A stretch of DNA of 64,000 nt, taken from Actinomyces procaprae. Lineage in GTDB: Bacteria; Actinomycetota; Actinomycetes; Actinomycetales; Actinomycetaceae. The position numbers were made by a program, and so were the translations under genes. The notes beneath the pieces were generated by a model that saw nothing but the letters and a program-made list of their open reading frames with translations, did not search any database and had not been told where the DNA came from. The DNA is taken from NCBI RefSeq assembly GCF_004798665.1, contig NZ_CP039292.1, forward strand, positions 930,001-994,000, given 5' to 3'. This document shows positions 1 through 64,000 of the stretch, in pieces (position 1 is the stretch's first letter; every line of letters starts with the position of its first letter).

Positions 1-735
1 GCGCAGGCCGGCCCGCAGCACCTCCCGGTTCAGGGCGGCGATGGCCGTCAGCGGGATGCCCGCCGGGCAGGCCGGCACGCACTCCCCGTACAGGGAGCAG
101 GGGCCGAAGATCTCATTCACCGTCTGCGCCATGCGCCGCGCCCGCCGGGAGCGCTCGTGGCGGCCCTGCGGCATCAGCGACAGATGCGCCAGCTTCGCCC
201 CGGCGAACAGCATGGCCGCACCATTGGGGCAGGCGGCCACGCATGCGCCGCAGCCGATGCAGGCGGCGAAGTCGAGAGCCTGCTCCGCCTGCAGGTAGGG
301 CTGGGGCACGGAGTCGGCGTCGGGGGCTGTTCCCGCGGCCACGTCCACCGTCCCGCCGGCGCGGATCAACTCGTCCAGGGCGGTGCGATCCACCACCAGG
401 TCGCGGATGACCGGGAAGGCCGCCGAGCGCCACGGTTCCAGGCGGAAGTGGGTGACGCCGGGGAAGGCCCGCAGGTGCTGGCGGCAGGCAGGGGTGTTGT
501 CCTGTGGGCCGTGCGGCTTGCCGTTGACCAGGAAGCCGCACATGCCGCACACGCCCTCGCGGCAGTCGGACTCGAATACGACCGGCTCGCCGCCGCGCTC
601 AATGATCTGGTCATTGAGGCGGTCCAGCAGCTCGAGCAGGCTCATTTCCGGCTCGGCGTCGTCCACGGTGTAGTTCTCGAAGCGGCCGCGGGCGCGCGGC
701 CCGTCCTGCCGCCAGATCTCCAGTTCCACTCTCAT
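1..735 (-). CDS. sdhB: Succinate dehydrogenase/fumarate reductase iron-sulfur subunit (3' end beyond window)
   Basis: This subunit carries electrons from the flavoprotein SdhA through three Fe-S clusters to the membrane anchor SdhC. Reading leftward from the ATG at 735 gives about 245 residues with no stop, so only the last few residues are missing. An N-terminal plant-ferredoxin-like domain has the [2Fe-2S] ligand run SDCREGVCGMCG and a fourth cysteine in TPACRQH. The C-terminal domain has CIGCGACVAACPN and CSLYGECVPACPAG for the [4Fe-4S] and [3Fe-4S] clusters. The ATG overlaps the sdhA stop by 4 bp (ATGA), so the two are translationally coupled. Fumarate reductase activity is equally possible from sequence. 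Confidence 0.95.
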   Translation of the reverse strand, partial: MRVELEIWRQDGPRARGRFENYTVDDAEPEMSLLELLDRLNDQIIERGGEPVVFESDCREGVCGMCGFLVNGKPHGPQDNTPACRQHLRAFPGVTHFRLEPWRSAAFPVIRDLVVDRTALDELIRAGGTVDVAAGTAPDADSVPQPYLQAEQALDFAACIGCGACVAACPNGAAMLFAGAKLAHLSLMPQGRHERSRRARRMAQTVNEIFGPCSLYGECVPACPAGIPLTAIAALNREVLRAGLR

Positions 736-2693
736 CGGTAATCCCTCACCTGCATCGGTACCAGCGAGAAGCTCAGCGGCTCACTGCGGCGCGTGTGCCG
801 ACCGGAGGCGTCGGTCAGCCAGGCGGACACGGTGCACCAGTCGGCATCGTCGCGCTTGGCCTCGCCCTCCGCGGTGGCGTACTCCTCCCGGAAGTGAGCC
901 CCGGCGGACTCGCGCCTATCCAGCGCGTCCAGGATCATGACCTCGGCCAGCTCCAGGAAGTCGGCCACTCGCAGTGCCCTCTCCAACTCCTGGTTGAGAC
1001 GCTCGGCGCCGCCGACGATCTTCACATCCGCCCAGAACTCCTCGCGCAGTGCCCGCACCTGGTCCAGGCCGTGGCGCAGCCCCGCCTCCGAGCGGCTGAC
1101 CCCGCAGTCGGCGTACAGGATCTCGCCCAGGCGGCGGTGGAACCAGACGGGCCGGTGCGTGCCGCCAACTGCCAGCAGCGCCTCCACCCGGCTGCGGGCG
1201 TCGGCGAGGGCGGCGGTCACCTCAGGGGCGTCGTCGGCGAGCGCGCCGGTGCCCACGAGTCCGGCCAGGTAGTTCGGCACCGACAGCGGCAGCGTGAACC
1301 AGCCGTCCACGGAGGCGCTCAGCAGGGAGTTGGCGCCCAGCCGGTTGGCGCCGTGGTAGTTGTTGGACGCCTCCCCGCCCACGAACAGGCCCGGAATGGT
1401 GGACATCTGGTCGAAGTCCACCCACAGGCCCCCCATGGTGAAGTGGGCGCCCGGGGCGATGCGCATGGGCACCTCGTAGGGGTCCTCGCCGGTGGCGTCC
1501 AGGTACATGTCGAACAGGTTGCCGTAGCGGGCGGCGATCACCGGCTTGCCCAGGCGCTGCAGGGCGTCGCGGAAGTCCAGGTAGACGGAGTTGTGCAGCG
1601 GCCCGACGCCGCGCCCGGACTCGATCTGCTCCCGGGCGTTGCGGGAGGCGACGTCACGTGGGGTGAGGTTGCCGAAGGCCGGGTACTTTCGCTCCAGGTA
1701 GTAGTCGCGCTCCTCCTCGGGGATGTCATTCGGGGGCCGGTCGTCCCCGGGCCGCTTGGGCACCCAGATGCGCCCGTCGTTGCGCAGGGACTCGCTCATC
1801 AGCGTGGTCTTGGACTGCCAGTGGGAGGAGACCGGCAACGCGGTGGGGTGGAACTGCACCATGCAGGCGGAGGCGAATGCGGCGCCGCGGCGGTGTGCCC
1901 GCCAGGTGGCCGAGGCGTTGGAGGCCATCGCCAGGGTGGAGTAGTGGAAGACGCTACCGTAGCCGCCGGTGGCCAGGACGACGGCGTGCGCCGTCCAGGC
2001 CCGGATCTGGCCGGTAAGCAGGTCGCGGGTGACGATGCCCTGGGCGCGCCCGTCGGCGACGATCAGGTCCAGCATCTCGGTGCGGGAGTGCATGTGCACG
2101 CTTCCGGCGTCGATCTGCTCCTGGAGCGCCTGGGCGCAGGCGACCTCCAGCTGCTGGCCGGTCTGCCCACGCGTGTAGTAGGTGCGGGACACCTGCACGC
2201 CGCCGAAGGAGCGGGTGGCCAGCTGGCCGCCGTACTCGCGGGCGAAGGGGGCGCCGATGGCATACATGTGGTCGATGACCCGCACCGACTCGATCCCCAG
2301 GCGCACCACGTCGGCCTCGCGGCCGCGGTAGTCGCCGCCCTTGACGGAGTCCTTCACGAACCGGTTCAGGGAGTCGCCGTCGACCTTGCGGGCGCGGGCG
2401 GCGTTGATGCCCCCCTGCGCGGCCACGGAGTGGGCACGCCGGGGCAGGTCGTGCAGGCTGAAGCACTCCACCCGGTAGCCGAGTCGGCCCAGGGTGGCGG
2501 CGGCCCCGCTGCCGGCCAGGCCCGTGCCGACGACGATCACGGTCAGGCGCCGCCGGTTGGCGGGGTTGACCAGACGGTACTCGTCGCGCCGGCGCGCCCA
2601 GGCGTCCTCGGGCGGGCAGTTGGGCAGGTGCGGGTCCAGGTCGGGGCCGACGTCGTACAGGTCGTCGACCGGGGGCGGGGGGACGGCGCTCAT
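732..2693 (-). CDS. sdhA: Succinate dehydrogenase/fumarate reductase flavoprotein subunit
   Basis: This is the catalytic FAD subunit (653 aa) that interconverts succinate and fumarate. A Rossmann FAD motif (VVGTGLAGSGAA) lies near residue 60. The RRAHSVAAQGGINAA segment carries the histidine that normally binds FAD covalently. The C-terminal GGEASNNYHGANRLGANSLL segment holds active-site His and Arg residues. The frame stays open upstream to 3245, but the ATG at 2693 overlaps the sdhC stop by 4 bp and gives the expected family length, so I chose it. Gene order C-A-B with both junctions ATGA-coupled is the standard actinobacterial type B arrangement. Confidence 0.96.
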   Translation of the reverse strand: MSAVPPPPVDDLYDVGPDLDPHLPNCPPEDAWARRRDEYRLVNPANRRRLTVIVVGTGLAGSGAAATLGRLGYRVECFSLHDLPRRAHSVAAQGGINAARARKVDGDSLNRFVKDSVKGGDYRGREADVVRLGIESVRVIDHMYAIGAPFAREYGGQLATRSFGGVQVSRTYYTRGQTGQQLEVACAQALQEQIDAGSVHMHSRTEMLDLIVADGRAQGIVTRDLLTGQIRAWTAHAVVLATGGYGSVFHYSTLAMASNASATWRAHRRGAAFASACMVQFHPTALPVSSHWQSKTTLMSESLRNDGRIWVPKRPGDDRPPNDIPEEERDYYLERKYPAFGNLTPRDVASRNAREQIESGRGVGPLHNSVYLDFRDALQRLGKPVIAARYGNLFDMYLDATGEDPYEVPMRIAPGAHFTMGGLWVDFDQMSTIPGLFVGGEASNNYHGANRLGANSLLSASVDGWFTLPLSVPNYLAGLVGTGALADDAPEVTAALADARSRVEALLAVGGTHRPVWFHRRLGEILYADCGVSRSEAGLRHGLDQVRALREEFWADVKIVGGAERLNQELERALRVADFLELAEVMILDALDRRESAGAHFREEYATAEGEAKRDDADWCTVSAWLTDASGRHTRRSEPLSFSLVPMQVRDYR

Positions 2694-3490
2694 GAGATCA
2701 CTCCGCTCAACACCAGCAGGGGCAGCATGCCGTTGCCGATCGCTATGGCCAGGGCGACGGCGATGGCTATCACCAGGCAGACGCGGCGCAGTCTGCTGCC
2801 GGTTCCGCCCAGATCGTTGACCACCGACCACAGGCCCTGCGCCAGGTGCACTCCGATGGCCAGCATCACCAGGCTGTAGAAGACCGCCATGGGAGGTCGT
2901 GAAAGGCTGGCGATCAGGTTTTCGTACGCGTAGGCCGTCATCTGCCCGTCGGCGTGCGTGGGGGTGAGGAAGCCTCCGGGCGCCACCAGCCGGCCGATGG
3001 TCAGGTCCAGCAGGTGCACGGCGATGAATACGAGCAGCAGGGCGCCGGTGATGATCATGGAGCGGGCGCCGAGCGCGCGCCTCCGCATGCCTTGGCGGCG
3101 GTATGGCCCGCGGGCGCGGCGGCCCCGCCACCACAGTGTGATTCCGCCCGCCACGTGCAGGATCAGGCAGGTGCCCAGCACCAGCCGCAGGATCCACAGC
3201 ACGCCCTCGTGGGGGACCAGCGGGTAGCCGATCTCCCGCAGCCACTCGGCGTAGTGGTTGTAGGCGTCCGGCCCCTGGAAGGCCTTGAGGTTGCCGATCA
3301 TGTGGACCAGCACGAACAGCCCCATGAAGGTGCCGGTGAGCGCCATGGTCGTCTTCAGCGTGGTGAAGGACGGGCGGGCGCGGCGCCTGGGGCGGGGTGC
3401 GGGCAGGTCGCCGCGCGCTGGCGCCTGCGATGCTCCTTCCGGCGCAGCGGTGCCGGCGTTTGGGGCGTGGGAGCGGGTTGGTGCGGGCAT
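2690..3490 (-). CDS. sdhC: Succinate dehydrogenase cytochrome b subunit (diheme, type B anchor)
   Basis: This membrane anchor of 266 aa binds heme b and passes electrons to or from menaquinone. After a disordered basic N-terminus (about 50 residues) five hydrophobic segments can be read, with histidines in VHMIGN, LHVAGG, VHLLDL and VHLAQG. That fits a single-subunit, five-helix diheme anchor (type B). I chose the ATG at 3490 because GGGAG lies 6 nt upstream; an in-frame start at 3532 is possible but less well supported. The menaquinone biosynthesis genes elsewhere in the window fit this quinone partner. Confidence 0.92.
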   Translation of the reverse strand: MPAPTRSHAPNAGTAAPEGASQAPARGDLPAPRPRRRARPSFTTLKTTMALTGTFMGLFVLVHMIGNLKAFQGPDAYNHYAEWLREIGYPLVPHEGVLWILRLVLGTCLILHVAGGITLWWRGRRARGPYRRQGMRRRALGARSMIITGALLLVFIAVHLLDLTIGRLVAPGGFLTPTHADGQMTAYAYENLIASLSRPPMAVFYSLVMLAIGVHLAQGLWSVVNDLGGTGSRLRRVCLVIAIAVALAIAIGNGMLPLLVLSGVIS

Positions 3491-3703
3491 CGGAGCTCCC
3501 CTCGACGACGATGTCCTGCGGGCGTCACCCACGGGTGTTCAGGTACGCAGTTATCGTAACGCGTGTCACAAAAAACGGGTGCAGCCGTGGCGGTCGTCTT
3601 GCATGGCGACCGGAGATGTTTCGCTAAATGGGCGTCCTGGGGCTGTGGGTGTGAGCGTCGCGGCACCCAGACCCCGGTTGACGGCGAGGGCTGGGGCCCT
3701 TCC

Positions 3704-4684
3704 TTACCGGGAGGCCGCCTGCGGGTCCAGCTCGATGCCCTTGCCGCCGCGGGAGAGTGCCTCGACCGCCCCGGACTGGGAGTTGCGGCGGAACAGCACG
3801 TTCGATGCGCCCGCCAGCTCACTGGCAGACACCACCCGAGGCTCCTTGAACAGCCCGTGTGAACCGGGCACTACGCCGCCCTGCGGCATCAGTGCCACGC
3901 GCGTGCCGGCGGTGACGAACAGGCCGGCCTCGACCACGCAGTCGTCGCCGAGCGGAATGCCCAGGCCCGAGTTGGCCCCCAGCAGGCAGCGCTCGCCCAG
4001 CGCCACTCGGCGCCCGCTGCCGCCGGTCGGCAGCCCCATGGTGGAGGCGCCGCCGCCGATGTCCGAGCCGTCGCCGATGACCACGCCCTGGGCAATGTTG
4101 CCCTCGACCATGGAACGGCCCAGCGTGCCGGCGTTGTAGTTGACAAAGCCTCCGTGCATGACCGTGGTCCCGGCGGACAGGTAGGCGCCCAGGCGCACAT
4201 TCGCGGCGTCTCCGATGCGCACCCCGGAGGGCAGCACGTAGTCGGTCATGCGGGGGAACTTGTCCACCGACAGCACCTGGACCGGGCGGCCGAGCGAGGC
4301 CTGCAGGCGGATGCGCGTGGCTTCGAAGTTCTCCACCGCGCACGGTCCCGCCGACGTCCACACCACGTTGGGCAGGCGGGAGAAGAGGCCGTCCAGGTTG
4401 ATCGTGTTCGGGCGCACCAGGCGGTGGGAGAGCATGTGCAGGCGCAGGTAGGCGCCGGCCACCGTCTGCGGGGCGTCGTCGAGGTCGGCGGAGGTGCGCA
4501 CCACCGTGGTGTGCACGCCGCGGGCCGGGTCGCGGCGCTCCATGGAACTGAGCGTGGCCAGCAGGTCGGCATCGCCGTCGTCGGGTGCCTCGCCCAGGAC
4601 CGGCCGCGGGTACCAGACATCCAGGGTGTTGCCGTCGTCGGTCACGGTCGCCAGGCCGAGACCCCATGCGCTGCGAGTCGTCAT
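3704..4684 (-). CDS. dapD: Tetrahydrodipicolinate N-succinyltransferase
   Basis: DapD transfers succinate from succinyl-CoA to tetrahydrodipicolinate in the succinylase route to meso-diaminopimelate and lysine, in the cytosol. The 326-aa protein has the extended N-terminal domain of actinobacterial DapD, followed from about residue 160 by a left-handed beta-helix of hexapeptide repeats (VRIGDAANVRLGAYLS, GVVIGDGSDIGGGAS and similar). SMVEGNIAQG and the C-terminal GVVPGSHGLFKEP segment match this family. It reads divergently from the phosphatase gene at 4807. It ends 213 bp before the sdhC start, so it is probably its own transcription unit. Confidence 0.95.
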   Translation of the reverse strand: MTTRSAWGLGLATVTDDGNTLDVWYPRPVLGEAPDDGDADLLATLSSMERRDPARGVHTTVVRTSADLDDAPQTVAGAYLRLHMLSHRLVRPNTINLDGLFSRLPNVVWTSAGPCAVENFEATRIRLQASLGRPVQVLSVDKFPRMTDYVLPSGVRIGDAANVRLGAYLSAGTTVMHGGFVNYNAGTLGRSMVEGNIAQGVVIGDGSDIGGGASTMGLPTGGSGRRVALGERCLLGANSGLGIPLGDDCVVEAGLFVTAGTRVALMPQGGVVPGSHGLFKEPRVVSASELAGASNVLFRRNSQSGAVEALSRGGKGIELDPQAASR

Positions 4685-4806
4685 GGATGCACCATACGGG
4701 ACGGCGGGCGGTGGCGCACGATACGCCGCGGCCGCTGCTTGCCTGCCGCCGAGCCACGACCTCGGGCCGCGTCGCCAACGCGGGGCCGGCGTGCGAGAAT
4801 CGCGGC

Positions 4807-5535
4807 ATGGCGCGTACCACGATCCATCTCATGCGGCACGGCGAGGTCCACAACCCCGAGGGCGTTCTCTACGGGCGCCTGCCCGGGTATCACCTCTCCG
4901 AGCTTGGCCGTCAGATGGCCGCTCAGGTCGCGGACGTCCTGTCCGCCTCCGGTCATGACATCGCCGCGGTGATCACCTCGCCCCTGGAGCGTGCCCGCGA
5001 GTCCGGTGCGCCCACAGCGGCCGCCTTCGGGCTGACTCCTGGCACCGACCCGCGCCTTATAGAGGCCGACAACCACTTCGAGGGCGTGCCCGTGAACCGT
5101 GACCGGAAGGTTCTGGCCCGCCCGGAGCACTGGCGCTACTACCTGAACCCGCTGCGCCCCAGCTGGGGCGAGCCGTACGCGCAGCTGGTGACGCGTATGA
5201 GCGCGGCCGTGCGCGCCGCCATCCCACAGGTGGAGGGGCGTGAGGCCCTGCTGGTGTCCCACCAGCTGCCCGTGTGGGCGCTGCGTCTGCGCCTGGAGGG
5301 GCGGCCGCTTGCCCACGACCCGCGGCGGCGCCAGTGCGCGCTCGCCTCGCTGACGTCGCTCACCTTTGACGGGCGCACCCTGGTGGGGCTGTCCTACTGG
5401 GAGCCGGCCGGGGATCTGCTGCGCCGCGCCGCGGACATGGTGCCCGGAATCTCCGCCGCCGCCGAGAACATCGGGCCCATTGAGGCCGAGGCGCCCAAGG
5501 CCGCCGCCGCCGAGCGCGCCGTGCAGGACGCATGA
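4807..5535 (+). CDS. Histidine phosphatase family protein (phosphoglycerate mutase-like)
   Basis: This 242-aa cytosolic protein belongs to the histidine phosphatase superfamily. The phosphoacceptor motif LMRHGEVHNPEG is near residue 10, and the second catalytic histidine is in LLVSHQLPVWALR. The run VLYGRLPGYHLSELGRQMA is typical of an actinobacterial subgroup annotated as putative phosphomutases. The substrate cannot be read from sequence. I chose the ATG at 4807 because the RHG motif normally lies close to the N-terminus; the frame is open further upstream but without homology-like content. It overlaps the next gene by 4 bp (ATGA). Confidence 0.88.
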   Translation: MARTTIHLMRHGEVHNPEGVLYGRLPGYHLSELGRQMAAQVADVLSASGHDIAAVITSPLERARESGAPTAAAFGLTPGTDPRLIEADNHFEGVPVNRDRKVLARPEHWRYYLNPLRPSWGEPYAQLVTRMSAAVRAAIPQVEGREALLVSHQLPVWALRLRLEGRPLAHDPRRRQCALASLTSLTFDGRTLVGLSYWEPAGDLLRRAADMVPGISAAAENIGPIEAEAPKAAAAERAVQDA

Positions 5536-6413
5536 CCGCTGCCCCCATGCCTCCGGGGCCGTTCCGGCCCGACGGCGGTGGCGTAGGCCCCAGCCCTGAC
5601 GACGCCGCGGGCCCGAGCGCATCCGCCGACCATAGTGCCGCCGTCGGCCCGGTAGCCCCAGCGGGAGCGGCCGCGGGTGGACTGGTGCCCGCCCGGGCCG
5701 CCGACGTCGTTCCCGCCGCGCCGGCCCGGCCCGCCCCGCAGCGGCCCTGGACCGGGCAGGACTTCGTGTGGTGGAACACCGCCGGCGTGCTCACCGCACT
5801 GCGGGCGGGACGCCGCCCCAACCCCGTCTCCCCGGTGGTGGATCCCATTCGCGCTGCCTTCTCCGGTGAGGAGGTCATGCTGGCCACCTGCGATGCGGAG
5901 ATGCTGGTGTGGCGGCGTGGCGACGCCACCTACAACCCCTCCCGGGGCTTCTTCCTGGCCGGCGGGCCGGTGGGACTGGCGCTGACCGCCGCCTTCTTCG
6001 GCGGGCAGGCCTACCTGAATTCCCGGCGCAAGCGGGCCGCCGAGGCCGACGCTGTGGAGAAGTGGCGGCACCTGGCCTACGCCCGGCTGACGGTGTCCAC
6101 CCATGGCATCTACCTGGGCACGGGGGAGGGCGTCATGCCGATCGCCTTCGCCGACGTGCAGGAGGTGCAGCTCACCGGCGTGGGTGAGGTGGTGATGGCG
6201 GCGGCCAACGCCTCCGGCTCGGCGCGGTGGAAGCTGCGCGGTCAGTGGGCGGAGCTGGTGCTGGTGATGTGGGCGGCCCGGTACCTGCCCGGACACCCCC
6301 AGCTGGTGGGGCGCACCTGGCTGCCCGCCGACTGGTTCGCGCACGCCGCCGCCTGGGGCTACGCCGTCGACACCTCCAACTGGCCCCGCTATCAGCCGTG
6401 CGCCCTGGACTGA
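5532..6413 (+). CDS. Conserved-looking protein of unknown function, one hydrophobic segment
   Basis: I do not recognise the family. The 293-aa protein starts with about 75 Pro/Ala/Gly-rich, probably disordered residues. A folded region then contains one hydrophobic stretch (GGPVGLALTAAFFGGQAYL), an Arg/Lys-rich segment (SRRKRAAEAD) and a beta-rich C-terminal domain with several tryptophans. Translation is coupled to the phosphatase gene by ATGA, so the two are probably co-transcribed. Its last 80 bp, encoding the residues up to YQPCALD, are duplicated at 6778-6857. A role in membrane or lipid handling would be a guess. Confidence 0.75.
   Translation: MTAAPMPPGPFRPDGGGVGPSPDDAAGPSASADHSAAVGPVAPAGAAAGGLVPARAADVVPAAPARPAPQRPWTGQDFVWWNTAGVLTALRAGRRPNPVSPVVDPIRAAFSGEEVMLATCDAEMLVWRRGDATYNPSRGFFLAGGPVGLALTAAFFGGQAYLNSRRKRAAEADAVEKWRHLAYARLTVSTHGIYLGTGEGVMPIAFADVQEVQLTGVGEVVMAAANASGSARWKLRGQWAELVLVMWAARYLPGHPQLVGRTWLPADWFAHAAAWGYAVDTSNWPRYQPCALD
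6334..6413 (+). repeat. 80-bp direct repeat, copy 1 (3' end of the preceding gene)
   Basis: This copy is the functional 3' end of the gene at 5532-6413, including its TGA. It matches 6778-6857 over 80 bp with one C/T difference (TATCAG versus TACCAG). Near identity over a coding segment argues for a recent duplication rather than convergence. Confidence 0.95.
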
Positions 6414-6646
6414 GCCAGGCTAGGTGTGGGATCATGACAGGGAGCCGAGCGGCGGCAACCGCCCGACTCCCCGGGAAACCGGGTGTCGCTCAGTGTCCTA
6501 AGACACTGAGAAGAGCTGTCAGGGCCCAGATAAATGGCGGAGTCGTTTGGATGGACTACGGTCCGCCAAATCTGGGCCCTTTGCTCACCCGTCATCCCCT
6601 TCCGCTTCTGTGCCTTGCGGCGGTGCTTCCGCTTCTTGGATGACAT
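6392..6646 (-). CDS. Small basic protein with a near-perfect ribosome binding site
   Basis: The reading frame encodes 84 residues beginning MSSKKRKHRRKAQKRKG, an extremely Lys/Arg-rich N-terminus. Bases 6655-6665 read TAAGGAGGTGA on the minus strand, an 11-nt match to the 16S anti-Shine-Dalgarno, 8 nt before the ATG; this is the main reason to believe it is translated. The remainder is not obviously conserved, is encoded through two hairpins, and ends antisense to the 3' end of the upstream gene. The basic N-terminus recalls tiny ribosome-associated proteins, but I cannot assign it to a family. The true product may be shorter. Confidence 0.5.
   Translation of the reverse strand: MSSKKRKHRRKAQKRKGMTGEQRAQIWRTVVHPNDSAIYLGPDSSSQCLRTLSDTRFPGESGGCRRSAPCHDPTPSLAQSRAHG
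6491..6580. other. Two hairpins inside the 364-bp insert
   Basis: A 7-bp perfect hairpin with a 4-nt loop lies at 6491-6508 (CAGTGTC, CTAA, GACACTG). A larger one pairs 6521-6541 with 6562-6580 (AGGGCCCAGAT...GGCGGA against TCCGCC...ATCTGGGCCCT), broken by a 2-nt bulge and closed by a 20-nt loop. Both lie between the two 80-bp repeats and could be RNA structures, terminators or remnants of an element. There is no T-tract. Confidence 0.6.
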
Positions 6647-6777
6647 GCCCAGTCTCACCTCCTTATGGTGCGCTCCCCGGCTGAGCTGTGCTGAGTCGTT
6701 CCGGGGATGCGCCGTGGAGGCAGGTCAATCATCGCAGAAGTACTGCCTATGCGGGTTCTATGGCCTGTCGGCAGACC

Positions 6778-6857
6778 GGTTCGCGCACGCCGCCGCCTGG
6801 GGCTACGCCGTCGACACCTCCAACTGGCCCCGCTACCAGCCGTGCGCCCTGGACTGA
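6778..6857 (+). repeat. 80-bp direct repeat, copy 2 (detached gene 3' end)
   Basis: This is a second copy of the last 80 bp of the gene ending at 6413, with its stop codon, 444 bp downstream. It has no start codon or gene body of its own and appears non-functional. The sequence between the copies (6414-6777) is unrelated to the gene. From 6858 to the end of the ABC permease gene at 6912 nothing is visible. Confidence 0.93.
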
Positions 6858-6911
6858 CGCGCCCGCGCGGGTGAAGCCGTGGCGGCGCCGGCCTCGGCGG
6901 GAGCCGTTGAG

Positions 6912-8603
6912 CTATTCGGTCCGGCGGGTGGCGACGGCGCGGCCGCGAGCGGCGCTGACGGTGAAGGCGGCCGCGCCGATCGCCAGGCTCGCCGCCGCGA
7001 TCGCGGCCCAGCGCCCCGGGTAGGCGCCCGCCGCCTGAATCCAGCCCCACGGCGCCAGCCGCCACAGCGGCGTCGCCACCAGCACCTCGTTGCCGTCGAT
7101 GATCAGGCCCATCAGGAACAGGCCCACGCCGATGATGATCGTCACCGCCGTACCGGCCACCTGCGCCAGCGCATGCGCGAGCGCCGCCAGCATGAAGACG
7201 ACGAAGGGCATCACCATGAACACGTATACGGGGGCGCCCAGTCCGCCCAGCTCGGAGTCGGTGGGGAACAGCGGTGCGCCCAGGCGGGCGATGGCCCACG
7301 CCGGGATCAGTACCGCGGTCAGCAGCACCATCGCCCAGGTCAGCGTCGACGCCGTCAGAGCAGCCGGCCGGGCCCGTAGCACCAGGCCCCGCCAGGCGTC
7401 GGCCTGCGCCCGCCACGCCGTCGCCCCCGCCACCCAGGCGGCAATCGGCGCGCCCGCCAGGGTGAGCAGCGGCAGCGCGTAAGCGGCGGAGTACACCGCC
7501 TGCGTCAGCCCCAGGAGCGTCAGCAGCACGGCCGTCAGCACCGCCCACAGCCGCCAGGGCAGGCCCAGGGCGACCGCCCGGAAGGCACTGCGCGAGCCCG
7601 GCGAGGTCAGTCCGGCCAGAACCGCCGGGGACAGGCTGTGCTGTGGTGCGCGCGCCGTTAGGTCGGCTCCGACCATCGGATGTGCCCACACCCAGAAACG
7701 TGGGCGAAGAGTGAAAAGGCGCCGAACGTTGAGAGCCCCGACCGCCCGGTGCGTGCCCGCAAGCGAACTAGTTGCCCGCCGAGCGCCCAGCAGCACCGCG
7801 CCGACGCCGAGCAGGCACAGCCCGGCACTGCCTAGCATGCCCGGCGCCACCGGGTAGTCCCAAACCGGTGAGCCCGCCTCCAGGGAGACACCGTTGGCGT
7901 GCACCTCCAGCAGCGGCAGGGTCGGGCGCATCGCCCAGGTCCACGGCCGCGCCCACCAGGTCGGCGCCTCCGCCTGCAAAGCACCCGCAGCCGACCACAC
8001 CAGCGCGAGCGCCGGGGCCAGTCCGACGGCGATGCCGCCCAGCCACTGGCCCAGCGCCAGCCCCCACACGCTCGCCCCCGTGACCGAAACCCACATCACC
8101 AGGGCGAACAACAGGTACTGGGGCCACGGTCCCCAGCCGACGCCGCGAATGAGTGCGTCGATGACGATCGGGGCCAGGAGGAGCGCCTGTGAAGCCAGCG
8201 CCGAGGCGGCCAGCACGGACATCCTCGCCGTCGCCGAAAGCGCCGGGGATACGCCCCGCCAGGCGGTCCCTCCCGCCCGATGGCGCCGTTCGCGCCAGGC
8301 GGCCATGGCGCCGGTCAATGCTCCCATGGGCAGGGCGAAGGCTGCGGGGTAGGGGTTCAGCCAGGGCAGCACGCCGTCGTTCCAGCCGTCGGCGGTAAGG
8401 GCGGCATGCGCCACCAGCAGGGCGTGCAGGGAGAAGACCACAACCGCCACCGGAACGCCCCAGGTGGCGGTGCGGCGGCTGCGCCCCAGCTCGGCGTGCA
8501 GCACGGCTCCGAGACCCGGCAGGCGCCGCGTACCGGCGGCTGCCCGAGACTCCGCGCGTGCGGGGACAGTCAGGTTGGTCACTGGGCGCTTCACCGAACT
8601 CAT
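6912..8603 (-). CDS. ABC transporter permease (bacitracin/lantibiotic-resistance type)
   Basis: This 563-aa integral membrane protein has about twelve hydrophobic segments in two halves separated by a cytoplasmic or external stretch around residues 280-330, as if two six-helix permease units were fused. It overlaps the ATP-binding gene by 4 bp (ATGA), so the pair forms one exporter. The partner ATPase resembles BcrA and lantibiotic-immunity ATPases, which suggests efflux or self-protection against a membrane- or wall-active compound. Permeases of this class have few conserved residues, so the assignment leans on context. The two-component system upstream on the same strand is its likely regulator. 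Confidence 0.8.
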   Translation of the reverse strand: MSSVKRPVTNLTVPARAESRAAAGTRRLPGLGAVLHAELGRSRRTATWGVPVAVVVFSLHALLVAHAALTADGWNDGVLPWLNPYPAAFALPMGALTGAMAAWRERRHRAGGTAWRGVSPALSATARMSVLAASALASQALLLAPIVIDALIRGVGWGPWPQYLLFALVMWVSVTGASVWGLALGQWLGGIAVGLAPALALVWSAAGALQAEAPTWWARPWTWAMRPTLPLLEVHANGVSLEAGSPVWDYPVAPGMLGSAGLCLLGVGAVLLGARRATSSLAGTHRAVGALNVRRLFTLRPRFWVWAHPMVGADLTARAPQHSLSPAVLAGLTSPGSRSAFRAVALGLPWRLWAVLTAVLLTLLGLTQAVYSAAYALPLLTLAGAPIAAWVAGATAWRAQADAWRGLVLRARPAALTASTLTWAMVLLTAVLIPAWAIARLGAPLFPTDSELGGLGAPVYVFMVMPFVVFMLAALAHALAQVAGTAVTIIIGVGLFLMGLIIDGNEVLVATPLWRLAPWGWIQAAGAYPGRWAAIAAASLAIGAAAFTVSAARGRAVATRRTE

Positions 8604-9412
8604 CGCAGGACCTCCCCGGTGCTGTGGGGCTCGGCCCCGGTGACGGCGGCGAGGAAGGCCTCCTCCAGGTCCTGGCCGGCCACCGCGAACTCGGTCAGCG
8701 GCCCCTCATAGACCATGCGTCCGCCCGCGAGCACCCCCACGTCATCACAGGTGCGCGCCATCTCCCCGAGCACATGGCTGGACACGACGACGGTGCGCCC
8801 GCCCGCGGCCAGCTCGCGCAGCAAATCGCGCAGCCAGATGATGCCCTGCGGGTCCAGGCCGGACTGCGGCTCGTCCAGCACCAGCACCTCCGGGTCGCCC
8901 AGCAGCGACATCGCCAGGGCGAGGCGCACTTTCATGCCGGTGGAGAAGCTCCCGGCCCGCTTGCGGCCAGCGCCTCCCAGGCCGACCTGCTCCAGCAGCG
9001 GGTCGATCACCTCCGGGTCGGTGCCGGTCAGCAGACAGTGGATGTGCAGATTGCGGCGGGCGGACAGCTGCGGGTAGAAGGCGGGGCCGTTGATGCTCGC
9101 CCCAACATGCATCAGGCTCTCGCGGCTCAGGGGCCTGCCCAGCACCTCGATCGAGCCGGCGTCGGGCCGCAACAGTCCCAGCGCGGTGTTGAAGGTGGTG
9201 GACTTGCCGGCGCCGTTGAGCCCCAACAAACCGTAGACCCGCCCCGGGCGCGCGGTCAGGTTGAGTCCCCTCAGCACTCTCTGCCTGCCGTAGCTCACCT
9301 CCACATTCCGTAGCGCCAGCCCGGGCGGGGCGGTGACGCTCGCGGCCGGCCGGGACGAGTCGGCGGTGGAAGCGGGAGACGAGGTGGGCGGTGACGATGA
9401 TGTTGCTGCCAT
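8600..9412 (-). CDS. ABC transporter ATP-binding protein (BcrA/lantibiotic-immunity-like)
   Basis: This 270-aa ATPase energises the permease encoded at 6912-8603. A Ser/Thr/Pro-rich N-terminal tail of about 28 residues precedes the nucleotide-binding domain. It has Walker A GLNGAGKST, a signature close to FSTGMKVRL (degenerate LSGGQ, as in BcrA-type proteins), Walker B VLVLDEP and an H-loop in VVSSHVLGE. The segment LGLLRPDAGSIEVLGRPL is typical of drug or lantibiotic exporters. The gene follows the response regulator by 105 bp on the same strand. Confidence 0.9.
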   Translation of the reverse strand: MAATSSSPPTSSPASTADSSRPAASVTAPPGLALRNVEVSYGRQRVLRGLNLTARPGRVYGLLGLNGAGKSTTFNTALGLLRPDAGSIEVLGRPLSRESLMHVGASINGPAFYPQLSARRNLHIHCLLTGTDPEVIDPLLEQVGLGGAGRKRAGSFSTGMKVRLALAMSLLGDPEVLVLDEPQSGLDPQGIIWLRDLLRELAAGGRTVVVSSHVLGEMARTCDDVGVLAGGRMVYEGPLTEFAVAGQDLEEAFLAAVTGAEPHSTGEVLR

Positions 9413-9517
9413 GCGGCCAGAATCCGCTTGGGCGTCCGCCGACGGATCCCCACAAGGGACACGACCAGAGCCGCCGCCCCGCCACCGATCTCCTCCGAAG
9501 GGGGGAGAGGCTGCCGT

Positions 9518-10315
9518 CTACAGGTCTGCGTCGACCATCCCGTACCTGAGCGCGTGGATCACCAGCTCCACCCGGTTGCGGCAGCCGGTGCGCCCGAGCA
9601 GCGCCTTGACATGCGTCTTCACGGTCGACTCGGCGATGTACAGGCGCGCGGCGATCTCCGGGTTGGTCAGGCCCCGGCAGACCAGCTCGAGCACGTCGCG
9701 CTCACGGCCGGTCAGCTTCTCCCCGGGCAGGAGCCCGACCCCGGCCCCGGGACGTTCGGCGGGCTCCGCGTCGATCGGCGAAGAGACGGGCATCGCGACC
9801 GAATCGACCGCTGCCACCGCCGGACCCGCTGCGGCCTGCTCGGGCTCTCCCTCCAGCGCGCGCAGTACGTAGGGGGTGATAACCGGGTCCAGCCAGGCCC
9901 GCCCGGCGGCTACTGCGCGTACCGCCGCCAGCAGATCCGCCGGCCCGGAATCCTTCAGCAGGAATCCGACAGCTCCCGCCCGCAGCGCCCCCAGCACCAG
10001 CTCCTCCTCCTGGAACGTGGTGAGCATGACTACCCGGGTAGGGCGGTCACCGCCCCTCCCGCTCAGCTCGGGGTCGGACAGCAGCCGGCGCGTGGCGGCA
10101 ATGCCGTCGAGCCCTGGCATCCGGATGTCCATAAGCACCACGTCAACCGCATCCCCGCGCTCCCGGGCACGGCGCAGTGACTCCAGCGCCGCACGGCCGT
10201 CATGAGCGGTGGCCACCACGTCCACGTCCGGCTGGGCGTCCAGCAGGGAGCGGAAGGCGGCGACCAGGAGTCTCTGGTCGTCGACGACGGCGACGCGCAG
10301 GCGATTACCGGTCAT
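9518..10315 (-). CDS. NarL/LuxR-family response regulator
   Basis: This 265-aa cytosolic transcription factor has a receiver domain (residues 5-125) with acidic pocket VVDDQ, phosphoacceptor D63 in VVLMDIRMPG and lysine in FLLKDSG. A linker of about 70 Pro/Ala-rich residues leads to a C-terminal LuxR-type helix-turn-helix (LTGRERDVLELVCRGLTNPEIA..., about residues 202-256). It starts 7 nt after the histidine kinase gene ends, so the two form one two-component system. The ABC exporter genes downstream are its probable target. Confidence 0.95.
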   Translation of the reverse strand: MTGNRLRVAVVDDQRLLVAAFRSLLDAQPDVDVVATAHDGRAALESLRRARERGDAVDVVLMDIRMPGLDGIAATRRLLSDPELSGRGGDRPTRVVMLTTFQEEELVLGALRAGAVGFLLKDSGPADLLAAVRAVAAGRAWLDPVITPYVLRALEGEPEQAAAGPAVAAVDSVAMPVSSPIDAEPAERPGAGVGLLPGEKLTGRERDVLELVCRGLTNPEIAARLYIAESTVKTHVKALLGRTGCRNRVELVIHALRYGMVDADL

Positions 10316-10322
10316 CTGGTCC

Positions 10323-11750
10323 TCAGCTGTCCTGGATGATCGGGGAACCGGGCGTTGAGGAGGCCGGGGTCCGTGTGAGGTCGGACGAGAAGCTCACCGG
10401 AAAGACGGCGTCGAGCAGGAAGCACGCCCCGCCGTCGTCACTCGGTCCGGCCTCCAGGCGCAGGCGGCCGCCGACCAGACGCAGGCGCTCGGCCATGCCG
10501 GCCAGGCCATACCCGTGCTCCTCCCCGTACCCGGCGCCCGGGGCCGTAGTGGGCTCAACGCCGGATCGCGGATTAGCGATACGCACCGCGCACCTGCCGT
10601 CACGCATGGCTACGCTCAGGCGTGCGCTGCCGGTGCCATGCCTGGCCGCATTGGTCAGGCCCTCTGCGACCACCCGAATCAGCGTCAGCCGCTGCAACGC
10701 CGTCCAGGACTCATTCCAGGAGGCAAGCTCGGCAGCGGTGGGCAGGGCGGCTTCGACCTCCACGCCGGCGGCACGTGCCTGCGCCACCAGATCCGGCAGT
10801 CCGGTCAGGTCCGCCATCGGCGTCAACGTGTCCCGTGCCGCGCCCTGGCCGGCAGAGCCGCGCAACAGTGCCACCAGCTCACGAGTGGAGGCGAGCGCCG
10901 CCGCGGAGGCGTCGCGTACCGCCGTCAGGGAGTCGCGGGCGGCCTCGGGGGTGCCCAGGGCAAGGCCGGTGTCCGCCTGCACCTTGACCACGGTCAGGCC
11001 ATGACCAACCAGGTCGTGCAGTTCCCGGGCGATGGACAGGCGCTCCGCGGACACCGCCTGCGCCGCAGCCAGCTCGGCCGCCGCAGCGACGGTGCGGTCC
11101 ACGGACTCCGCGGCGGCGCGGCGGCTGAACGCCCAAAGGTAGACGGCGGTAACCACGAGCACGCAGGCCAGGGCGAAGCCGACAGGCGGATAGTTGAACA
11201 TGTGGGCGGTGTGCGGGTTGACGGCGTACACCGTCTGCGGGTTGACCACGGCCCCGGCCAGTGCCGCCAACAACCCCGCCACGCCCCAGCGCCGGTCCGC
11301 GGCCCAGCGGGTGAGCGCGTGCAAGGCCGTCGGCACCGCCACGATGACCGGGGACAGGCCGAGGTTGACCGGGGTGGTGCGCAGCAGCGCCACGTAGGCC
11401 ACCATGGCCAGGTAGACGACCACGCCCGAGACCACAGGCGCCCGGTGCCGGAAGGGCTGGGCCACGGTCACCACCAGCGCGATCAACGCGTTCGCCGCAT
11501 AGGCCGGGTGTGGGCCCCAGGTGTGCACCAGCGTCAAGTCGGCCAGTACCACCACCGCCAACAGTGCCGTGAGCACTGCGTCGCTGAGCGGGATCCGGCA
11601 GGCGGCGGGCCCGATCAGACGGCAGTGCCGACGCCAGTCCAGGGCGGCAGCCGCCGGTTCGGCGTCTGACGCAACAGGCACCACCGTCCCGCCTGCGGCC
11701 GGGACTCCCGCAGCCGGTGCCCGCTGATGGCCGGCGGCGGCCCCGGTCAC
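10323..11750 (-). CDS. NarL-type sensor histidine kinase
   Basis: This 475-aa membrane kinase senses an unknown signal and phosphorylates the response regulator encoded at 9518-10315. A hydrophobic N-terminal half (residues 45-215) carries about five or six membrane segments with almost no extracellular loop. The HisKA_3 dimerisation domain follows with the phosphoaccepting histidine in SIARELHDLVGHGLTVV, then a HATPase_c domain with an N box (VVAEGLTNAARHG) and G box (GYGLAGMAERL). The start is a GTG overlapping the upstream stop (GTGA). Intramembrane-sensing kinases beside Bcr-type ABC genes usually respond to cell-envelope stress; that role is inferred. Confidence 0.93.
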   Translation of the reverse strand: MTGAAAGHQRAPAAGVPAAGGTVVPVASDAEPAAAALDWRRHCRLIGPAACRIPLSDAVLTALLAVVVLADLTLVHTWGPHPAYAANALIALVVTVAQPFRHRAPVVSGVVVYLAMVAYVALLRTTPVNLGLSPVIVAVPTALHALTRWAADRRWGVAGLLAALAGAVVNPQTVYAVNPHTAHMFNYPPVGFALACVLVVTAVYLWAFSRRAAAESVDRTVAAAAELAAAQAVSAERLSIARELHDLVGHGLTVVKVQADTGLALGTPEAARDSLTAVRDASAAALASTRELVALLRGSAGQGAARDTLTPMADLTGLPDLVAQARAAGVEVEAALPTAAELASWNESWTALQRLTLIRVVAEGLTNAARHGTGSARLSVAMRDGRCAVRIANPRSGVEPTTAPGAGYGEEHGYGLAGMAERLRLVGGRLRLEAGPSDDGGACFLLDAVFPVSFSSDLTRTPASSTPGSPIIQDS

Positions 11751-12208
11751 GACGTCGGGGAGTCGTCGGAGGGCACGCCGGGACCGCCCGCACCGGTGTG
11801 CCCGTTGGGGTCCTCCCCGGAGCCCGGGTCCTCCCCGTCGGCCGGGGTCCCCTTCCCATCGGTGGGCTTGTTATCCCTGCGCCGCCGCTTGATGTCCCGT
11901 TCCAGCCGGGCCAGGAACTCCGGGTCGTCGTCAGGCGCGACCGGGCGGGGACGTTCCGCCAGGCGCAGGTCGACGTGCTCCTTGGAGGACCACACCGTCC
12001 GCTCGATCTCCCCGCCGCGCTCCTCGGCGGCACGCACCCGGGAAGTGATGATCCAGGCGATCGGCCCCACCCCGGCGGCCAGCAGAATGATCAGGATCCA
12101 TATGGGCTTGGGCAGGCGCGCCGGCATGCTCCCCGAGGGAGTGCGCACGCAGTCGATGACGGCATACAGAGCCAGCGCCGGTACGAGGATGTAGGGGACG
12201 GCACGCAC
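11747..12208 (-). CDS. PLDc_N domain membrane protein
   Basis: This 153-aa protein has two hydrophobic segments (PYILVPALALYAVIDCV and PIWILIILLAAGVGPIAWII) that match the short phospholipase D N-terminal (PLDc_N) membrane domain common in Actinobacteria. An acidic/basic and then Gly/Pro/Asp-rich cytoplasmic tail follows. No catalytic HKD motif is present, so it is not a phospholipase. The GTG start lies 6 nt after a minus-strand TAGGGT -10 box, suggesting a leaderless transcript. It is the first gene of the kinase/regulator/ABC operon and is translationally coupled to the kinase. Function unknown. Confidence 0.82.
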   Translation of the reverse strand: MRAVPYILVPALALYAVIDCVRTPSGSMPARLPKPIWILIILLAAGVGPIAWIITSRVRAAEERGGEIERTVWSSKEHVDLRLAERPRPVAPDDDPEFLARLERDIKRRRRDNKPTDGKGTPADGEDPGSGEDPNGHTGAGGPGVPSDDSPTS

Positions 12209-12213
12209 GTATC

Positions 12214-12220
12214 TACCCTA
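12214..12220. promoter_or_regulatory. Overlapping divergent -10 boxes
   Basis: TACCCT (12214-12219) is a TANNNT -10 for the menE side. Its complement TAGGGT (12215-12220, minus strand) is a -10 for the PLDc_N operon, 6 nt before that GTG start. The two promoters therefore share the same seven base pairs and should compete for polymerase. Confidence 0.5.
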
Positions 12221-12271
12221 ACGGTTCCACGGAGTGTGGCGCTGGCCGGAACCCGTGCCACCCTGGTCATC

Positions 12272-13657
12272 ATGTCCTCCGCAACCAGCTCCGGCCGCCC
12301 GTTGTTCCTCCTACGTGGCGGCACCCACCCCGACGACGTCGCCGCCCTCACCGCCGTCCTGCGTGAGCGCATGGCGGTCCTGGTACAGGATTCGGCGGCC
12401 GGGGGCGCCACCGACGACCCGGCGGGAGGGCGGATGCCCGACGTGGGCGCAGGGCAGTTACGGCCACTGCTGGTTCCCATCGGCCCCGGAGAGGATCCGG
12501 GGACCGTCCGGGCGGACCTCGCCCGCCGCCTGGATCCCGCCGGTCCCGCCGCCCGCCCCGACGTCGACCTGCTGCTGCGCACCTCCGGGTCCTCCACTGG
12601 CACCGGTGCGCTGGTGGCCATGCCCATGGCCGCCCTGACCGCCTCCGCGCGGGCCACGCACACCCGGCTGGGTGGGCCGGGCTCCTGGGTGCTGGCTCTG
12701 CCGGCGCACCACGTCGCCGGCCTGCAAGTGTTGATCCGCTCCCTCCTGGCCGGGCGGGCGCCGGTGGTGGCGGACGTCGGCGGCGGCTTCCGCCCCGATG
12801 CGCTCGCGGACGCGATCGAGCGAGCACTTGCGGCACGGCATGGCGAGCCGGTGCGCGTCTCCCTGGTGCCCACACAGCTGGTGCGTGCGCTCGGCCCCGG
12901 GCAGCGTCGGGCACAGCGGGCACTGGCCCGTGCCGCCGCCGTGCTGCTGGGAGGCGCAGCTGCCGATCCGGACCTGCTTCGGCGTGCCCGCGCCGCCGGA
13001 GTGAAAGTGGTGACCACCTATGGGATGAGTGAGACCGGCGGCGGGTGCGTATACGACGGTGAGCCCCTGGGCGCTGTCCAGGTGCGCATTGAGAATCCCG
13101 ACGCCGCAGGCGTGGGCCGGATTGTGCTGTCCGGGCCCGTGCTGGCCGCCGGATACGCGGAGCGCGGAGCACGACCCGCGGGCGCGGCGGTCTTTCGTGA
13201 ACTACCGGGCAGCACCCCGGACGGTGCGGTCGTCCGCCGCGAACTGGTCACCAGCGACCTGGGGCGGTTGGCGGCCGACCCCGACGGCGGGCGGCGGCTG
13301 ACCGTCCTGGGGCGAGTCGATGACGTGATCATCACCGGCGGTGTGAAGGTCTCCCCGCGCGAGGTCGAGGAGGTACTGACGACGCTGCCGGGAGTTGCCC
13401 AAGCCTGCGCAGTCGGCGTGCCGGATGCCGAATGGGGCAGCGCCGTTGTAGCAGCTGTTGTCCCCGATGGGGATGTGGATGGCGGACGCGGCGCCTGGGT
13501 GCAGCGGCTGCACGCGGCGGCGCGGGAGCGGCTCGACGGGGCCCACGCGCCCAAGCGGATCACGGTGGTCGACGCGCTGCCGCTGCGCGGGCCAGGCAAG
13601 GTGGATCGGCGGGCACTGGCGCGCCGGCTCACTTCCGCCAGCCGAAACGCCGACTGA
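12272..13657 (+). CDS. menE: o-Succinylbenzoate-CoA ligase
   Basis: MenE activates o-succinylbenzoate with ATP and CoA in menaquinone biosynthesis. The 461-aa protein has the acyl-adenylate P-loop LLLRTSGSSTGTGALV (residues 90-105), the TTYGMSETGGGCVYDG motif, the hinge LGRVDDVIITGG and the C-terminal catalytic lysine in PLRGPGKVDRRAL. An in-frame GTG at 12236 is an alternative start; I took the ATG at 12272 because homology-like sequence begins there and no clear ribosome site decides the matter. menA follows in the same direction. Confidence 0.93.
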   Translation: MSSATSSGRPLFLLRGGTHPDDVAALTAVLRERMAVLVQDSAAGGATDDPAGGRMPDVGAGQLRPLLVPIGPGEDPGTVRADLARRLDPAGPAARPDVDLLLRTSGSSTGTGALVAMPMAALTASARATHTRLGGPGSWVLALPAHHVAGLQVLIRSLLAGRAPVVADVGGGFRPDALADAIERALAARHGEPVRVSLVPTQLVRALGPGQRRAQRALARAAAVLLGGAAADPDLLRRARAAGVKVVTTYGMSETGGGCVYDGEPLGAVQVRIENPDAAGVGRIVLSGPVLAAGYAERGARPAGAAVFRELPGSTPDGAVVRRELVTSDLGRLAADPDGGRRLTVLGRVDDVIITGGVKVSPREVEEVLTTLPGVAQACAVGVPDAEWGSAVVAAVVPDGDVDGGRGAWVQRLHAAARERLDGAHAPKRITVVDALPLRGPGKVDRRALARRLTSASRNAD

Positions 13658-13679
13658 GTGGGGCAGATCTGGCAGGGAA

Positions 13680-13782
13680 TGCACCACTTTCCCGCAGACA
13701 ATGTTGCGGCCGAACCGAAAACGCCCCGAATACTGCCAATAGTGTGATGGACCCGAGGGCGGCGGCCAGTGAAAGTGGTGCA
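13680..13782. repeat. 12-bp inverted repeat pair in the menE-menA gap
   Basis: TGCACCACTTTC (13680-13691) is the exact reverse complement of GAAAGTGGTGCA (13771-13782), 79 bp apart. Short CAGAT words sit beside both arms. The pair could be a looped operator upstream of menA or simply the arms of a weak structure; no T-tract follows. Confidence 0.45.
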
Positions 13783-13834
13783 GATTGTGACACCCGGTCC
13801 TGAGATAGGCTCTGCGCGGCCCAAGGAGGAAGAC

Positions 13835-14794
13835 ATGAGCGACCGGGATCTGCCCGCCGGCAACGGCCCACGCGCCACGAGCTGGACGGAGGTGGTGCGC
13901 CTGCGCACCCTGCCCGCAGCCGTCGCCCCGGTCATCCTCGGAGCAGGCGCCGCCTCCGCCATGGGCGCGGCCTCGGCGCCACGGATCCTGCTCGCGGCCG
14001 GCGTGGCCCTCGCGCTGCAGATAGGCTCCAACCTGGCCAACGACTACTCAGACGGCGTACGCGGCACGGACGACGACCGCACCGGCCCACCCCGGCTGAC
14101 CGCCTCCGGGCAGGTCGACCCGCGCCACGTGAAGTTCGCGGCATTCGGCTGCTTCGCCGTTGCCGGGGTGCTCGGGCTGGTGCTGGTGGCGCTCTCGGGG
14201 CAGTGGTGGCTGCTGGGCGCCGGGGCCGCGGCGGTGGCGGCCGCCTGGTTCTACACCGGCGGCTCGCACCCATACGGCTACGCGGGTCTGGGCGAGGTCT
14301 TCGTGTTCATCTTCTTCGGCCTGATGGCCACCTGCGGCACCGTCTACGTGCAGGCCGGGGGCGTGCCCGGATGGGTGTGGCCGGCCGCCTGCGGCATCGG
14401 TCTGATCGCCTGCTCGCTGCTGATGGTAAACAACCTGCGGGACATCGCGACCGACCCGCAGCACGGGAAGCTGACCCTCGCGGTACGCCTGGGGGAGCGG
14501 GGCGCCCGGAGGGCCTTCACAGCCATGGTCACCGCGCCCATAGTGCTGGCGGTCACGGCGGCCTGGTGGGCGCGCACCGACCTGACGGCCGGAGCAACGG
14601 ACGGCTCACTGTGGGTCCCGCTCGGCACTGCGGCTCTGCTGGTAGCGGTGCTGGCCGTCATGGCGGAGCGAACACTGCGGCCGGTGCGGGCCGGTGCGAC
14701 CGGCCGCGAACTCATTCCGGCCCTGCGTGACGCCGGGCTCTACGAGCTCGCCTACGGCGGCGCCCTCGCGCTCGCCCTGATCGCCGCGGCGTGA
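13835..14794 (+). CDS. menA: 1,4-Dihydroxy-2-naphthoate polyprenyltransferase
   Basis: MenA attaches the polyprenyl tail to 1,4-dihydroxy-2-naphthoate in the membrane, giving demethylmenaquinone. The 319-aa protein has about nine hydrophobic helices and the two Asp-rich prenyl-diphosphate sites: NLANDYSDGVRGTDDDR near residue 70, and NNLRDIATDPQHGKLT near 195. An AAGGAGGA ribosome site precedes the ATG at 13835, so I preferred it to the in-frame ATG at 13769. It follows menE with a 177-bp gap that contains an inverted repeat. Confidence 0.95.
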   Translation: MSDRDLPAGNGPRATSWTEVVRLRTLPAAVAPVILGAGAASAMGAASAPRILLAAGVALALQIGSNLANDYSDGVRGTDDDRTGPPRLTASGQVDPRHVKFAAFGCFAVAGVLGLVLVALSGQWWLLGAGAAAVAAAWFYTGGSHPYGYAGLGEVFVFIFFGLMATCGTVYVQAGGVPGWVWPAACGIGLIACSLLMVNNLRDIATDPQHGKLTLAVRLGERGARRAFTAMVTAPIVLAVTAAWWARTDLTAGATDGSLWVPLGTAALLVAVLAVMAERTLRPVRAGATGRELIPALRDAGLYELAYGGALALALIAAA

Positions 14795-14820
14795 GATCGG
14801 CGGGGCCTGGGCGCAATGGT

Positions 14821-14850
14821 TTGCGTGGCGCCCCCGCAGCGGGCTAGCGT
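14821..14850 (+). promoter_or_regulatory. Sigma-70-type promoter for the leader peptide and sulfonate operon
   Basis: TTGCGT (14821-14826), an 18-bp spacer and TAGCGT (14845-14850) form a good vegetative promoter. The distance from the -10 box to the ATG at 14858 is 7 nt, so transcription would begin at or very near the A of that ATG and the message would be leaderless. Confidence 0.65.
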
Positions 14851-14857
14851 GCTGACC

Positions 14858-14956
14858 ATGGCGAATATGCACCTGACGACTCGGACCGCTGGCAGCGCAC
14901 AGGCGCTCGCGGTCATGTGTCGTGAGTGCATGTGTCGGTGCTGTCAGGCGCTCTGA
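14858..14956 (+). CDS. Polycysteine leader peptide (attenuator ORF)
   Basis: This 32-codon ORF ends with a cluster of five cysteine codons (MCRECMCRCCQAL-stop). It begins at the predicted transcription start, so it is probably leaderless. Leaderless short ORFs with consecutive Cys codons have been shown in mycobacteria to act as cysteine-responsive attenuators of downstream sulfur genes. Here the downstream operon is a sulfonate/taurine-type ABC importer, which fits. If cysteine-charged tRNA is scarce, ribosomes would stall near 14918-14944 and alter folding of the 309-nt leader. The MHLTTR start of the shorter form (ATG at 14867) is also typical of actinobacterial leader peptides. Confidence 0.8.
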   Translation: MANMHLTTRTAGSAQALAVMCRECMCRCCQAL

Positions 14957-15265
14957 AACCGTCCAAAAGGTGTGACGCCCGCCGACGCCGGATCCGCCGC
15001 TCAACCTACGCCCCAGCCGCTCTGGAACCGCATCTGCCTGTGAGCAGGCGGCAGCTGTAGCGGTTACCGCCCGCCGGGACTCGCCCCATGAGGCCCCCGG
15101 CGCCGCGCGGTTCTGTGGACTCTACGCAAACCGTTGAGATGCGCCGCGTCGACGACGCCGTCCGCCCGCGCCTGGCAGCCCGCTGCTCTTCGGACACCCC
15201 TCCCAGACCGTCCACTGGCCGCCGCCCGCTCAAGCCCACGGGTCGACGCCGACAGGAGAATGACC
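14957..15265 (+). promoter_or_regulatory. Untranslated leader between the Cys peptide and the transporter operon
   Basis: This 309-bp gap has no convincing gene. It contains two mutually exclusive pairings around 15028-15063: a small hairpin GCCTG-TGAG-CAGGC (15036-15049), and a longer one pairing CCGC/CTGCC (15028-15038) with GGCAG/GCGG (15050-15063). Such alternatives would suit an attenuator coupled to translation of the upstream Cys-codon ORF. No T-rich terminator is visible, so control might act through Rho or by masking the ribosome site AGGAG at 15254-15258. Confidence 0.5.
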
Positions 15266-16414
15266 ATGTCCACCCCGAAGAACACTCCCGACCAAGCCCC
15301 AGACAACACCCCCACCCCCGGCGACGCCGACGACATCACCGCCGAGAACGCCGCCGCCGTCCTCGCCGCAGACGAAACCGACGCCGCGGAGTCCTCCAAA
15401 CCCTCGCGCCTTACCCGGCGGCGCTTGCTCACCGTCGGCGGACTCGCCGCCGCGGCCGTCGTCGGCGGCGGCGCCTGGCTGACCCTGCGGCGCACCAACT
15501 CCGGCGTCGTCGGGGCCGCCGAGAAGCTCCCGCTGGTAATCGGCGGTGATATCTGCGCCGCCCCGCTGTACGCCGCCTACCACCAGGGCTACTTCGATGA
15601 CGCCGGCCTGAATGTCACCCTCGCCCGCACCCAGCGCACCGAGGACACCAAGGACGCCCTCAGCGCCGGGAAGTACATCGGCGCCCCCGGCATCTTCTTC
15701 TCCTGGCTGGAGCCCATCTACAACGGCATCAACGCCAAGCTGACCGCGGGATTCCACTCCGGCTGCCTGCAGCTGGTGGTTAACAACGACTCCCCGATCT
15801 CCTCCTACGCGGACCTGAAGGGAGCCACCATCGGCGTGCCCTCACTGTCCTCCTCTGCCTTCGCCTACTTCTCGATCGGCCTGGCCAAGGCCGGTATCAA
15901 CGTGGACCCCGAGCACGGGGACATCACCTGGACCACCATCGACGAGGACTCCCTGGGCACCCGCCTTACCAACGGCGACGTCGATGCCATCATGGGCTCC
16001 GACCCGGCCCCGCTGCTGCCCGTATTCGACGGCACCGCCCACGTGATCGAGTCCAACGACGGCGAGCCCTTCTGCTGCTCCGTGGCCCTGAACGGCGACT
16101 TCGTCGCCAAGCGTCCCGACGACGCCAGGGCACTGACCGAGGCGTGGCTGAAGGGCTCGGACTACTTGGCCGCCTCACAGGCCAACCGCAAGGAGATCGC
16201 CAAGATCGAGGTCGACAACAACTATGTGGCCGCCGACCAGTCCCTGGTGGAGCAGGTGCTGGAGACCTACGGCTGGGAGGCCTCGGCCACCGCCTTCCGT
16301 GAGGCCATTGAGCCGGGCATCGAGGACTTCAAGCTCACCGGCTACATCGACGCCGGTATCTCCGCCGCCGAGCTCGCCGACACCGTCTACGCGGACCTGG
16401 GGATCAACCGGTGA
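15266..16414 (+). CDS. ABC transporter substrate-binding protein, SsuA/TauA/NMT1-like
   Basis: This extracytoplasmic binding protein (382 aa) would capture a small anion such as a sulfonate, taurine or a thiamine precursor. A long acidic N-terminus precedes a twin-arginine-type signal (LTRRRLLTVGG then Ala/Val-rich), suggesting Tat export and an uncleaved or late-cleaved anchor. There is no lipobox. The mature region IGGDICAAPLYAAYHQGYFDDAGLNVTL is typical of the SsuA/NMT1 fold. I chose the ATG at 15266 (AGGAG 7 nt upstream) over 15260. It heads a three-gene importer with stop/start overlap to the permease. The Cys-codon leader upstream supports a sulfur source as substrate. Confidence 0.88.
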   Translation: MSTPKNTPDQAPDNTPTPGDADDITAENAAAVLAADETDAAESSKPSRLTRRRLLTVGGLAAAAVVGGGAWLTLRRTNSGVVGAAEKLPLVIGGDICAAPLYAAYHQGYFDDAGLNVTLARTQRTEDTKDALSAGKYIGAPGIFFSWLEPIYNGINAKLTAGFHSGCLQLVVNNDSPISSYADLKGATIGVPSLSSSAFAYFSIGLAKAGINVDPEHGDITWTTIDEDSLGTRLTNGDVDAIMGSDPAPLLPVFDGTAHVIESNDGEPFCCSVALNGDFVAKRPDDARALTEAWLKGSDYLAASQANRKEIAKIEVDNNYVAADQSLVEQVLETYGWEASATAFREAIEPGIEDFKLTGYIDAGISAAELADTVYADLGINR

Positions 16415-17373
16415 GCGCCGCATCACGGAGGGCGACCTTCGCGGCACTTGCCGTCTGGATCCTCTATGGCGCCGTGGTCGCGGCGGTGCCCGACGCCGCC
16501 GACGCGCGCACGGCCAGCACGACGCCGCTGCTTGCCCTGCTTGGCGCCTGGATCGTGGCGCTGGTCGGCTGGACCGCCATCGCCCAGGCGCGTCCCGGAT
16601 CGGCTGCCGCGGGGGCACTGGCGCACCGACTGCCCTGGATCGTGTTCTTCGGGGCGTGGTTCATCGTCTGGCAGCTGACCACGGTCAAGTCCGGGCTGCT
16701 GGACCCGCCCTACTTCGTCGCCCCGGAGGTACTCATCGAGGCCTTCCGCGGCGACTGGACGCTGCTGGCGAGGTGCCTGGGGTCATCGGCGCTGCTGTTC
16801 CTGACCGGCTACGCCGTCGGGTCGGTGCTGGGCTTCGTCACGGGCCTGCTCATGGGCTGGTCGCGGCGGGCCGACTACTGGCTGCACCCGCTGCTGCAGA
16901 CCATTGGGCCGGTGCCCGCGGCCTCACTGCTGCCGCTGGCGGTGCTCGTCCTGCCGACGACGTACGCCTCGGCCGCCTTCATCGTCGCCTTCGGGGCCTG
17001 GTTCCCCATGGCGACCATGACCCGCGCCGGCGTGCGGGCGGTGCCCCGCTCCTACATTGACGTGGCCCGCACGCTGGGCGCCGGCGAGTCCTTCCTGGTG
17101 CGTCGCATCGCCATCCCGGCGGCCCTGCCCGACATGCTCACCGGACTGTTCACGGGCCTGGGTACGAGCCTGGCGGCGCTGATGACCGCGGAGCTGGTGG
17201 GCGTCGACCAGGGACTCGCCTGGTACATCAACTGGGTCAAGGGGTGGGCCGACTACCCGCGCATGTACGTGGGCCTGGCCGTGCTCATCATCTTCTGCCG
17301 CGCCCTGATGATTCTGCTGTTCAAACTGCGCTCCTCGCTGCTGGCCTGGCAGCAGGACCTGGTGAGGTGGTAA
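16411..17373 (+). CDS. ABC transporter permease, SsuC/TauC-like
   Basis: This 320-aa inner-membrane permease starts with GTG overlapping the previous stop (GTGA). Two extra N-terminal hydrophobic helices precede a standard six-helix BPD_transp_1 core. The coupling (EAA) loop reads IDVARTLGAGESFLVRRIAIPAALPD near residue 215. The LDPPYFVAPEVLIEAF start of the core is typical of sulfonate, nitrate and taurine permeases. It would form the channel for the binding protein at 15266 and the ATPase at 17377. Confidence 0.92.
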   Translation: MSAASRRATFAALAVWILYGAVVAAVPDAADARTASTTPLLALLGAWIVALVGWTAIAQARPGSAAAGALAHRLPWIVFFGAWFIVWQLTTVKSGLLDPPYFVAPEVLIEAFRGDWTLLARCLGSSALLFLTGYAVGSVLGFVTGLLMGWSRRADYWLHPLLQTIGPVPAASLLPLAVLVLPTTYASAAFIVAFGAWFPMATMTRAGVRAVPRSYIDVARTLGAGESFLVRRIAIPAALPDMLTGLFTGLGTSLAALMTAELVGVDQGLAWYINWVKGWADYPRMYVGLAVLIIFCRALMILLFKLRSSLLAWQQDLVRW

Positions 17374-17376
17374 ACG

Positions 17377-18291
17377 ATGACTGCTTCAACGCCCTCCGCC
17401 GCTTCCAAGGCTTCTGCGCCGGCGCAGGCGGATACTGCGGGCGCCCCCAGCACCGGCGCCGCGTCGCGCGGAGCGCGGGTGCGCCTGGCCGGCATCAGCC
17501 ACCGCTATCCGCTGCGGCACGACGTCGACCACGGCTGGGTGCCGGCCCTCATGCGTCTGGTTTCCCCCGCCGCCCGGGCCCGGTATGAGGCCGAGTCCGC
17601 CAAGCCGGCTCAGTTGCCGGTGCTGGACGGCATTGACCTGGACATCGCCGCGGGCGAGTTCGTATCCCTGGTGGGCCAGTCCGGATGCGGCAAGTCCACG
17701 ATCCTGCGGCTGCTGTCGGGGCTGGAGAGTCCCAGTCAGGGCAGCGTCGTCGTCGACGGCGAGCCGGTGACCGGCACCGCCCCCGAGCGGGCCCTGGCCT
17801 TCCAGGACGCCACGCTGCTGCCGTGGCGCACGGTGCGCGAGAACGTCGCCCTGGGGCCGCAGGCACGCGGACGGCTGGAGCCGCGGCGGGTCGAGGCGGC
17901 GCTGGAAGTGGTGGGGCTGCGCGACTTCGCCGACGCCTACCCGACCACCCTGTCCGGCGGTATGGCGCAGCGTGCAGCCCTGGCCCGGGCCCTGGTGAAC
18001 CGGCCGCGCCTGTTCCTGCTGGATGAGCCCTTCGGCAAGCTCGATGCGCTGACCCGCCTGACCCTGCAGGACGAGATCGCTTCCCTGTGGGCCTCGCAGG
18101 GCTTCACCGCGGTGCTGGTCACCCACGACGTGGAGGAGGCACTGCGCCTGTCCAACCGTGTCATCGTGCTCTCCGAGCGGCCCGCGCACGTGGTGGAGGA
18201 CATTCGCGTGCCCGAGGGGCTGGGGCGTGACGAGGCAGCCCCCGAGTTCCAGCGGTTGCGGCGCCACATTCTGACGCTCCTGGGACGCTGA
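17377..18291 (+). CDS. ABC transporter ATP-binding protein, SsuB/TauB-like
   Basis: This 304-aa ATPase powers the importer. Walker A is GQSGCGKST, the Q-loop lies in AFQDATLLPWRTV, the signature is LSGGMAQRAALARAL, and Walker B is LFLLDEPFGKLD with the H-loop in VLVTHDVEEAL. The stretch LLPWRTVREN is characteristic of the sulfonate/nitrate/taurine ATPase group. An unusual segment of about 35 residues (HDVDHGWVPALMRLVSPAARA and onward) is inserted between the first strand and Walker A. The start follows the permease stop by 3 nt, and the operon ends at a strong hairpin at 18305. Confidence 0.93.
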   Translation: MTASTPSAASKASAPAQADTAGAPSTGAASRGARVRLAGISHRYPLRHDVDHGWVPALMRLVSPAARARYEAESAKPAQLPVLDGIDLDIAAGEFVSLVGQSGCGKSTILRLLSGLESPSQGSVVVDGEPVTGTAPERALAFQDATLLPWRTVRENVALGPQARGRLEPRRVEAALEVVGLRDFADAYPTTLSGGMAQRAALARALVNRPRLFLLDEPFGKLDALTRLTLQDEIASLWASQGFTAVLVTHDVEEALRLSNRVIVLSERPAHVVEDIRVPEGLGRDEAAPEFQRLRRHILTLLGR

Positions 18292-18304
18292 CCGGGCTAT
18301 GACC

Positions 18305-18346
18305 GACGGCGCCCGCCCCGGCAGGAGAGCCGGGACGGGCGCCGTC
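18305..18346. terminator. Strong bidirectional hairpin terminator
   Basis: GACGGCGCCCG (18305-18315) pairs perfectly with CGGGCGCCGTC (18336-18346). The inner arms CCCCGGC and GCCGGGA extend the stem around a 6-nt loop. It lies between the convergent ends of the ABC operon and the yagU-like gene. It is GC-rich without a clear T-tract, as is common in actinobacteria. Confidence 0.8.
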
Positions 18347-18361
18347 GTCAAGTGAGGGGGC

Positions 18362-18949
18362 TCAGCGGGTGGCCGCCTCCGGGGAGACCTCCGCGTCGGG
18401 CTCGCGGGTGATGCGGTTACGCAGGTCGCGGCGCACGATCTCAATGGACCACATCCACACGATGTGGCCGAAGAACTCCGAGAAGTGCTCCGACCAGGTC
18501 TGGGCGCCGTCGATCCAGGGGAAGGGGTTGGGCGCCCAGCCCAGCAGCGGCATGACGATGACGTGCGCGCCCACGTACACGAAGACGCCGAAGACAGCAC
18601 CCTGCCACAGCTTGATCCGCGGGAAGTACTCGGCGGCGATGCAGTAGATCAGGCCGAAGACGATCGCGAAGCTGAAGTGCACGATGAAGGACATGATCGG
18701 CAGCTCGTTGTTGGAGAACGTCACCGTCAGGTGCGAGGTCTCCGGGGACATGCCGAACCACTCCAGCATGGCCTGCGGCGGGTTCGTGTCCGAGCGGATG
18801 CCGGGTGTGCGCGGCGGGAAGGGCACCTCCCAGCCGAACTTGACCAGGGCGGAGAAGGCGCCGCCGATGAGGCCGACGAGGGTGGACACGCCGACGCGGC
18901 GGCGGGACGGCTCGGTCGAGCCGAGCAGGCGGGTGATCCAGGCGGGCAT
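18362..18949 (-). CDS. yagU: YagU family membrane protein
   Basis: This 195-aa inner-membrane protein matches the YagU/DUF1440 family, linked in E. coli to acid resistance. Diagnostic stretches are RRRVGVSTLVGLIGGAFSALVKFGWEVPFPPR near the N-terminus, IYCIAAEYFPRIKLWQGAVFG in the middle, and FGHIVWMWSIEIVRRDLRNR at the C-terminus, with about four hydrophobic helices. GGAGG lies 8 nt before the ATG at 18949, which decides the start; the frame is open further upstream to 19102. In a fermentative, acid-producing oral-type actinomycete a role in acid tolerance is plausible but inferred. Confidence 0.92.
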   Translation of the reverse strand: MPAWITRLLGSTEPSRRRVGVSTLVGLIGGAFSALVKFGWEVPFPPRTPGIRSDTNPPQAMLEWFGMSPETSHLTVTFSNNELPIMSFIVHFSFAIVFGLIYCIAAEYFPRIKLWQGAVFGVFVYVGAHVIVMPLLGWAPNPFPWIDGAQTWSEHFSEFFGHIVWMWSIEIVRRDLRNRITREPDAEVSPEAATR

Positions 18950-19130
18950 GTGGGAACCTCCGGGTATTGCGGCGGGGTCGCCGCGGCGATGATGAGCAGG
19001 CGCTCGCGGCGCGCGCTCATCGGGGTCGACCAACGATTTCACGGCGTAGCGTCGGTGTCCAAGCGACCCGGCGGCGAAGGCGGGCGTCGAACTCGTCAAC
19101 ACAACTCCAGCAAGCGCATAGGGTAAGGCT

Positions 19131-19676
19131 GTGATCTACTACCAAAGGGACGATGAACACGGCGGAACGGCGCTGGGTGTTGTCAGTGCCATCCTGGCGG
19201 TCGTTCTGGTGTGTGGTCTGCGGCTGGCAGTGATGTTCTCCGCGCTCTTTGTCATTGTGGACCAGGCGGCTACGGGGGCCTTCGTACTGTTGTGCTACTT
19301 CGCGGCGCTTGGAGCCGCCTGGTACGGCGCCCACCGTTTTTTGTTGTCGCCCCGGACCGTGCAGGTGACTGAACGCGGCATGCACGTCGCCAGGGACTAC
19401 CTGCCCTGGCCGCGGCGGCGCGAGGAACTGCTAGTTGTCGAGAAGCGCCGCCTGGGTGGGCGCGTCCACCACCGCGCCGTCTACGACTCCAAGTTCGGCC
19501 GCGTGCGCATGCGCGGACTGGAGAACATGAAGCAGTACGACAACCCCGCCGTCGCACGTCAGGCGGTGGAGGACCGACTGGACCAGGTATGGGCGGCCTG
19601 TGAGTGGGCGCGTGCGGACGCGGCCAAGAGACGCCGCCAGGTGGCTGCGGAGCAAGGCGCAGACGCTCAGAAGTAG
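19131..19676 (+). CDS. Small membrane protein of unknown function
   Basis: This 181-aa protein begins with GTG and has two N-terminal hydrophobic helices (residues 15-38 and 44-70). A soluble, Arg-rich cytoplasmic domain follows that looks beta-strand-rich at first (LLSPRTVQVTERGMHVARDYLPW) and then helical. The layout recalls small PH-like membrane proteins, but I do not recognise the family. Its last 10 bp overlap the 3' end of menB on the opposite strand. Confidence 0.7.
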   Translation: MIYYQRDDEHGGTALGVVSAILAVVLVCGLRLAVMFSALFVIVDQAATGAFVLLCYFAALGAAWYGAHRFLLSPRTVQVTERGMHVARDYLPWPRRREELLVVEKRRLGGRVHHRAVYDSKFGRVRMRGLENMKQYDNPAVARQAVEDRLDQVWAACEWARADAAKRRRQVAAEQGADAQK

Positions 19677-20782
19677 TAGGGGAACGGCGACCAGTCCGGC
19701 TCGCGGCGCTCAAGGAAGGCATCGCGGCCCTCGGCGGCCTCGTCGGTCATATAGGCCAGGCGGGTGGCCTCCCCGGCAAATACCTGCTGGCCGGCCAGGC
19801 CGTCATCGGCCAGGTTGAAGGCGTACTTGAGCATGCGGATGGCCTGCGGCGACTTGCCGGCCACGATGCGCGCGTACTCCAGGGCCCGCTCCTCCAGCTC
19901 GGCGTGGGGGACGGCCTCGTTGACCACGCCCCAGCGCTCGGCCGTGGCGGCGTCGTAGGTGCGGGCCAGGAAGAAGATCTCGCGGGCCCGCTTGTCCCCG
20001 ACCTGCCGGGCGAGCAGGGCGGAGCCGTAGCCGGCGTCGAAGGAGCCCACATCGGCGTCGGTCTGCTTGAAGCGGGCATGCTCGGCGGAGGCGAGCGAGA
20101 GGTCGCAGACCACGTTCAGGGAGTGTCCGCCGCCGGCCGCCCAGCCGGATACGGCCGCGATGACGACCTTAGGCATGGTGCGGATGAGTCGCTGCACCTC
20201 CAGGATGTGCAGGCGCCCGGCCCGGGCGGCGTCCAGGCGCTCGCGCTGGGCGGCGACGGCGGCGTCGTGGTCGTCGGTGGGCGCGGCCGCGGCGGCCTCG
20301 TCTACGGCGTCGGGGCGTGACGTCCCGGCGTCCGCCCAGGCAGTGGAGGTGGCCCCGGCGTCGTCGCTCTTTTCATACAGGTAGCCGTCCCGTCCGCGCA
20401 CCCGCTGGTCGCCGCCGGAGCAGAAGCCCCAGCCGCCGTCCTTGGGGGAGGGACCGTTGCCGGTGAGGATGACGGCGCCGACGTCGCCGCTCATGCGTGC
20501 GTGGTCGAGCACCCGGTACAGCTCGTCGACGGTGTGGGGGCGGAAGGCGTTGCGCAGCTCGGGACGATCCAGGGCCACCCGCACCACCGGCAGGTCGCGC
20601 ACCCACGCGCCGTTGGCGTCGCGCTCGCAGCCGCGGTGGTAGGTGACGTCGGTGAGTGGGCCCGGACCGTCGCCGCGGTTGGCGAAGCCGGCGACGTCGC
20701 GCCAGCGGAGAGGATCGAAGATCTCCGAGACCCGCTGCGGCAGCGGGTGGGGCGACGGCTCGGCAGTTGACGACTGGCTCAT
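19667..20782 (-). CDS. menB: 1,4-Dihydroxy-2-naphthoyl-CoA synthase
   Basis: MenB is a crotonase-fold enzyme that cyclises o-succinylbenzoyl-CoA in menaquinone biosynthesis. The 371-aa protein has the conserved GWGFCSGGDQRVRG oxyanion region, VSGWAAGGGHSLNVVCDLSLAS and TDADVGSFDAGYGS. It is about 60-80 residues longer than usual. Residues about 140-182 form an Ala/Asp-rich, low-complexity insertion in the loop that normally closes over the active site, just after GYLYEKSDD. The ATG at 20782 was chosen because the MenB N-terminus starts there. It lies 34 bp downstream of the response regulator gene on the same strand. Confidence 0.95.
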   Translation of the reverse strand: MSQSSTAEPSPHPLPQRVSEIFDPLRWRDVAGFANRGDGPGPLTDVTYHRGCERDANGAWVRDLPVVRVALDRPELRNAFRPHTVDELYRVLDHARMSGDVGAVILTGNGPSPKDGGWGFCSGGDQRVRGRDGYLYEKSDDAGATSTAWADAGTSRPDAVDEAAAAAPTDDHDAAVAAQRERLDAARAGRLHILEVQRLIRTMPKVVIAAVSGWAAGGGHSLNVVCDLSLASAEHARFKQTDADVGSFDAGYGSALLARQVGDKRAREIFFLARTYDAATAERWGVVNEAVPHAELEERALEYARIVAGKSPQAIRMLKYAFNLADDGLAGQQVFAGEATRLAYMTDEAAEGRDAFLERREPDWSPFPYYF

Positions 20783-20816
20783 GCGCACAGGGTAAGGGGA
20801 GGAGACGGCGTCTTGG

Positions 20817-21485
20817 TCAGCCGGTGATGTAGGCGGCCATGAGTTCGGTGCGTGAGTTGTAGCCGAGCTCGCGGAGCACATCTGACACGTAGAGGCGGAC
20901 CGTGTTCTGTGAGAGGTTCAGGCGAGTCGCAATCCGTTTGTTGGTCAACCCCTTCAGCAGGCAGGCGTGGACCTCTTGGAGGTGCGGCGGCAGCTTCTCG
21001 ACGGCGGCCTGCGCCTGCCGCACGGCATCGCTCCGGTCCTGCTGCACCCGGTAGGCCTCTACGAGCAGCTCGGTGGGTCGGGAGGACATGACGGGCTCGC
21101 CCCGGGCGGCACGAACCAGGGCATGGGCAACCGCCTCCGGTGGCTCGTCCTTGGTGATGAACCCGCTGACTCCCTCGGCTAGTGCAGCTCTGAGGGAATC
21201 CTCGCGCCGAAACACGGTAAACATGACGACGGCGATGCCGGGGCGGTTCTGAATGATGGCGCGCGCGGTGTGGGGGCCGCTCAGCCCCGGCATGTCGATG
21301 TCGACGAGGGCCACGTCGATGTCCAGATTGCCGCGGCTGAGCAGGTCCAGCGCGGTCATTCCATCCGCGGCGGTGGCGACGACGGCGACGGGCGGCTGTG
21401 CATCGATCTGCTCGGCGAATACGGTGCGGATGAGCGGATCGTCATCCACGATCATGATCCGCAGCGGTGGGGTTACCTCAGACAT
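20817..21485 (-). CDS. NarL/LuxR-family response regulator
   Basis: This 222-aa two-component regulator has a receiver domain with MIVDDDPLIR, phosphoacceptor D62 in VALVDIDMPG and lysine in FITKDEPP. A C-terminal LuxR helix-turn-helix follows (CLLKGLTNKRIATRLNLSQNTVRLYVSDVL). The ATG at 21485 overlaps the kinase gene by 8 bp, so the two are coupled. Its targets are not obvious. The three small membrane-protein genes upstream on the same strand and menB downstream are candidates by position only. Confidence 0.94.
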   Translation of the reverse strand: MSEVTPPLRIMIVDDDPLIRTVFAEQIDAQPPVAVVATAADGMTALDLLSRGNLDIDVALVDIDMPGLSGPHTARAIIQNRPGIAVVMFTVFRREDSLRAALAEGVSGFITKDEPPEAVAHALVRAARGEPVMSSRPTELLVEAYRVQQDRSDAVRQAQAAVEKLPPHLQEVHACLLKGLTNKRIATRLNLSQNTVRLYVSDVLRELGYNSRTELMAAYITG

Positions 21486-22695
21486 GGGACGCTCCAGTGC
21501 GTTCCGGTAGTTCGGTGGAGCGGGTAGTTCCTGGGTGATCAGGTGCCGGGGCGATCGGGATGGTTGCCAGGACGGTCCAAGACTCACCTACCCTACTGGC
21601 GACGAGCTGGCCGCCGGCCTTCTCGAAGCGGCTCGCCAGGGTGGCTAGGCCGTGTCCGCCGTGTAGCTCGGCGGGGACCTCGCGGTCACGCCAGGGCGCG
21701 GTGAAGGTGATCGCCAGGTGCTTCTCGGTCGGTTCGACTACCAGCGAGAGCAGATCGCCGTCGTCACTGTACTTCAGGGCATTGACGGTGCACTCGCGAA
21801 TGAGTGCCGCGAGCAATCGGCTGGCTTCGGGCCCGTACCGCGGGAGAAGACGTTCGGTATTGTCCAAGTCCGCATCAAGGGTGATGGACCGCTGCGCAAG
21901 TGCCTTCCTACTGGTGGCAACGAGCTCAGGGATGGCGGGTTCTTCGGCCTGGGAATACGGGGATGTCGCGAGGTTGTCGATGAGCGCGCGCAGGTGACCG
22001 AGGGACTTCCGCGCGTTCGCCTCGACGGCGGCTGCTTCGGACTCGTGCTCCGGGGCTGCATCGCGCAGCTGGCAGGTCAGGATCAGTAGGTGAGTCAGGT
22101 CCGCGGCGAGGTCGTCGTGCAGGGTGTCGGCGATGTCACGGCGCAGTTGGCGGTTGAGCGCATCGGCCGCCTCGCGAGACGCCTTGGCCTCCCGCTCTAG
22201 CGCATGCATGCGCCTACCAACCCATTGGAGCAGCAGCCCCGCACCACCGCAGATGACGGCCCAGAGTGCCATTGGGGTAAGAACGTCTGCGGGTGTATCT
22301 GCCGAGGGGAGTTGAACGATGTGGACGGTGAGGAAGACCGCGACGGCGACGAGTACTCGTCGCCGCGCAATGAGGTCAATTACCACCACGTAGGCGAGAA
22401 CTGGTGTCCAAACGAGGTATGCGTCAGGGAGCAAAAGCGCTGTGGCGAGAGTGGCCGTGAATACTAGTACGCCAATACGCTCGCTTCCTATGTAGACGAT
22501 GAAAGTGGCAACCTGGAGTGCCTCCCACCACGCGGAGATAGGGTCACGTGATGTGATAAGCGTATGCAAGTCTAACGCCAGTATGATGGCTGAGACCAAA
22601 GCTAGGGATAGGGGCCTGACCTGTGTCGGTGCCAGTGGGTGAAATGCTCGAGTCATTGTCGTTGACACAACCAGGATGACGGTAAAAGCGTGCAC
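21478..22695 (-). CDS. NarL-type sensor histidine kinase
   Basis: This 405-aa membrane kinase pairs with the regulator at 20817. The N-terminal half has five or six hydrophobic helices with short loops. A short coiled region (RMHALEREAKASREAADALNR) leads to a dimerisation helix with the likely phosphoacceptor in DIADTLHDDLAADLTH. A HATPase domain has N-box-like RECTVNALKYSDDG and G-box-like GGHGLATLASRFEKAGG. The start is uncertain: a stop codon lies about 30 nt upstream of the GTG at 22695, no ribosome site is visible, and an ATG at 22653 is also possible. Confidence 0.88.
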   Translation of the reverse strand: MHAFTVILVVSTTMTRAFHPLAPTQVRPLSLALVSAIILALDLHTLITSRDPISAWWEALQVATFIVYIGSERIGVLVFTATLATALLLPDAYLVWTPVLAYVVVIDLIARRRVLVAVAVFLTVHIVQLPSADTPADVLTPMALWAVICGGAGLLLQWVGRRMHALEREAKASREAADALNRQLRRDIADTLHDDLAADLTHLLILTCQLRDAAPEHESEAAAVEANARKSLGHLRALIDNLATSPYSQAEEPAIPELVATSRKALAQRSITLDADLDNTERLLPRYGPEASRLLAALIRECTVNALKYSDDGDLLSLVVEPTEKHLAITFTAPWRDREVPAELHGGHGLATLASRFEKAGGQLVASRVGESWTVLATIPIAPAPDHPGTTRSTELPERTGASHV

Positions 22696-22797
22696 CAGGG
22701 AGGCGGAGTCCGGTTTTCTGGGCTAGTGCTCACTGGTGCAACCACGAGGGCCGCTGTCAATGCAAGGCAGGTGAATATAACTCTGTTTCTACTTGGC

Positions 22798-23382
22798 TCA
22801 CTCGTCTTCTTCGATCCGGTTGCCATCTTCGTCAACGTAGTAGCCTTCATCGTCGATCTCCTGGAAATTCAAGCGGCCGTCCTGAATCTCCTCGGCGAAG
22901 TGCTCGCGCGTCATCAAACGCACTTGACGGCCTCGCCTCATCATTTCCTCGTGGTTGAGGGTGGTGTCCCAAGGCTTCTCAAGCGTGATGATGATGACCA
23001 TGTAGAAGATCCAGGTCACCAGGGTGAGGGTGAGTATTGAGGCGGACGCCAACAGCGTAGCAGCCGCGAAGCCTGCAATGGCTGGGCAGATGAGCGATAT
23101 GACAGTCAGGAGCGCTCCTTCGGGGTCCTGAGAGCGCTTGGCACGCATGATCAGCCGCGAAGCCGTCGCGTCGAGAATCTCCCGTATGACTGCGGCCACG
23201 ATCACGAACGCGACCACGCGGTCGATGGTCAGGCCCATGTGGGTCAGCGCCGACCAGATCCCTATGACGATGCCAAGTCCGACTCCATAGAGCAGAGCCA
23301 TGAAGGCCCTCCCGGAAGCCAGCGCCCAGAGCGGGATCGCTGGGCGCCAGCGGGAGTCGGATTCCTGTGTTGTGGTCGCCAT
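22798..23382 (-). CDS. Membrane protein of unknown function with acidic C-terminal tail
   Basis: This 194-aa protein has four hydrophobic helices within residues 15-140. A soluble tail then becomes very acidic (EEIQDGRLNFQEIDDEGYYVDEDG, ending EEDE). AGGAG 5-6 nt before the ATG supports the start. I do not recognise the family. It lies directly upstream of the histidine kinase on the same strand and downstream of two other small membrane-protein genes, which suggests a membrane module co-regulated with the two-component system. Base composition is lower in GC than in neighbouring metabolic genes. Confidence 0.78.
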   Translation of the reverse strand: MATTTQESDSRWRPAIPLWALASGRAFMALLYGVGLGIVIGIWSALTHMGLTIDRVVAFVIVAAVIREILDATASRLIMRAKRSQDPEGALLTVISLICPAIAGFAAATLLASASILTLTLVTWIFYMVIIITLEKPWDTTLNHEEMMRRGRQVRLMTREHFAEEIQDGRLNFQEIDDEGYYVDEDGNRIEEDE

Positions 23383-23560
23383 GGGTTCTCCTGATTGGAT
23401 TTCGTCCGTCGATCTGCGATCGGCCGATACCTATCAGGGTGAGTATAGGGAAAGTATGAGCCGAATCATAGACTGATCTTCGTCAGGGTTGTCGTGCCAG
23501 ACCGCTATGCAAGCCGGATGTTCCGCTTCGGTGGCGTCACTGCCGCCGACCGGGGTGCCA

Positions 23561-23962
23561 TCAGTCGTCTCCTTCGGGTATGGGGATCTTCCCGTACAGC
23601 CAGTAGAGCAGTAGGAAGGAGACCAGCGCCGTCGTGCCGAATACCAGGATCGCGGGCAGGGGCTCCACCAGCAGCACCCCGATGAGCGCCATGGCAGATA
23701 CCTGCACGACGAGCTCCAGCGCCTCGCGGAGGAACTTGCCCACGTGCGACTTGGAGACGAAGTCGCCCCAGAGGATCACCACTGCCAGCCAGGCCAGCAT
23801 CAGAATCGGCGGCAGCCAAACCAGCGTGAGACCGCCGTACTTGGGTCTGCCGACGGGTAGAAGGGCGACTGCTGTCAGGGCGAGGTACATCGGCGCCGTG
23901 ACCATGACAACCATCACCGCGAGCACGACGTACCCGCGCAATTCCTGCAGTGACCTTTTCAT
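23561..23962 (-). CDS. Small membrane protein of unknown function
   Basis: This 133-aa protein contains four predicted helices (starting near residues 12, 44, 85 and 105) joined by short loops and ends with the acidic IPEGDD. Nothing in it identifies a family. It is separated from the next gene (22798-23382) by about 180 bp containing no gene. Length and topology resemble the other two small membrane proteins here. Confidence 0.68.
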   Translation of the reverse strand: MKRSLQELRGYVVLAVMVVMVTAPMYLALTAVALLPVGRPKYGGLTLVWLPPILMLAWLAVVILWGDFVSKSHVGKFLREALELVVQVSAMALIGVLLVEPLPAILVFGTTALVSFLLLYWLYGKIPIPEGDD

Positions 23963-24009
23963 GCGGGATTCCTTCGGAACCAGGGGGAGCGGAGGTTTGG
24001 AGGGTCGGT

Positions 24010-24213
24010 TTAGTTACGGCCTTCTCGGAGTCTCAGCCACTGAATGAATGTGCCCAGGGCGGCGGTTATCCACGGTGTTGGGGTCAGCGTGACCGCGCGT
24101 ACGCTAGTGCCATCGAGAATAGCGAGCGCGATCACTGAAAGCACGAAAACGAGGCAAAAGCTTCCAATCAGTATTGTTATCGTTCTCCCTGAATCACGGT
24201 AGGTGGTTTTCAT
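24010..24213 (-). CDS. Very small membrane protein
   Basis: This 67-aa protein has one clear transmembrane helix (ITILIGSFCLVFVLSVIALAI) and a second weaker hydrophobic stretch near the C-terminus. It sits 47 bp upstream of the 133-aa gene on the same strand. No motif identifies it. Start at the ATG at 24213; AGGAACCGGAAATG-like sequence upstream gives a modest ribosome site. Confidence 0.6.
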   Translation of the reverse strand: MKTTYRDSGRTITILIGSFCLVFVLSVIALAILDGTSVRAVTLTPTPWITAALGTFIQWLRLREGRN

Positions 24214-24420
24214 TTCCGGTTCCTCGTCGATCCGTTGGGTGCGTATGCGTGTATGTGGCTGGCCTCGTCACCTCGGCCGGGCAGCAACTGTGCCGACGCC
24301 TCCAACACCCCAGTCTATGCCGCGCGGGAGCGCCTGAACAGTTGACCTTCGTCAGGTGTTCAGCTGCCTGTTCTCGTGCCGCTGTCGCATGCTCGTACCC
24401 TCGCCGACAGCAAGGATGCT

Positions 24421-24550
24421 CGCGCTCGGCCGGCGGTGGGCGGTTCGACTCCGAGGCCGACTACGCCTGAGGTGCTCATCGACTACCCGGGCGGTCTGCG
24501 TACACCGCCCAGCCTCTATGCCTAGTGCGATCCGCAACCTCGCGAGTGGT
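24421..24550 (+). pseudogene. Decayed, internally deleted arginine deiminase (arcA) fragment
   Basis: Bases 24421-24468 align with arcA around 25525-25575 (shared CGCGCTCGGCCGGCGGTGG and TCGACTCCGAG). Immediately afterwards 24469-24499 align with arcA around 25831-25861 (GAGGTGCTCATCGACTACC, then GGGCGG). About 250 bp of gene between these blocks is missing, and stop codons and frameshifts interrupt the frame. A weaker match (ATCCGCAAC...CGCGAG) may continue to about 24550. This is a relic of a second arcA about 1 kb upstream of the intact gene. The rest of 24214-24700 holds no gene I can support. Confidence 0.7.
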
Positions 24551-24624
24551 TCTGGATGATGAGGTGCCCGGTCTTTTCCGTGGGTCCCGGCAATGACTCT
24601 CGTCGCATGATGATGGCAATGGGG

Positions 24625-24630
24625 TATGAT
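24625..24630 (+). promoter_or_regulatory. Likely -10 box for the lipoprotein gene
   Basis: TATGAT at 24625-24630 is a near-consensus -10 element, 71 bp before the start codon at 24701, in a locally AT-richer stretch. No good -35 box is obvious. Confidence 0.45.
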
Positions 24631-24700
24631 AGCCGGAATAGGTACACGGTTGGGTACCCGGTGTCGCATGACGCTGCGAACATGAAGGTGTGCTACTGGT

Positions 24701-25366
24701 ATGAGTTTCCGATTGAAGGTGTCGTCACTGATCGCGGTCGTGCTGGTGGCGGTGTTGTTGTCACTGGGTGGCTGCTCGCGTGACGCAGCGGTTACGGAAC
24801 CTACCGGAGATGATTCCACCGCCCACCTGTACGCCGTCTATCCAGAGTTCGGCGATCTTGACGATATGGTGCATGAAGCAGACGCCATCATCACGGTCGA
24901 ATTCATCTCGGCGCGTACGGACGTAATCTATCCTGAGTCGAGCGACGATGATGATCCGGTTACTAATCCGCAGGCGGGCGTCGACCCCACTGAGATCGAT
25001 ATGACCGACCTCGGCGTCCCGGTCACGATCTCCACCGTCAAGGTCACCTCAAGCCTTAAGGGCGAGTTGTCGGCAGGCGACCTGCTGGAGGTCAGCCAGG
25101 TAGGCGGACTGATGGATGGCGTCCAGTACGTTGAGGATCAGACGCTGCTACTGGGTGACATTGTCAACGCAGACAGCCTGATGCTTTTCGTCAACATCCA
25201 TGACGACGGCAGTGCGGACCTGGTGTCGGCGTCCTCGGGTGTGCTGGTAGAGGGCGGGAGCGAGCTGAGGGAAGCCTGCACTTCGGATGACCGCTGTGGG
25301 GAGCAGATGGCAACGACCGTTCAAGAGGTGGAGCAGGCCGTGGAGGAGACCGAGAACTCGGAGTGA
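24701..25366 (+). CDS. Secreted lipoprotein of unknown function
   Basis: This 221-aa protein has a lipoprotein signal peptide (basic MSFRLK, a hydrophobic core and lipobox LGGC), so cysteine 25 would be lipidated and the protein anchored outside the membrane. The mature part is acidic with alternating beta-strand-like segments (ADAIITVEFISARTDVIY, VPVTISTVKVTSSLKGEL) and an acidic C-terminal tail. A cysteine pair lies in EACTSDDRCGE. I do not recognise a family. It precedes arcA in the same direction but has its own promoter-like -10. Confidence 0.78.
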   Translation: MSFRLKVSSLIAVVLVAVLLSLGGCSRDAAVTEPTGDDSTAHLYAVYPEFGDLDDMVHEADAIITVEFISARTDVIYPESSDDDDPVTNPQAGVDPTEIDMTDLGVPVTISTVKVTSSLKGELSAGDLLEVSQVGGLMDGVQYVEDQTLLLGDIVNADSLMLFVNIHDDGSADLVSASSGVLVEGGSELREACTSDDRCGEQMATTVQEVEQAVEETENSE

Positions 25367-25450
25367 TTGGCCGGCCGCCGACGTGGATGTGCTATCGGCC
25401 GTCGTGCACGGCTCACAGCGCCCGTCGCAGACCGACCGGCCGTATGCCGA

Positions 25451-25456
25451 TAGCCT
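25451..25456 (+). promoter_or_regulatory. -10 box giving a leaderless arcA message
   Basis: TAGCCT (25451-25456) fits TANNNT, and the arcA ATG at 25463 follows after 6 nt. No ribosome site precedes the ATG, so the transcript is probably leaderless. Confidence 0.5.
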
Positions 25457-25462
25457 GTGCCC

Positions 25463-26869
25463 ATGACGCTCATGACGCAGAGCCCCCAGACGGCCCCGGA
25501 CCCCGCCGACCGCACGGTCATCGCGCGCTCGGCCGGCGGTGGCCGCGTCGACTCCGAGACCGGCCGCCTGCGCGAGGTCATCGTCCACCGGCCCGGGCGG
25601 GAGATCGCCCGCATCACGCCGATCAACGCCAACGCCCTGCTGTTCGACGACGCCCTGAACATCGCCCGCGCCCAGGCCGAGCATGACGCCTTCACCGCCA
25701 TCCTGCGCGCCGAGGGCGTGATCGTCCACGACTTCCGCGACCTGCTCACCGAGACCCTGGCCGTCCCCGCGGCCCGCCGCCTGGTCCTGGAGGAGACGGT
25801 CGGCCCGCAGGCGGTCGGCGTGTCCACCTCCGAGGTGCTCATCGACTACCTGGGCGGCCTGCCCGACGCCGAGCTCGCCGAGGTCCTCCTGGCCGGCATC
25901 ACCCGCAACGAGCTGCGCGAGCGCCTCGACCCCGCCGACGCCACCACCCTGTTCGCCACCACCTACCTGTCCACCCTGGAGGGGCAGTTCGTGGTCACCC
26001 CCCTGCCCAACCACCTGTTCACCCGCGACACCTCCGCCTGGCTGTACGGCGGCGTGTCCGTCAACACCATGGCGCTGGCACCCCGCCGCCGCGAGGCCGT
26101 CAACTACGAGGCCGTCTACCGCTTCCACCCCGCCTTCTCCGGCCGGCTCGACCTCGCCCCGCTCCCAGGGACGTCGTCGACGTCGTCGGAACGGGCTACG
26201 GGGGAGCGCGGCCCGCTGTGGGTGGAGCCGCACGGCGCCTCCCCGGCCACCGTCGAGGGCGGCGACTTCCAGGTGCTGGGCAACCGCACCCTGGTCATGG
26301 GACTCACCCACCGCTCCAGCGCCGCCGGCGTGGAGCGCCTGGCCACCCGCCTGTTCGCCGACGGCGTCGCCGACCGGGTGATCGGCATCCACATGCCCGA
26401 CCGCGCCTTCTACACCGAGCTCGACGCCGTCATGCACCTGGACACCCTCATGACCATGGTCGCCCCCGACACCTACCTGCGCTTCTCCGGCTTCAACGAC
26501 GTCACCACCGTGGAGATTGAGCCCGGTGCGAACCACGGCTCCACCAAGGGCTCCGCCCTGCGCGTGACCGTCCACGACGGCGGCGACATGGACACCGTCC
26601 TTGCCCGCGCCGCCGGTATCGACGCGTTCAAGGTCATCAGCCCCGACATGTCCGACGAGGCCGAGGCTCTGCGTGAGCTGTCCCGCGACTCCTGCAACGT
26701 GGTCGCCCTGGCGCCGGGGCGGGTCATCGGCTACGCCCACAACCAGAGCGCCAACGACGTGCTGCGTCGGGCGGGCGTGGAGGTCATTGAGACGCCCGGC
26801 GTCGAACTGGTGCGCGGCCGCGGCGGCGCCCACTGCATGACCTGCCCCGTTACCCGCGATGCCGTCTGA
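25463..26869 (+). CDS. arcA: Arginine deiminase
   Basis: ArcA hydrolyses L-arginine to citrulline and ammonia, the first step of the arginine deiminase pathway, which yields ATP and alkali in fermenting bacteria. The 468-aa protein has [11 protein letters not shown], a conserved [25 protein letters not shown] and the C-terminal nucleophile C458 in [11 protein letters not shown]. An insertion of about 15 Ser/Thr-rich residues ([16 protein letters not shown]) precedes WVEPH. I chose the ATG at 25463 because a -10 box lies 6 nt upstream; a GTG at 25457 is an alternative. argF follows after a large hairpin; no carbamate kinase or antiporter gene is in the window. Confidence 0.96.
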
Positions 26870-26930
26870 GACGGCCGGCGGGCAAGCGGCCTGGCCACCG
26901 GCTCCACCGCAGTGGTCCCGCGCCTGCTGT

Positions 26931-26985
26931 GAGCGTTTGTGCCCTGGTGTGCGGCAATTACCCGCACACCACGACACAAAAGCTC
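26931..26985. terminator. Long hairpin between arcA and argF
   Basis: GAGCGTTTGTG (26931-26941) continues into CCCTGGTGTGCGG and pairs with CCCGCACACC, then ACGACACAAAAGCTC (to 26985). The stem is about 24 bp with three or four mismatches and a 6-nt loop. It is 60 bp after the arcA stop and 114 bp before argF. It could terminate most arcA transcripts or stabilise the 3' end of the arcA message. Confidence 0.7.
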
Positions 26986-27098
26986 GTACCAGACGGATTA
27001 GGCGTGTAGTCGCTCAATAATCGCGGTGTGCGCGGCTGCCACCGCCCGCGCATGGCCTACGATCGTTCCCTGAGCTCACGCGCTGAAAGGACCTTCGC

Positions 27099-28154
27099 AT
27101 GCCCGCCGCCATCCCGGCCCCCGACCCCGCCGTCCTCGCCTCGCTGAAAGGGTGCAGCTTCCTGCGCGAGCTGGACTTCACGCCGCAGGAGTGGATGACA
27201 CTGATCGCCCTGGCGGCGCAGCTGAAGGCCGACAAACGAGCAGGGCGGGAGACTAAGTACCTGGTGGGCAAGAACATCGCCCTGATCTTCGAGAAGACCT
27301 CCACTCGCACCCGCTGCTCCTTCGAGGTGGCGGCGCACGACCAGGGTGCGCACACCACCTACCTGGACCCCTCCGGCTCGCAGATCGGGCACAAGGAGTC
27401 GGTGGCGGATACCGCCCGGGTGCTGGGGCGCATGTTCGACGGCATCGAGTACCGGGGTGACAGCCAGGCCAAGGTGGAGCAGTTGGCCGAGCTGTCGGGC
27501 GTGCCGGTGTGGAACGGGCTGACCGATGACTGGCACCCCACCCAGATGCTGTGTGACTGCTTGACCATGCTGGAGCACACCGACAAGCCCGCGGGCGAGA
27601 TCGCCTACGCCTACGTCGGCGACGCCCGCTTCAACATGGGTCGCTCCCTGCTGGTGACCGGAGCCCTGATCGGCGCCGACGTGCGCATCGTCGCCCCCAA
27701 GGCGCTGTGGCCCGACGACGAGTGCGTCGCCGCCGCCCAGACCCTGGCCGCCGACACCGGTGCCCGCATCACGCTCACCGAGTCCGTGGATGAGGGCGTG
27801 TCCGGGGTGGACTTCGTCCACACCGACATCTGGGTTTCCATGGGCGAGCCCAAGGACGTGTGGGCCGAGCGCATCGAGCTGCTGCGCGGCTACCAGGTCA
27901 ACGCCGCCCTGATGACCAAGGCCGGGGAGCAGGCCAAGTTCATGCACTGCCTGCCCTCTTACCACAACCGCGAGACCACCATCGGGGAAGAGATCTACCA
28001 GGCCACCGGCATGGACGGCCTGGAGGTCACCGAGGACGTCTTCGAGTCCGAGGCCTCCATCGTCTTCGACCAGGCCGAGAACCGCATGCACACCATCAAG
28101 GCCATCATGGTCGCCACCCTCGGCGACCCGGCGGTGACGGCGCAGGTGGGCTGA
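27099..28154 (+). CDS. argF: Ornithine carbamoyltransferase
   Basis: This 351-aa cytosolic enzyme interconverts ornithine plus carbamoyl phosphate and citrulline. It has the carbamoyl-phosphate motif [11 protein letters not shown] near residue 68, [10 protein letters not shown] near 145 and the ornithine loop [10 protein letters not shown] near 283. AAAGGA lies 6-7 nt before the ATG. The position just after arcA suggests the catabolic role (phosphorolysis of citrulline, arcB), but sequence alone does not separate catabolic from anabolic enzymes and no other arginine biosynthesis gene is nearby. Confidence 0.95.
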
Positions 28155-28330
28155 GCCGATGCCGGCCAGTTGGCCATACCATCTGGCCGACCTCCGCGGC
28201 GCACGGGTAGCCGATCGGAGGATTGACTGCGGCGCGTCGGCAGGGGAACCTTGAGCCATCCCCCCTTTCTCGCGTGGATCGCTGTGGAATCGGGGATCCT
28301 TGGCTCAGGGCTATTCTTCGGGAGGTAACG

Positions 28331-28792
28331 ATGTGGTTCAAAACTCCGATGCGTGCACTGCGCACCCTTATGGCGCTGTTCGTGCTCGCGGGGGCTATGG
28401 TCGTTGCTACTACGCCTAGCGCGCAGGCACTGCCCTACCGCGAATGCAACAACGGGTGGGCGTACCACGTTGAGGTAGTTGGTGGGGGCGGAGCGGGTGT
28501 GTATGTTCCCGCCTATGGTGACGGTAACTCGCTCACGCGGAATTGCTGGCTTGAACGCACTTCGTCAACTCGAGTGCGTCAGGAGGTGCGACGCCTGCAG
28601 TACGGACTTCAGGACTCAGGGCAAAGTCTGTATGCGGATGGAATATTCGGTAATATTACCCGTACGGCGGTTGTCAATGTGCAGGCGAAGAACCGGATCG
28701 CCGCCGATGGAGTGTACGGTCCGCGCACTGGATCGGTCATTCGGTGGTGCTACTGGTATGATAAGAAGCAATGGTGCGGCCGTTGGGTCTGA
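28331..28792 (+). CDS. Secreted peptidoglycan-binding protein
   Basis: This 153-aa protein has a classic signal peptide (MWFKTPMRALRTLMALFVLA..., cleaved after PSAQA). A mature region follows with one PG_binding_1 domain: VRRLQYGLQDSGQSLYADGI followed by FGNITRTAV and ADGVYGPRTG. Four cysteines (in RECNNG, RNCWL, IRWCYW and QWCGRW) could form two disulfides. No catalytic domain is present, so it probably only binds the cell wall. GGAGGT lies 5 nt before the ATG at 28331. GC content is lower than in argF upstream. It begins the accessory cluster that includes the efflux adaptor at 29809. Confidence 0.85.
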   Translation: MWFKTPMRALRTLMALFVLAGAMVVATTPSAQALPYRECNNGWAYHVEVVGGGGAGVYVPAYGDGNSLTRNCWLERTSSTRVRQEVRRLQYGLQDSGQSLYADGIFGNITRTAVVNVQAKNRIAADGVYGPRTGSVIRWCYWYDKKQWCGRWV

Positions 28793-28813
28793 ACAAAGAA
28801 GTGTGGTGCCCTC

Positions 28814-29812
28814 GTGTCTGATCGATACTCCAACGCGGCCCGGATTCGCCTCACGGTCCTCCTGTCAGCCTTCCTGATGCTGGCGTCCTGCGCCACGGGA
28901 GGCTCTCACACCGCCGACGGAGGTGCTGAGGCGGGGGGCGGAGGTGTGCCCGCCTACCAGGTCTCGGCCACACCCGCACCAGGCGAGGTGCTCGGGGTAG
29001 TCAAGGACCCGCTGACCTGGTCGTTGCCCTTCGATCGGGTGCTTGACGGAAATCTTGCCCGGTTGGAGCAGCATGCGAGTGACCTGCTGGTGGACCAGTG
29101 CATGGCGGAGGCTGGGTTCGACGACTATGAACTCATGAATAGTTCCGCGGTTCCATTCCCGGAGACCTCACCTCACGGGAATGCGACGCTGTTCAATGTG
29201 GCGATCGCCCAGAAGTACGGCTACCGGATGGCGCCCGACCCCTCATACAAGATTTCGTGGGAGAAGATCGACCTTCAGGGCGGGGGCTACTACGACAATA
29301 AACCGGAATCCTTTAAGAACCAGTGGTATGCATGCTTGGACGAGGTTCAGGTGGAGCTTCACGGGCCGCCCACAACCGAGTACCTCGAAGTTGACGAGAA
29401 CGGGCCGATCCCAATCGAGTCCCAGCTCAACCGCTTCATGGTGGACACATCCTCTCCGGAACTGCAGGCGGCGGCGGAACAGTGGCGCACCTGCATGGCG
29501 CCGCAGGGCATATCTGATCTTCCCGAAGAACCTTGGGAGGCGGGAACGTTAGACCTTCCTGAGTCGCTTATGACGAGGCTCGACTACTGGCCGACCGGTG
29601 ACCCCTCTGCCGGTGAAATCTCGGTGGCCACCGCGGACGCACAGTGTCGGGAGTCCTCGGGCTGGACTAACCTGCTGTACGAGGCGACCTGGGACCAGCA
29701 GGCTGCCTTCGTTGCCGCCAATGAGACGGAGATCAACGGCATCGTGGCGGAGAATGAGGCCGAAGCGGCACGCATGCGTTCCATTATCACCGAGGCCGGC
29801 GGAACGCCGTGA
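28814..29812 (+). CDS. Lipoprotein of unknown function in an efflux operon
   Basis: This 332-aa protein starts with GTG and carries a lipoprotein signal (LLSAFLMLASC, lipobox LASC). The mature part has spaced cysteines in DQCMAEAGF, YACLDEV, RTCMAPQG and AQCRESS. The repeated C-M-x3-G pattern is one I associate with lipoproteins beside actinobacterial MacB-type exporters, though I cannot name a family. It ends with a GTGA overlap to the adaptor gene, so it is part of the same operon as the efflux adaptor and ABC protein. A role in ligand capture or sensing outside the membrane is inferred. Confidence 0.8.
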   Translation: MSDRYSNAARIRLTVLLSAFLMLASCATGGSHTADGGAEAGGGGVPAYQVSATPAPGEVLGVVKDPLTWSLPFDRVLDGNLARLEQHASDLLVDQCMAEAGFDDYELMNSSAVPFPETSPHGNATLFNVAIAQKYGYRMAPDPSYKISWEKIDLQGGGYYDNKPESFKNQWYACLDEVQVELHGPPTTEYLEVDENGPIPIESQLNRFMVDTSSPELQAAAEQWRTCMAPQGISDLPEEPWEAGTLDLPESLMTRLDYWPTGDPSAGEISVATADAQCRESSGWTNLLYEATWDQQAAFVAANETEINGIVAENEAEAARMRSIITEAGGTP

Positions 29813-31022
29813 GTCGGCTACGGCGGTTTCTGCTCGTATCCGCCCTTGTTGCCGGTGCCGTGCTTCTCGTCGTCGGCACGTGGCTCGTGGCCGCCCGAGT
29901 CCAGTCACCGGCCCAGCGGGAGGCGGCCGCCGCGCCGCCGTCGGCCGAACCGGTCACCGTCGCGGTGACGCGGGGCGACCTCACCGAGCAGACCACCGTC
30001 CTTGCGACCGCGGTTCGTTCCGAGAGCGTCACCGTCGCCGTTCCAACCCCAATCGAGGGACAGGGCGTGGTCACCCGCTCGGCTGCGGCCCGGCGACTCT
30101 GTCTCCTCGGGCGGCGTGATTGTATGGGTCAACAGCCGCCCGGTCATCGCGCTAAGGGGGTGAATTCGCCCTCTACCGCGATCTGTACCTGGGCGCCCGG
30201 GGCGACGACGTCCGCATGATCCAACAGGCCCTGGCCGATCTCGGCTACGCGGTCGGCGCGGACGGGGAGCTCGGGAGAGCAACTGCAGCCGCCATCCGCG
30301 AGCTGTACCGGAGTGCCGGGGCCCAGGCGCCGCAGGGCTCCGAAGGCTCGTCCGCTGGCGCCGTCGCTGCAGAGCCCACCCCCTCCGCGGAGCCGACTGC
30401 GGTCGCGTCCCAAGGCCAGCCGGTCCTGGTGCTGCCCGCCTCGGAGGTCATAATCGTACCGACGCTCCCCGCAGTTCTGACTTCGGTCCCCGCGACCGGT
30501 ACCGCAGTGGACGGCGAGGCCACGGCAACGTTCAGCACCCAGGAGATCACGCTCACGGCCACGGTGCCGCCGGCCATACAGGCGCGGTTGACATCGGGCC
30601 TGGCCGGCACCGCCACCCTTCAGGGGCAGGATATGTCAATGGACGTTGCGGTGGCGCAGGTGAATTCCCCACAGCAGGACGCTTTGTCACCTACCCAGCA
30701 GGAGCAGGAAGATGCTGCTGACTCCGCAGAGGCGTCCGTGATCCTGCGGGCGAGCAGCGGCCAGATCCCCGACGAGTGGGTGGGGCACAGCGACGTGTTG
30801 GTCACCCTCAACCTCTCCGAGCCGGTGCTCGATGCGCTACTGGTCCCGCAACGAGCCGTCTCGGCCGACGTCAACGGGGTGACCACCGTCCTGGTTGAGC
30901 AGAAGGACGGCTCCTTCACGCAGGTGGTGGTGACCGAGCTCGGATGCGTTGCGGGCACCTGCGCCGTCGATGCCGAGGACGGTACCCTCACCGAGGACAT
31001 GAGCGTGCGGGTCGATGGCTGA
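29809..31022 (+). pseudogene. Peptidoglycan-binding HlyD-like efflux adaptor, interrupted by two frameshifts
   Basis: The reading runs through three frames: an N-terminal part (signal anchor, then VTVAVTRGDLTEQTTVLAT), a short middle frame (GDSVSSGGVIVWVNSRPVIAL, about 30092-30154) and a long last frame (FALYRDLYLGARGDDVRMIQ... to 31022). One extra base near 30085-30093 (GGCCCGG) and one extra G in the run of five at 30156-30160 explain both shifts. Joined, it is a membrane-fusion adaptor with a PG_binding_1 domain, the type found before MacB-like ABC genes. It may be a real pseudogene, a phase-variable gene, or two base-call errors. The 3' piece alone (GTG/ATG near 30216) lacks a membrane anchor. 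Confidence 0.8.
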
Positions 31023-32898
31023 GCTCCAGCTGCGCGGCGTCGGGAAGATCTACGGAGGTGAAGTGCCCCTTGAAGCCCTCCGCGATGTCACGCTGACCAT
31101 CCGTCAGGGCGAGTTCATCTCCATCCAGGGTCCGTCGGGGGCCGGCAAGTCCACTCTGCTCAACCAGCTGGCACTGCTGGACACCCCGACCAGCGGCGAT
31201 TACCGAATTGACGACGTCGACGTGGGCACGCTGAACGAGCGCAGGCGCGCCACGGTGCGCTCGGAGAACTTCGCCTTCGTCTTCCAGTCCTTCCACCTGC
31301 TCAAGGGACGCAGCCTGGTGGAGAACGTCGCCCTCGGCCTGCTGTATCGGGGCCTGGACCGGCGGCGGAGAGTTGAGGCCGCTCGGGAGGCGCTCGCATT
31401 CGTCGGCTTGCAGCACAAGCGCTCGCAGAAGGTGGAGAAGCTCTCGGGGGGAGAGCGTCAGCGCGCCGCCATCGCCAGAGCCGTCGCCTCGGGCGCGCCG
31501 GTTATCGTTGCCGATGAGCCCACCGGCAACCTGGATTCGCGCAGCAGCGAGCAGATCATGGAATTGCTCGCGCAGCTGAACCGACGTGGCACCACGGTCA
31601 TAGTGGTCACTCACGACGACAACGTCGCCTCCTATGCCTCCCGGCATCTGCGGGTTGTGGACGGCCGGGTGGAGGAGCTCAACCGAACGAGGCTACATGC
31701 CCCCGAGACGGAACCTTCCGCGATGCGCGGGCGCGCTTCCCGCCTGCGGCTGCCCGACGCCTTGGGTGACGTATGGCGCGGCCTGCACTCCCGCCTAGCG
31801 CGCTCGGCGGCCCTGGTCGCCTGCATCGCCCTGGCGGTGGCGCTGGCGACGACGACTACCGGGTTGTCCACCACCGCGCGATTCCAGGTGTCCGACGTGT
31901 TCGACTCCAGACGCAACCAACTCGTCGGGTTGGCAGCCGCCACCACCGACGTCTCGGCTGCCGAGCAGGCCCTGTCCGCAGACTCCGCTGCGCGTATCCG
32001 AGACCTCGCCGGCGTGCGCGACTTCGCCATACTCGCTACCCACTCGTCGGTCGAGGTAGCGTCACGACCCTCCGCGACCACTACACCGCTTCAACTCGTC
32101 GGTAACGTATCTGCTGCACTTCCGCAGTCATTGTTTACGGTCACTGGCCCGCAGCCCTTGGCCGTGCTGGGCGAGGATGAGGTTATCCTCGGTTCACACG
32201 CAGCCCAGAGCCTGCAGATCGGCCCCCTACTCGCTTCGCCGGTGATCTGGCTGGACGGACGGCCCCGGGTTGTTGTCGGAATCCTCACTGACGCGGGCCT
32301 GGACGTCGGCCTGCTCGACTCGGTCATCGTGCCCGAATCCGAGGCCGTCTCGTATTCGCAGCCCCAGTACGCCTCGGTCAAGCTGCGGGTGAACCCCGGA
32401 GCCGCCCAACAGGTTGCCGAGCAGGCGCCCGTTGCCTGGATCCCCAGCGCGCCGCAGTCCGTGACCGTCGATGCCCCGCCGGATCCCACGACGCTCCGGG
32501 CGGAGGTGGAGGACTCCATTCGAACCGTCCTTTACACCCTCACCGCCGTCGCCGCGATCGCCGCCCTCACACTGGTCGCCGCCCTCATGATCTCCACGGT
32601 CATGGAGCGCACCGGAGAGATCGGGCTGCGTCGCGCCATGGGGGCCAGGCGCATCCACATCCGCTTCCTCATCGCCGCCGAGGCGACTGTGACCGGGCTG
32701 CTCGGGGGAGTGCTGGGTGTCTACCTCGGCATGATGTCGATCCTCGCCATCACCATAGGTAGGGGCTGGCAGCCCGTCATGGACTGGGGCAGCGTGCCAC
32801 TTGGTATTGCGGGAGGCCTCGGCGTCAGCCTCCTTGGAGCCGTGTTCGCCACCCACCGGGCCTCGCGCATCGAACCCGCCGAGGCGCTGCACCACTGA
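31015..32898 (+). CDS. MacB-type ABC transporter, fused ATPase and FtsX permease
   Basis: This 627-aa protein joins an N-terminal ATPase (residues 1-225; Walker A GPSGAGKST, signature LSGGERQRAAIARA, Walker B VIVADEPTGNLD, H-loop VVTHDD) to a four-helix MacB/FtsX permease. One helix is near 265, then a large extracytoplasmic domain (290-500), then three C-terminal helices from about 510. VMERTGEIGLRRAMGARR marks the FtsX core. It overlaps the adaptor gene by 8 bp. With the lipoprotein and the adaptor it would form a mechanotransmission-type exporter; substrate unknown. If the adaptor is truly broken, the system may be inactive. Confidence 0.93.
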   Translation: MAELQLRGVGKIYGGEVPLEALRDVTLTIRQGEFISIQGPSGAGKSTLLNQLALLDTPTSGDYRIDDVDVGTLNERRRATVRSENFAFVFQSFHLLKGRSLVENVALGLLYRGLDRRRRVEAAREALAFVGLQHKRSQKVEKLSGGERQRAAIARAVASGAPVIVADEPTGNLDSRSSEQIMELLAQLNRRGTTVIVVTHDDNVASYASRHLRVVDGRVEELNRTRLHAPETEPSAMRGRASRLRLPDALGDVWRGLHSRLARSAALVACIALAVALATTTTGLSTTARFQVSDVFDSRRNQLVGLAAATTDVSAAEQALSADSAARIRDLAGVRDFAILATHSSVEVASRPSATTTPLQLVGNVSAALPQSLFTVTGPQPLAVLGEDEVILGSHAAQSLQIGPLLASPVIWLDGRPRVVVGILTDAGLDVGLLDSVIVPESEAVSYSQPQYASVKLRVNPGAAQQVAEQAPVAWIPSAPQSVTVDAPPDPTTLRAEVEDSIRTVLYTLTAVAAIAALTLVAALMISTVMERTGEIGLRRAMGARRIHIRFLIAAEATVTGLLGGVLGVYLGMMSILAITIGRGWQPVMDWGSVPLGIAGGLGVSLLGAVFATHRASRIEPAEALHH

Positions 32899-32949
32899 CC
32901 TGTACGTACACCTACCCTCGAATCGGCCGAATCGCCCAGGAGAAGCACC

Positions 32950-35331
32950 ATGGCAGACCCTCAAGTCAGAAAAACACAACAGTGGCTCAACACCACCTAC
33001 GGCTCGAAGGCGGGCTGGGTGCGGCTGGAGGAGGACGGGCTCACCGGCTGGTCTACCATCTACGGCCTGCGCCGCGCGCTGCAGGCCGAACTGGGAATCA
33101 GCCAACTCGCCTCCGGCTTCGGGCCGGCCACCACCAGTGCCTTCCGCACGAAGATTGGAAAGATCGACGCCTCTTTCACCGGTTCCCAGAACATATTGTG
33201 CATTCTCAGCGGGGCGCTGTGGTGCAAGGGATACACGGCCATCACCCTCAACCCGGGCGCCGTCTTCGGCTTCGAGGGCCTGAGCGGTTCGGTGGCCTCG
33301 GTGCGCGCTGACCTCGGACTGAGCACAGGCGCATCCCCGGCGGTCGACGTCAAGATCATGGCCTCGCTGCTGTCAATGGACGCCTACACGATCCTCAGCG
33401 GCTACGGCGGAACCGCTGAGATCCAAGCCGTGCAGCGCCGACTGAACGGTATCTACCACGCACGGCAGGACTTCGCCCTGGTGCCCTGCGACGGCGTGCA
33501 CTCCAGAGCGGTGCAGACCGCTCTCCTGCTCGCCCTCCAGTACGAGCTCGGCATGGCCGACGGCGTGGCCAACGGCAACTTCGGCAACGGTACTAAGAAC
33601 GGCCTGAAATCGCAGGCGATGCTGAGCACTGGCAGCGTCGACGGCGCCAAGCGTTTCGTCATGCTCTTCCACGCAGCCATGATCCTCAATGGACTCGGCA
33701 TCTCTCTGAATAGCAGCTTCACCAGCACCACCAGCAGTGTCATCAGCAGTTTCCAGTCCTTCATGGAGATCCCCCAGACCGGGAAGGGCGACTATACAAC
33801 CTGGTGCAGTCTTCTTGTCTCCTGTGGTGATACGAGCATCGCAACCAAGGGATTCGACACTTCCGAGAAGCTGACCGGCGGAAAGGCCGCGGCTGCGGTG
33901 CGGCGGGGCTACACCCATGTGGGCAGGTACCTTGTTACCGGTAACTACATCAGTGCCCCCGAGCTCGATGACCTGAGAGCTGCGGGACTGCGCCTGATTC
34001 CGCTCTTTCAGCGCTTCAACAACGAGGTCTCCTACATGACCTATGATAACGGTACTTCGCAGGCCTTCGAGGCCCTGACGCGTGCACGGGTGCTCGGACT
34101 GCCCGCCGGATCAGTCATTTACTTCGCCGTTGACTTCGATGCCACGGGCGACGTGGTGAACGGACCCGTGGCCAACTACTTCCAGGGCGTCAACGACGTC
34201 ATGGGATCGGTTCCGAACAGTTATCAGGTGGGCATCTATGCCCCCAGAAACGCCTGTCAGACGATGATCGATCGCGGTCTTGCGGTAGGCGCCTACGTCT
34301 CCGGCATGTCCACCGGTTATTCCGGCAACATGGGCTATGCCATGCCCCAGGAGTGGCACTACAACCAGATCCTTGAGACCAGTGCGGACCTCGGAAGTGG
34401 ATCAAGCACCCCCATCGACAAGGTCGTTGTGTCGCGTAAGGGCCCGTCGGTGGATTTGGCGGCCGTGCCGGGACCTCCGATCGAGAAGGAAGGAGCCAAT
34501 TCGGCAACGGGATTCGACCTTCTTTTCATGTGGTACGTGAATGCTGAAGCGAGATGCTCGATGGCGATCAATGATCTTCCTGATGGGGCGGCAAAGGCGT
34601 ACGCCGCTGATCCGTCTGCCTTTATTCTGGGTTGGCTCCGTAAGCCAACCTATTGGGGCAATGCGAATAGAGGCATGTGGCTCGTCTACACCCCTGAGGT
34701 CGATAATCAGGGTGCTACCTCGGCGCGCGTAGTATGTGAGAATGCACTGAGCCGGGGTGCAGTGCCCCCCGATACTGTGTTGGACTTGCCTCACTGGGCT
34801 GTATCCACGCTGGCGTACATAAGCTGGGGCGCAAACATCAGTCCGGCGCAGTATGGGTATGGTGACTTAGGCGGGTGGGCTCTCGATCTGTATTCGGTGT
34901 ACGGGAAGTGGGAATCGAGTGGCGGTGGCGCCGATCTTTATTCCTGGGCGCTGGAGGAAATCGGTGCCGAAGGTGATTCGGTGTTCGGGCGGGCGGACTT
35001 GCTTGCGGATGTTGATGCCTGGTTGGTGGCGAACCCTGGATCGACCACCCTGTTTAGGGAGAGGTTCCGGCGTGTTCGGTCTATGGCGCCGAACGATAGG
35101 ATACGGGAATTCTACAGGACTCGATTCGCGTCTAGTGCTTCCAATGTCGATGCCGCGTTTGCGGGAATTGCCTATGGGTTAGATCTGGGTCTATTCAAAG
35201 ATATCGGGCCAACGTTGCCGATATTGAGGGATGCTGGGAACTTTGAGGCCCCGCCGACTGAGGAGCAGCGTCGCGCCTTGACGTCGGCGTTCGCTGACCG
35301 ATTGGCTCGAGGGGTGGAAGATGAATTCTGA
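32950..35331 (+). CDS. Peptidoglycan-binding/DUF1906 (glycoside hydrolase-like) multidomain protein
   Basis: This 793-aa protein has no signal peptide. Residues 1-290 contain two or three PG_binding_1-like repeats (VRKTQQWLNTTYG, IQAVQRRLNGIYHAR, followed by SRAVQTALLLALQYELGM). Residues about 300-510 form a DUF1906 TIM-barrel-like domain, as in Rv2525c, from KGFDTSEKLTGG through YLVTGNYISAPELDDLRAAG, VIYFAVDFDATG and QVGIYAPRN. Residues 515-793 are a separate C-terminal region with DLPHWAVSTLAYI and GDLGGWALDLYSVYG. From about 34480 the DNA drops in GC and uses rarer codons, suggesting a different origin for this region. AGGAGA precedes the ATG. Cell-wall hydrolysis is inferred. Confidence 0.85.
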   Translation: MADPQVRKTQQWLNTTYGSKAGWVRLEEDGLTGWSTIYGLRRALQAELGISQLASGFGPATTSAFRTKIGKIDASFTGSQNILCILSGALWCKGYTAITLNPGAVFGFEGLSGSVASVRADLGLSTGASPAVDVKIMASLLSMDAYTILSGYGGTAEIQAVQRRLNGIYHARQDFALVPCDGVHSRAVQTALLLALQYELGMADGVANGNFGNGTKNGLKSQAMLSTGSVDGAKRFVMLFHAAMILNGLGISLNSSFTSTTSSVISSFQSFMEIPQTGKGDYTTWCSLLVSCGDTSIATKGFDTSEKLTGGKAAAAVRRGYTHVGRYLVTGNYISAPELDDLRAAGLRLIPLFQRFNNEVSYMTYDNGTSQAFEALTRARVLGLPAGSVIYFAVDFDATGDVVNGPVANYFQGVNDVMGSVPNSYQVGIYAPRNACQTMIDRGLAVGAYVSGMSTGYSGNMGYAMPQEWHYNQILETSADLGSGSSTPIDKVVVSRKGPSVDLAAVPGPPIEKEGANSATGFDLLFMWYVNAEARCSMAINDLPDGAAKAYAADPSAFILGWLRKPTYWGNANRGMWLVYTPEVDNQGATSARVVCENALSRGAVPPDTVLDLPHWAVSTLAYISWGANISPAQYGYGDLGGWALDLYSVYGKWESSGGGADLYSWALEEIGAEGDSVFGRADLLADVDAWLVANPGSTTLFRERFRRVRSMAPNDRIREFYRTRFASSASNVDAAFAGIAYGLDLGLFKDIGPTLPILRDAGNFEAPPTEEQRRALTSAFADRLARGVEDEF

Positions 35332-35923
35332 TTCGCAAGTTCGTCGACGGCTTCTTCTCGGGCTTGGTGCCATCGTACGTACGGTCATGGTGCTGGTTGG
35401 CATCGCGCTTCTGTTATGGGGCGCGCAGTGGGCGGCAATGGCCTTCGGTCTGTCGATCGTTCGTCCGACTATGCCTGTCACAGCGCATTTGAGCGACCGT
35501 CTTCGAGAAGGGGATGGTGTGTTCACATTTGTGTGGTGGCGTTCCACGCTGGAGGCGGCGGCTGGCTTCGCCCTCATTCCGAAGTGGCGCCCGAAGTATC
35601 GTTTTGATGTGGCCTCTGTTGCCGTCGCAGTGTTTGCTGCATGCTGTATGGCGTTCTTGATTCAGGTGTTTGCGGGATCCCGGGAGTATGGAACTTGTGT
35701 ATACCCGGGTTGCTGGCCGGGTCTGTGGGATGGTGCAGTCCTGGCGGCGCCTTTCTTTGCCGGTTTGTTGACTCTGGCGGTGATGGCTTTTTTTGCCGAC
35801 CGGATCCCTCTGTGGGTGCGTTGTCTGTGCCCGACGGCTGTGTACTTGGTGGGGATGGTGTTGCTGGCGGCTACGTGGGACCGCTGGCTGTTGCCCTTCT
35901 TCGCGGGCCCGCCACCCTGGTAG
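35321..35923 (+). CDS. Membrane protein of unknown function
   Basis: This 200-aa protein has five or six hydrophobic helices (starting near residues 15, 75, 98, 140 and 168) and a cysteine-containing extracytoplasmic loop (GTCVYPGCWPG). It overlaps the 3' end of the DUF1906 gene by 11 bp and shares its lower GC, so the two were probably inherited together. No family is recognisable. It could be an immunity, anchoring or export partner for the upstream protein; this is positional inference only. Confidence 0.75.
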   Translation: MNSDSQVRRRLLLGLGAIVRTVMVLVGIALLLWGAQWAAMAFGLSIVRPTMPVTAHLSDRLREGDGVFTFVWWRSTLEAAAGFALIPKWRPKYRFDVASVAVAVFAACCMAFLIQVFAGSREYGTCVYPGCWPGLWDGAVLAAPFFAGLLTLAVMAFFADRIPLWVRCLCPTAVYLVGMVLLAATWDRWLLPFFAGPPPW

Positions 35924-35994
35924 CTATCCCACTCACATGGAATCTCGCGGTATGTCCTGATTTCCGCATCATCACCCCGACTCAAGGAACAACC

Positions 35995-37026
35995 ATGCAC
36001 TCATCCACACCCAAAGACGCATCGCAGCCATTGCGCATGTCCCGACGCAGCCTGCTATCCGGGTTCGGCCTGGGAGCCGGCGCCGCACTGCTGGTGTCAA
36101 CGGCTCCGCAGGCGCATGCCGCGGGAGCCGAAGTCAGCCTCACGCCCGGGGAAGAGACCACCGAAGTCGCCACCACCGACGGCACGACCGTGACCGTGCC
36201 GGTTCTACTGGGCGGAACCCTCACTATCACTGGAGGCAGCCTGCCGGCCGGAACGCGTATAGCGCTGACCTGGTCCTCAGCCCTGTACGCCACTGAGGAG
36301 GCACCCGCGATCACCCGTGACGATGAGGCATTCGACTGCGCCTTCGAGGCGGAGCCCACCGACGACGGCACCACCGGGAGTGCGGCCGTCCTGCTCGGCG
36401 CGGAACTGCCCGAGGGCGCATTCACACTGGCACTGGGCTCGGTCCGAGCCCTGACCTATCCCGACGACATCATTGCCCCGCCCACCGCGACGACAATTGC
36501 CCTCGCGCTACCGGACGGGGACCGGGAAGTCACGCAAGAACCGGCCGATACCGGCACCAGCACTGATCTTCTATGGGGAGCGACGATCGGCGTTACCTGG
36601 ACCGCGCTGCGCTGGGCCGACGGCTTCCATCTGTGGAAGCCGGATACCGTCGCCCTGCATTCTGTCGGGCCATCGCCGGTGCCCGCAGAAACCGTCATCG
36701 ACGTCCAAGTGGATGCGGGTGCATTCACCGATCTGGCCGTCGGACCCGAAGATGCTCAGGCGTCCGGCTCGGTTCAGGGAACGGTACTGCGCGCCTCGTA
36801 CCCGATCCCCGAACCCGTTGCCGCCGACACAATCCTGGCCATCCCAATCACTGTTGCCAATGCCGAACTCGGCGGCGAGCTGGCGTCCTACGAGCCGCCG
36901 CTGCTGGCGCTCACCAACGCCGCCGCCTCGCAGACCCAGCGACTCACTGGCCTGGAGACGGTCAGCAGGCAGGACAACGCCGTCGATGCCGCCAGCAAGG
37001 TGCTCTACGGCATGGACGAGGAATGA
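35995..37026 (+). CDS. Tat-exported protein of unknown function
   Basis: This 343-aa protein has a twin-arginine signal (MSRRSLLSGFGLGAGAALLV, cleavage after QAHA). The mature part appears all-beta, rich in Thr, Ala and acidic residues, with repeated Ig-like stretches (VTVPVLLGGTLTITGGSLPA; GATIGVTWTALRW). There is no cysteine-rich or catalytic motif and no LPXTG anchor. AAGGA lies 6 nt before the ATG at 35995, so I rejected the longer open frame from 35641. GC content returns to the high genome norm here. An adhesin-like or structural surface role is a guess. Confidence 0.78.
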   Translation: MHSSTPKDASQPLRMSRRSLLSGFGLGAGAALLVSTAPQAHAAGAEVSLTPGEETTEVATTDGTTVTVPVLLGGTLTITGGSLPAGTRIALTWSSALYATEEAPAITRDDEAFDCAFEAEPTDDGTTGSAAVLLGAELPEGAFTLALGSVRALTYPDDIIAPPTATTIALALPDGDREVTQEPADTGTSTDLLWGATIGVTWTALRWADGFHLWKPDTVALHSVGPSPVPAETVIDVQVDAGAFTDLAVGPEDAQASGSVQGTVLRASYPIPEPVAADTILAIPITVANAELGGELASYEPPLLALTNAAASQTQRLTGLETVSRQDNAVDAASKVLYGMDEE

Positions 37027-37091
37027 CGGCCGAATCGGTTGCCGTTACGCACTGATCGTCACGCCCCGCCGTCACGACCCCGCCGCCTGGC

Positions 37092-37097
37092 TATCCT
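37092..37097 (+). promoter_or_regulatory. -10 box giving a leaderless menC message
   Basis: TATCCT (37092-37097) fits TANNNT and is followed after 6 nt by the GTG start of menC at 37104. No ribosome site lies between, so menC-menD is probably transcribed as a leaderless mRNA. Confidence 0.5.
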
Positions 37098-37103
37098 GTC
37101 CGC

Positions 37104-38285
37104 GTGACCATCCCCAACCGCGTCCCGGCGTCCGCGTCGGCCCGCGCCCGCGGCGAACTCGATCTGGACGCCCTGCGCGCCGGCGTCGGCGGGCGGCTGC
37201 TGGCCGACATCGACCGGGCCGTCGTCTGGGACGTCGCCATGCGCACCCCCTTCCGCGGCCTGACCCGCCGCGACGGCGTGCTCCTGCACGGGCCGGCCGG
37301 CTGGGGCGAACTCGCCCCCTTCTGGGACTACGACGCCAACACCTGTGCCCCCTGGCTGGCCTCCGCCCTGGAGCAGGCCACCGTCGGGGGCACCGACCTG
37401 CCCCGTCACCGTGAGACGGTCCCCGTCAACATCACCGTCCCCGCCGTCGGTCCCGAGCAGGCCCGCTCCCTGATCGCCGCCGCCGGGGCGAGCACCGCTA
37501 CCGGCCCCGCCCGCAGCGCCTCCCGCCGGTCCGACGCCGTTCCCGTCACCGTCAAGATCAAGGTCACCGGGGCCCGCGTCTCAGACCGTGAGGCCCTGGC
37601 CGCCGACATGGAGCGCATCGAGGCCGTGCGTGACGCCATCGGTCCGCGCGGACGCATCCGCATCGACGTCAACGGCGCCTGGGACCTGGAGACCGCCCGT
37701 AAGCTCCTGCCCCTGCTGGACACCGCCGCCCAGGGCCTGGAGTACGTGGAACAGCCCTGCGGCTCCACCCAGGCGCTCGCCGACCTGCGGCGCCTGGTGA
37801 ACATCCCCGTCGCCGCCGACGAGTCGATCCGCCTGTCCAACGACCCGCTGGCCGTGACCCGCCTGGGCGCTGCAGACGTGGCCGTCATCAAGGTCGCCCC
37901 GCTTGGTGGCGTGCGTCGCTGCCTCGCCCTGGTCGAGCGCCTCGGCCTGCCCGCCGTCGTCTCCTCCGCAATCGACACCAGCGTCGGCATCGGCGCGGGT
38001 GTCACCCTCGCGGCCGCCCTGCCCGAGCTGGAGCACGCCTGCGGGCTGGGTACGGTGCGACTGCTCGCCCGCGACGTCGCTGCTCCCTCCGCCGTACCCG
38101 CCGACGACGCCCTGCCGGTACGGCCCGTGCACGTCTCGCGGGCGCTCCTGCGCACCGCCTCCGCCGACACCGAGGTCACCGCCCACTGGCAGACCCGCCT
38201 GGTTCACATCGCCGCCGCCCTGCAGCGCAGACGTGAACGGGAAGCCGCAGACCCCAGCCTGGCCGTGGCGGGACTGCGGCTATGA
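37104..38285 (+). CDS. menC: o-Succinylbenzoate synthase
   Basis: MenC dehydrates SHCHC to o-succinylbenzoate, in the enolase superfamily. The 393-aa protein has an N-terminal capping domain and a barrel with catalytic lysines in VKIKV. Metal ligands are in RIDVNGAWD, YVEQPC and VAADES, with the second catalytic lysine in VAVIKVAPLGGV. It is somewhat longer than usual owing to an Ala/Ser-rich loop near residues 130-150 (AGASTATGPARSASRRSD). The GTG start at 37104 follows a -10 box. It overlaps menD by 4 bp (ATGA), giving a menCD operon. Confidence 0.94.
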   Translation: MTIPNRVPASASARARGELDLDALRAGVGGRLLADIDRAVVWDVAMRTPFRGLTRRDGVLLHGPAGWGELAPFWDYDANTCAPWLASALEQATVGGTDLPRHRETVPVNITVPAVGPEQARSLIAAAGASTATGPARSASRRSDAVPVTVKIKVTGARVSDREALAADMERIEAVRDAIGPRGRIRIDVNGAWDLETARKLLPLLDTAAQGLEYVEQPCGSTQALADLRRLVNIPVAADESIRLSNDPLAVTRLGAADVAVIKVAPLGGVRRCLALVERLGLPAVVSSAIDTSVGIGAGVTLAAALPELEHACGLGTVRLLARDVAAPSAVPADDALPVRPVHVSRALLRTASADTEVTAHWQTRLVHIAAALQRRREREAADPSLAVAGLRL

Positions 38286-40087
38286 GCGCAGCGCCGCCGT
38301 CGCTCAGCGCCGCCCGTGCCCTTGTCAACGCACTTGTCCGGGCCGGTGTGCGCCAGGTTGTCCTCGCGCCCGGATCCCGCTCCGCACCCCTGGTGCCGGC
38401 GCTGGCCGCGGCCGAGCGCGACGGCGCACTGCGGGTACGTGTAGTGATTGACGAGCGCACCGCCGGCTTCGTCGCCCTGGGATGCGCTCGCGCCGAGCTA
38501 TTGGCAGGGTGCCGCCGCCCGGCCGCCGTCGTCACCACCTCCGGCACCGCCGTCGCCAACCTGCACCCGGCTGTCGCGGAGGCCGACGCCGCCGGCGTGC
38601 CCCTGCTCCTGGTCACCGCCGACCGGCCCCACGAGGCGGTCGGCACCGGCGCCAACCAGACCACCGAGCAGACCCGTATCTTCGGTGCGGCGCCGCGGCA
38701 GGTGGTGGACCTGCCCGCGGACCTCACCGCCGACCTGGGGGAGGTTGCCGGCGCGCGCGCCATCGCCGGCCAGGTGCGCCGGGCGGTGGACGCCGCCACC
38801 GGCGCCCTGACCAACGACCCGGGGCCGGCCCAGGTCAACATTCGTTTCCGGCCTCCGCTCGCGCCCGAGCCCGGCGGGGAAGCTCCTCCCGGTGCTGAGA
38901 CGGTCCCCGGTGCCGCGCCGAAGCCCCAGGGGGACGCACCGCAGCCCCCGGCGGGGACCGGAGCGGAGGCGACGGATCCGCTCGTGTCCTTCCCGGCCTC
39001 CCCGGGCCCGGCGGCATGCGGGGCGGCGCCTGCGGCCAGCGGTGTGCCCTCGTGCCGGGAGGAGCGCGGCATCGTCGTCGCCGGGGACAGTGTTGATGAC
39101 ATCGGCCGGTACGCCCGCGCCCTGGCCGAGTACCTGGACTGGCCGCTGCTGGCTGAGCCGACCTCCGGTGCCCGGGGCGGGCCACAGGCCCTGACTCGTT
39201 ATGCCGAGCTGTTGGCGACGTCGGCGGGTACACGGCTGGCGGGGCGCGCTCAGCGTGTCGTTGTGGCAGGACACCCCAGCCTCACGCGGCCTATCAGCAA
39301 GCTGCTTGCCCGCGACGACCTGCGTATAGACGTGCTGGCCTCCACGGCCCGCTGGACCGACGTCGCGGGCGCGGTCAACTCCGTGACGCCGCTTGGGGTC
39401 CCCGGTGCTCCGACGGCGTCGGCGCTGTCCGAGCTGGCTGCCGCCCTCGGCCTGTGCCCCGGCCCGCGCGGCTGGACGACGCGGTGGCGTGCTGCCGTCG
39501 ACGCCCTGCCCGCCGTCAGCGCGCAACCGCGCTCTGGGGCGCTGACCGCGGACGCGGCCGTAACCGCCGTGTGGGATGCCGCCCGCGCGGCCGTCCCGGG
39601 CGGAGCCGCGCCCCTGCTGGTCGTCGGCTCCTCCATGACCATCCGGCGGCTGGACCGGCTGGCCGCGCCCGCCGTCGGACCGGCGCCGGCCGCGATCGCC
39701 AACCGGGGGCTGGCCGGTATCGACGGGACCCTCGCCACCGCGCTAGGGGCCGCCATCACCGCCGGACCCGTGCGCGCCGTCGTCGGGGACCTGACCTTCC
39801 TGCACGACGCCATGAGCCTGTCCCGCGGGCGGCTGGAGGCTCAGCCGGACCTGCAAGTCGTAGTGATTGACGACGGCGGTGGTGAGATCTTCTCCACCCT
39901 GGAGTACCCGGCGGTGACTCCGGCAGCGGACTTCGCCCGGTACTTCGCCACACCGCAGCACGCCGACCCGGGAGCAGTCGCAGCCGCCCTTGGCATCACC
40001 GTCCACCGGCCCGACGACCTGGGCGCGCTGCGGGCACTGCTGGACGAGCCGGTGCGAGGGATCAGTGTGGTGCAGGTGTGCGCGTAG
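38282..40087 (+). CDS. menD: SEPHCHC synthase
   Basis: MenD is the thiamine-diphosphate enzyme that joins 2-oxoglutarate to isochorismate, the first committed step to menaquinone. The 601-aa protein begins with the Pyr domain (VLAPGSRSAPLVPAL, VIDERTAGFVALGCA, VVTTSGTAVANLHPAVAEA). It ends with the PP domain (NRGLAGIDGTLATALGAA, VVGDLTFLHDAMSL, VVIDDGGGEIFSTLEYP). A Pro/Gly/Glu-rich low-complexity linker of about 60 residues after position 200 is longer than in most homologues. Translation is coupled to menC. Confidence 0.96.
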   Translation: MSAAPPSLSAARALVNALVRAGVRQVVLAPGSRSAPLVPALAAAERDGALRVRVVIDERTAGFVALGCARAELLAGCRRPAAVVTTSGTAVANLHPAVAEADAAGVPLLLVTADRPHEAVGTGANQTTEQTRIFGAAPRQVVDLPADLTADLGEVAGARAIAGQVRRAVDAATGALTNDPGPAQVNIRFRPPLAPEPGGEAPPGAETVPGAAPKPQGDAPQPPAGTGAEATDPLVSFPASPGPAACGAAPAASGVPSCREERGIVVAGDSVDDIGRYARALAEYLDWPLLAEPTSGARGGPQALTRYAELLATSAGTRLAGRAQRVVVAGHPSLTRPISKLLARDDLRIDVLASTARWTDVAGAVNSVTPLGVPGAPTASALSELAAALGLCPGPRGWTTRWRAAVDALPAVSAQPRSGALTADAAVTAVWDAARAAVPGGAAPLLVVGSSMTIRRLDRLAAPAVGPAPAAIANRGLAGIDGTLATALGAAITAGPVRAVVGDLTFLHDAMSLSRGRLEAQPDLQVVVIDDGGGEIFSTLEYPAVTPAADFARYFATPQHADPGAVAAALGITVHRPDDLGALRALLDEPVRGISVVQVCA

Positions 40088-40251
40088 TCTCGCAGGGCGT
40101 GCATGTGGTGCATGCCACTGTGTACTTGTGATATCAAGCTTCAACACGGCATTCACAGGCATGTCCCAGACTAGTGTCGGAGATGACTCAGGTCATGCGT
40201 ATTGGGTGAGACTCGTCTAGTGAGCGGGCCGTTGGCCCGAGGAGGAGAGCC

Positions 40252-41895
40252 ATGAGCACGAACGATCCCTTCGCCGCATCCGGCGACGCCGAGCGGCCGT
40301 CCGCTGACGAGACACAGCGGCTTGGCGCCGGTTCCACGCCGCAGCAGCCCGGCTCCGGCTATGGAGCCTCCAGTGGCAGCGGCGCCTCAGGGTACGGTCC
40401 GGGATCGGGCAGCGGCGGGGGAGTGAGCCCCTCATCGCCCTACACCTCCGCGCCCCAGCCGCCCGCCGGCTACAACTTCGGCCGTACCTCCGCGTCGGGC
40501 TCCGGGACCTCGCCCTACGCGCCGTCCGCCCAGGGCGCCGGCTCCTGGCCCTACGGACAGTCCGCCGGCCAGGCCGCCGGCGCGGGCAGCTACCAGAGCC
40601 CCTACCAGCAGCCGAGCGCGCAGAGCTCCAGCGGCGCAGGCAGTACTCAGCCGCCTTACCAGTCACCGAATCAGTCACTGACTCCCACGGGCCCTGAACC
40701 GGGCGGAGCCCGCCGCGGACCGGGCTGGGGCGGCGTGATAGCCACCTCCGTGGTGACCGCACTGCTCGCCTGTGGGGGAACCGTGGCAGCCGTGCACTAC
40801 CTGGACGACGGCGAAGACACCGGCCGTTCATCCTCCGCGCCGACGGCGATCGCCACCGGCTCCACCACCCAGACGGTCTCCTCCACCGGCACCGCCCCCG
40901 ACTGGGAGGCCGTGACCGCGGCGGTGTCCAACGCCGTCGTCGCCATCACCGTGGCAGTGAGCGAAGGCACAGCGGTCGGATCCGGCGTCATTTACGACTC
41001 CTCCGGCCACATCATCACCAACAACCACGTGGTTGCCGGTGCCTCCCAGATTCAGGTGACGCTTGCGGACGGGCGCATCTACGAGGCGAAGACCACCGGC
41101 ACCGACCCGGCCACTGACTTGGCCGTCATCGAGCTGGTCGATGCGCCGGATGATCTGACAGTGGCACAGTTCGGCAACTCCGACGACCTGGTCACCGGCG
41201 AGGACGTCATGGCCATCGGCAATCCGCTGGGGCTGTCCTCCACCGCCACCACTGGCATTATCTCAGCGCTGAACCGCCCGGTGGTCACTGTCCAGGAGGA
41301 CACCGACTCCTCAAACCAGGGCGGCTCCTCCCTGCCGGATCAGCTCAGCGGCCTGCTGGGCCAGTCACAAACCACGACAACCATGCAGTACACCAACGCC
41401 ATCCAGACCGATGCGGCGATTAATCACGGCAATTCCGGTGGCCCGCTGTTCGACAACACCGGCGCCGTAATCGGCATCAATAGTTCGATCGCATCCATGC
41501 CCAACTCCACGGAACAGTCTGGATCCATCGGTATCGGCTTTGCGATTCCCTCCAATCTGGCGCAGAAGATCGCCGATCAGCTCATCCAGACCGGTACGGC
41601 CACGCACGCTTACCTCGGCGTGGCCATCGAAACCGGTGGTGCCACGACGTCTGATGGCGTCACCCGTGCCGGTGCTGAGGTCAGCACTGTGGAGTCCGGT
41701 TCTCCGGCGGATCAGGCCGGTATCGAGGTGGGCGACGTGATCACGGCGATTGATGGGAAGACCACCAGTCAGTCGGCCGCTCTGACCGGATTCGTGCGCC
41801 AGTACTCTGCCGGTGACGAGGTGACCTTGACCGTCATTCGCGACGGCAAGGAGATGGAGATCCCGGTGACGCTCAAGGAGCGCGAAGACTCCTGA
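40252..41895 (+). CDS. HtrA/DegP-like membrane-anchored serine protease with PDZ domain
   Basis: This 547-aa protein has about 165 disordered Ser/Gly/Pro/Gln-rich cytoplasmic residues and one transmembrane helix (GVIATSVVTALLACGGTVAAV). An extracytoplasmic trypsin-like domain shows the triad His in ITNNHVVAGA, Asp in DPATDLAVIEL and Ser in INHGNSGGPLFDN. A C-terminal PDZ domain follows (YLGVAIETGG to VTLTVIRDGK). This is the actinobacterial PepD/HtrA layout used in envelope protein quality control. GAGGAGGAG lies just upstream of the ATG at 40252. A strong hairpin terminates the gene. Confidence 0.95.
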   Translation: MSTNDPFAASGDAERPSADETQRLGAGSTPQQPGSGYGASSGSGASGYGPGSGSGGGVSPSSPYTSAPQPPAGYNFGRTSASGSGTSPYAPSAQGAGSWPYGQSAGQAAGAGSYQSPYQQPSAQSSSGAGSTQPPYQSPNQSLTPTGPEPGGARRGPGWGGVIATSVVTALLACGGTVAAVHYLDDGEDTGRSSSAPTAIATGSTTQTVSSTGTAPDWEAVTAAVSNAVVAITVAVSEGTAVGSGVIYDSSGHIITNNHVVAGASQIQVTLADGRIYEAKTTGTDPATDLAVIELVDAPDDLTVAQFGNSDDLVTGEDVMAIGNPLGLSSTATTGIISALNRPVVTVQEDTDSSNQGGSSLPDQLSGLLGQSQTTTTMQYTNAIQTDAAINHGNSGGPLFDNTGAVIGINSSIASMPNSTEQSGSIGIGFAIPSNLAQKIADQLIQTGTATHAYLGVAIETGGATTSDGVTRAGAEVSTVESGSPADQAGIEVGDVITAIDGKTTSQSAALTGFVRQYSAGDEVTLTVIRDGKEMEIPVTLKEREDS

Positions 41896-41932
41896 GCCGG
41901 AGGTCCAAGAGACGGCGGGAGCAGTAGCTGAG

Positions 41933-41967
41933 TTCGGCCGGGGCGCCAGGCGGGCGCCCCGGCCGAA
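41933..41967. terminator. Bidirectional hairpin terminator
   Basis: TTCGGCCGGGGCGCC (41933-41947) pairs perfectly with GGCGCCCCGGCCGAA (41953-41967) around a 5-nt loop. It lies between the convergent ends of the HtrA gene and purU and reads AA/TT at its base on both strands, so it can serve both. Confidence 0.85.
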
Positions 41968-41998
41968 TCCGCGTTGTGGGCACAGGCGACGCGTGGGC

Positions 41999-42874
41999 TC
42001 AGGCGAAGACGACGGTGCGATGGCCGTTGAGCAGCACCCGGTGCTCGGCGTGCCAGCGCACCGCCTGTGCCAGTACTCGGCGCTCGACGTCCTGGCCCTT
42101 GGCGCGCAGTGTCTCCACGGAGTCCTCGTGGCCGGCACGGGTGACGTCCTGCTCGATGATGGGGCCCTCATCCAGGTCGGGGGTGACGTAGTGGGCGGTC
42201 GCGCCGATCAGCTTCACGCCGCGCTCATGCGCCTGGCGGTAGGGGTTGGCACCCTTGAAACTGGGCAGGAAGGAGTGGTGGATGTTGATCACCCCGCCGT
42301 GCAGGCGCTCGCACAGGGCGGGGGAGAGGATCTGCATGTAGCGGGCCAGCACCACCAACTCAACGCTCAGGGAGTCAACCAGTTCCAGCAGCTGCGCCTC
42401 GGCGTCGGCCTTGGTCTCCTTGGTGACGGGGATGTGGTGGAAGGGGACACCGTAGAAGTCGGCCACGGGCCGCAGGTCCTCATGGTTGCCGACCACGCCG
42501 ACGACGTCGATCGGCAGGCCCTGGCTGCGGGCGCGGAAGAGCAGGTCGGTCAGGCAGTGGCCCTCCTTGGACACCATGATCAGGGTGCGCATGGGGCGGC
42601 CGACCTCGTCCAGTGACCAGGTCATGGAATAGTTGCGGGCGAGCTCTGCGAGGTCCTTCTCCAGCTCATCCCGGGCGACGGTGGTCATTACCTGTACGCG
42701 CATGAAGAACAGGCCGGAGACCTCGTCGCCGAACTGCTTGGACTCGGTGATATTGCCGCCGCGCCTGGCCAGCGCCCCGGAGACCGCATTGACGATCCCG
42801 GGGCGGTCGGGGCAGGACAGGGTCAGCACGAGGTGCTGCGCGTCGGCGGGTGCGGTGGGGGCGGGCGTGGTCAT
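41999..42874 (-). CDS. purU: Formyltetrahydrofolate deformylase
   Basis: PurU hydrolyses 10-formyl-THF to THF and formate, balancing one-carbon pools. The 291-aa protein has an N-terminal ACT domain (VLTLSCPDRPGIVNAVSGAL, residues 15-95) and a formyltransferase-like domain. Catalytic residues lie in VINIHHSFLPSFKGANPYRQA and GATAHYVTPDLDEGPIIEQD. It is monocistronic in the minus direction, ending at the shared terminator. The folate genes glyA and folD are 3 kb away. Confidence 0.95.
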   Translation of the reverse strand: MTTPAPTAPADAQHLVLTLSCPDRPGIVNAVSGALARRGGNITESKQFGDEVSGLFFMRVQVMTTVARDELEKDLAELARNYSMTWSLDEVGRPMRTLIMVSKEGHCLTDLLFRARSQGLPIDVVGVVGNHEDLRPVADFYGVPFHHIPVTKETKADAEAQLLELVDSLSVELVVLARYMQILSPALCERLHGGVINIHHSFLPSFKGANPYRQAHERGVKLIGATAHYVTPDLDEGPIIEQDVTRAGHEDSVETLRAKGQDVERRVLAQAVRWHAEHRVLLNGHRTVVFA

Positions 42875-42916
42875 GGCAGGAGGGTAGCCGACCGACCGGG
42901 GCTGGTCGGCTGGCGC

Positions 42917-43039
42917 TCATCCTTGGCGCGCCTTGAAACGCGGGTTCTTCTTATTGATGACGTAGGTGTGGCCACGACGGCGCACGACCTTGCTGCCCGG
43001 TTGCTTGGCGAGTGAGCGGATGGAGGCGCGGACCTTCAT
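42917..43039 (-). CDS. rpmJ: Zinc-independent 50S ribosomal protein L36 paralogue
   Basis: This 40-aa protein ([20 protein letters not shown] to [10 protein letters not shown]) is an L36 of the YkgO type. The canonical zinc-binding form has three cysteines and a histidine; here the cysteines are absent and an extra loop is present. GGAGA lies 6-7 nt before the ATG at 43039. It is the last gene of the C-minus ribosomal operon and would replace zinc-bound L36 when zinc is scarce. Confidence 0.93.
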
Positions 43040-43069
43040 GATGTCTCCTTTAGTGGGTCTGTCGTGGTT

Positions 43070-43321
43070 TCAGCGGGTGCGTTTGCCGTAGCGCCGTTCG
43101 AACTTCTCCACCCGTCCGGCCGTATCCAGGATGCGGCCCTTCCCCGTCCAGAACGGGTGTGAGGCACTGGAGATTTCTACGTCGACCAGTGGGTAGGTGT
43201 TGCCGTCCTGCCATTGGATGGTGTGGGGCGACGTGATGGTGGAACGCGTGAGGAAGGCGAAGTCTGCGGCCTTATCGCGAAAGACAACGGGATGGTAGTC
43301 GGGGTGGATTCCTGGACGCAT
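43070..43321 (-). CDS. rpmE2: 50S ribosomal protein L31 type B (zinc-independent)
   Basis: This 83-aa protein ([53 protein letters not shown] in part) is the type B L31. It lacks the CxxC zinc motif of RpmE. It is 39 bp downstream of rpsN and 30 bp upstream of rpmJ on the same strand. Under zinc limitation it would displace zinc-containing L31, freeing zinc. Confidence 0.95.
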
Positions 43322-43360
43322 GGAGCGACTCCTGAAGTCTAGAGATTGTCGATGAGGGAG

Positions 43361-43666
43361 CTACCAAGAGGCCTTGGTAATGCCGGGCAGCTCGCCCCGC
43401 AGGGCCATCTCCCGGAAGCGGACGCGTGAGATGCCCGCCTTGCGGACGAACCCGCGGGGACGTCCGTCCCCCACATCGCGGTTGCGCAGGCGGGTGGGGG
43501 AGGCATCGCGGGGCAGCGCGTGCAGAGCGGCCATGGCGGCTTGGCGTTCCTCGACGGAGAGCGCCGGGTTGACACTGTCGCGCTTCAGCTCGGCGCGTCG
43601 TTCGGCGTAGCGGGCCACGATCCGGCGGCGACGCGCGTCGGCGGCTAGTTTGGACTTCTTGGCCAT
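43361..43666 (-). CDS. rpsN: 30S ribosomal protein S14, long zinc-independent form
   Basis: This 101-aa S14 is the long (C-minus) form. It begins [20 protein letters not shown] and has [20 protein letters not shown] where the zinc form has CxxC pairs. The C-terminal [20 protein letters not shown] is standard for S14. Its ATG shares one base with the rpmG stop, so the two are translationally coupled. Confidence 0.95.
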
Positions 43667-43836
43667 CAGCGCGACTCCTTGAACTCGACATGGCGGCGTG
43701 CAACCGGGTCGTACTTGCGTCGGACCAGGCGGTCGGGGGTGTTGCGGCGGTTCTTACGGGTGACGTACGTGTATCCGGTACCGGCGGTGGAAACCAGTTT
43801 GACGACCGGACGCAGATCCTTATTGTGTGCAGCCAT
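43666..43836 (-). CDS. rpmG: 50S ribosomal protein L33, zinc-independent form
   Basis: This 56-aa L33 ([52 protein letters not shown]) lacks the two CxxC motifs of the zinc-binding form. I chose the ATG at 43836, which abuts the end of rpmB; the longer upstream frame is a shadow of rpmB. Confidence 0.95.
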
Positions 43837-44072
43837 CAGACTCGCTCCCCTCGGGCGCGCATCTGCGCGACCGCAACGTCGATACCCACTCGGTCGATGA
43901 TCTTGATGCCCTTGGCGCTGACCCTGAGCTTGACCGTGCGTCCCAGGGACGGTACCCAGTAGCGCTTGGTCTGCAGGTTGGGCAGCCACCGCCGCTTGGT
44001 GCGGCGATGAGAGTGTGAGATTGAGTACCCGGTGACCGGACGGGCGCCGGTGACTTGGCAGTAGCGGCTCAT
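43836..44072 (-). CDS. rpmB: 50S ribosomal protein L28, zinc-independent form
   Basis: This 78-aa L28 begins [15 protein letters not shown] instead of the CxxCGK of the zinc form, then has the family core [21 protein letters not shown] and ends [13 protein letters not shown]. It is the first gene of the five-gene C-minus operon, whose promoter must lie in the 49-bp gap to the divergent CobW-domain gene, over a Zur-like palindrome. The ATG at 44072 lies just before that gap. Confidence 0.95.
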
Positions 44073-44084
44073 GGGAGCCATGAT

Positions 44085-44101
44085 ATGCGAACGATTCTCA
44101 T
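44085..44101. promoter_or_regulatory. Zur-like operator between rpmB and the CobW-domain gene
   Basis: ATGCGAACGATTCTCAT (17 bp) is a palindrome with arms ATG-GAA and TTC-CAT matching at 13 of 17 positions. It resembles actinobacterial Zur boxes (TGAAAATGATTTTCA class). It is centred in the 49-bp gap between the divergent start codons at 44072 and 44122, so one repressor dimer could shut both promoters when zinc is plentiful. Confidence 0.72.
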
Positions 44102-44121
44102 TACCGTCAACTGGAGGTGCC

Positions 44122-45282
44122 GTGCACTGCCTCACCCTCATCAGCGCCGTCGATCCCATGCTGCTGGACCTGACCGCACTCAGCCTCTACGGCGAGAGAG
44201 CGCTGATCCTGCAAGCGACTCTGCTCCCCGAGTACGCTGAGCACGGCGCCATTCGCCTGACGGCGGCGTCGGCACTGGATGCCGGCCTGGCCCCCGCCTT
44301 CGGGGCGTCGTCCACTCTTGATGTACCCAGGCCGACCGAATGCTGGACCTGCTCGCTGCGCGAGGTGCTGGTCGCCGTCGCCGAGGATCGTGCACGCCTG
44401 GAGCCGGACGGCGCCACTGTGGTACTGCTGCCGGTGGGCGTGGAACTGGTCCACCTGGTTCCTGGTCTTGCCGAGGAACTCGCCTCGGTCTCTGGGGCTT
44501 GCCTGGCCGGCATCGCGCATGTCATTGACGCCGATTCCGCGGCGGAGGATCTGCTGGAACATCGACCGCTGTCGGCGTTGGCCGGACAGGCGTACGCCGA
44601 CGACGCGCGATGTGCGGGGGAGATCCACATGGTCGCCATTGGGTATGCGGATGTGGTGATTGTGCTGGGTGAGGATCCGGTTGGTCGGGACCTGGTGGAG
44701 CATCTGCGCCCGCATGACACCCTGCTGCTGCCGGGCATGGATGCTCCGCTGCTGCCGGAGCTGCTGAGCGTGCGGCACGATGTCGACTCCGCGCTGGCCC
44801 GTGTTCATCCCGCCACCACCAGGGCGTGGGGCGGGCCCGACGAGCACGGGGTGCGCACCCTGGATCTGTCCTCCGACCTGCCCTTCCACCCCGGGCGGCT
44901 GCGCGAATTCGTGGCGGATCTGGCCGGAAACGGGCTGCTGGCCCGCGGCTGCTTCTGGCTTCCCAGTCGTCCCGGGCGCGTGTGCACCTGGGAGGTGGCC
45001 GGTGGAGTGGTGAGTGTGGGAGACGCCGGGCCCTGGGATGCCGTGCCGCGCGCGGAGGTCGCGGAGGTGAACGAACTGGCCGTTGCGTCGACCGGGTGGT
45101 CCCGAGGCGACGTAGACGGGCCACGATGCCACTTGGTTGTCACGGGAGTGGCGGACGAAACGCAATGCGCGCGGGTGGCCGATGCATTTCATCGGATTCT
45201 GTTACGTCCTGATGAGATGGGTGAGGCACTGGCCTGGGCGGGCGCACCGGATGGTCTGGAGGACTGGTTCGGGCAGGAGTGA
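44122..45282 (+). CDS. CobW C-terminal domain protein, zinc-responsive (Rv0106/Mrf-like)
   Basis: This 386-aa protein resembles COG0523 proteins at its C-terminus but lacks the N-terminal P-loop: where GxxxxGKT is expected the sequence reads [21 protein letters not shown] CxxC motif remains in [17 protein letters not shown]. In mycobacteria a similar CobW-domain gene is divergent from the zinc-free rpmB, and one such protein (Mrf) recruits a hibernation factor to zinc-starved ribosomes. I chose the GTG at 44122 because GGAGG lies 4 nt upstream; the frame is open to 44071, overlapping rpmB. A role in ribosome remodelling or zinc delivery is inferred. Confidence 0.82.
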
Positions 45283-45322
45283 CTTTGGGGAATAGACGTA
45301 GTCATGCGGCGGAGTCATGCCT

Positions 45323-45342
45323 GTCAGGTGGTGTCACCTGAC
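45323..45342. terminator. Small hairpin after the CobW-domain gene
   Basis: GTCAGGTG (45323-45330), loop GTGT and CACCTGAC (45335-45342) make a perfect 8-bp hairpin 40 bp after the stop codon. There is no T-tract, so termination is plausible rather than certain. Confidence 0.5.
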
Positions 45343-45415
45343 GACTCGGCGCTCGCGGCCAAGCGCGTCGGCTGTTGCTGCCTGGCCCCGACGCGCCGTC
45401 GGCGCTAGCATGGGG

Positions 45416-45540
45416 CCGTCGTCGTGACTGGCGAAAAGGTGGTCACCACCGGGGAGCGGCGGCACGTCACGGGTCCGCCCGCACCCTGCGGTGGCTCCGG
45501 GACGCAGCAACGGAGAACCTGGTCGCCCGCCTGGGCCGAG
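45416..45540 (+). ncRNA. ZTP (pfl motif) riboswitch upstream of glyA-folD
   Basis: The conserved core pieces are in order: TGACTGGCG (45425-45433), CCACCGGGGAGCG (45446-45458), a variable hairpin region (45459-45520) and CGCCCGCCTGGGC (45525-45537). These match the pfl/ZTP aptamer, which senses the purine intermediates ZMP and ZTP when 10-formyl-THF is short. It typically precedes glyA, folD and purine genes, exactly as here. A -10-like TAGCAT (45406-45411) places transcription start at about 45418. The glyA ribosome site AGGAG (45578-45582) lies 38 nt beyond. With the hairpin at 45323 this accounts for the 304-bp gap. Confidence 0.9.
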
Positions 45541-45586
45541 GTCGACGCCAACGCGCGGCCCGCGCCGCGCACACATCAGGAGAACC

Positions 45587-46906
45587 ATGACCGACTCCGC
45601 GGCCACCGCCCGCACCGCCCTCAACAACCAGCCCCTGGCCGACCTCGACCCGGAGATCGCCAAGGTCCTCGACGACGAGCTTGCTCGCCAGCGCGGCACC
45701 CTGGAGATGATCGCCTCGGAGAACTTCGTGCCGCGCGCCGTCCTCCAGGCACAGGGGAGCGTGCTGACCAACAAGTACGCCGAGGGCTACCCCGGGCGCC
45801 GCTACTACGGCGGCTGCGAGGTGGTCGACGTCGCCGAATCCCTGGCCATCGAACGCGCCAAGACCGTCTTCAACGCCGAGTGGGCCAACGTCCAGCCGCA
45901 CTCCGGCGCCCAGGCCAACGCCGCCGTCCTGCACGCCCTGGCCAACGGCGGCGACACCATCCTCGGCCTGTCGCTCGCCCACGGCGGTCACCTCACGCAC
46001 GGCATGAAGATCAACTTCTCCGGCAAGAACTACCACGCCACCGCCTACGGCGTGGATGAGACCACGCACCGCATCGAGATGGAGCAGGTGCGCCAGGCCG
46101 CCCTGCGCGAGCGCCCCCGCGTGATCATCGCCGGCTGGTCCGCCTACCCCCGACACCTGGACTTCGAGGCCTTCCGCTCCATCGCCGACGAGGTCGGTGC
46201 CGCCCTGTGGACCGACATGGCCCACTTCGCCGGGCTGGTCGCCGCCGACCTGCACCCCTCCCCGCTGCCGTGGTCCGACGTCGTGTCCACCACCGTCCAC
46301 AAGACCCTCGGCGGCCCCCGCTCCGGCATGCTGCTGACCAACCGCGCCGAGCAGTGGGGCAAGAAGCTCAACTCCGCCGTCTTCCCCGGTCAGCAGGGCG
46401 GCCCGCTTATGCACGTGATCGCCGCCAAGGCCGTCGCCATGAAGATCGCCGGCACCGACGAGTTCAAGGACCGGCAGGCCCGCACCCTCCAGGGCGCCTC
46501 CATCCTCGCCCAGCGCCTGCTCGCCGACGACGTCGCCGCCGCCGGCATCAAGCTGGTCACCGGCGGCACCGACGTCCACCTGGTGCTGGTGGACCTGCGT
46601 GACTCCGCCCTGGACGGCCAGCAGGCGGAGGACCTGCTGCACGACGCCGGCATCACCGTCAACCGCAACGCCGTCCCCTTCGACCCGCGCCCGCCGCGCG
46701 TCACCTCCGGCCTGCGCATCGGTACCCCGGCTCTGGCCACCCGCGGCTTTGGGGCCGCCGAGTTCACCGAGGTCGCCGAGATCATCGCAACCGCCCTGGC
46801 GGCTGGTGCGGCCGGCAACGCCGACGACCACCTGCTCGCCTCCCTGCGCGGACGCGTGCAGGCGCTCACCGACGCCTTCCCGCTCTACCCGGGGCTGGCC
46901 CAGTGA
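45587..46906 (+). CDS. glyA: Serine hydroxymethyltransferase
   Basis: GlyA converts serine and THF to glycine and 5,10-methylene-THF using PLP. The 439-aa protein has the family features [41 protein letters not shown] and the PLP lysine in [19 protein letters not shown] lies 4-5 nt before the ATG at 45587, which fixes the start inside a longer open frame. Expression is probably controlled by the ZTP riboswitch upstream. It overlaps folD by 4 bp (GTGA), so both enzymes of the methylene-THF step are co-translated. Confidence 0.97.
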
Positions 46907-47808
46907 GGGCCCCCTGGGAGGGCGCCGCCCGAGTCCTGGACGGTAAGGCCACCGCAGCGGCGCTCAAGGCCGAACTGGCCCAGCGCGTGGCCGTGCTGCG
47001 TGAGCGCGGCATCACCCCGGGTCTGGGCACGGTGCTGGTCGGAGAGGACCCCGGCAGCGTCAAGTACGTGGCCGGCAAGCACGCCGACTGCGCCGAGGTG
47101 GGCATCGAGTCCATCCGCGTGGACCTTCCCGCCACAGCCACGCAGGCCGAGATCGAGACGGCCATCGACCGTCTCAACGCCGACCCCGCCTGCACCGGCT
47201 ACATCGTCCAGCTGCCGCTGCCCGCCGGCATCGACACCAACGCCATCCTGGAACGCGTCGCCCCCGACAAGGACGCCGACGGCCTGCACCCCACGAACCT
47301 CGGCCGCCTGGTGCTGCGCGGCACCGGTCCGATCACCTCGCCGCTGCCGTGCACGCCGCGCGCCTGCATCGAGCTGATCACCCGCCACGGCATCGACCTG
47401 GCCGGCAAGAACGTGTGCGTCGTCGGCCGTGGCGTCACCGTGGGCCGCTCCATCGGCCTGCTGCTGATGCGCAAGGATGTCAACGCCACCGTGGACGTCT
47501 GCCACACCGGCACCCGCGACCTGGCCGCGCATGTGCGCCGCGCCGACGTCGTCATCGCCGCCGCCGGCTCGGCCGGCATCGTCACGGCCGACATGGTCGC
47601 GCCCGGGGCGGTAGTCCTGGACGTGGGTGTCTCCCGCGTCGTCAACCCGGAGACCGGCAAGGGGCGGATCATGGGCGACGTCGCCGACGGCGTCGACCAG
47701 GTCGCCGCCTGGCTGTCCCCGAACCCGGGGGGAGTCGGCCCGATGACGCGCGCCCTACTGCTGGCCAACGTCGTCGAGATCGCCGAACGCAACGCAGCCG
47801 ACTCATAG
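46903..47808 (+). CDS. folD: Methylenetetrahydrofolate dehydrogenase/cyclohydrolase
   Basis: FolD oxidises 5,10-methylene-THF to 10-formyl-THF through methenyl-THF, using NADP. The 301-aa protein starts with GTG overlapping glyA. It shows the catalytic region [17 protein letters not shown] (Tyr and Lys), [12 protein letters not shown], the [13 protein letters not shown] stretch and the Rossmann motif [19 protein letters not shown]-terminal [13 protein letters not shown] closes the family signature. It supplies formyl-THF for purine synthesis, which fits control by a ZMP/ZTP sensor. Confidence 0.97.
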
Positions 47809-47910
47809 GCGCTGGGCCCTGGAGCAGCGGTTCTGGGCTGCGTCACCTGGTTGTGGCTCCCGCTGTGACACGTCTCGGATGAGCTAGGCGCGCTTCACGG
47901 GGCTATCCGG

Positions 47911-48045
47911 CTGACGGTTCGTACCTTTGCCTCGACGCTTCGTACTTCGGCCTGACGGTTCGTACCCGTAGGTGCCGAACCGTCGTAAGCAGGTACGAAT
48001 CGTCGACCAGAAGGTACGAACCGTCGGCCTTGGTGCCGAACCGTC
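47911..48045. repeat. Phased palindromic repeat element, copy 1
   Basis: This 135-bp intergenic element contains seven copies of a 13-bp word. Three are forward (GACGGTTCGTACC class, starting 47913, 47934, 47954) and four inverted (GGTACGAACCGTC class, ending 47984, 48004, 48025, 48045). Neighbouring sites are 20-21 bp apart, two helical turns. The halves can also pair into a long stem. It matches 49408-49542 at 132 of 135 positions. The rest of 47809-48275 shows no gene beyond alternative starts of the DUF559-type gene. Confidence 0.92.
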
Positions 48046-48275
48046 GTCGGGCTGCATGGCCCGGGAATATAGGCGGCGCACGGCGTACCGGCCCACCGAC
48101 GTCCACAGGTGTGGTTGGTGCGCCCCTCATTCAAAAACTTGTGAACGGTCAGATGCGGCACGGCGCCGACATCCTCCATGCTGTAGCCATGACCGGTCAT
48201 GTCTCCTCTGTGCTCCCAGCTGTCGTATCCACCGCCGGATGTCTTGGCACCGTTCCTGAAACTGCCGTACCCATC

Positions 48276-49259
48276 ATGCGTGGACAGATTCTCCTGCCGC
48301 AGGCCTCCGCCAGGCACTGGGACCAAAAACGCGAAGTGACCCTGGCCAGGGCCGTCGCCGCGCTGCGTGCCGGCGCCGGTACGATCGCCATCGCATACGA
48401 GGCCGCAGTACTCATTCACGGGGGATCACTGCGCAGATTCGAGCCCGATGTTGATGTCCTGCTGTCGTATAGGCCACGTGTGTCCGCCACCGCGCTTCCG
48501 CAGGTGATCTACGGTGGAAGACTTGCGCGGCGGGTCCCCAGGGGCGAGCGTATCCCGCTGGAACGTGCGGAACGGTTGGGGCGACGGGTGCGACTACGCC
48601 GTCACTACCGCGAAGACCTCCGCGAGCACGACATTGTCACCATCAACGGGGTGCCGGTGACTTCGCTCGCCCGTACGTTGACCGATTGTCTGCTCGACCT
48701 ACCTCCCGCAGATGCGCTGGTGGCAGGCGACTCGCTGCTACGAGTCCACTGCCGCCCAGACCGTTGGCGCAGTCGAGACACCAACGCGCTGTGGCAGGAG
48801 CTGGTTGCCGACGTCGAAGGGCGGCTCAGTTCTTACCGCCACCGCAACGGGCGGGTACGCGCACAGAGTTTGCTCAAGCTGCTGTCCCCCTGGGCGGAGT
48901 CTCCGGGCGAAAGCGAGCTGCGCAGAATTCTCCTGGGGGCCGGCTTTCCAATGCCGGACCTTCAGCACCGGGTAGTCGCTGAGAACAATGAGTACTTCCT
49001 GGATCTGGCCTGGCCGGAGATCATGCTCGACGTCGAGTTTGACGGCGCCCTGAAGTATGCGGGAGATGACGTAGTGTTCCAGGAGGGAATCCGGCAGGAC
49101 CGGCTCAAGCGCAGCGGCTGGAGGGTCGTGCGGTTCAAGACGCCGGCACTGCGAGAACCAGACCGTATTGTCCGCGAGGTGCTTGATGCCTCTCCTGAGG
49201 GAAGAACGTGGGTGTTGCGGCCGCGGGCCTGGATGAACGCGATGAGCCCGTTGCCGTGA
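48276..49259 (+). CDS. AbiEi-like/DUF559-type protein with Vsr-like nuclease fold
   Basis: This protein (327 aa from the ATG at 48276) has an N-terminal region typical of actinobacterial AbiEi-antitoxin-like proteins: a stretch like AVAALRAGAGTIAIAYEAAVLIHG, then DVDVLLSYRPR, then INGVPVTSLARTLTDCLLDL. The C-terminal domain has the DUF559/Vsr endonuclease-like pattern: GESELRRILLGAGFPMPDLQ, YFLDLAWPEIMLDVEFDG and RLKRSGWRVVRFK. No toxin partner is adjacent. In-frame starts at 48141, 48153 and 48189 are possible; none has a ribosome site. It is flanked on both sides by the 135-bp phased repeat. Confidence 0.75.
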   Translation: MRGQILLPQASARHWDQKREVTLARAVAALRAGAGTIAIAYEAAVLIHGGSLRRFEPDVDVLLSYRPRVSATALPQVIYGGRLARRVPRGERIPLERAERLGRRVRLRRHYREDLREHDIVTINGVPVTSLARTLTDCLLDLPPADALVAGDSLLRVHCRPDRWRSRDTNALWQELVADVEGRLSSYRHRNGRVRAQSLLKLLSPWAESPGESELRRILLGAGFPMPDLQHRVVAENNEYFLDLAWPEIMLDVEFDGALKYAGDDVVFQEGIRQDRLKRSGWRVVRFKTPALREPDRIVREVLDASPEGRTWVLRPRAWMNAMSPLP

Positions 49260-49407
49260 GTCGCACCCGTCTGCGGCGAGGGCGTTACGCCTCGGCGAGA
49301 TTGCTTTGCGTGACGTCAGCAAGGCGATCGGCGGGCCCGGGTTCTTATGGGTGCCTGTTTTGAGGTGTTGGCTGTGCCGTGAGTCGACGGTCAACATCCG
49401 TGCGAGT

Positions 49408-49542
49408 CTGACGGTTCGTACCTTTGCCTCGACGCTTCGTACTTCGGCCTGGCGGTTCGTACCCGTAGGTGCCGAACCGTCGTAAGCAGGTACGAATCGT
49501 CGACCAGAAGGTACGAACCGTCGGCCTTGGTGCCGAATTGTC
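49408..49542. repeat. Phased palindromic repeat element, copy 2
   Basis: This is the same 135-bp element and orientation as 47911-48045, offset by 1497 bp, with three substitutions (one in the third forward site, two in the last inverted site, now GAATTGTC). It lies between the convergent ends of the DUF559-type gene and xthA; the rest of 49260-49568 shows no gene. Confidence 0.92.
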
Positions 49543-49568
49543 GCCTGGGCTGGCAGCGACGAACCGCC

Positions 49569-50453
49569 TCAGAGGTCGTAGTCGACCACCAGTGGAGCGT
49601 GATCGGACCAGCGCTCGGCGTAGCTGGCGGCCCGGTCCACGGTGAAGGCACGGGCGCGCTCCGCCAGGATTGGCGTAGCCACCTGGTAGTCGATGCGCCA
49701 GCCGGCGTCGTTGTCGAACGCCTTACCGCGCTGGGACCACCAGGTGTAGGGGCCCTGCGCATCGGGCGCAAGGCTGCGTGCCACATCCACCCAGCCGGCG
49801 CCGAACCAGCGCTCCAGATACGCGATCTCCTCATCCAGTACGCCGGCTGACTTGTTGTGGTTGGGGCGCCAGTTCTTGATGTCCCGCTCGGAGCGGACAA
49901 TGTTGAGGTCACCGGCCATGAGCACCTGCGGCCCGCCTGCCTCGGCGGCCGCCAGCAGTGATGCCATCCGGAGATCCACCAGGTCGAGGTGGGCGTACTT
50001 CTGGTCCATCTTGATGGTGCCCACCTGGCCGGAGTGGAAGTAGGCGGACACCACGGTCAGGGCTGTCTGCCTAGTCGTCGGCACAGTGACAGTCGGATCG
50101 GCGCCGGCCGGACCGGGGCCGGCCGTCCCGGTGCTAGTCAGCAGGTCGACTTCGAGCCAGCGGCCGGAGTCCACATCCGGCTCCTCGCTTCCGGGCGCGC
50201 TGACACCTCGCCGCGCCGCGCCCACCTCAACCGGGGCGCCCTCACGCACCGCGACGGCGACGCCGGCCCGTCCCTTGACCCGACAGGGCCAGATCACCGA
50301 CTCGTACCCCGGCAGGAGCGCGGCCGCAGTGGTCTCATCCGCGCGCACCTCCTGCAGCAAGAGCACGTCGGGGGCGCAGGCCTCCAGCCAGGAGGCCATC
50401 TGCTTGCGGGCGGCGGCACGAATGCCGTTTACGTTGACGGTGGCTACGCGCAT
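49569..50453 (-). CDS. xthA: Exodeoxyribonuclease III / AP endonuclease
   Basis: XthA repairs abasic sites and degrades DNA 3' ends. The 294-aa protein has the endonuclease/exonuclease/phosphatase fold motifs RVATVNVNGIRAA (Asn), LLLQEVRADE (metal-binding Glu), MAGDLNIVRSERDIKNW (Asp/Asn), WRIDYQVATP and the catalytic WSDHAPLVVDY. An Ala/Gly/Pro-rich insertion of about 20 residues near 110-125 is unusual. It starts at the ATG at 50453 and is convergent with the DUF559-type gene. Confidence 0.95.
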   Translation of the reverse strand: MRVATVNVNGIRAAARKQMASWLEACAPDVLLLQEVRADETTAAALLPGYESVIWPCRVKGRAGVAVAVREGAPVEVGAARRGVSAPGSEEPDVDSGRWLEVDLLTSTGTAGPGPAGADPTVTVPTTRQTALTVVSAYFHSGQVGTIKMDQKYAHLDLVDLRMASLLAAAEAGGPQVLMAGDLNIVRSERDIKNWRPNHNKSAGVLDEEIAYLERWFGAGWVDVARSLAPDAQGPYTWWSQRGKAFDNDAGWRIDYQVATPILAERARAFTVDRAASYAERWSDHAPLVVDYDL

Positions 50454-50648
50454 GGGGACCGAGTGTACGTGTGAGCCCGCCCGGCCACGAGCCCCGAGTA
50501 GGTCAGCCGGTCGCTGGATTCGGCAGCGCCGCGCGTACTGACCGCGGCGTGTGATTCGCGGCGGTCGCGGCGCAGCGCCGGGGAGGGTCTGCTGGCGGGA
50601 CCCGTGATGCCCCTGTCAGATGCTGTGTTTTCCTGCGACAATGGCTGC

Positions 50649-51032
50649 ATGGAGCGCAGGTTCTTCGACGTCTTCCGGCGTCCGGCGGGCAAGCCCGATG
50701 TCGCCGCCGAGACCGCGGACAGCAGTAATGAAGCGGGCGCCCCCGAGGTCGGCCGCCGGCGCACCATCCACGCGATCGTCTCCGGGCGGGTACAAGGCGT
50801 CGGCTTCCGCTGGTCCTGCATGGAGGAGGGGGAGCGACTCGGGCTGGTCGGTGAGGTGCGCAACCTCGACGACGGCGACGTGGAGGTCCTCGCCCAGGGC
50901 CCGGCCGACGACGTCGCCCGCATGATCGCCTGGCTCTACCACGGCCCGCGCTGGGCGAACGTCGCCTCCGTGCACGTAACCGACATGAAGCCCGGCAGCC
51001 TGCGCCACCGCGCCTTCATCATGGGCAACTGA
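50649..51032 (+). CDS. acyP: Acylphosphatase
   Basis: This enzyme hydrolyses carboxyl-phosphate bonds of acylphosphates. The protein (127 aa from the ATG at 50649) has an unusual N-terminal extension of about 35 residues. The classic domain follows: HAIVSGRVQGVGFRWSCMEE carries the catalytic arginine, and GEVRNLDDGDVEVLAQGP the catalytic asparagine. It is monocistronic and ends 24 bp before a strong hairpin. Confidence 0.92.
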   Translation: MERRFFDVFRRPAGKPDVAAETADSSNEAGAPEVGRRRTIHAIVSGRVQGVGFRWSCMEEGERLGLVGEVRNLDDGDVEVLAQGPADDVARMIAWLYHGPRWANVASVHVTDMKPGSLRHRAFIMGN

Positions 51033-51056
51033 CATCCCACGACCTTGGGGCGCACC

Positions 51057-51099
51057 GCACGACCCCGGGGTGGTCGTGGAACACACCCCGGGGTCGTGC
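51057..51099. terminator. Bidirectional hairpin terminator
   Basis: GCACGACCCCGGGGTG (51057-51072) pairs perfectly over 16 bp with CACCCCGGGGTCGTGC (51084-51099) around an 11-nt loop. It lies between the convergent ends of acyP and the MacB permease gene. Confidence 0.82.
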
Positions 51100-51162
51100 A
51101 ACTTACAGGCAGCCGGTGGGAGGTACGCGGCCCGGCAGGCCTGGTGCGGCTGGACGCCGCGC

Positions 51163-52494
51163 TCAGTAGCGGATCGCGTCGATCGGCTTGATGCGCACCG
51201 CCACCAGTGCCGGGATGATGCCGGACAGCGCCCCCACCACGGTCGCGGCGACAAGCCCGATCAGGGCGGCCGACATGGGGAACGGCGGACGGGTCTCCAC
51301 CGCCACCCCCAGCAGCGTCTCCAGCGGTGCCACACGCATGCCGACGATGGCAATGCCGATCCCAATGATGCCGGCCACCACCGTAGCCACCACCGACTCC
51401 AGCATGATGGAGAAGAAGATCCTGCGGCTGGTCGCCCCGAAGGATCGGCGCACGCCGATCTCATGGATGCGCTGCTTGACCGTCACCATGGAGATGTTGA
51501 TCAGGCTGAGTGCCCCCAGGATCATGACGAACACGCCCGCAACAGTTACGGTGGTCGTGAAGCCGCCGGTGTCCAGGCCCTGCATTTCGCCGGTGTTGGA
51601 GACGGCGTTGGTGGACCCCGCCCCGAACTGGGCGTCCAGGTCGTGCTTCGCCAGGCTGATCACCTGCTGCTCCTGGTCCTCACCGGCCCAGATCTCCAGC
51701 GTCGGTGCGGGCAGTGAGGCGCGATCCTCCTGGCTCAGCCACTGCTCATACGGCCTGGCCAGCACGTAGGCGCTGACCGATTGGGTGCAGTATTCGTACG
51801 AGTCCGGGTTACCCGCGCACCAGGTCAGGTCATCGGGCTTGAGCACGCCAACGATGGTGAAGGTGGTTTGCGCGGGTGAGTGGACGCGCACCGTCAGCGG
51901 GCCGTCCAGGGTGGTGTAGCCCAGCTGCTCCAGGAACCCCTGGGAGACGACCAGCGAGGGGGACAGGTCGTCCTCGTCGTCGGCGGAGAACCAGCGGCCC
52001 TGCGCCACGGCGGTGTGGTGGAGCGTGGCGTAGCCGAGGCTGACTGCGGTGGTGTCGACGCTGCGGGAGCCGCCCGGGAAGGCCACGCGCATCTGCTGGG
52101 AGTATCTGGTGGCCCAGCTACTGGCGCTGTAGCGCTCCACCAGCCGCAGCTGCGCCTCGGTGATGAGAGTGGTGGTGTTGGTGCGCGATTCGGCGCCACC
52201 CTCCTCAGCAGACTCTGCGACGCCGACCTCGTCTGAGCCGGTGTTGAAGTCGCCGCTCACACCGCGGCCGGTGGGCGTCACCTCGATCCGTACCGTGCCG
52301 GGGCGACCGGCGTAACTGGCGATCTCCTGGTCGATGATTGCGCTGGTCACCTGCCCCAGGGCGATTACGAAGGTCATGGCGGCCACCGCCGCCCCGACCC
52401 CCACCAGGGAGAGCATGACCCGCAGCTTGCCGATGCGAAGCTGGGCCCAGGCCTCCACCAGGGCCCCGAAGAATCCGGTGAAGAAGCCTGTCAT
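51163..52494 (-). CDS. MacB/FtsX-family ABC transporter permease
   Basis: This 443-aa permease has one N-terminal helix (VMLSLVGVGAAVAAMTFVIAL), a large extracytoplasmic domain (residues 50-310) and three C-terminal helices from about 320. IHEIGVRRSFGATSRRIFF marks the FtsX core. It ends IDAIRY, typical of MacB. It overlaps the ATPase gene by 4 bp. With the ATPase and the HlyD-like adaptor it forms a complete exporter operon, read minus strand in the order adaptor, ATPase, permease. Substrate unknown. Confidence 0.93.
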   Translation of the reverse strand: MTGFFTGFFGALVEAWAQLRIGKLRVMLSLVGVGAAVAAMTFVIALGQVTSAIIDQEIASYAGRPGTVRIEVTPTGRGVSGDFNTGSDEVGVAESAEEGGAESRTNTTTLITEAQLRLVERYSASSWATRYSQQMRVAFPGGSRSVDTTAVSLGYATLHHTAVAQGRWFSADDEDDLSPSLVVSQGFLEQLGYTTLDGPLTVRVHSPAQTTFTIVGVLKPDDLTWCAGNPDSYEYCTQSVSAYVLARPYEQWLSQEDRASLPAPTLEIWAGEDQEQQVISLAKHDLDAQFGAGSTNAVSNTGEMQGLDTGGFTTTVTVAGVFVMILGALSLINISMVTVKQRIHEIGVRRSFGATSRRIFFSIMLESVVATVVAGIIGIGIAIVGMRVAPLETLLGVAVETRPPFPMSAALIGLVAATVVGALSGIIPALVAVRIKPIDAIRY

Positions 52495-53288
52495 GATGCT
52501 GCCTCCTCCTGCACGGTGCGCGGCTCCTGCGGCCCTGGTGCCTGGGCGTCGCCGGCGATGACCTCGGTGAACTCATCCAGACCCCCCGTGCGCTCGTGGC
52601 GCACCGTGATCGGGGTGAGTACGCCGTGGTCCAGCCGGTACTGGGTGTGTGCGCGTCCTGCCACCGCCAAGTCGTGGGTGATGACCACCAGCGCGGCGCC
52701 GGTCTCATGGCACTGGCGCTCAAGCAGTTCCATTACCAGTGCGCCGGTGTCGACGTCGAGCGCCCCGGTGGGCTCGTCGGCCAGAATCACTCGGGGACGG
52801 CGGGCCAGGGCGCGGGCAATGGCGACGCGCTGCTGCTCACCTCCGGACAGGTTGCCTATGGGCGCCCCGATCTTCTCCTCCAGGCCGACCGAGGTCAGCA
52901 GCTCCTCCGCGCGGCGGGTGCGCATCCAGAAGGCGGTACCCGTGTCATACAGGAGCGGTGCCGCCACATTCTCCGTGGTGGACAGGCCTGCGATGAGGTT
53001 GAATGACTGGAAGACGTAGCTGAAGGTCCGCCCGCGCAGATGGGCGCGGCGTGCCTCACCCAGGCGGCGGGTGTCCCGCCCGTCCACACTGTAGGTGCCG
53101 GCGGTGGGCTGGTCGATCAGTCCGATCAGGTTCAGCAGCGTCGACTTGCCGGTGCCGGAGCGGCCCACCACGGCCACGTGCTCGCCGGGCTCAACATCCA
53201 GGTTCACGTCGGTGAGGATGTGCAGGGGTGGGGAGTCGGGCACCTCGAAGGTGCGGGCGATGCCCCGCATACTCAGCAGGGGAGTCAC
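52491..53288 (-). CDS. MacB-type ABC transporter ATP-binding protein
   Basis: This 265-aa ATPase has Walker A GRSGTGKSTLLNLIGLID, the Q-loop in SYVFQSFNLIAGLS, signature LSGGEQQRVAIARAL, Walker B VILADEPTGALD and H-loop VVITHD. The LNLIGLIDQPTAGTYSVDG segment is diagnostic for the LolD/MacB group. It is coupled by 4-bp overlaps to both the adaptor upstream and the permease downstream. A short acidic/Pro-rich C-terminal tail follows residue 240. Confidence 0.95.
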   Translation of the reverse strand: MTPLLSMRGIARTFEVPDSPPLHILTDVNLDVEPGEHVAVVGRSGTGKSTLLNLIGLIDQPTAGTYSVDGRDTRRLGEARRAHLRGRTFSYVFQSFNLIAGLSTTENVAAPLLYDTGTAFWMRTRRAEELLTSVGLEEKIGAPIGNLSGGEQQRVAIARALARRPRVILADEPTGALDVDTGALVMELLERQCHETGAALVVITHDLAVAGRAHTQYRLDHGVLTPITVRHERTGGLDEFTEVIAGDAQAPGPQEPRTVQEEAAS

Positions 53289-54340
53289 AGGATCTCCTCG
53301 CCGTTCTCGTCGTAGCAGGCGGAGCCGTCCGGCTCACAGGTGTTCGGCTCCCCGGTGCGCGCAATGTCCTTGTTCGGTACGAACAGCAGGATCTCGTCCC
53401 CCTCGGCCAGGCCGTCGGTGACCTGAACGTTCTCGCCGTCGGTGATTCCCAGGGTGACCTCCCGCTTCTCGGCGGCGTCGGGATCGGCGGGGTCGGTGAC
53501 CACCCAGACGTTCCCCTTGGTGACGGTCCCCTCCACGGCGGTGACGGGCACGATCAGCGTGTCGGTGGCGGAACCGGCGTCGATACCGATGGTCACCGAC
53601 AGCCCCGGGAAGACCTGCTGGTCCGAGGGCACCGGGCAGCGCACCTCGACGGTGGTGCCGTCGCCGGTGGTGGTGGTGACCTGCCCGGTCTCGGAGGTGG
53701 TGGTGGAGGTGGTCTCCCGAGTGCCGATCTTCAGGCCCGTGCACTCGAACGGAGCCGGCCCGCCCTCCACGGTGAGGGTGGCGGAGGAGGGGGCGTTGGT
53801 GAGCCGGTACTGCTGGTCGGCGGTGATGGTTCCCTTGGCGGAGTAGGTGCCGGGGGAGACGGTGGCGACGACCATGCCGACGCTCGTCTCCTGGTCCTGA
53901 ATGACGTTGAAGGAGACGACGCCGCTGGTCGGGGCGTAGACGGTGGACCAGGTGACCTTGTCCTCCACGGGAGTCTGGACGGGGTTGCCCTCCTCGTCCG
54001 TGCTCACCGTCGGCTCCTGGGGCTCGACGAGCTTGAGGTAGAGCAGCGGCTCGCCCTGCGTGACGGTCGCGCCCTTGCTCACGGCGAAGGAGTCGACGAC
54101 GCCGTTGAGCGTTGCCTGCGCCTCCACGGCGGCGTCCTCCACGACCTGCCCCTTGACATCCACGGTGTTGGTGATGTCCCCCGCGGTCACGATGGTGGTC
54201 TGAGTGGCGGGGTCGATGCCGGGTTCGATCTCCGCCGTCGTGCCGTCATTGGAATCGGGGAAGAAGGCGATCTTCACCAGTGCGACCGCGACGATCAAGG
54301 CGATCAGAATCTTTATGGTGGGCAGGACATAGCGCTTCAC
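53285..54340 (-). CDS. HlyD-family efflux adaptor protein
   Basis: This 351-aa membrane-fusion protein has a single N-terminal anchor helix (TIKILIALIVAVALVKIAFF). It is followed by a split biotinyl-lipoyl-like domain (AQATLNGVVDSFAVSKGATV ... STVYAPTSGVVSFNVIQDQE) and beta-barrel domains with LIVPVTAVEGTV and VTDGLAEGDEI. A Thr-rich loop (ETTSTTTSETGQVTTTTGDG) and C-terminal cysteines (NTCEPDGSACYD) are distinctive. It would connect the ATPase-permease pair to the envelope. It is the first gene of the operon; the 391-bp region upstream holds only degenerate repeats. Confidence 0.9.
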   Translation of the reverse strand: MKRYVLPTIKILIALIVAVALVKIAFFPDSNDGTTAEIEPGIDPATQTTIVTAGDITNTVDVKGQVVEDAAVEAQATLNGVVDSFAVSKGATVTQGEPLLYLKLVEPQEPTVSTDEEGNPVQTPVEDKVTWSTVYAPTSGVVSFNVIQDQETSVGMVVATVSPGTYSAKGTITADQQYRLTNAPSSATLTVEGGPAPFECTGLKIGTRETTSTTTSETGQVTTTTGDGTTVEVRCPVPSDQQVFPGLSVTIGIDAGSATDTLIVPVTAVEGTVTKGNVWVVTDPADPDAAEKREVTLGITDGENVQVTDGLAEGDEILLFVPNKDIARTGEPNTCEPDGSACYDENGEEIL

Positions 54341-54570
54341 GGCGCACCTCCGGTCGGCCGTCGTGGCCGAGTGGGCAGTAGGGGACGGTCGGGTGTACGG
54401 GGTGGGCCGCGACGGGTGCCGGGCCCTTCAAGACACGACACGAGGTTAGGCCGTTATGGGTGCCGACACACTCATCCGCAGGTAGGAGAACACCCTGATT
54501 CCTCCCGGATTCGGGACTGGGGGATCTCCTCCGCCAGGAGGATGCGGCATGCTCGCCCCGTCGCCGGGGC

Positions 54571-54713
54571 GGGAACGCCTATGCGCATGTGGGTGTGCGC
54601 CGCCGCACCGCACGCGACTCGGCACAAAACTGGGAACGCCTATGCGCGTGTGGTGCGCGAGCGCCTGCCTGGCGTGGAGCCCGTGGCCGCGTGGGACGCC
54701 TACGCGCGGGTGG
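54571..54713 (+). repeat. Degenerate tandem repeat, about 60-bp period
   Basis: The word GGGAACGCCTATGCGC followed by a TGTGG-like tail occurs at 54571 and 54632, and a decayed version (GGGACGCCTACGCGC) at 54692, spaced 61 and 60 bp. The spacers between them share little. It occupies the gap 54341-54731 between the adaptor and galK genes, where I see no gene. Confidence 0.7.
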
Positions 54714-54731
54714 CTGTGCCCCCGTACCGCC

Positions 54732-56039
54732 TCAAGCCAGGCGGCCGGCCGGTGCGGAGGGCACCGCGTTCAGGAAGGCGGGGGCGGCGAAGCCCCGGTC
54801 CGCATAGGCGTCGACGACGGCGCGGGCCACCGCATCCACGGCGGCGGTGTCCACCAGCGCGATGGCGCTGCCGCCGAAGCCGCCGCCGGTCATGCGTGCG
54901 CCGTACGCCCCCGCTGCCCGGGCCGCCTCCACGGCCACATCGAGCTCGGGGCAGGTGACCTCGTAGTCCACCCGCAGCGACTCGTGGCTGGCGTCCATGA
55001 GCGCGCCCACCTGTGCCGGCTTCTCGCCGGTCAGCGGGGCGCCGTCCTGCAGCAGCGCCACCAGGGCACGGGTGCGGTCGATCTCGGTGACGACGTGGCG
55101 GGTGCGCGCCACCAGCACGGCGGCGTCCTCCGCGCCGGAGGCCTCCAGCTTCGCCAGGGCCGCGTCGAGGGAGCCTGCGTCGATATCCGCCAGCAGCGGG
55201 ACGCCGAGGATCTCTGCGGCGCGCTCGCATGCGGAGCGGCGGGCACCGTACTGGCCGTCAACCAGGGAGTGCTTGGCCTTGGTGTCGATCACCAGCAGCG
55301 TCAGCCCTGCCGCCGCCAGGTCGAAGGGCACGTGCGTCGCCGACCCGTCCCGGCAGTCCAGCTCGAGCGCATGGCCGGCACGGCAGCGCATGGAGGCCGA
55401 TTGGTCCATGCCGCCGGTGGGAGCTCCCGCCATCTCGTTCTCGGCACGGATGCAGGCGGTCACCAGGCGGGCGCGGCCGGCGTCGTCGGGGGCGTCCGCA
55501 GCCCCGGCCAGGCCCAGGGCGCACACGTCATCCAGGGCGACGGCGGTGGCGCACTCCAGGGCGGCGGAGGAGGACAGGCCCCCGCCCAGGGGCACGCAGG
55601 AGTACAGGGCGGCATCGAAGCCGTTGAGCGGACCGAGGCCATCGCGCTCCAGTGCCCAGGCGACACCCGCCACGTAGGCGTTCCAGTGCCGCACCTCCCC
55701 GGGAGTGCCCTTCGGTCCGATGGCGTCCAGGTCGAGCACGTCGATGGTCTCGCGGGTCTGCGGGGATACCAGGCGGATCGTGCGGTCCTCGCGGCGACGC
55801 AGCGCCAGGTGGGCGCGGTGCGGCAGCGCGATGGGCAGCGCCAGGCCGCCGTTGTAGTCGGTGTGCTCCCCGATGACATTCACGCGCCCGGGCGCGTACC
55901 ACACGCCGTCGGGATCGCCCCCGAAGGCCTCGCGGAACAGGGAGGTGGCGGCGGTTACGCCCTCATCGGGGGTAAGCGCGGGGGAGAAGGCGGGCTCGGA
56001 TCCGACAACGGCGGCGGGCTGAGACTCGGTGCGCGGCAT
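54732..56039 (-). CDS. galK: Galactokinase
   Basis: GalK phosphorylates alpha-D-galactose in the Leloir pathway. The 435-aa GHMP kinase has the galactokinase signature GRVNVIGEHTDYNGG near residue 52, the ATP-binding PLGGGLSSSAALE near 152, and the C-terminal GARMTGGGFGGSAIALV. An acidic, variable N-terminus of about 35 residues precedes the domain. It is divergent from the RNA-ligase-family gene at 56210, with 170 bp between. No galT or galE lies beside it in the window. Confidence 0.96.
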   Translation of the reverse strand: MPRTESQPAAVVGSEPAFSPALTPDEGVTAATSLFREAFGGDPDGVWYAPGRVNVIGEHTDYNGGLALPIALPHRAHLALRRREDRTIRLVSPQTRETIDVLDLDAIGPKGTPGEVRHWNAYVAGVAWALERDGLGPLNGFDAALYSCVPLGGGLSSSAALECATAVALDDVCALGLAGAADAPDDAGRARLVTACIRAENEMAGAPTGGMDQSASMRCRAGHALELDCRDGSATHVPFDLAAAGLTLLVIDTKAKHSLVDGQYGARRSACERAAEILGVPLLADIDAGSLDAALAKLEASGAEDAAVLVARTRHVVTEIDRTRALVALLQDGAPLTGEKPAQVGALMDASHESLRVDYEVTCPELDVAVEAARAAGAYGARMTGGGFGGSAIALVDTAAVDAVARAVVDAYADRGFAAPAFLNAVPSAPAGRLA

Positions 56040-56209
56040 GGGAGCATTCTGCCAGACGAATCCGTTGAAAGTGCCTCCCGGGGCCGAGCCGTCCGGCGGG
56101 GAGGCTCGGTCCGCGGGTCCGGGATGTCCCCGAGGCCCCGCCGGGGGTAGGGTGCAGCTGCTAATCGCCCGCGCTTCGAGACACAGGAACCAGGAGGAAC
56201 ACGCGCCTT

Positions 56210-56791
56210 ATGGACGTTCCTGCTCCCTCACCCAGCCAGTGCGTGCTCGGCGTGACGATCGTGCTGCCCGAGCCGTGGGCGACGCGCGTGCGCGGCGTGC
56301 GCATGGCGGTGGGCGACCCGCACGGGAACTCCGTGCCGCCGCATATCACCCTGCTGCCGCCAACCGCCGTGGAGAAGGCGGACCTGGAGGCGGTGACCGC
56401 CCACGTGGCCAGGGTCGCCTCCCACGCCACGCCCTTCACCCTGTGCGTGGCCGGGGTCGGCACCTTCCGGCCGGTGAGCCCGGTGGTGTTCCTCGACGTC
56501 GCCGCGGGCGGTTCGGCCATCGACGCCCTCCAGCAGGCGCTGCGTGCCGACCACGGGCCGCTGCGGCGCACCCTGCGCTTCCCCTTCCACCCGCACGTCA
56601 CCCTCGCCCACGAGGTCGACGACGCCGCCCTCGACCTGGCCGAGCACGCCGGCAGCGGCATCGCGGCCGACTTCGTCGTCGACCGCATCCACTTGCAGCG
56701 GCTGGCGCCCGACGGCAGCTGGGAATCGCTCATGACCCCCGTGCTGGGGGAGGCCAACACCCACGCCCGGCGGGCGCAGCCGCTAGCCTGA
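56210..56791 (+). CDS. 2'-5' RNA ligase family protein
   Basis: This 193-aa protein of the LigT/2H phosphoesterase fold shows the two expected HxTx motifs: PPHITLLPPT near residue 45 and HPHVTLAHEV near 125. Such proteins join or hydrolyse 2',5' RNA bonds or cyclic phosphates; the natural substrate is usually unknown. An AGGAGG at about 56189-56195 lies farther than usual (about 15 nt) from the ATG. It ends 4 nt before the GTG of the next gene, so the two are co-transcribed. Confidence 0.88.
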   Translation: MDVPAPSPSQCVLGVTIVLPEPWATRVRGVRMAVGDPHGNSVPPHITLLPPTAVEKADLEAVTAHVARVASHATPFTLCVAGVGTFRPVSPVVFLDVAAGGSAIDALQQALRADHGPLRRTLRFPFHPHVTLAHEVDDAALDLAEHAGSGIAADFVVDRIHLQRLAPDGSWESLMTPVLGEANTHARRAQPLA

Positions 56792-56795
56792 CACG

Positions 56796-57962
56796 GTGAA
56801 CGCCGCGCCCACCTCAGACCAGAACGCCGACCCGACAGCCACGGGCGGCCCTGACGCCCCCGTCCTGCATGCGATCATTCCCGCCGGCGGTGCCGGTACC
56901 AGGCTGTGGCCGCTCAGCCGCAAGGGCCGTCCCAAGTTCCTTCTGGACCTGACCGGCTCCGGCCGCAGCCTGCTGCAGGGCACCGTGGCCCGCCTGGCCC
57001 CACTGGCGGCGACGACGACGGTGGTCACCGGTGTGGCCCATGTCGCCGCCGTCGCCCGGCAGCTGCCTGACCTGCCGGAGGAGAATCTGCTGGCGGAGCC
57101 GGCCCCGCGCGACTCCATGGCCGCCATCGGCCTGGCCGCCGCCGTGATCGCGCGCCGCCACGGGCGTGAGGCGATCGTCGGCTCCTTCGCCGCCGACCAC
57201 CTCGTGGCCGACGCCGCCGCCTTCCGCAATGCGGTTCGTCAGGCCGCCGCACTGGCTGCGGCCGGCTGGCTGGTGACCATCGGCATTGAGGCCACCGGAC
57301 CATCCACCGCCTTCGGCTACATCCACGCCGGCGCCGCCCTGGACGTGCCCGGGGCGCCGGACGGGCGCCGCGTGCTCGGCTTCACCGAGAAGCCGGACGC
57401 CGCTACCGCGGCGGCCTACCTTGCCACCGGCGACTACCGGTGGAATGCCGGCATGTTCGTGGTGCGGGCCGGCGTCCTGCTGGACCACCTGGCGGCACTG
57501 CGGCCCGCGCTGGCCGCAGGCATCGACGAGATCGCCGCCGCCTGGGACACCCCCGACCGCGACTCGGTGATGGCGCGGGTGTGGCCCGCCCTGGAGGCTA
57601 TCGCCATCGACCATGCCATCGCCGAGCCCGTGGCGGCCGCCGGCGGTGTGGCCACGGTCCCCGGAGACATGGGGTGGGACGACGTCGGCGGCTTCGACAC
57701 GCTCGCCGAGCTGGTCCCCGCCGTCGGCGCGGGCGCGGCTGCGGGTGCGGCCGTCCTGGGGGAGGCGGATGTGGAGGCGGTGGATGCCGGCGGCGCCCTG
57801 GTCGCCTCCACCTCCGGCCGCAAGGTGGTGCTGCTGGGGACGCCGGGCGTCGTCGTGGTCGATACCCCCGACGCGCTGCTGGTGACGACTCCGGAGCGGG
57901 CCCAGGACGTCAAGGGCGTCGTCGACCGGCTCAAGGCGGCCGGGCGGGACGCGCTCCTGTGA
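56796..57962 (+). CDS. manC: Mannose-1-phosphate guanylyltransferase
   Basis: This 388-aa nucleotidyltransferase makes GDP-mannose from mannose-1-phosphate and GTP for glycan synthesis. The N-terminus has IIPAGGAGTRLWPLSRKGRPKF, then the sugar-phosphate motif FTEKPDAATA and YRWNAGMFVVRAGVL. DMGWDDVGGFDTLAEL and a short left-handed helix-like tail close it. There is no C-terminal isomerase domain, so it is monofunctional. It starts with GTG at 56796, 4 nt after the previous stop. Confidence 0.92.
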   Translation: MNAAPTSDQNADPTATGGPDAPVLHAIIPAGGAGTRLWPLSRKGRPKFLLDLTGSGRSLLQGTVARLAPLAATTTVVTGVAHVAAVARQLPDLPEENLLAEPAPRDSMAAIGLAAAVIARRHGREAIVGSFAADHLVADAAAFRNAVRQAAALAAAGWLVTIGIEATGPSTAFGYIHAGAALDVPGAPDGRRVLGFTEKPDAATAAAYLATGDYRWNAGMFVVRAGVLLDHLAALRPALAAGIDEIAAAWDTPDRDSVMARVWPALEAIAIDHAIAEPVAAAGGVATVPGDMGWDDVGGFDTLAELVPAVGAGAAAGAAVLGEADVEAVDAGGALVASTSGRKVVLLGTPGVVVVDTPDALLVTTPERAQDVKGVVDRLKAAGRDALL

Positions 57963-58185
57963 GAGCGGCCGACGCGGGGCGCGGACACCGGGCCGTGACC
58001 GCAATCCTCGCTGGACGGCGGGGCGCCAGCCTCTGCAAGGATTGTAAGACAGTGCAAGAAGAGGGCTGGGAGAGGCCGGTGCGGCGCGTTCGCGCAAGCT
58101 GGGGAACAACCTGCGGCGTGAGTCACGTCCTGGTCGCAATTTGGCGATCTGTCGCCGATTGTGCGTTAGGTCGCAGGCGAGCGTC

Positions 58186-58191
58186 TATGCT
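58186..58191 (+). promoter_or_regulatory. Likely -10 box for the nucleoside importer operon
   Basis: TATGCT (58186-58191) is a good -10 candidate, with a TTGTGC -35-like word at 58159 (spacer about 21 bp, long). It lies in the 305-bp gap 57963-58267, which otherwise contains a small GC-rich hairpin (about 58199-58223) and no gene. Confidence 0.4.
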
Positions 58192-58267
58192 GGATGCCCG
58201 AGCCGGTGCCACCCCGGCCGGCTCCTTGCAAGGGCGCAAGCCCATGACCTCATCTGGAGACACGACC

Positions 58268-59362
58268 GTGAAGAAGAAGTATCCCGCCGTAACACTCGGC
58301 CTGGTTGCCGCCCTCTCGCTCGCCGCCTGCGGCTCGGCTCCCGATTCCTCCTCTGGGGGAGCCGCGAGCGACTTCACCGCCTGCATGGTCTCCGACGAGG
58401 GCGGCTTCGACGACCAGTCCTTCAACCAGTCCGGCAAGGAGGGCCTGGACCGCGCCAAGAGCGACCTCGGCGTCAAGACGATCGCCGTCGAGTCCCAGTC
58501 CGACGCCGACTACCCCACCAACGTCGACTCCCTCATCCAGCAGAACTGCAACCTGATCATCGGCGTCGGCTTCAAGCTCGCCGAGCACCTGACCACCGCC
58601 GCGCAGGAGAACCCGGACATCAACTTCGCGCTCATTGACTCCCGCTTCACCGATGCCGACGGCAACGTGGTCGAACTGGACAACGCCAAGCCGCTGACCT
58701 TCAACACCGCGGAGGCCGCCTACCTGGCCGGCTATGTCGCTGCCGGCACGACTCAGACCGGCAAGGTCGCCACTTACGGGGGTGGAGTCCTGCCCACCGT
58801 GCAGATCTTCATGGAGGGCTTCGCCAAGGGGGTGGAGAAGTACAACGAGGACAACGGTACCGACGTCGAGGTCCTCGGCTGGGACCCCGACAACCCGGGC
58901 GCCGGCTCCTTCGTGGGCAACTTCACCGACACCCCCGTGGGCCAGCAGTTCACCGAGCACTTCCTGTCCCAGGGAGCCGATATCGTGATGCCCGTGGCCG
59001 GCCCGGTCGGCTCCGGCACCATCGCGGCGGTCAAGGCCGCCGGTGACGACAACAATGCGATCGTCTGGGTCGACGCCGACGGCTACCTCACCACCGAGTC
59101 CCTCGGCGGCAGCAAGTACATGCTGACCTCCGTGATGAAGGGCATCGACACCGCCGTATACGACACCGTCAAGGAGGCCTCGGAGGGCAACTTCACCTCC
59201 GCGCCCTTCATCGGCACGCTCGCCAACGACGGCGTGTCCATCGCCGACTACCACGACTGGTCCGACCGCGTCCCCGAAGAGGTCAAGGAGCAGGTCGAGG
59301 TACTCAAGCAGCAGATCATCGACGGCACCCTCGACGTCTCCACGCCCTACGACCCGTCCTGA
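58268..59362 (+). CDS. BMP-family nucleoside-binding lipoprotein
   Basis: This 364-aa basic-membrane-protein family receptor would bind purine or other nucleosides for the ABC importer that follows. The signal peptide ends in lipobox LAAC. The mature part has the PBP1-like fold with EGGFDDQSFNQSGKEGLDRA, NCNLIIGVGFKLAEHLTTAA and FNTAEAAYLAGYVAA, typical of PnrA/BmpA. The GTG at 58268 has GGAG about 8 nt upstream; an ATG at 58244 is an alternative. A 12-bp hairpin separates it from the ATPase gene, which often keeps receptor expression above that of the transporter. Confidence 0.93.
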   Translation: MKKKYPAVTLGLVAALSLAACGSAPDSSSGGAASDFTACMVSDEGGFDDQSFNQSGKEGLDRAKSDLGVKTIAVESQSDADYPTNVDSLIQQNCNLIIGVGFKLAEHLTTAAQENPDINFALIDSRFTDADGNVVELDNAKPLTFNTAEAAYLAGYVAAGTTQTGKVATYGGGVLPTVQIFMEGFAKGVEKYNEDNGTDVEVLGWDPDNPGAGSFVGNFTDTPVGQQFTEHFLSQGADIVMPVAGPVGSGTIAAVKAAGDDNNAIVWVDADGYLTTESLGGSKYMLTSVMKGIDTAVYDTVKEASEGNFTSAPFIGTLANDGVSIADYHDWSDRVPEEVKEQVEVLKQQIIDGTLDVSTPYDPS

Positions 59363-59383
59363 CCGGCCCCGCGCCAATTCAAT

Positions 59384-59425
59384 CCGGTGACGCCGTCGTC
59401 CTTGACGGGGTGGCGGCGTCACCGG
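59384..59425. terminator. Intercistronic hairpin after the binding-protein gene
   Basis: CCGGTGACGCCG (59384-59395) pairs perfectly with CGGCGTCACCGG (59414-59425) around an 18-nt loop. It lies in the 145-bp spacer between the receptor and ATPase genes, suited to partial termination or 3'-end protection of the receptor mRNA. Confidence 0.65.
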
Positions 59426-59507
59426 CGCCCGGCCCGGTAACTCCACCCCGCCCGGCGCCCACTTTCAGCCCCAACCACCGCCTGAACCCACAGGAAGCGA
59501 GCCTCTC

Positions 59508-61030
<1,523 letters not shown>

Positions 61031-61034
<4 letters not shown>

Positions 61035-62341
61035 GCGAAGCCACCCCCAACGGCACCGCCGCAGCGGCGGAGAAGCAGGCGGGCAGCACTCCCGCCACCA
61101 GCACGGACAGCCAGCTGGAACGGCCCGGGCTGCTGCGGCAGATCGCCGAGTCCAATGCCCTGATGGGCGTACTCGCCGTCGTCTCCGCCATGATTGTCGG
61201 CTCGCTGCTGATCCTCATCGCCGACGACAACGTGCGCAACACCGCCGGCTACCTCTTCGCCCGCCCCACCGACTTCTTCGGTGCGGTCGGCTCATGTCTG
61301 GTTGACGCCTACGCGGCCCTGTTCCGCGGCGGCATCTTCGACTGGCAGGCATCCTCGCCCGCGCGCATGTGGCGTCCCATCACCGAGACCCTGACCGTGG
61401 CCACCCCGCTGATCCTGGCGGGCCTGGGTATGGCGGTGGCCTTCCGGGCGGGCCTGTTCAACGTGGGTGGTCAGGGGCAGATCATCCTCGGCGCGACCGT
61501 CGGGGCCTACGTCGGCTTCGCCTGGAGCCTGCCCAGCGGGCTGCACATGTTGGTGGCCGTCCTCGGTGCGATCATCGGCGGCGCCCTGTGGGGCGCCATC
61601 CCCGGCGTGCTGCGTGCCACCACCGGCGCCAGCGAGGTCATCACCACGATCATGCTGAACTCGGTGGCCGCCTTCCTGCTGGCCCACCTGCTGACCACGG
61701 CGGCCTTCATCGGGGTCGGCAACGCCAACCCCAAGTCGCTGCCGGTGTTGGGCAGCGCCCAGTACCCCAAGCTGATCGGCGGTCCCTTCCGCCTGCACCT
61801 GGGCTTCATCGTCGCCCTCGTGGCGGCGGCGTTCGTGTGGTGGCTGCTCGAGCGCAGCGAGATCGGCTTCCAGTTCCGCGCCACCGGGCTGAACCCCCAG
61901 GCGGCGCTGACCGCCGGCATCAGCGTGCCCCGGGTAACCGCTCTGGTGATGGTCGTCTCCGGTGCCCTGTGCGGGCTGGCGGCCACCGCCCCCGTGCTGG
62001 GTACCCAGCACTACCTGACCGCATCGGTGGCCGGCAGCATTGGCTTCGATGCCATGACCGTGGCGCTGCTGGGCCGTTCCACGCCGCAGGGCACGGTCCT
62101 AGCGGGTCTGCTCTTCGGGGCGCTCACCGCGGGCGGCACCACCATGCAGGCCGCCACCGGCACCCCCATCGACATCGTCCTGGTCCTGCAGTCCATGATC
62201 GTCCTATTCATTGCGGCCCCACCGCTGGTGCGCGCCATCTACCACCTGCCCGCGCCCGGCTCCTGGCGGCGGCGCCGCGACGGCGTCGCCAAGGCAACGG
62301 CCGTCGCCGTCAACGCAGCCGCAGGCAACAAGGAGGCCTGA
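61031..62341 (+). CDS. Nucleoside ABC transporter permease 1
   Basis: This 436-aa permease of the BPD_transp_2 class has a disordered N-terminus (about 35 residues) and about nine hydrophobic helices. It includes GLGMAVAFRAGLFNVGGQGQI, the segment GVLRATTGASEVITTIMLN and TGLNPQAALTAGISV, all characteristic of YufP-like nucleoside permeases. It overlaps the ATPase gene (ATGA) and precedes its partner permease by 3 nt. Confidence 0.94.
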
Positions 62342-62344
62342 CCC

Positions 62345-63637
62345 ATGACTTCCTCCCAGACAGTCGCACCGAGCAGCGACGCTGCCCCGCAGGACATGCC
62401 CGTGGTCGTCCGCGAGCCGATCGCGCTCAAGCTCCCGATTACCGGCATGGTCGTCGCCCTGCTGGAAATACTCATGGGGGTGGTCAGCCACGGCGACACC
62501 CGCTTCCAGCTGGCGACGAAGGCCGACTTCCTGAAGATCCCCGTGATCACCCTCGGCGCTCGCCCGGTGATCGCCGTCATGGTGCTGGTTGCCGTGGCCG
62601 TGACCGCGTACCTGTGGACTCGTGCGGTCACGCGCATGAAGATCGGCACCTGGGCGGGCCTACTGCTCGGCGCCACCTTCATCATCGCCTTCCTCACCTG
62701 GGCCGGTGCCGGACGCTCCACCGTCATCCCGCTGGTGACAATCCTGTCCTCCACGCTCGCGCTGTCCGTGCCGCTCGTCTTCGGGGGGCTGGCCGGCGTG
62801 GTGGGGGAGCGCTCGGGAACCATCAACATCGCCATCGAGGGGCAGCTGCTCGGCGGCGCCTTCCTCGGTGCGGTGGTCGCCTCGATCACCGGCTCCGCCT
62901 GGGCCGGCATGATCGCCGCGCCCTTCGCCGGCATCCTGGTGGCGCTGTTGCTGGCGCTGTTCGGTCTGAAGTACCGGGTCAACCAGATCGTCGTCGGCGT
63001 GGTGCTGAACGTGTTCGTCTCCGGCCTGACCAGCTTCCTGTTCTCCACCGTCCTCAGCGACAACCCGACGCGGCTGAACGCCTCCATGCGCCTGCCCACC
63101 ATTCCCATCCCGGTGCTCTCGCAGATTCCGGTCATCGGCCCGGTGCTGTTCCGGCAGACGATCCTGGTGTACCTGATGTACGCGGCCGTCGCGGTGCTGT
63201 CCTTCATGCTGTTCCGCTCCCGCTGGGGTCTGCGCATGCGCGCCTGTGGTGAGCACCCGCGGGCCGCGGACACCGTCGGCATCAACGTCATGCGTACCCG
63301 CGTGAACAACCTGATGCTGGGCGGTGCGCTGGCGGGCCTGGGTGGCGCCTTCTTCACCATCGGCTCCGGACTGGCCTTCACCAAGGACATGTCATCCGGC
63401 AACGGCTACATCGCCCTGGCGGCCATGATCCTGGGCGCCTGGAACCCCATCGGCACCCTTTACGCCGCGCTCCTGTTCGGCTTCGCCTCTGCGGTGGGGC
63501 AGACGCTGTCCGTCATCGGCTCCCCGATTCCGGCGAACATCATCTTGATGATCCCCTACATCGTGACCGTCTTCGCCGTGGCCGGCTTCGTCGGTCGCGT
63601 GCGCGCCCCCGCCGCCGAGGGGGTCCCGTACCCGTGA
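62345..63637 (+). CDS. Nucleoside ABC transporter permease 2
   Basis: This 430-aa permease of the BPD_transp_2 class has about ten helices. It shows VPLVFGGLAGVVGERSGTIN, then IAIEGQLLGGAFLGAV, LKYRVNQIVVGVVLNVF and RACGEHPRAADTVGINV, matching YufQ-like proteins. It pairs with the permease at 61031 to form the channel. The gene after it (cytidine deaminase) starts within its stop codon, linking nucleoside uptake to salvage. Confidence 0.94.
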   Translation: MTSSQTVAPSSDAAPQDMPVVVREPIALKLPITGMVVALLEILMGVVSHGDTRFQLATKADFLKIPVITLGARPVIAVMVLVAVAVTAYLWTRAVTRMKIGTWAGLLLGATFIIAFLTWAGAGRSTVIPLVTILSSTLALSVPLVFGGLAGVVGERSGTINIAIEGQLLGGAFLGAVVASITGSAWAGMIAAPFAGILVALLLALFGLKYRVNQIVVGVVLNVFVSGLTSFLFSTVLSDNPTRLNASMRLPTIPIPVLSQIPVIGPVLFRQTILVYLMYAAVAVLSFMLFRSRWGLRMRACGEHPRAADTVGINVMRTRVNNLMLGGALAGLGGAFFTIGSGLAFTKDMSSGNGYIALAAMILGAWNPIGTLYAALLFGFASAVGQTLSVIGSPIPANIILMIPYIVTVFAVAGFVGRVRAPAAEGVPYP

Positions 63638-64000
63638 TCGGCACCGACAACTACGCGGCCGGGCCGGCCCGGGCCGTCTCCGGCGCCGCGCCCGCCGTCG
63701 ACGCGCACATGTGGGCGCGGCTGCGGGAGCTGGCCACTGAGGCCATGCGGCGCGCCTACGCGCCCTACTCCCACTTCCGGGTGGGGGCGGCCGCCCTGGT
63801 CGACGACGGCCGCCTCGTGTCCGGCTGCAACGTGGAGAACGCCGGCTACGGCGTCGCGCTGTGCGCCGAGTGCGGGCTGGTGTCCGAACTCGTGCGCACC
63901 GGCGGCGGACGCCTGGTCGCCTTCGCGTGCGTCGACGGCGACGGGCAGCCCTGCTCCCCGTGCGGGCGTTGCCGGCAGGTGCTGTCCGAGCACGCCCACC
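63634..64000 (+). CDS. cdd: Cytidine deaminase (3' end beyond window)
   Basis: This enzyme deaminates cytidine and deoxycytidine in pyrimidine salvage. The GTG at 63634 overlaps the upstream stop (GTGA). The 122 residues visible have an N-terminal extension of about 35 residues. The zinc site follows: VSGCNVENAGYGVALCAECG with the catalytic Glu, and the second half-site PCSPCGRCRQVL. The usual Ser/Thr in NVENASYG is Gly here, a mild variation. Its place in the nucleoside importer operon indicates that imported nucleosides are used directly. Confidence 0.93.
   Translation, partial: MIGTDNYAAGPARAVSGAAPAVDAHMWARLRELATEAMRRAYAPYSHFRVGAAALVDDGRLVSGCNVENAGYGVALCAECGLVSELVRTGGGRLVAFACVDGDGQPCSPCGRCRQVLSEHAH

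Follow-up and report, generated by a model that had tools for sequence, protein, structure and literature searches.

Among described systems, REPtrons come closest to the locus reported here. As the available text of PMC3116915 and PMC8266576 describes them, a single-copy gene (RAYT/TnpA-REP) adjoins its cognate repeats (REPs or REPINs), which are also dispersed, and several such systems can share one genome, each with its own repeat class. The locus lies in a window of 64,000 nucleotides of Actinomyces procaprae (positions 930,001 to 994,000 of contig NZ_CP039292.1; Table 1), and it resembles a REPtron in that a gene adjoins its own dispersed repeat class, as do two paralogues elsewhere in the genome. 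It differs in its enzyme, which is Vsr-like with an AbiEi-like region, whereas that of REPtrons is an HUH (Y1) transposase, and in its repeats, which are phased multi-site arrays without hairpin covariation, whereas REPs consist of one or two palindromes that carry a GTAG motif. The AbiEi-like region also recalls the AbiE type IV toxin-antitoxin systems, whose AbiEi proteins bind inverted repeats near their own gene, according to the text available from PMC7319586. Here, however, that region is fused to a nuclease domain, a single gene lies between the arrays, and the repeats occur on both sides of the gene and are dispersed. No AbiEii (DUF1814) toxin gene is adjacent, the neighbours being folD and an exonuclease III-like gene. 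The nuclease domain has the fold of the Vsr-like homing endonuclease I-Bth0305I, but the gene sits between two intact genes, bracketed by repeats and without an intron or intein host gene. On our reading, the nuclease has the arrays on either side of its gene as cognate sites, gene and arrays together forming a REPtron-like system on an unrelated nuclease; we assign this reading a probability of roughly 0.6. In the open-access journal literature, to which the search was confined, we found no earlier account of DUF559/AbiEi genes with palindromic or interspersed repeats.

Table 1. Coordinates of the features of the locus, as positions in the window (F, forward site; R, inverted site)
Feature	Position	Strand	Description
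folD, left neighbour	46903..47808	+	Pfam; same place in 7/7 array-bearing genomes
Array A	47913..48045	.	Seven 13-bp sites: F 47913, 47934, 47954; R 47972, 47992, 48013, 48033
Nuclease-like gene	48189..49259	+	356 aa; AbiEi/NTase-like region and Vsr-like (DUF559/MTES_1575) nuclease domain
Codons of D272, E283, D285, K289 (nuclease domain)	49002..49055	+	Invariant in 15 aligned homologues
Array B	49410..49542	.	F 49410, 49431, 49451; R 49469, 49489, 49510; direct repeat of A
Exonuclease III-like gene (exo), right neighbour	49569..50453	-	Pfam Exo_endo_phos; same place in 7/7
Four-site array (2 F, 2 R)	51035..51101	.	Word TTGCACGACC, 20-bp step; system of the 1886.7-kb gene

The start of the 356-aa frame is shared with four aligned orthologues, and comparison of the sequences places the gene under purifying selection. 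Pfam finds DUF559 and MTES_1575 in the protein and no transposase family, PADLOC calls the AbiEi-like region, and sequence searches of NCBIfam and PDB returned nothing. Two observations concern the history of the gene. Its dS to the A. ruminicola locus (G063, L304) is 0.04 versus 0.29 for folD (window 46900-50500), which points to a recent exchange of the nuclease locus. In G012 a frameshift interrupts the copy at L260 (4509-5575); because this assembly has low completeness, error and decay are not separable.

Site coordinates bear out the three forward and four inverted copies at 20-21-bp spacing described in the sequence-only reading. Of its seven 13-bp sites per element, all are found in array A, which aligns at the same site with three further genomes, while array B has six good sites and a decayed seventh (49530-49542) that falls outside matches allowing up to three mismatches. 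The few differences claimed between the copies amount to three, 130 of 133 positions being equal, and both the start-to-start distance of 1497 bp and the AbiEi/DUF559-type gene it spans were confirmed. The outer flanks of A and B remain distinct, though the arrays are nearly equal. In both, the steps are 21 and 20 bp on the forward arm and 20, 21 and 20 bp on the inverted arm; the switch between orientations is 21 bp in the coordinates of the 8-bp core (ACGNTTCG), and the site rhythm thus continues across the centre of the array. Seven core sites occur in 140 bp, against a maximum of three in 200 Markov-1 shuffles of the window; Rfam gave no match in the window. All sites had been said to lie on one side of the helix, which needs a qualification. 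The period averages about 20.5 bp rather than 21, which for a turn of 10.5 bp rotates the sites by about 100 degrees from one end of array A to the other; strict one-sidedness would require a turn of about 10.2 bp.

A search of the genome and of relatives makes the pair two members of a dispersed, genome-wide family. With array A as the query, the 3.6-Mb single-contig genome gave at least 74 matches, of which many pair up as opposite strands of a single place (the best 40 of 47 candidates were scored). Thirty-three arrays were read in detail and the strict pattern adds at least one more, at 3036700, giving at least 34 places. The arrays vary in unit number, and the randomly spaced copies that would have told against the sequence-only reading were looked for and not seen: among exact core sites in the fetched loci of this genome, 142 of 143 same-strand steps of up to 65 bp measure 20/21 bp or a multiple, the remaining one being 11 bp. 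Likewise, all 32 orientation switches run from forward to inverted, with a distance of 21 bp in 8 cases and 41 bp in 24. ISL3 elements have terminal ends like GGCTCTTCCGG and produce 8-bp target duplications. Almost half of the arrays read (16 of 33) lie inside one ISL3-like MITE with such ends, both of which are present in 13 of the 16, and the duplications are exact at L075 and L077 and match in 7 of 8 positions at L051 and L071; none was seen at several other elements examined. A second element with related ends holds four more arrays (L052, L058, L066 and L079). The suggestion of a structured mobile repeat thus gains support from the dispersal and from the MITE. The arrays differ from a plain MITE, however, in that different MITEs bear the same kind of array and that arrays also occur without such ends, as does the window pair, neither member of which has a family I MITE end (at least 15 of 23 bases) within 900 bp. 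In L063, L083 and L065 one arm of a MITE-borne array is enlarged by tandem 20-bp units, which indicates that unit number is free and rhythm kept. Plasmid and phage records gave no match to the array, and a pattern scan of viral contigs gave four, all direct repeats only. In a similar scan of genome contigs, with at least 120 matching stretches, the 80 assigned to an organism had two-orientation arrays only in Actinomyces (succiniciruminis, glycerinitolerans, ruminicola and ruminis) and arrays of one orientation in other organisms; the remaining 40, of unread source organism, hold further two-orientation arrays.

The association between gene and arrays is strong. The strict array pattern occurs in 7 of 49 congeneric genomes, and a close orthologue of the nuclease gene (74-100% identity) in 6 of the 49, all six among those seven. 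In 6/6 orthologue genomes, including G005, where identity is 74%, two arrays bracket the gene, each time at the folD-exo site; a looser array search of 59 relatives also found one 27-bp match in G022. In the seventh genome, G064, the order glyA, folD, exo is kept and the nuclease gene is absent, and at this site, an empty one of the kind sought among relatives, a single array (L331, G064:C1:799500-812500, about 6360-6500) combines the left flank of A with the right flank of B. This solo-LTR-like arrangement is expected if recombination between A and B deleted the gene, and the site is best read as gene loss. Moreover, in a tree of the exo gene from 30 genomes, G064 stands beside G066 and G014 (support 0.87), inside the array clade (1.00), and folD and exo lie close together in the outgroup G025, with neither array nor gene. 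The array clade is one lineage, so that these genomes represent few independent events.

Within most genomes the flanking pair is closely alike in sequence: besides the window pair, 117 of 120 positions agree in G005 and 96.8% over 126 bp in G012, and the best local matches reach 96.6% over 116 bp in G014 and 98.9% over 92 bp, adjoining masked bases, in G066; G063, at 90.8%, is an exception. Arrays at the same place agree by 88-95% across species, the margin of within over across being small for G014, and array A of G005 agrees with that of the window at only 77 of 140 positions. The likeness of A and B between distinct outer flanks suggests gene conversion between the flanking arrays. In G005 (L303), the left array begins at the folD stop codon, overlapping it, and the right flank is unlike that of the other species.

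Two paralogues have repeats of their own. The gene at 1886.7 kb is flanked by TGCACGACC at about 20 bp, with 6 + 6 sites on its two sides, and that at 388.8 kb by TGGACCGCT at 19 bp, with 9 + 9 sites; the words of the two array systems are TTGCACGACC and TTGGACCGCT. Arrays of the 1886.7-kb gene occupy at least 23 places (best 40 of 50 candidates scored), one being the four-site array of the window, and those of the 388.8-kb gene at least 40 (best 40 of 84 candidates scored); with the family of A and B, in at least 34 places, three gene-repeat systems thus share one 3.6-Mb genome. Copies of the paralogue arrays often have outer flanks in common, which indicates that they, too, ride in larger repeats. 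Repeat-bracketing is also a tendency of the nuclease family as a class, a finding beyond those of the sequence-only reading. A phased word shared by both flanks, with at least 4 sites per side, was found at 14 of 29 genus loci (one of which, L299, is irregular and may be chance) and at 3 of 30 loci of homologues from other families of the order, this becoming 2 of 28 without L404 and L410, which lie at contig edges with overlapping flanks, L404 being a false match. None was found among 23 controls, all of one gene type (exo) and from genus genomes only, or 82 shuffles. When spacing was ignored and at least 5 sites per side were asked for, a shared word was present at 11 of 29 genus loci, at 4 of 13 additional loci (of which one is the same gene as a genus locus) and at 0 of 23 controls, the best of which had 4, irregularly spaced. 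Any repeat common to both flanks (E <=1e-4, no array model; L404, L410 and the short L296 omitted) occurs at 23 of 28 genus and 20 of 28 order loci and at 3 of 23 controls. In the order the match often covers less than the whole gene, so that a few of the shared repeats may fall inside coding sequence. The genus loci are not independent, since five are orthologues of the window gene and several are near-orthologues of one another. The shared repeats are direct at 22 of the 23 genus loci and, in the order, direct at 6 and inverted at 14; they are self-complementary beyond shuffles at 19/23 genus loci, 10/20 order loci and 1/3 controls, the value for L275 meaning little because of masked bases. 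Across 14 loci, chosen for having arrays, word similarity correlates with protein identity (Mantel rho 0.28, reached by 88 of 5000 permutations; rho 0.29 and 131 of 5000 when G005 is left out), a correlation that could arise from shared descent alone.

The arrays might instead act as folded RNA or DNA (terminators, cruciforms or REP-like structures), in keeping with RNA fold z-scores of -4.5 to -10.7 in 9/9 arrays folded and with the long near-perfect palindromes among the flanking repeats of homologues in some other genera (L388, L389 and L408). The first of these, in another family (genome G043), is found nearly complete at 5 places, the flanking pair accounting for two. Folding and complementarity, however, follow from the design of the arrays alone, because inverted copies of one word must pair. 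Of 112 arrays called, 13 were dropped and 99 kept, 91 of them distinct and falling into 37 clusters; across the 37 representatives, pairing between mirrored columns is no greater than their composition predicts, with differences from expectation of +0.003 in the core, +0.001 in the outer four bases and +0.03 in the spacer. Single columns deviate in both directions: pairing exceeds expectation in some second-from-centre columns, reaching +0.21, and in the central F4/R1 sites three of the four outer columns fall below it, reaching -0.31. The rhythm of the arrays is constant while the spacers vary. Rhythm kept without mirror covariation fits double-stranded sites better than a folded strand for the window family, and we consider folding very unlikely as its function; hairpin and terminator readings of this family were set aside as unsupported, the mirrored positions lacking covariation. 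Proteins on double-stranded DNA fit the rhythm of the arrays, short of proof. The reading as a multi-site binding array thus draws support from the rigid spacing and from the missing covariation, its protein binding staying putative.

Alternatively, an AbiEi-like autorepressor could have A and B as its operators, the dispersed arrays being MITE-carried copies that act as decoys or control sites of other genes and the nuclease having no role in their spread. The start codon does lie 143 bp downstream of array A, AbiEi and Rv2827c each bind inverted repeats located in the promoter of their own gene (PMC7319586, in the text available), and the 16 MITE-borne arrays offer a carrier. But the downstream array is as constant as the upstream one in 6/6 genomes and the nuclease-domain residues are invariant across the aligned homologues. 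Also against operators, sites in this genome are convergent in 13 and divergent in 3 of 30 cases by a crude gene caller, which missed the DUF559 gene and therefore scored both A and B as convergent. On balance this possibility is a tentative one, on the unlikely side. Defence by self-marking, with the nuclease attacking foreign DNA and the arrays holding, counting or protecting it on the host chromosome, would suit an AbiEi-like region joined to a Vsr-like nuclease domain; it appears very doubtful, the genes directly beside the locus being folD and an exonuclease III-like gene and arrays persisting without the nuclease gene in G064. That MITE debris came to flank a nuclease gene by chance is least credible of all: about half of the arrays read are indeed in MITEs, but all six orthologues are bracketed, paralogues and distant homologues are bracketed by other repeats, and the window arrays have no MITE ends nearby.

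Bracketing, dispersal, rigid spacing, co-occurrence with the gene, purifying selection, the different words of the paralogues and the near-equality of the flanking pair in most genomes are properties of the sequences themselves. From these we infer binding, cleavage and cleavage-driven spread: the protein would likely bind its own arrays; a role in spreading them is a guess that faces fair rivals, chiefly MITE-carried operators of an autoregulated protein. If the nuclease does have the arrays as its cognate sites, its AbiEi-like part may bind neighbouring double-stranded units in a row that extends from the central switch to either side, and this binding may also control the nuclease's own gene. 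Array binding is made plausible by AbiEi antitoxins, whose promoters contain 23-bp inverted repeats that these proteins bind (PMC7319586, available text). The domain resembling Vsr and homing endonucleases would nick or cut array DNA, and cutting is made plausible by a DUF559 Vsr-like protein that causes an SOS response in Caulobacter without a cytosine methyltransferase, as reported in the accessible part of PMC12907096. Repair from another copy would then homogenise and spread the arrays, MITE ends possibly serving as a further vehicle for some of them.

The homologues suggest a little-noticed kind of gene-plus-repeat partnership. At about even odds, they represent a second, independently evolved REPtron-like class, built on AbiEi/Vsr-like nucleases and widespread in the actinobacterial order, in which each gene would have its own word and period, several systems could share a genome, and the nuclease would copy and homogenise phased arrays. 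If the nuclease does act on the repeats around it, REP-RAYT is not an isolated case, an unrelated fold having reached the same arrangement, and why bacteria keep a single-copy nuclease with dispersed repeats becomes testable in a new lineage. AbiEi/DUF559 proteins would also gain a suggested job, with a candidate DNA site readable from the flanks of each gene, and the arrays would offer a natural model of binding sites phased at two turns. In other families, L400, L412, L414 and L416 have direct repeats with a step of 31-33 bp (about three turns), mutually inverted across the gene, and the word GTGATCATGCA is common to L390, L414 and L416.
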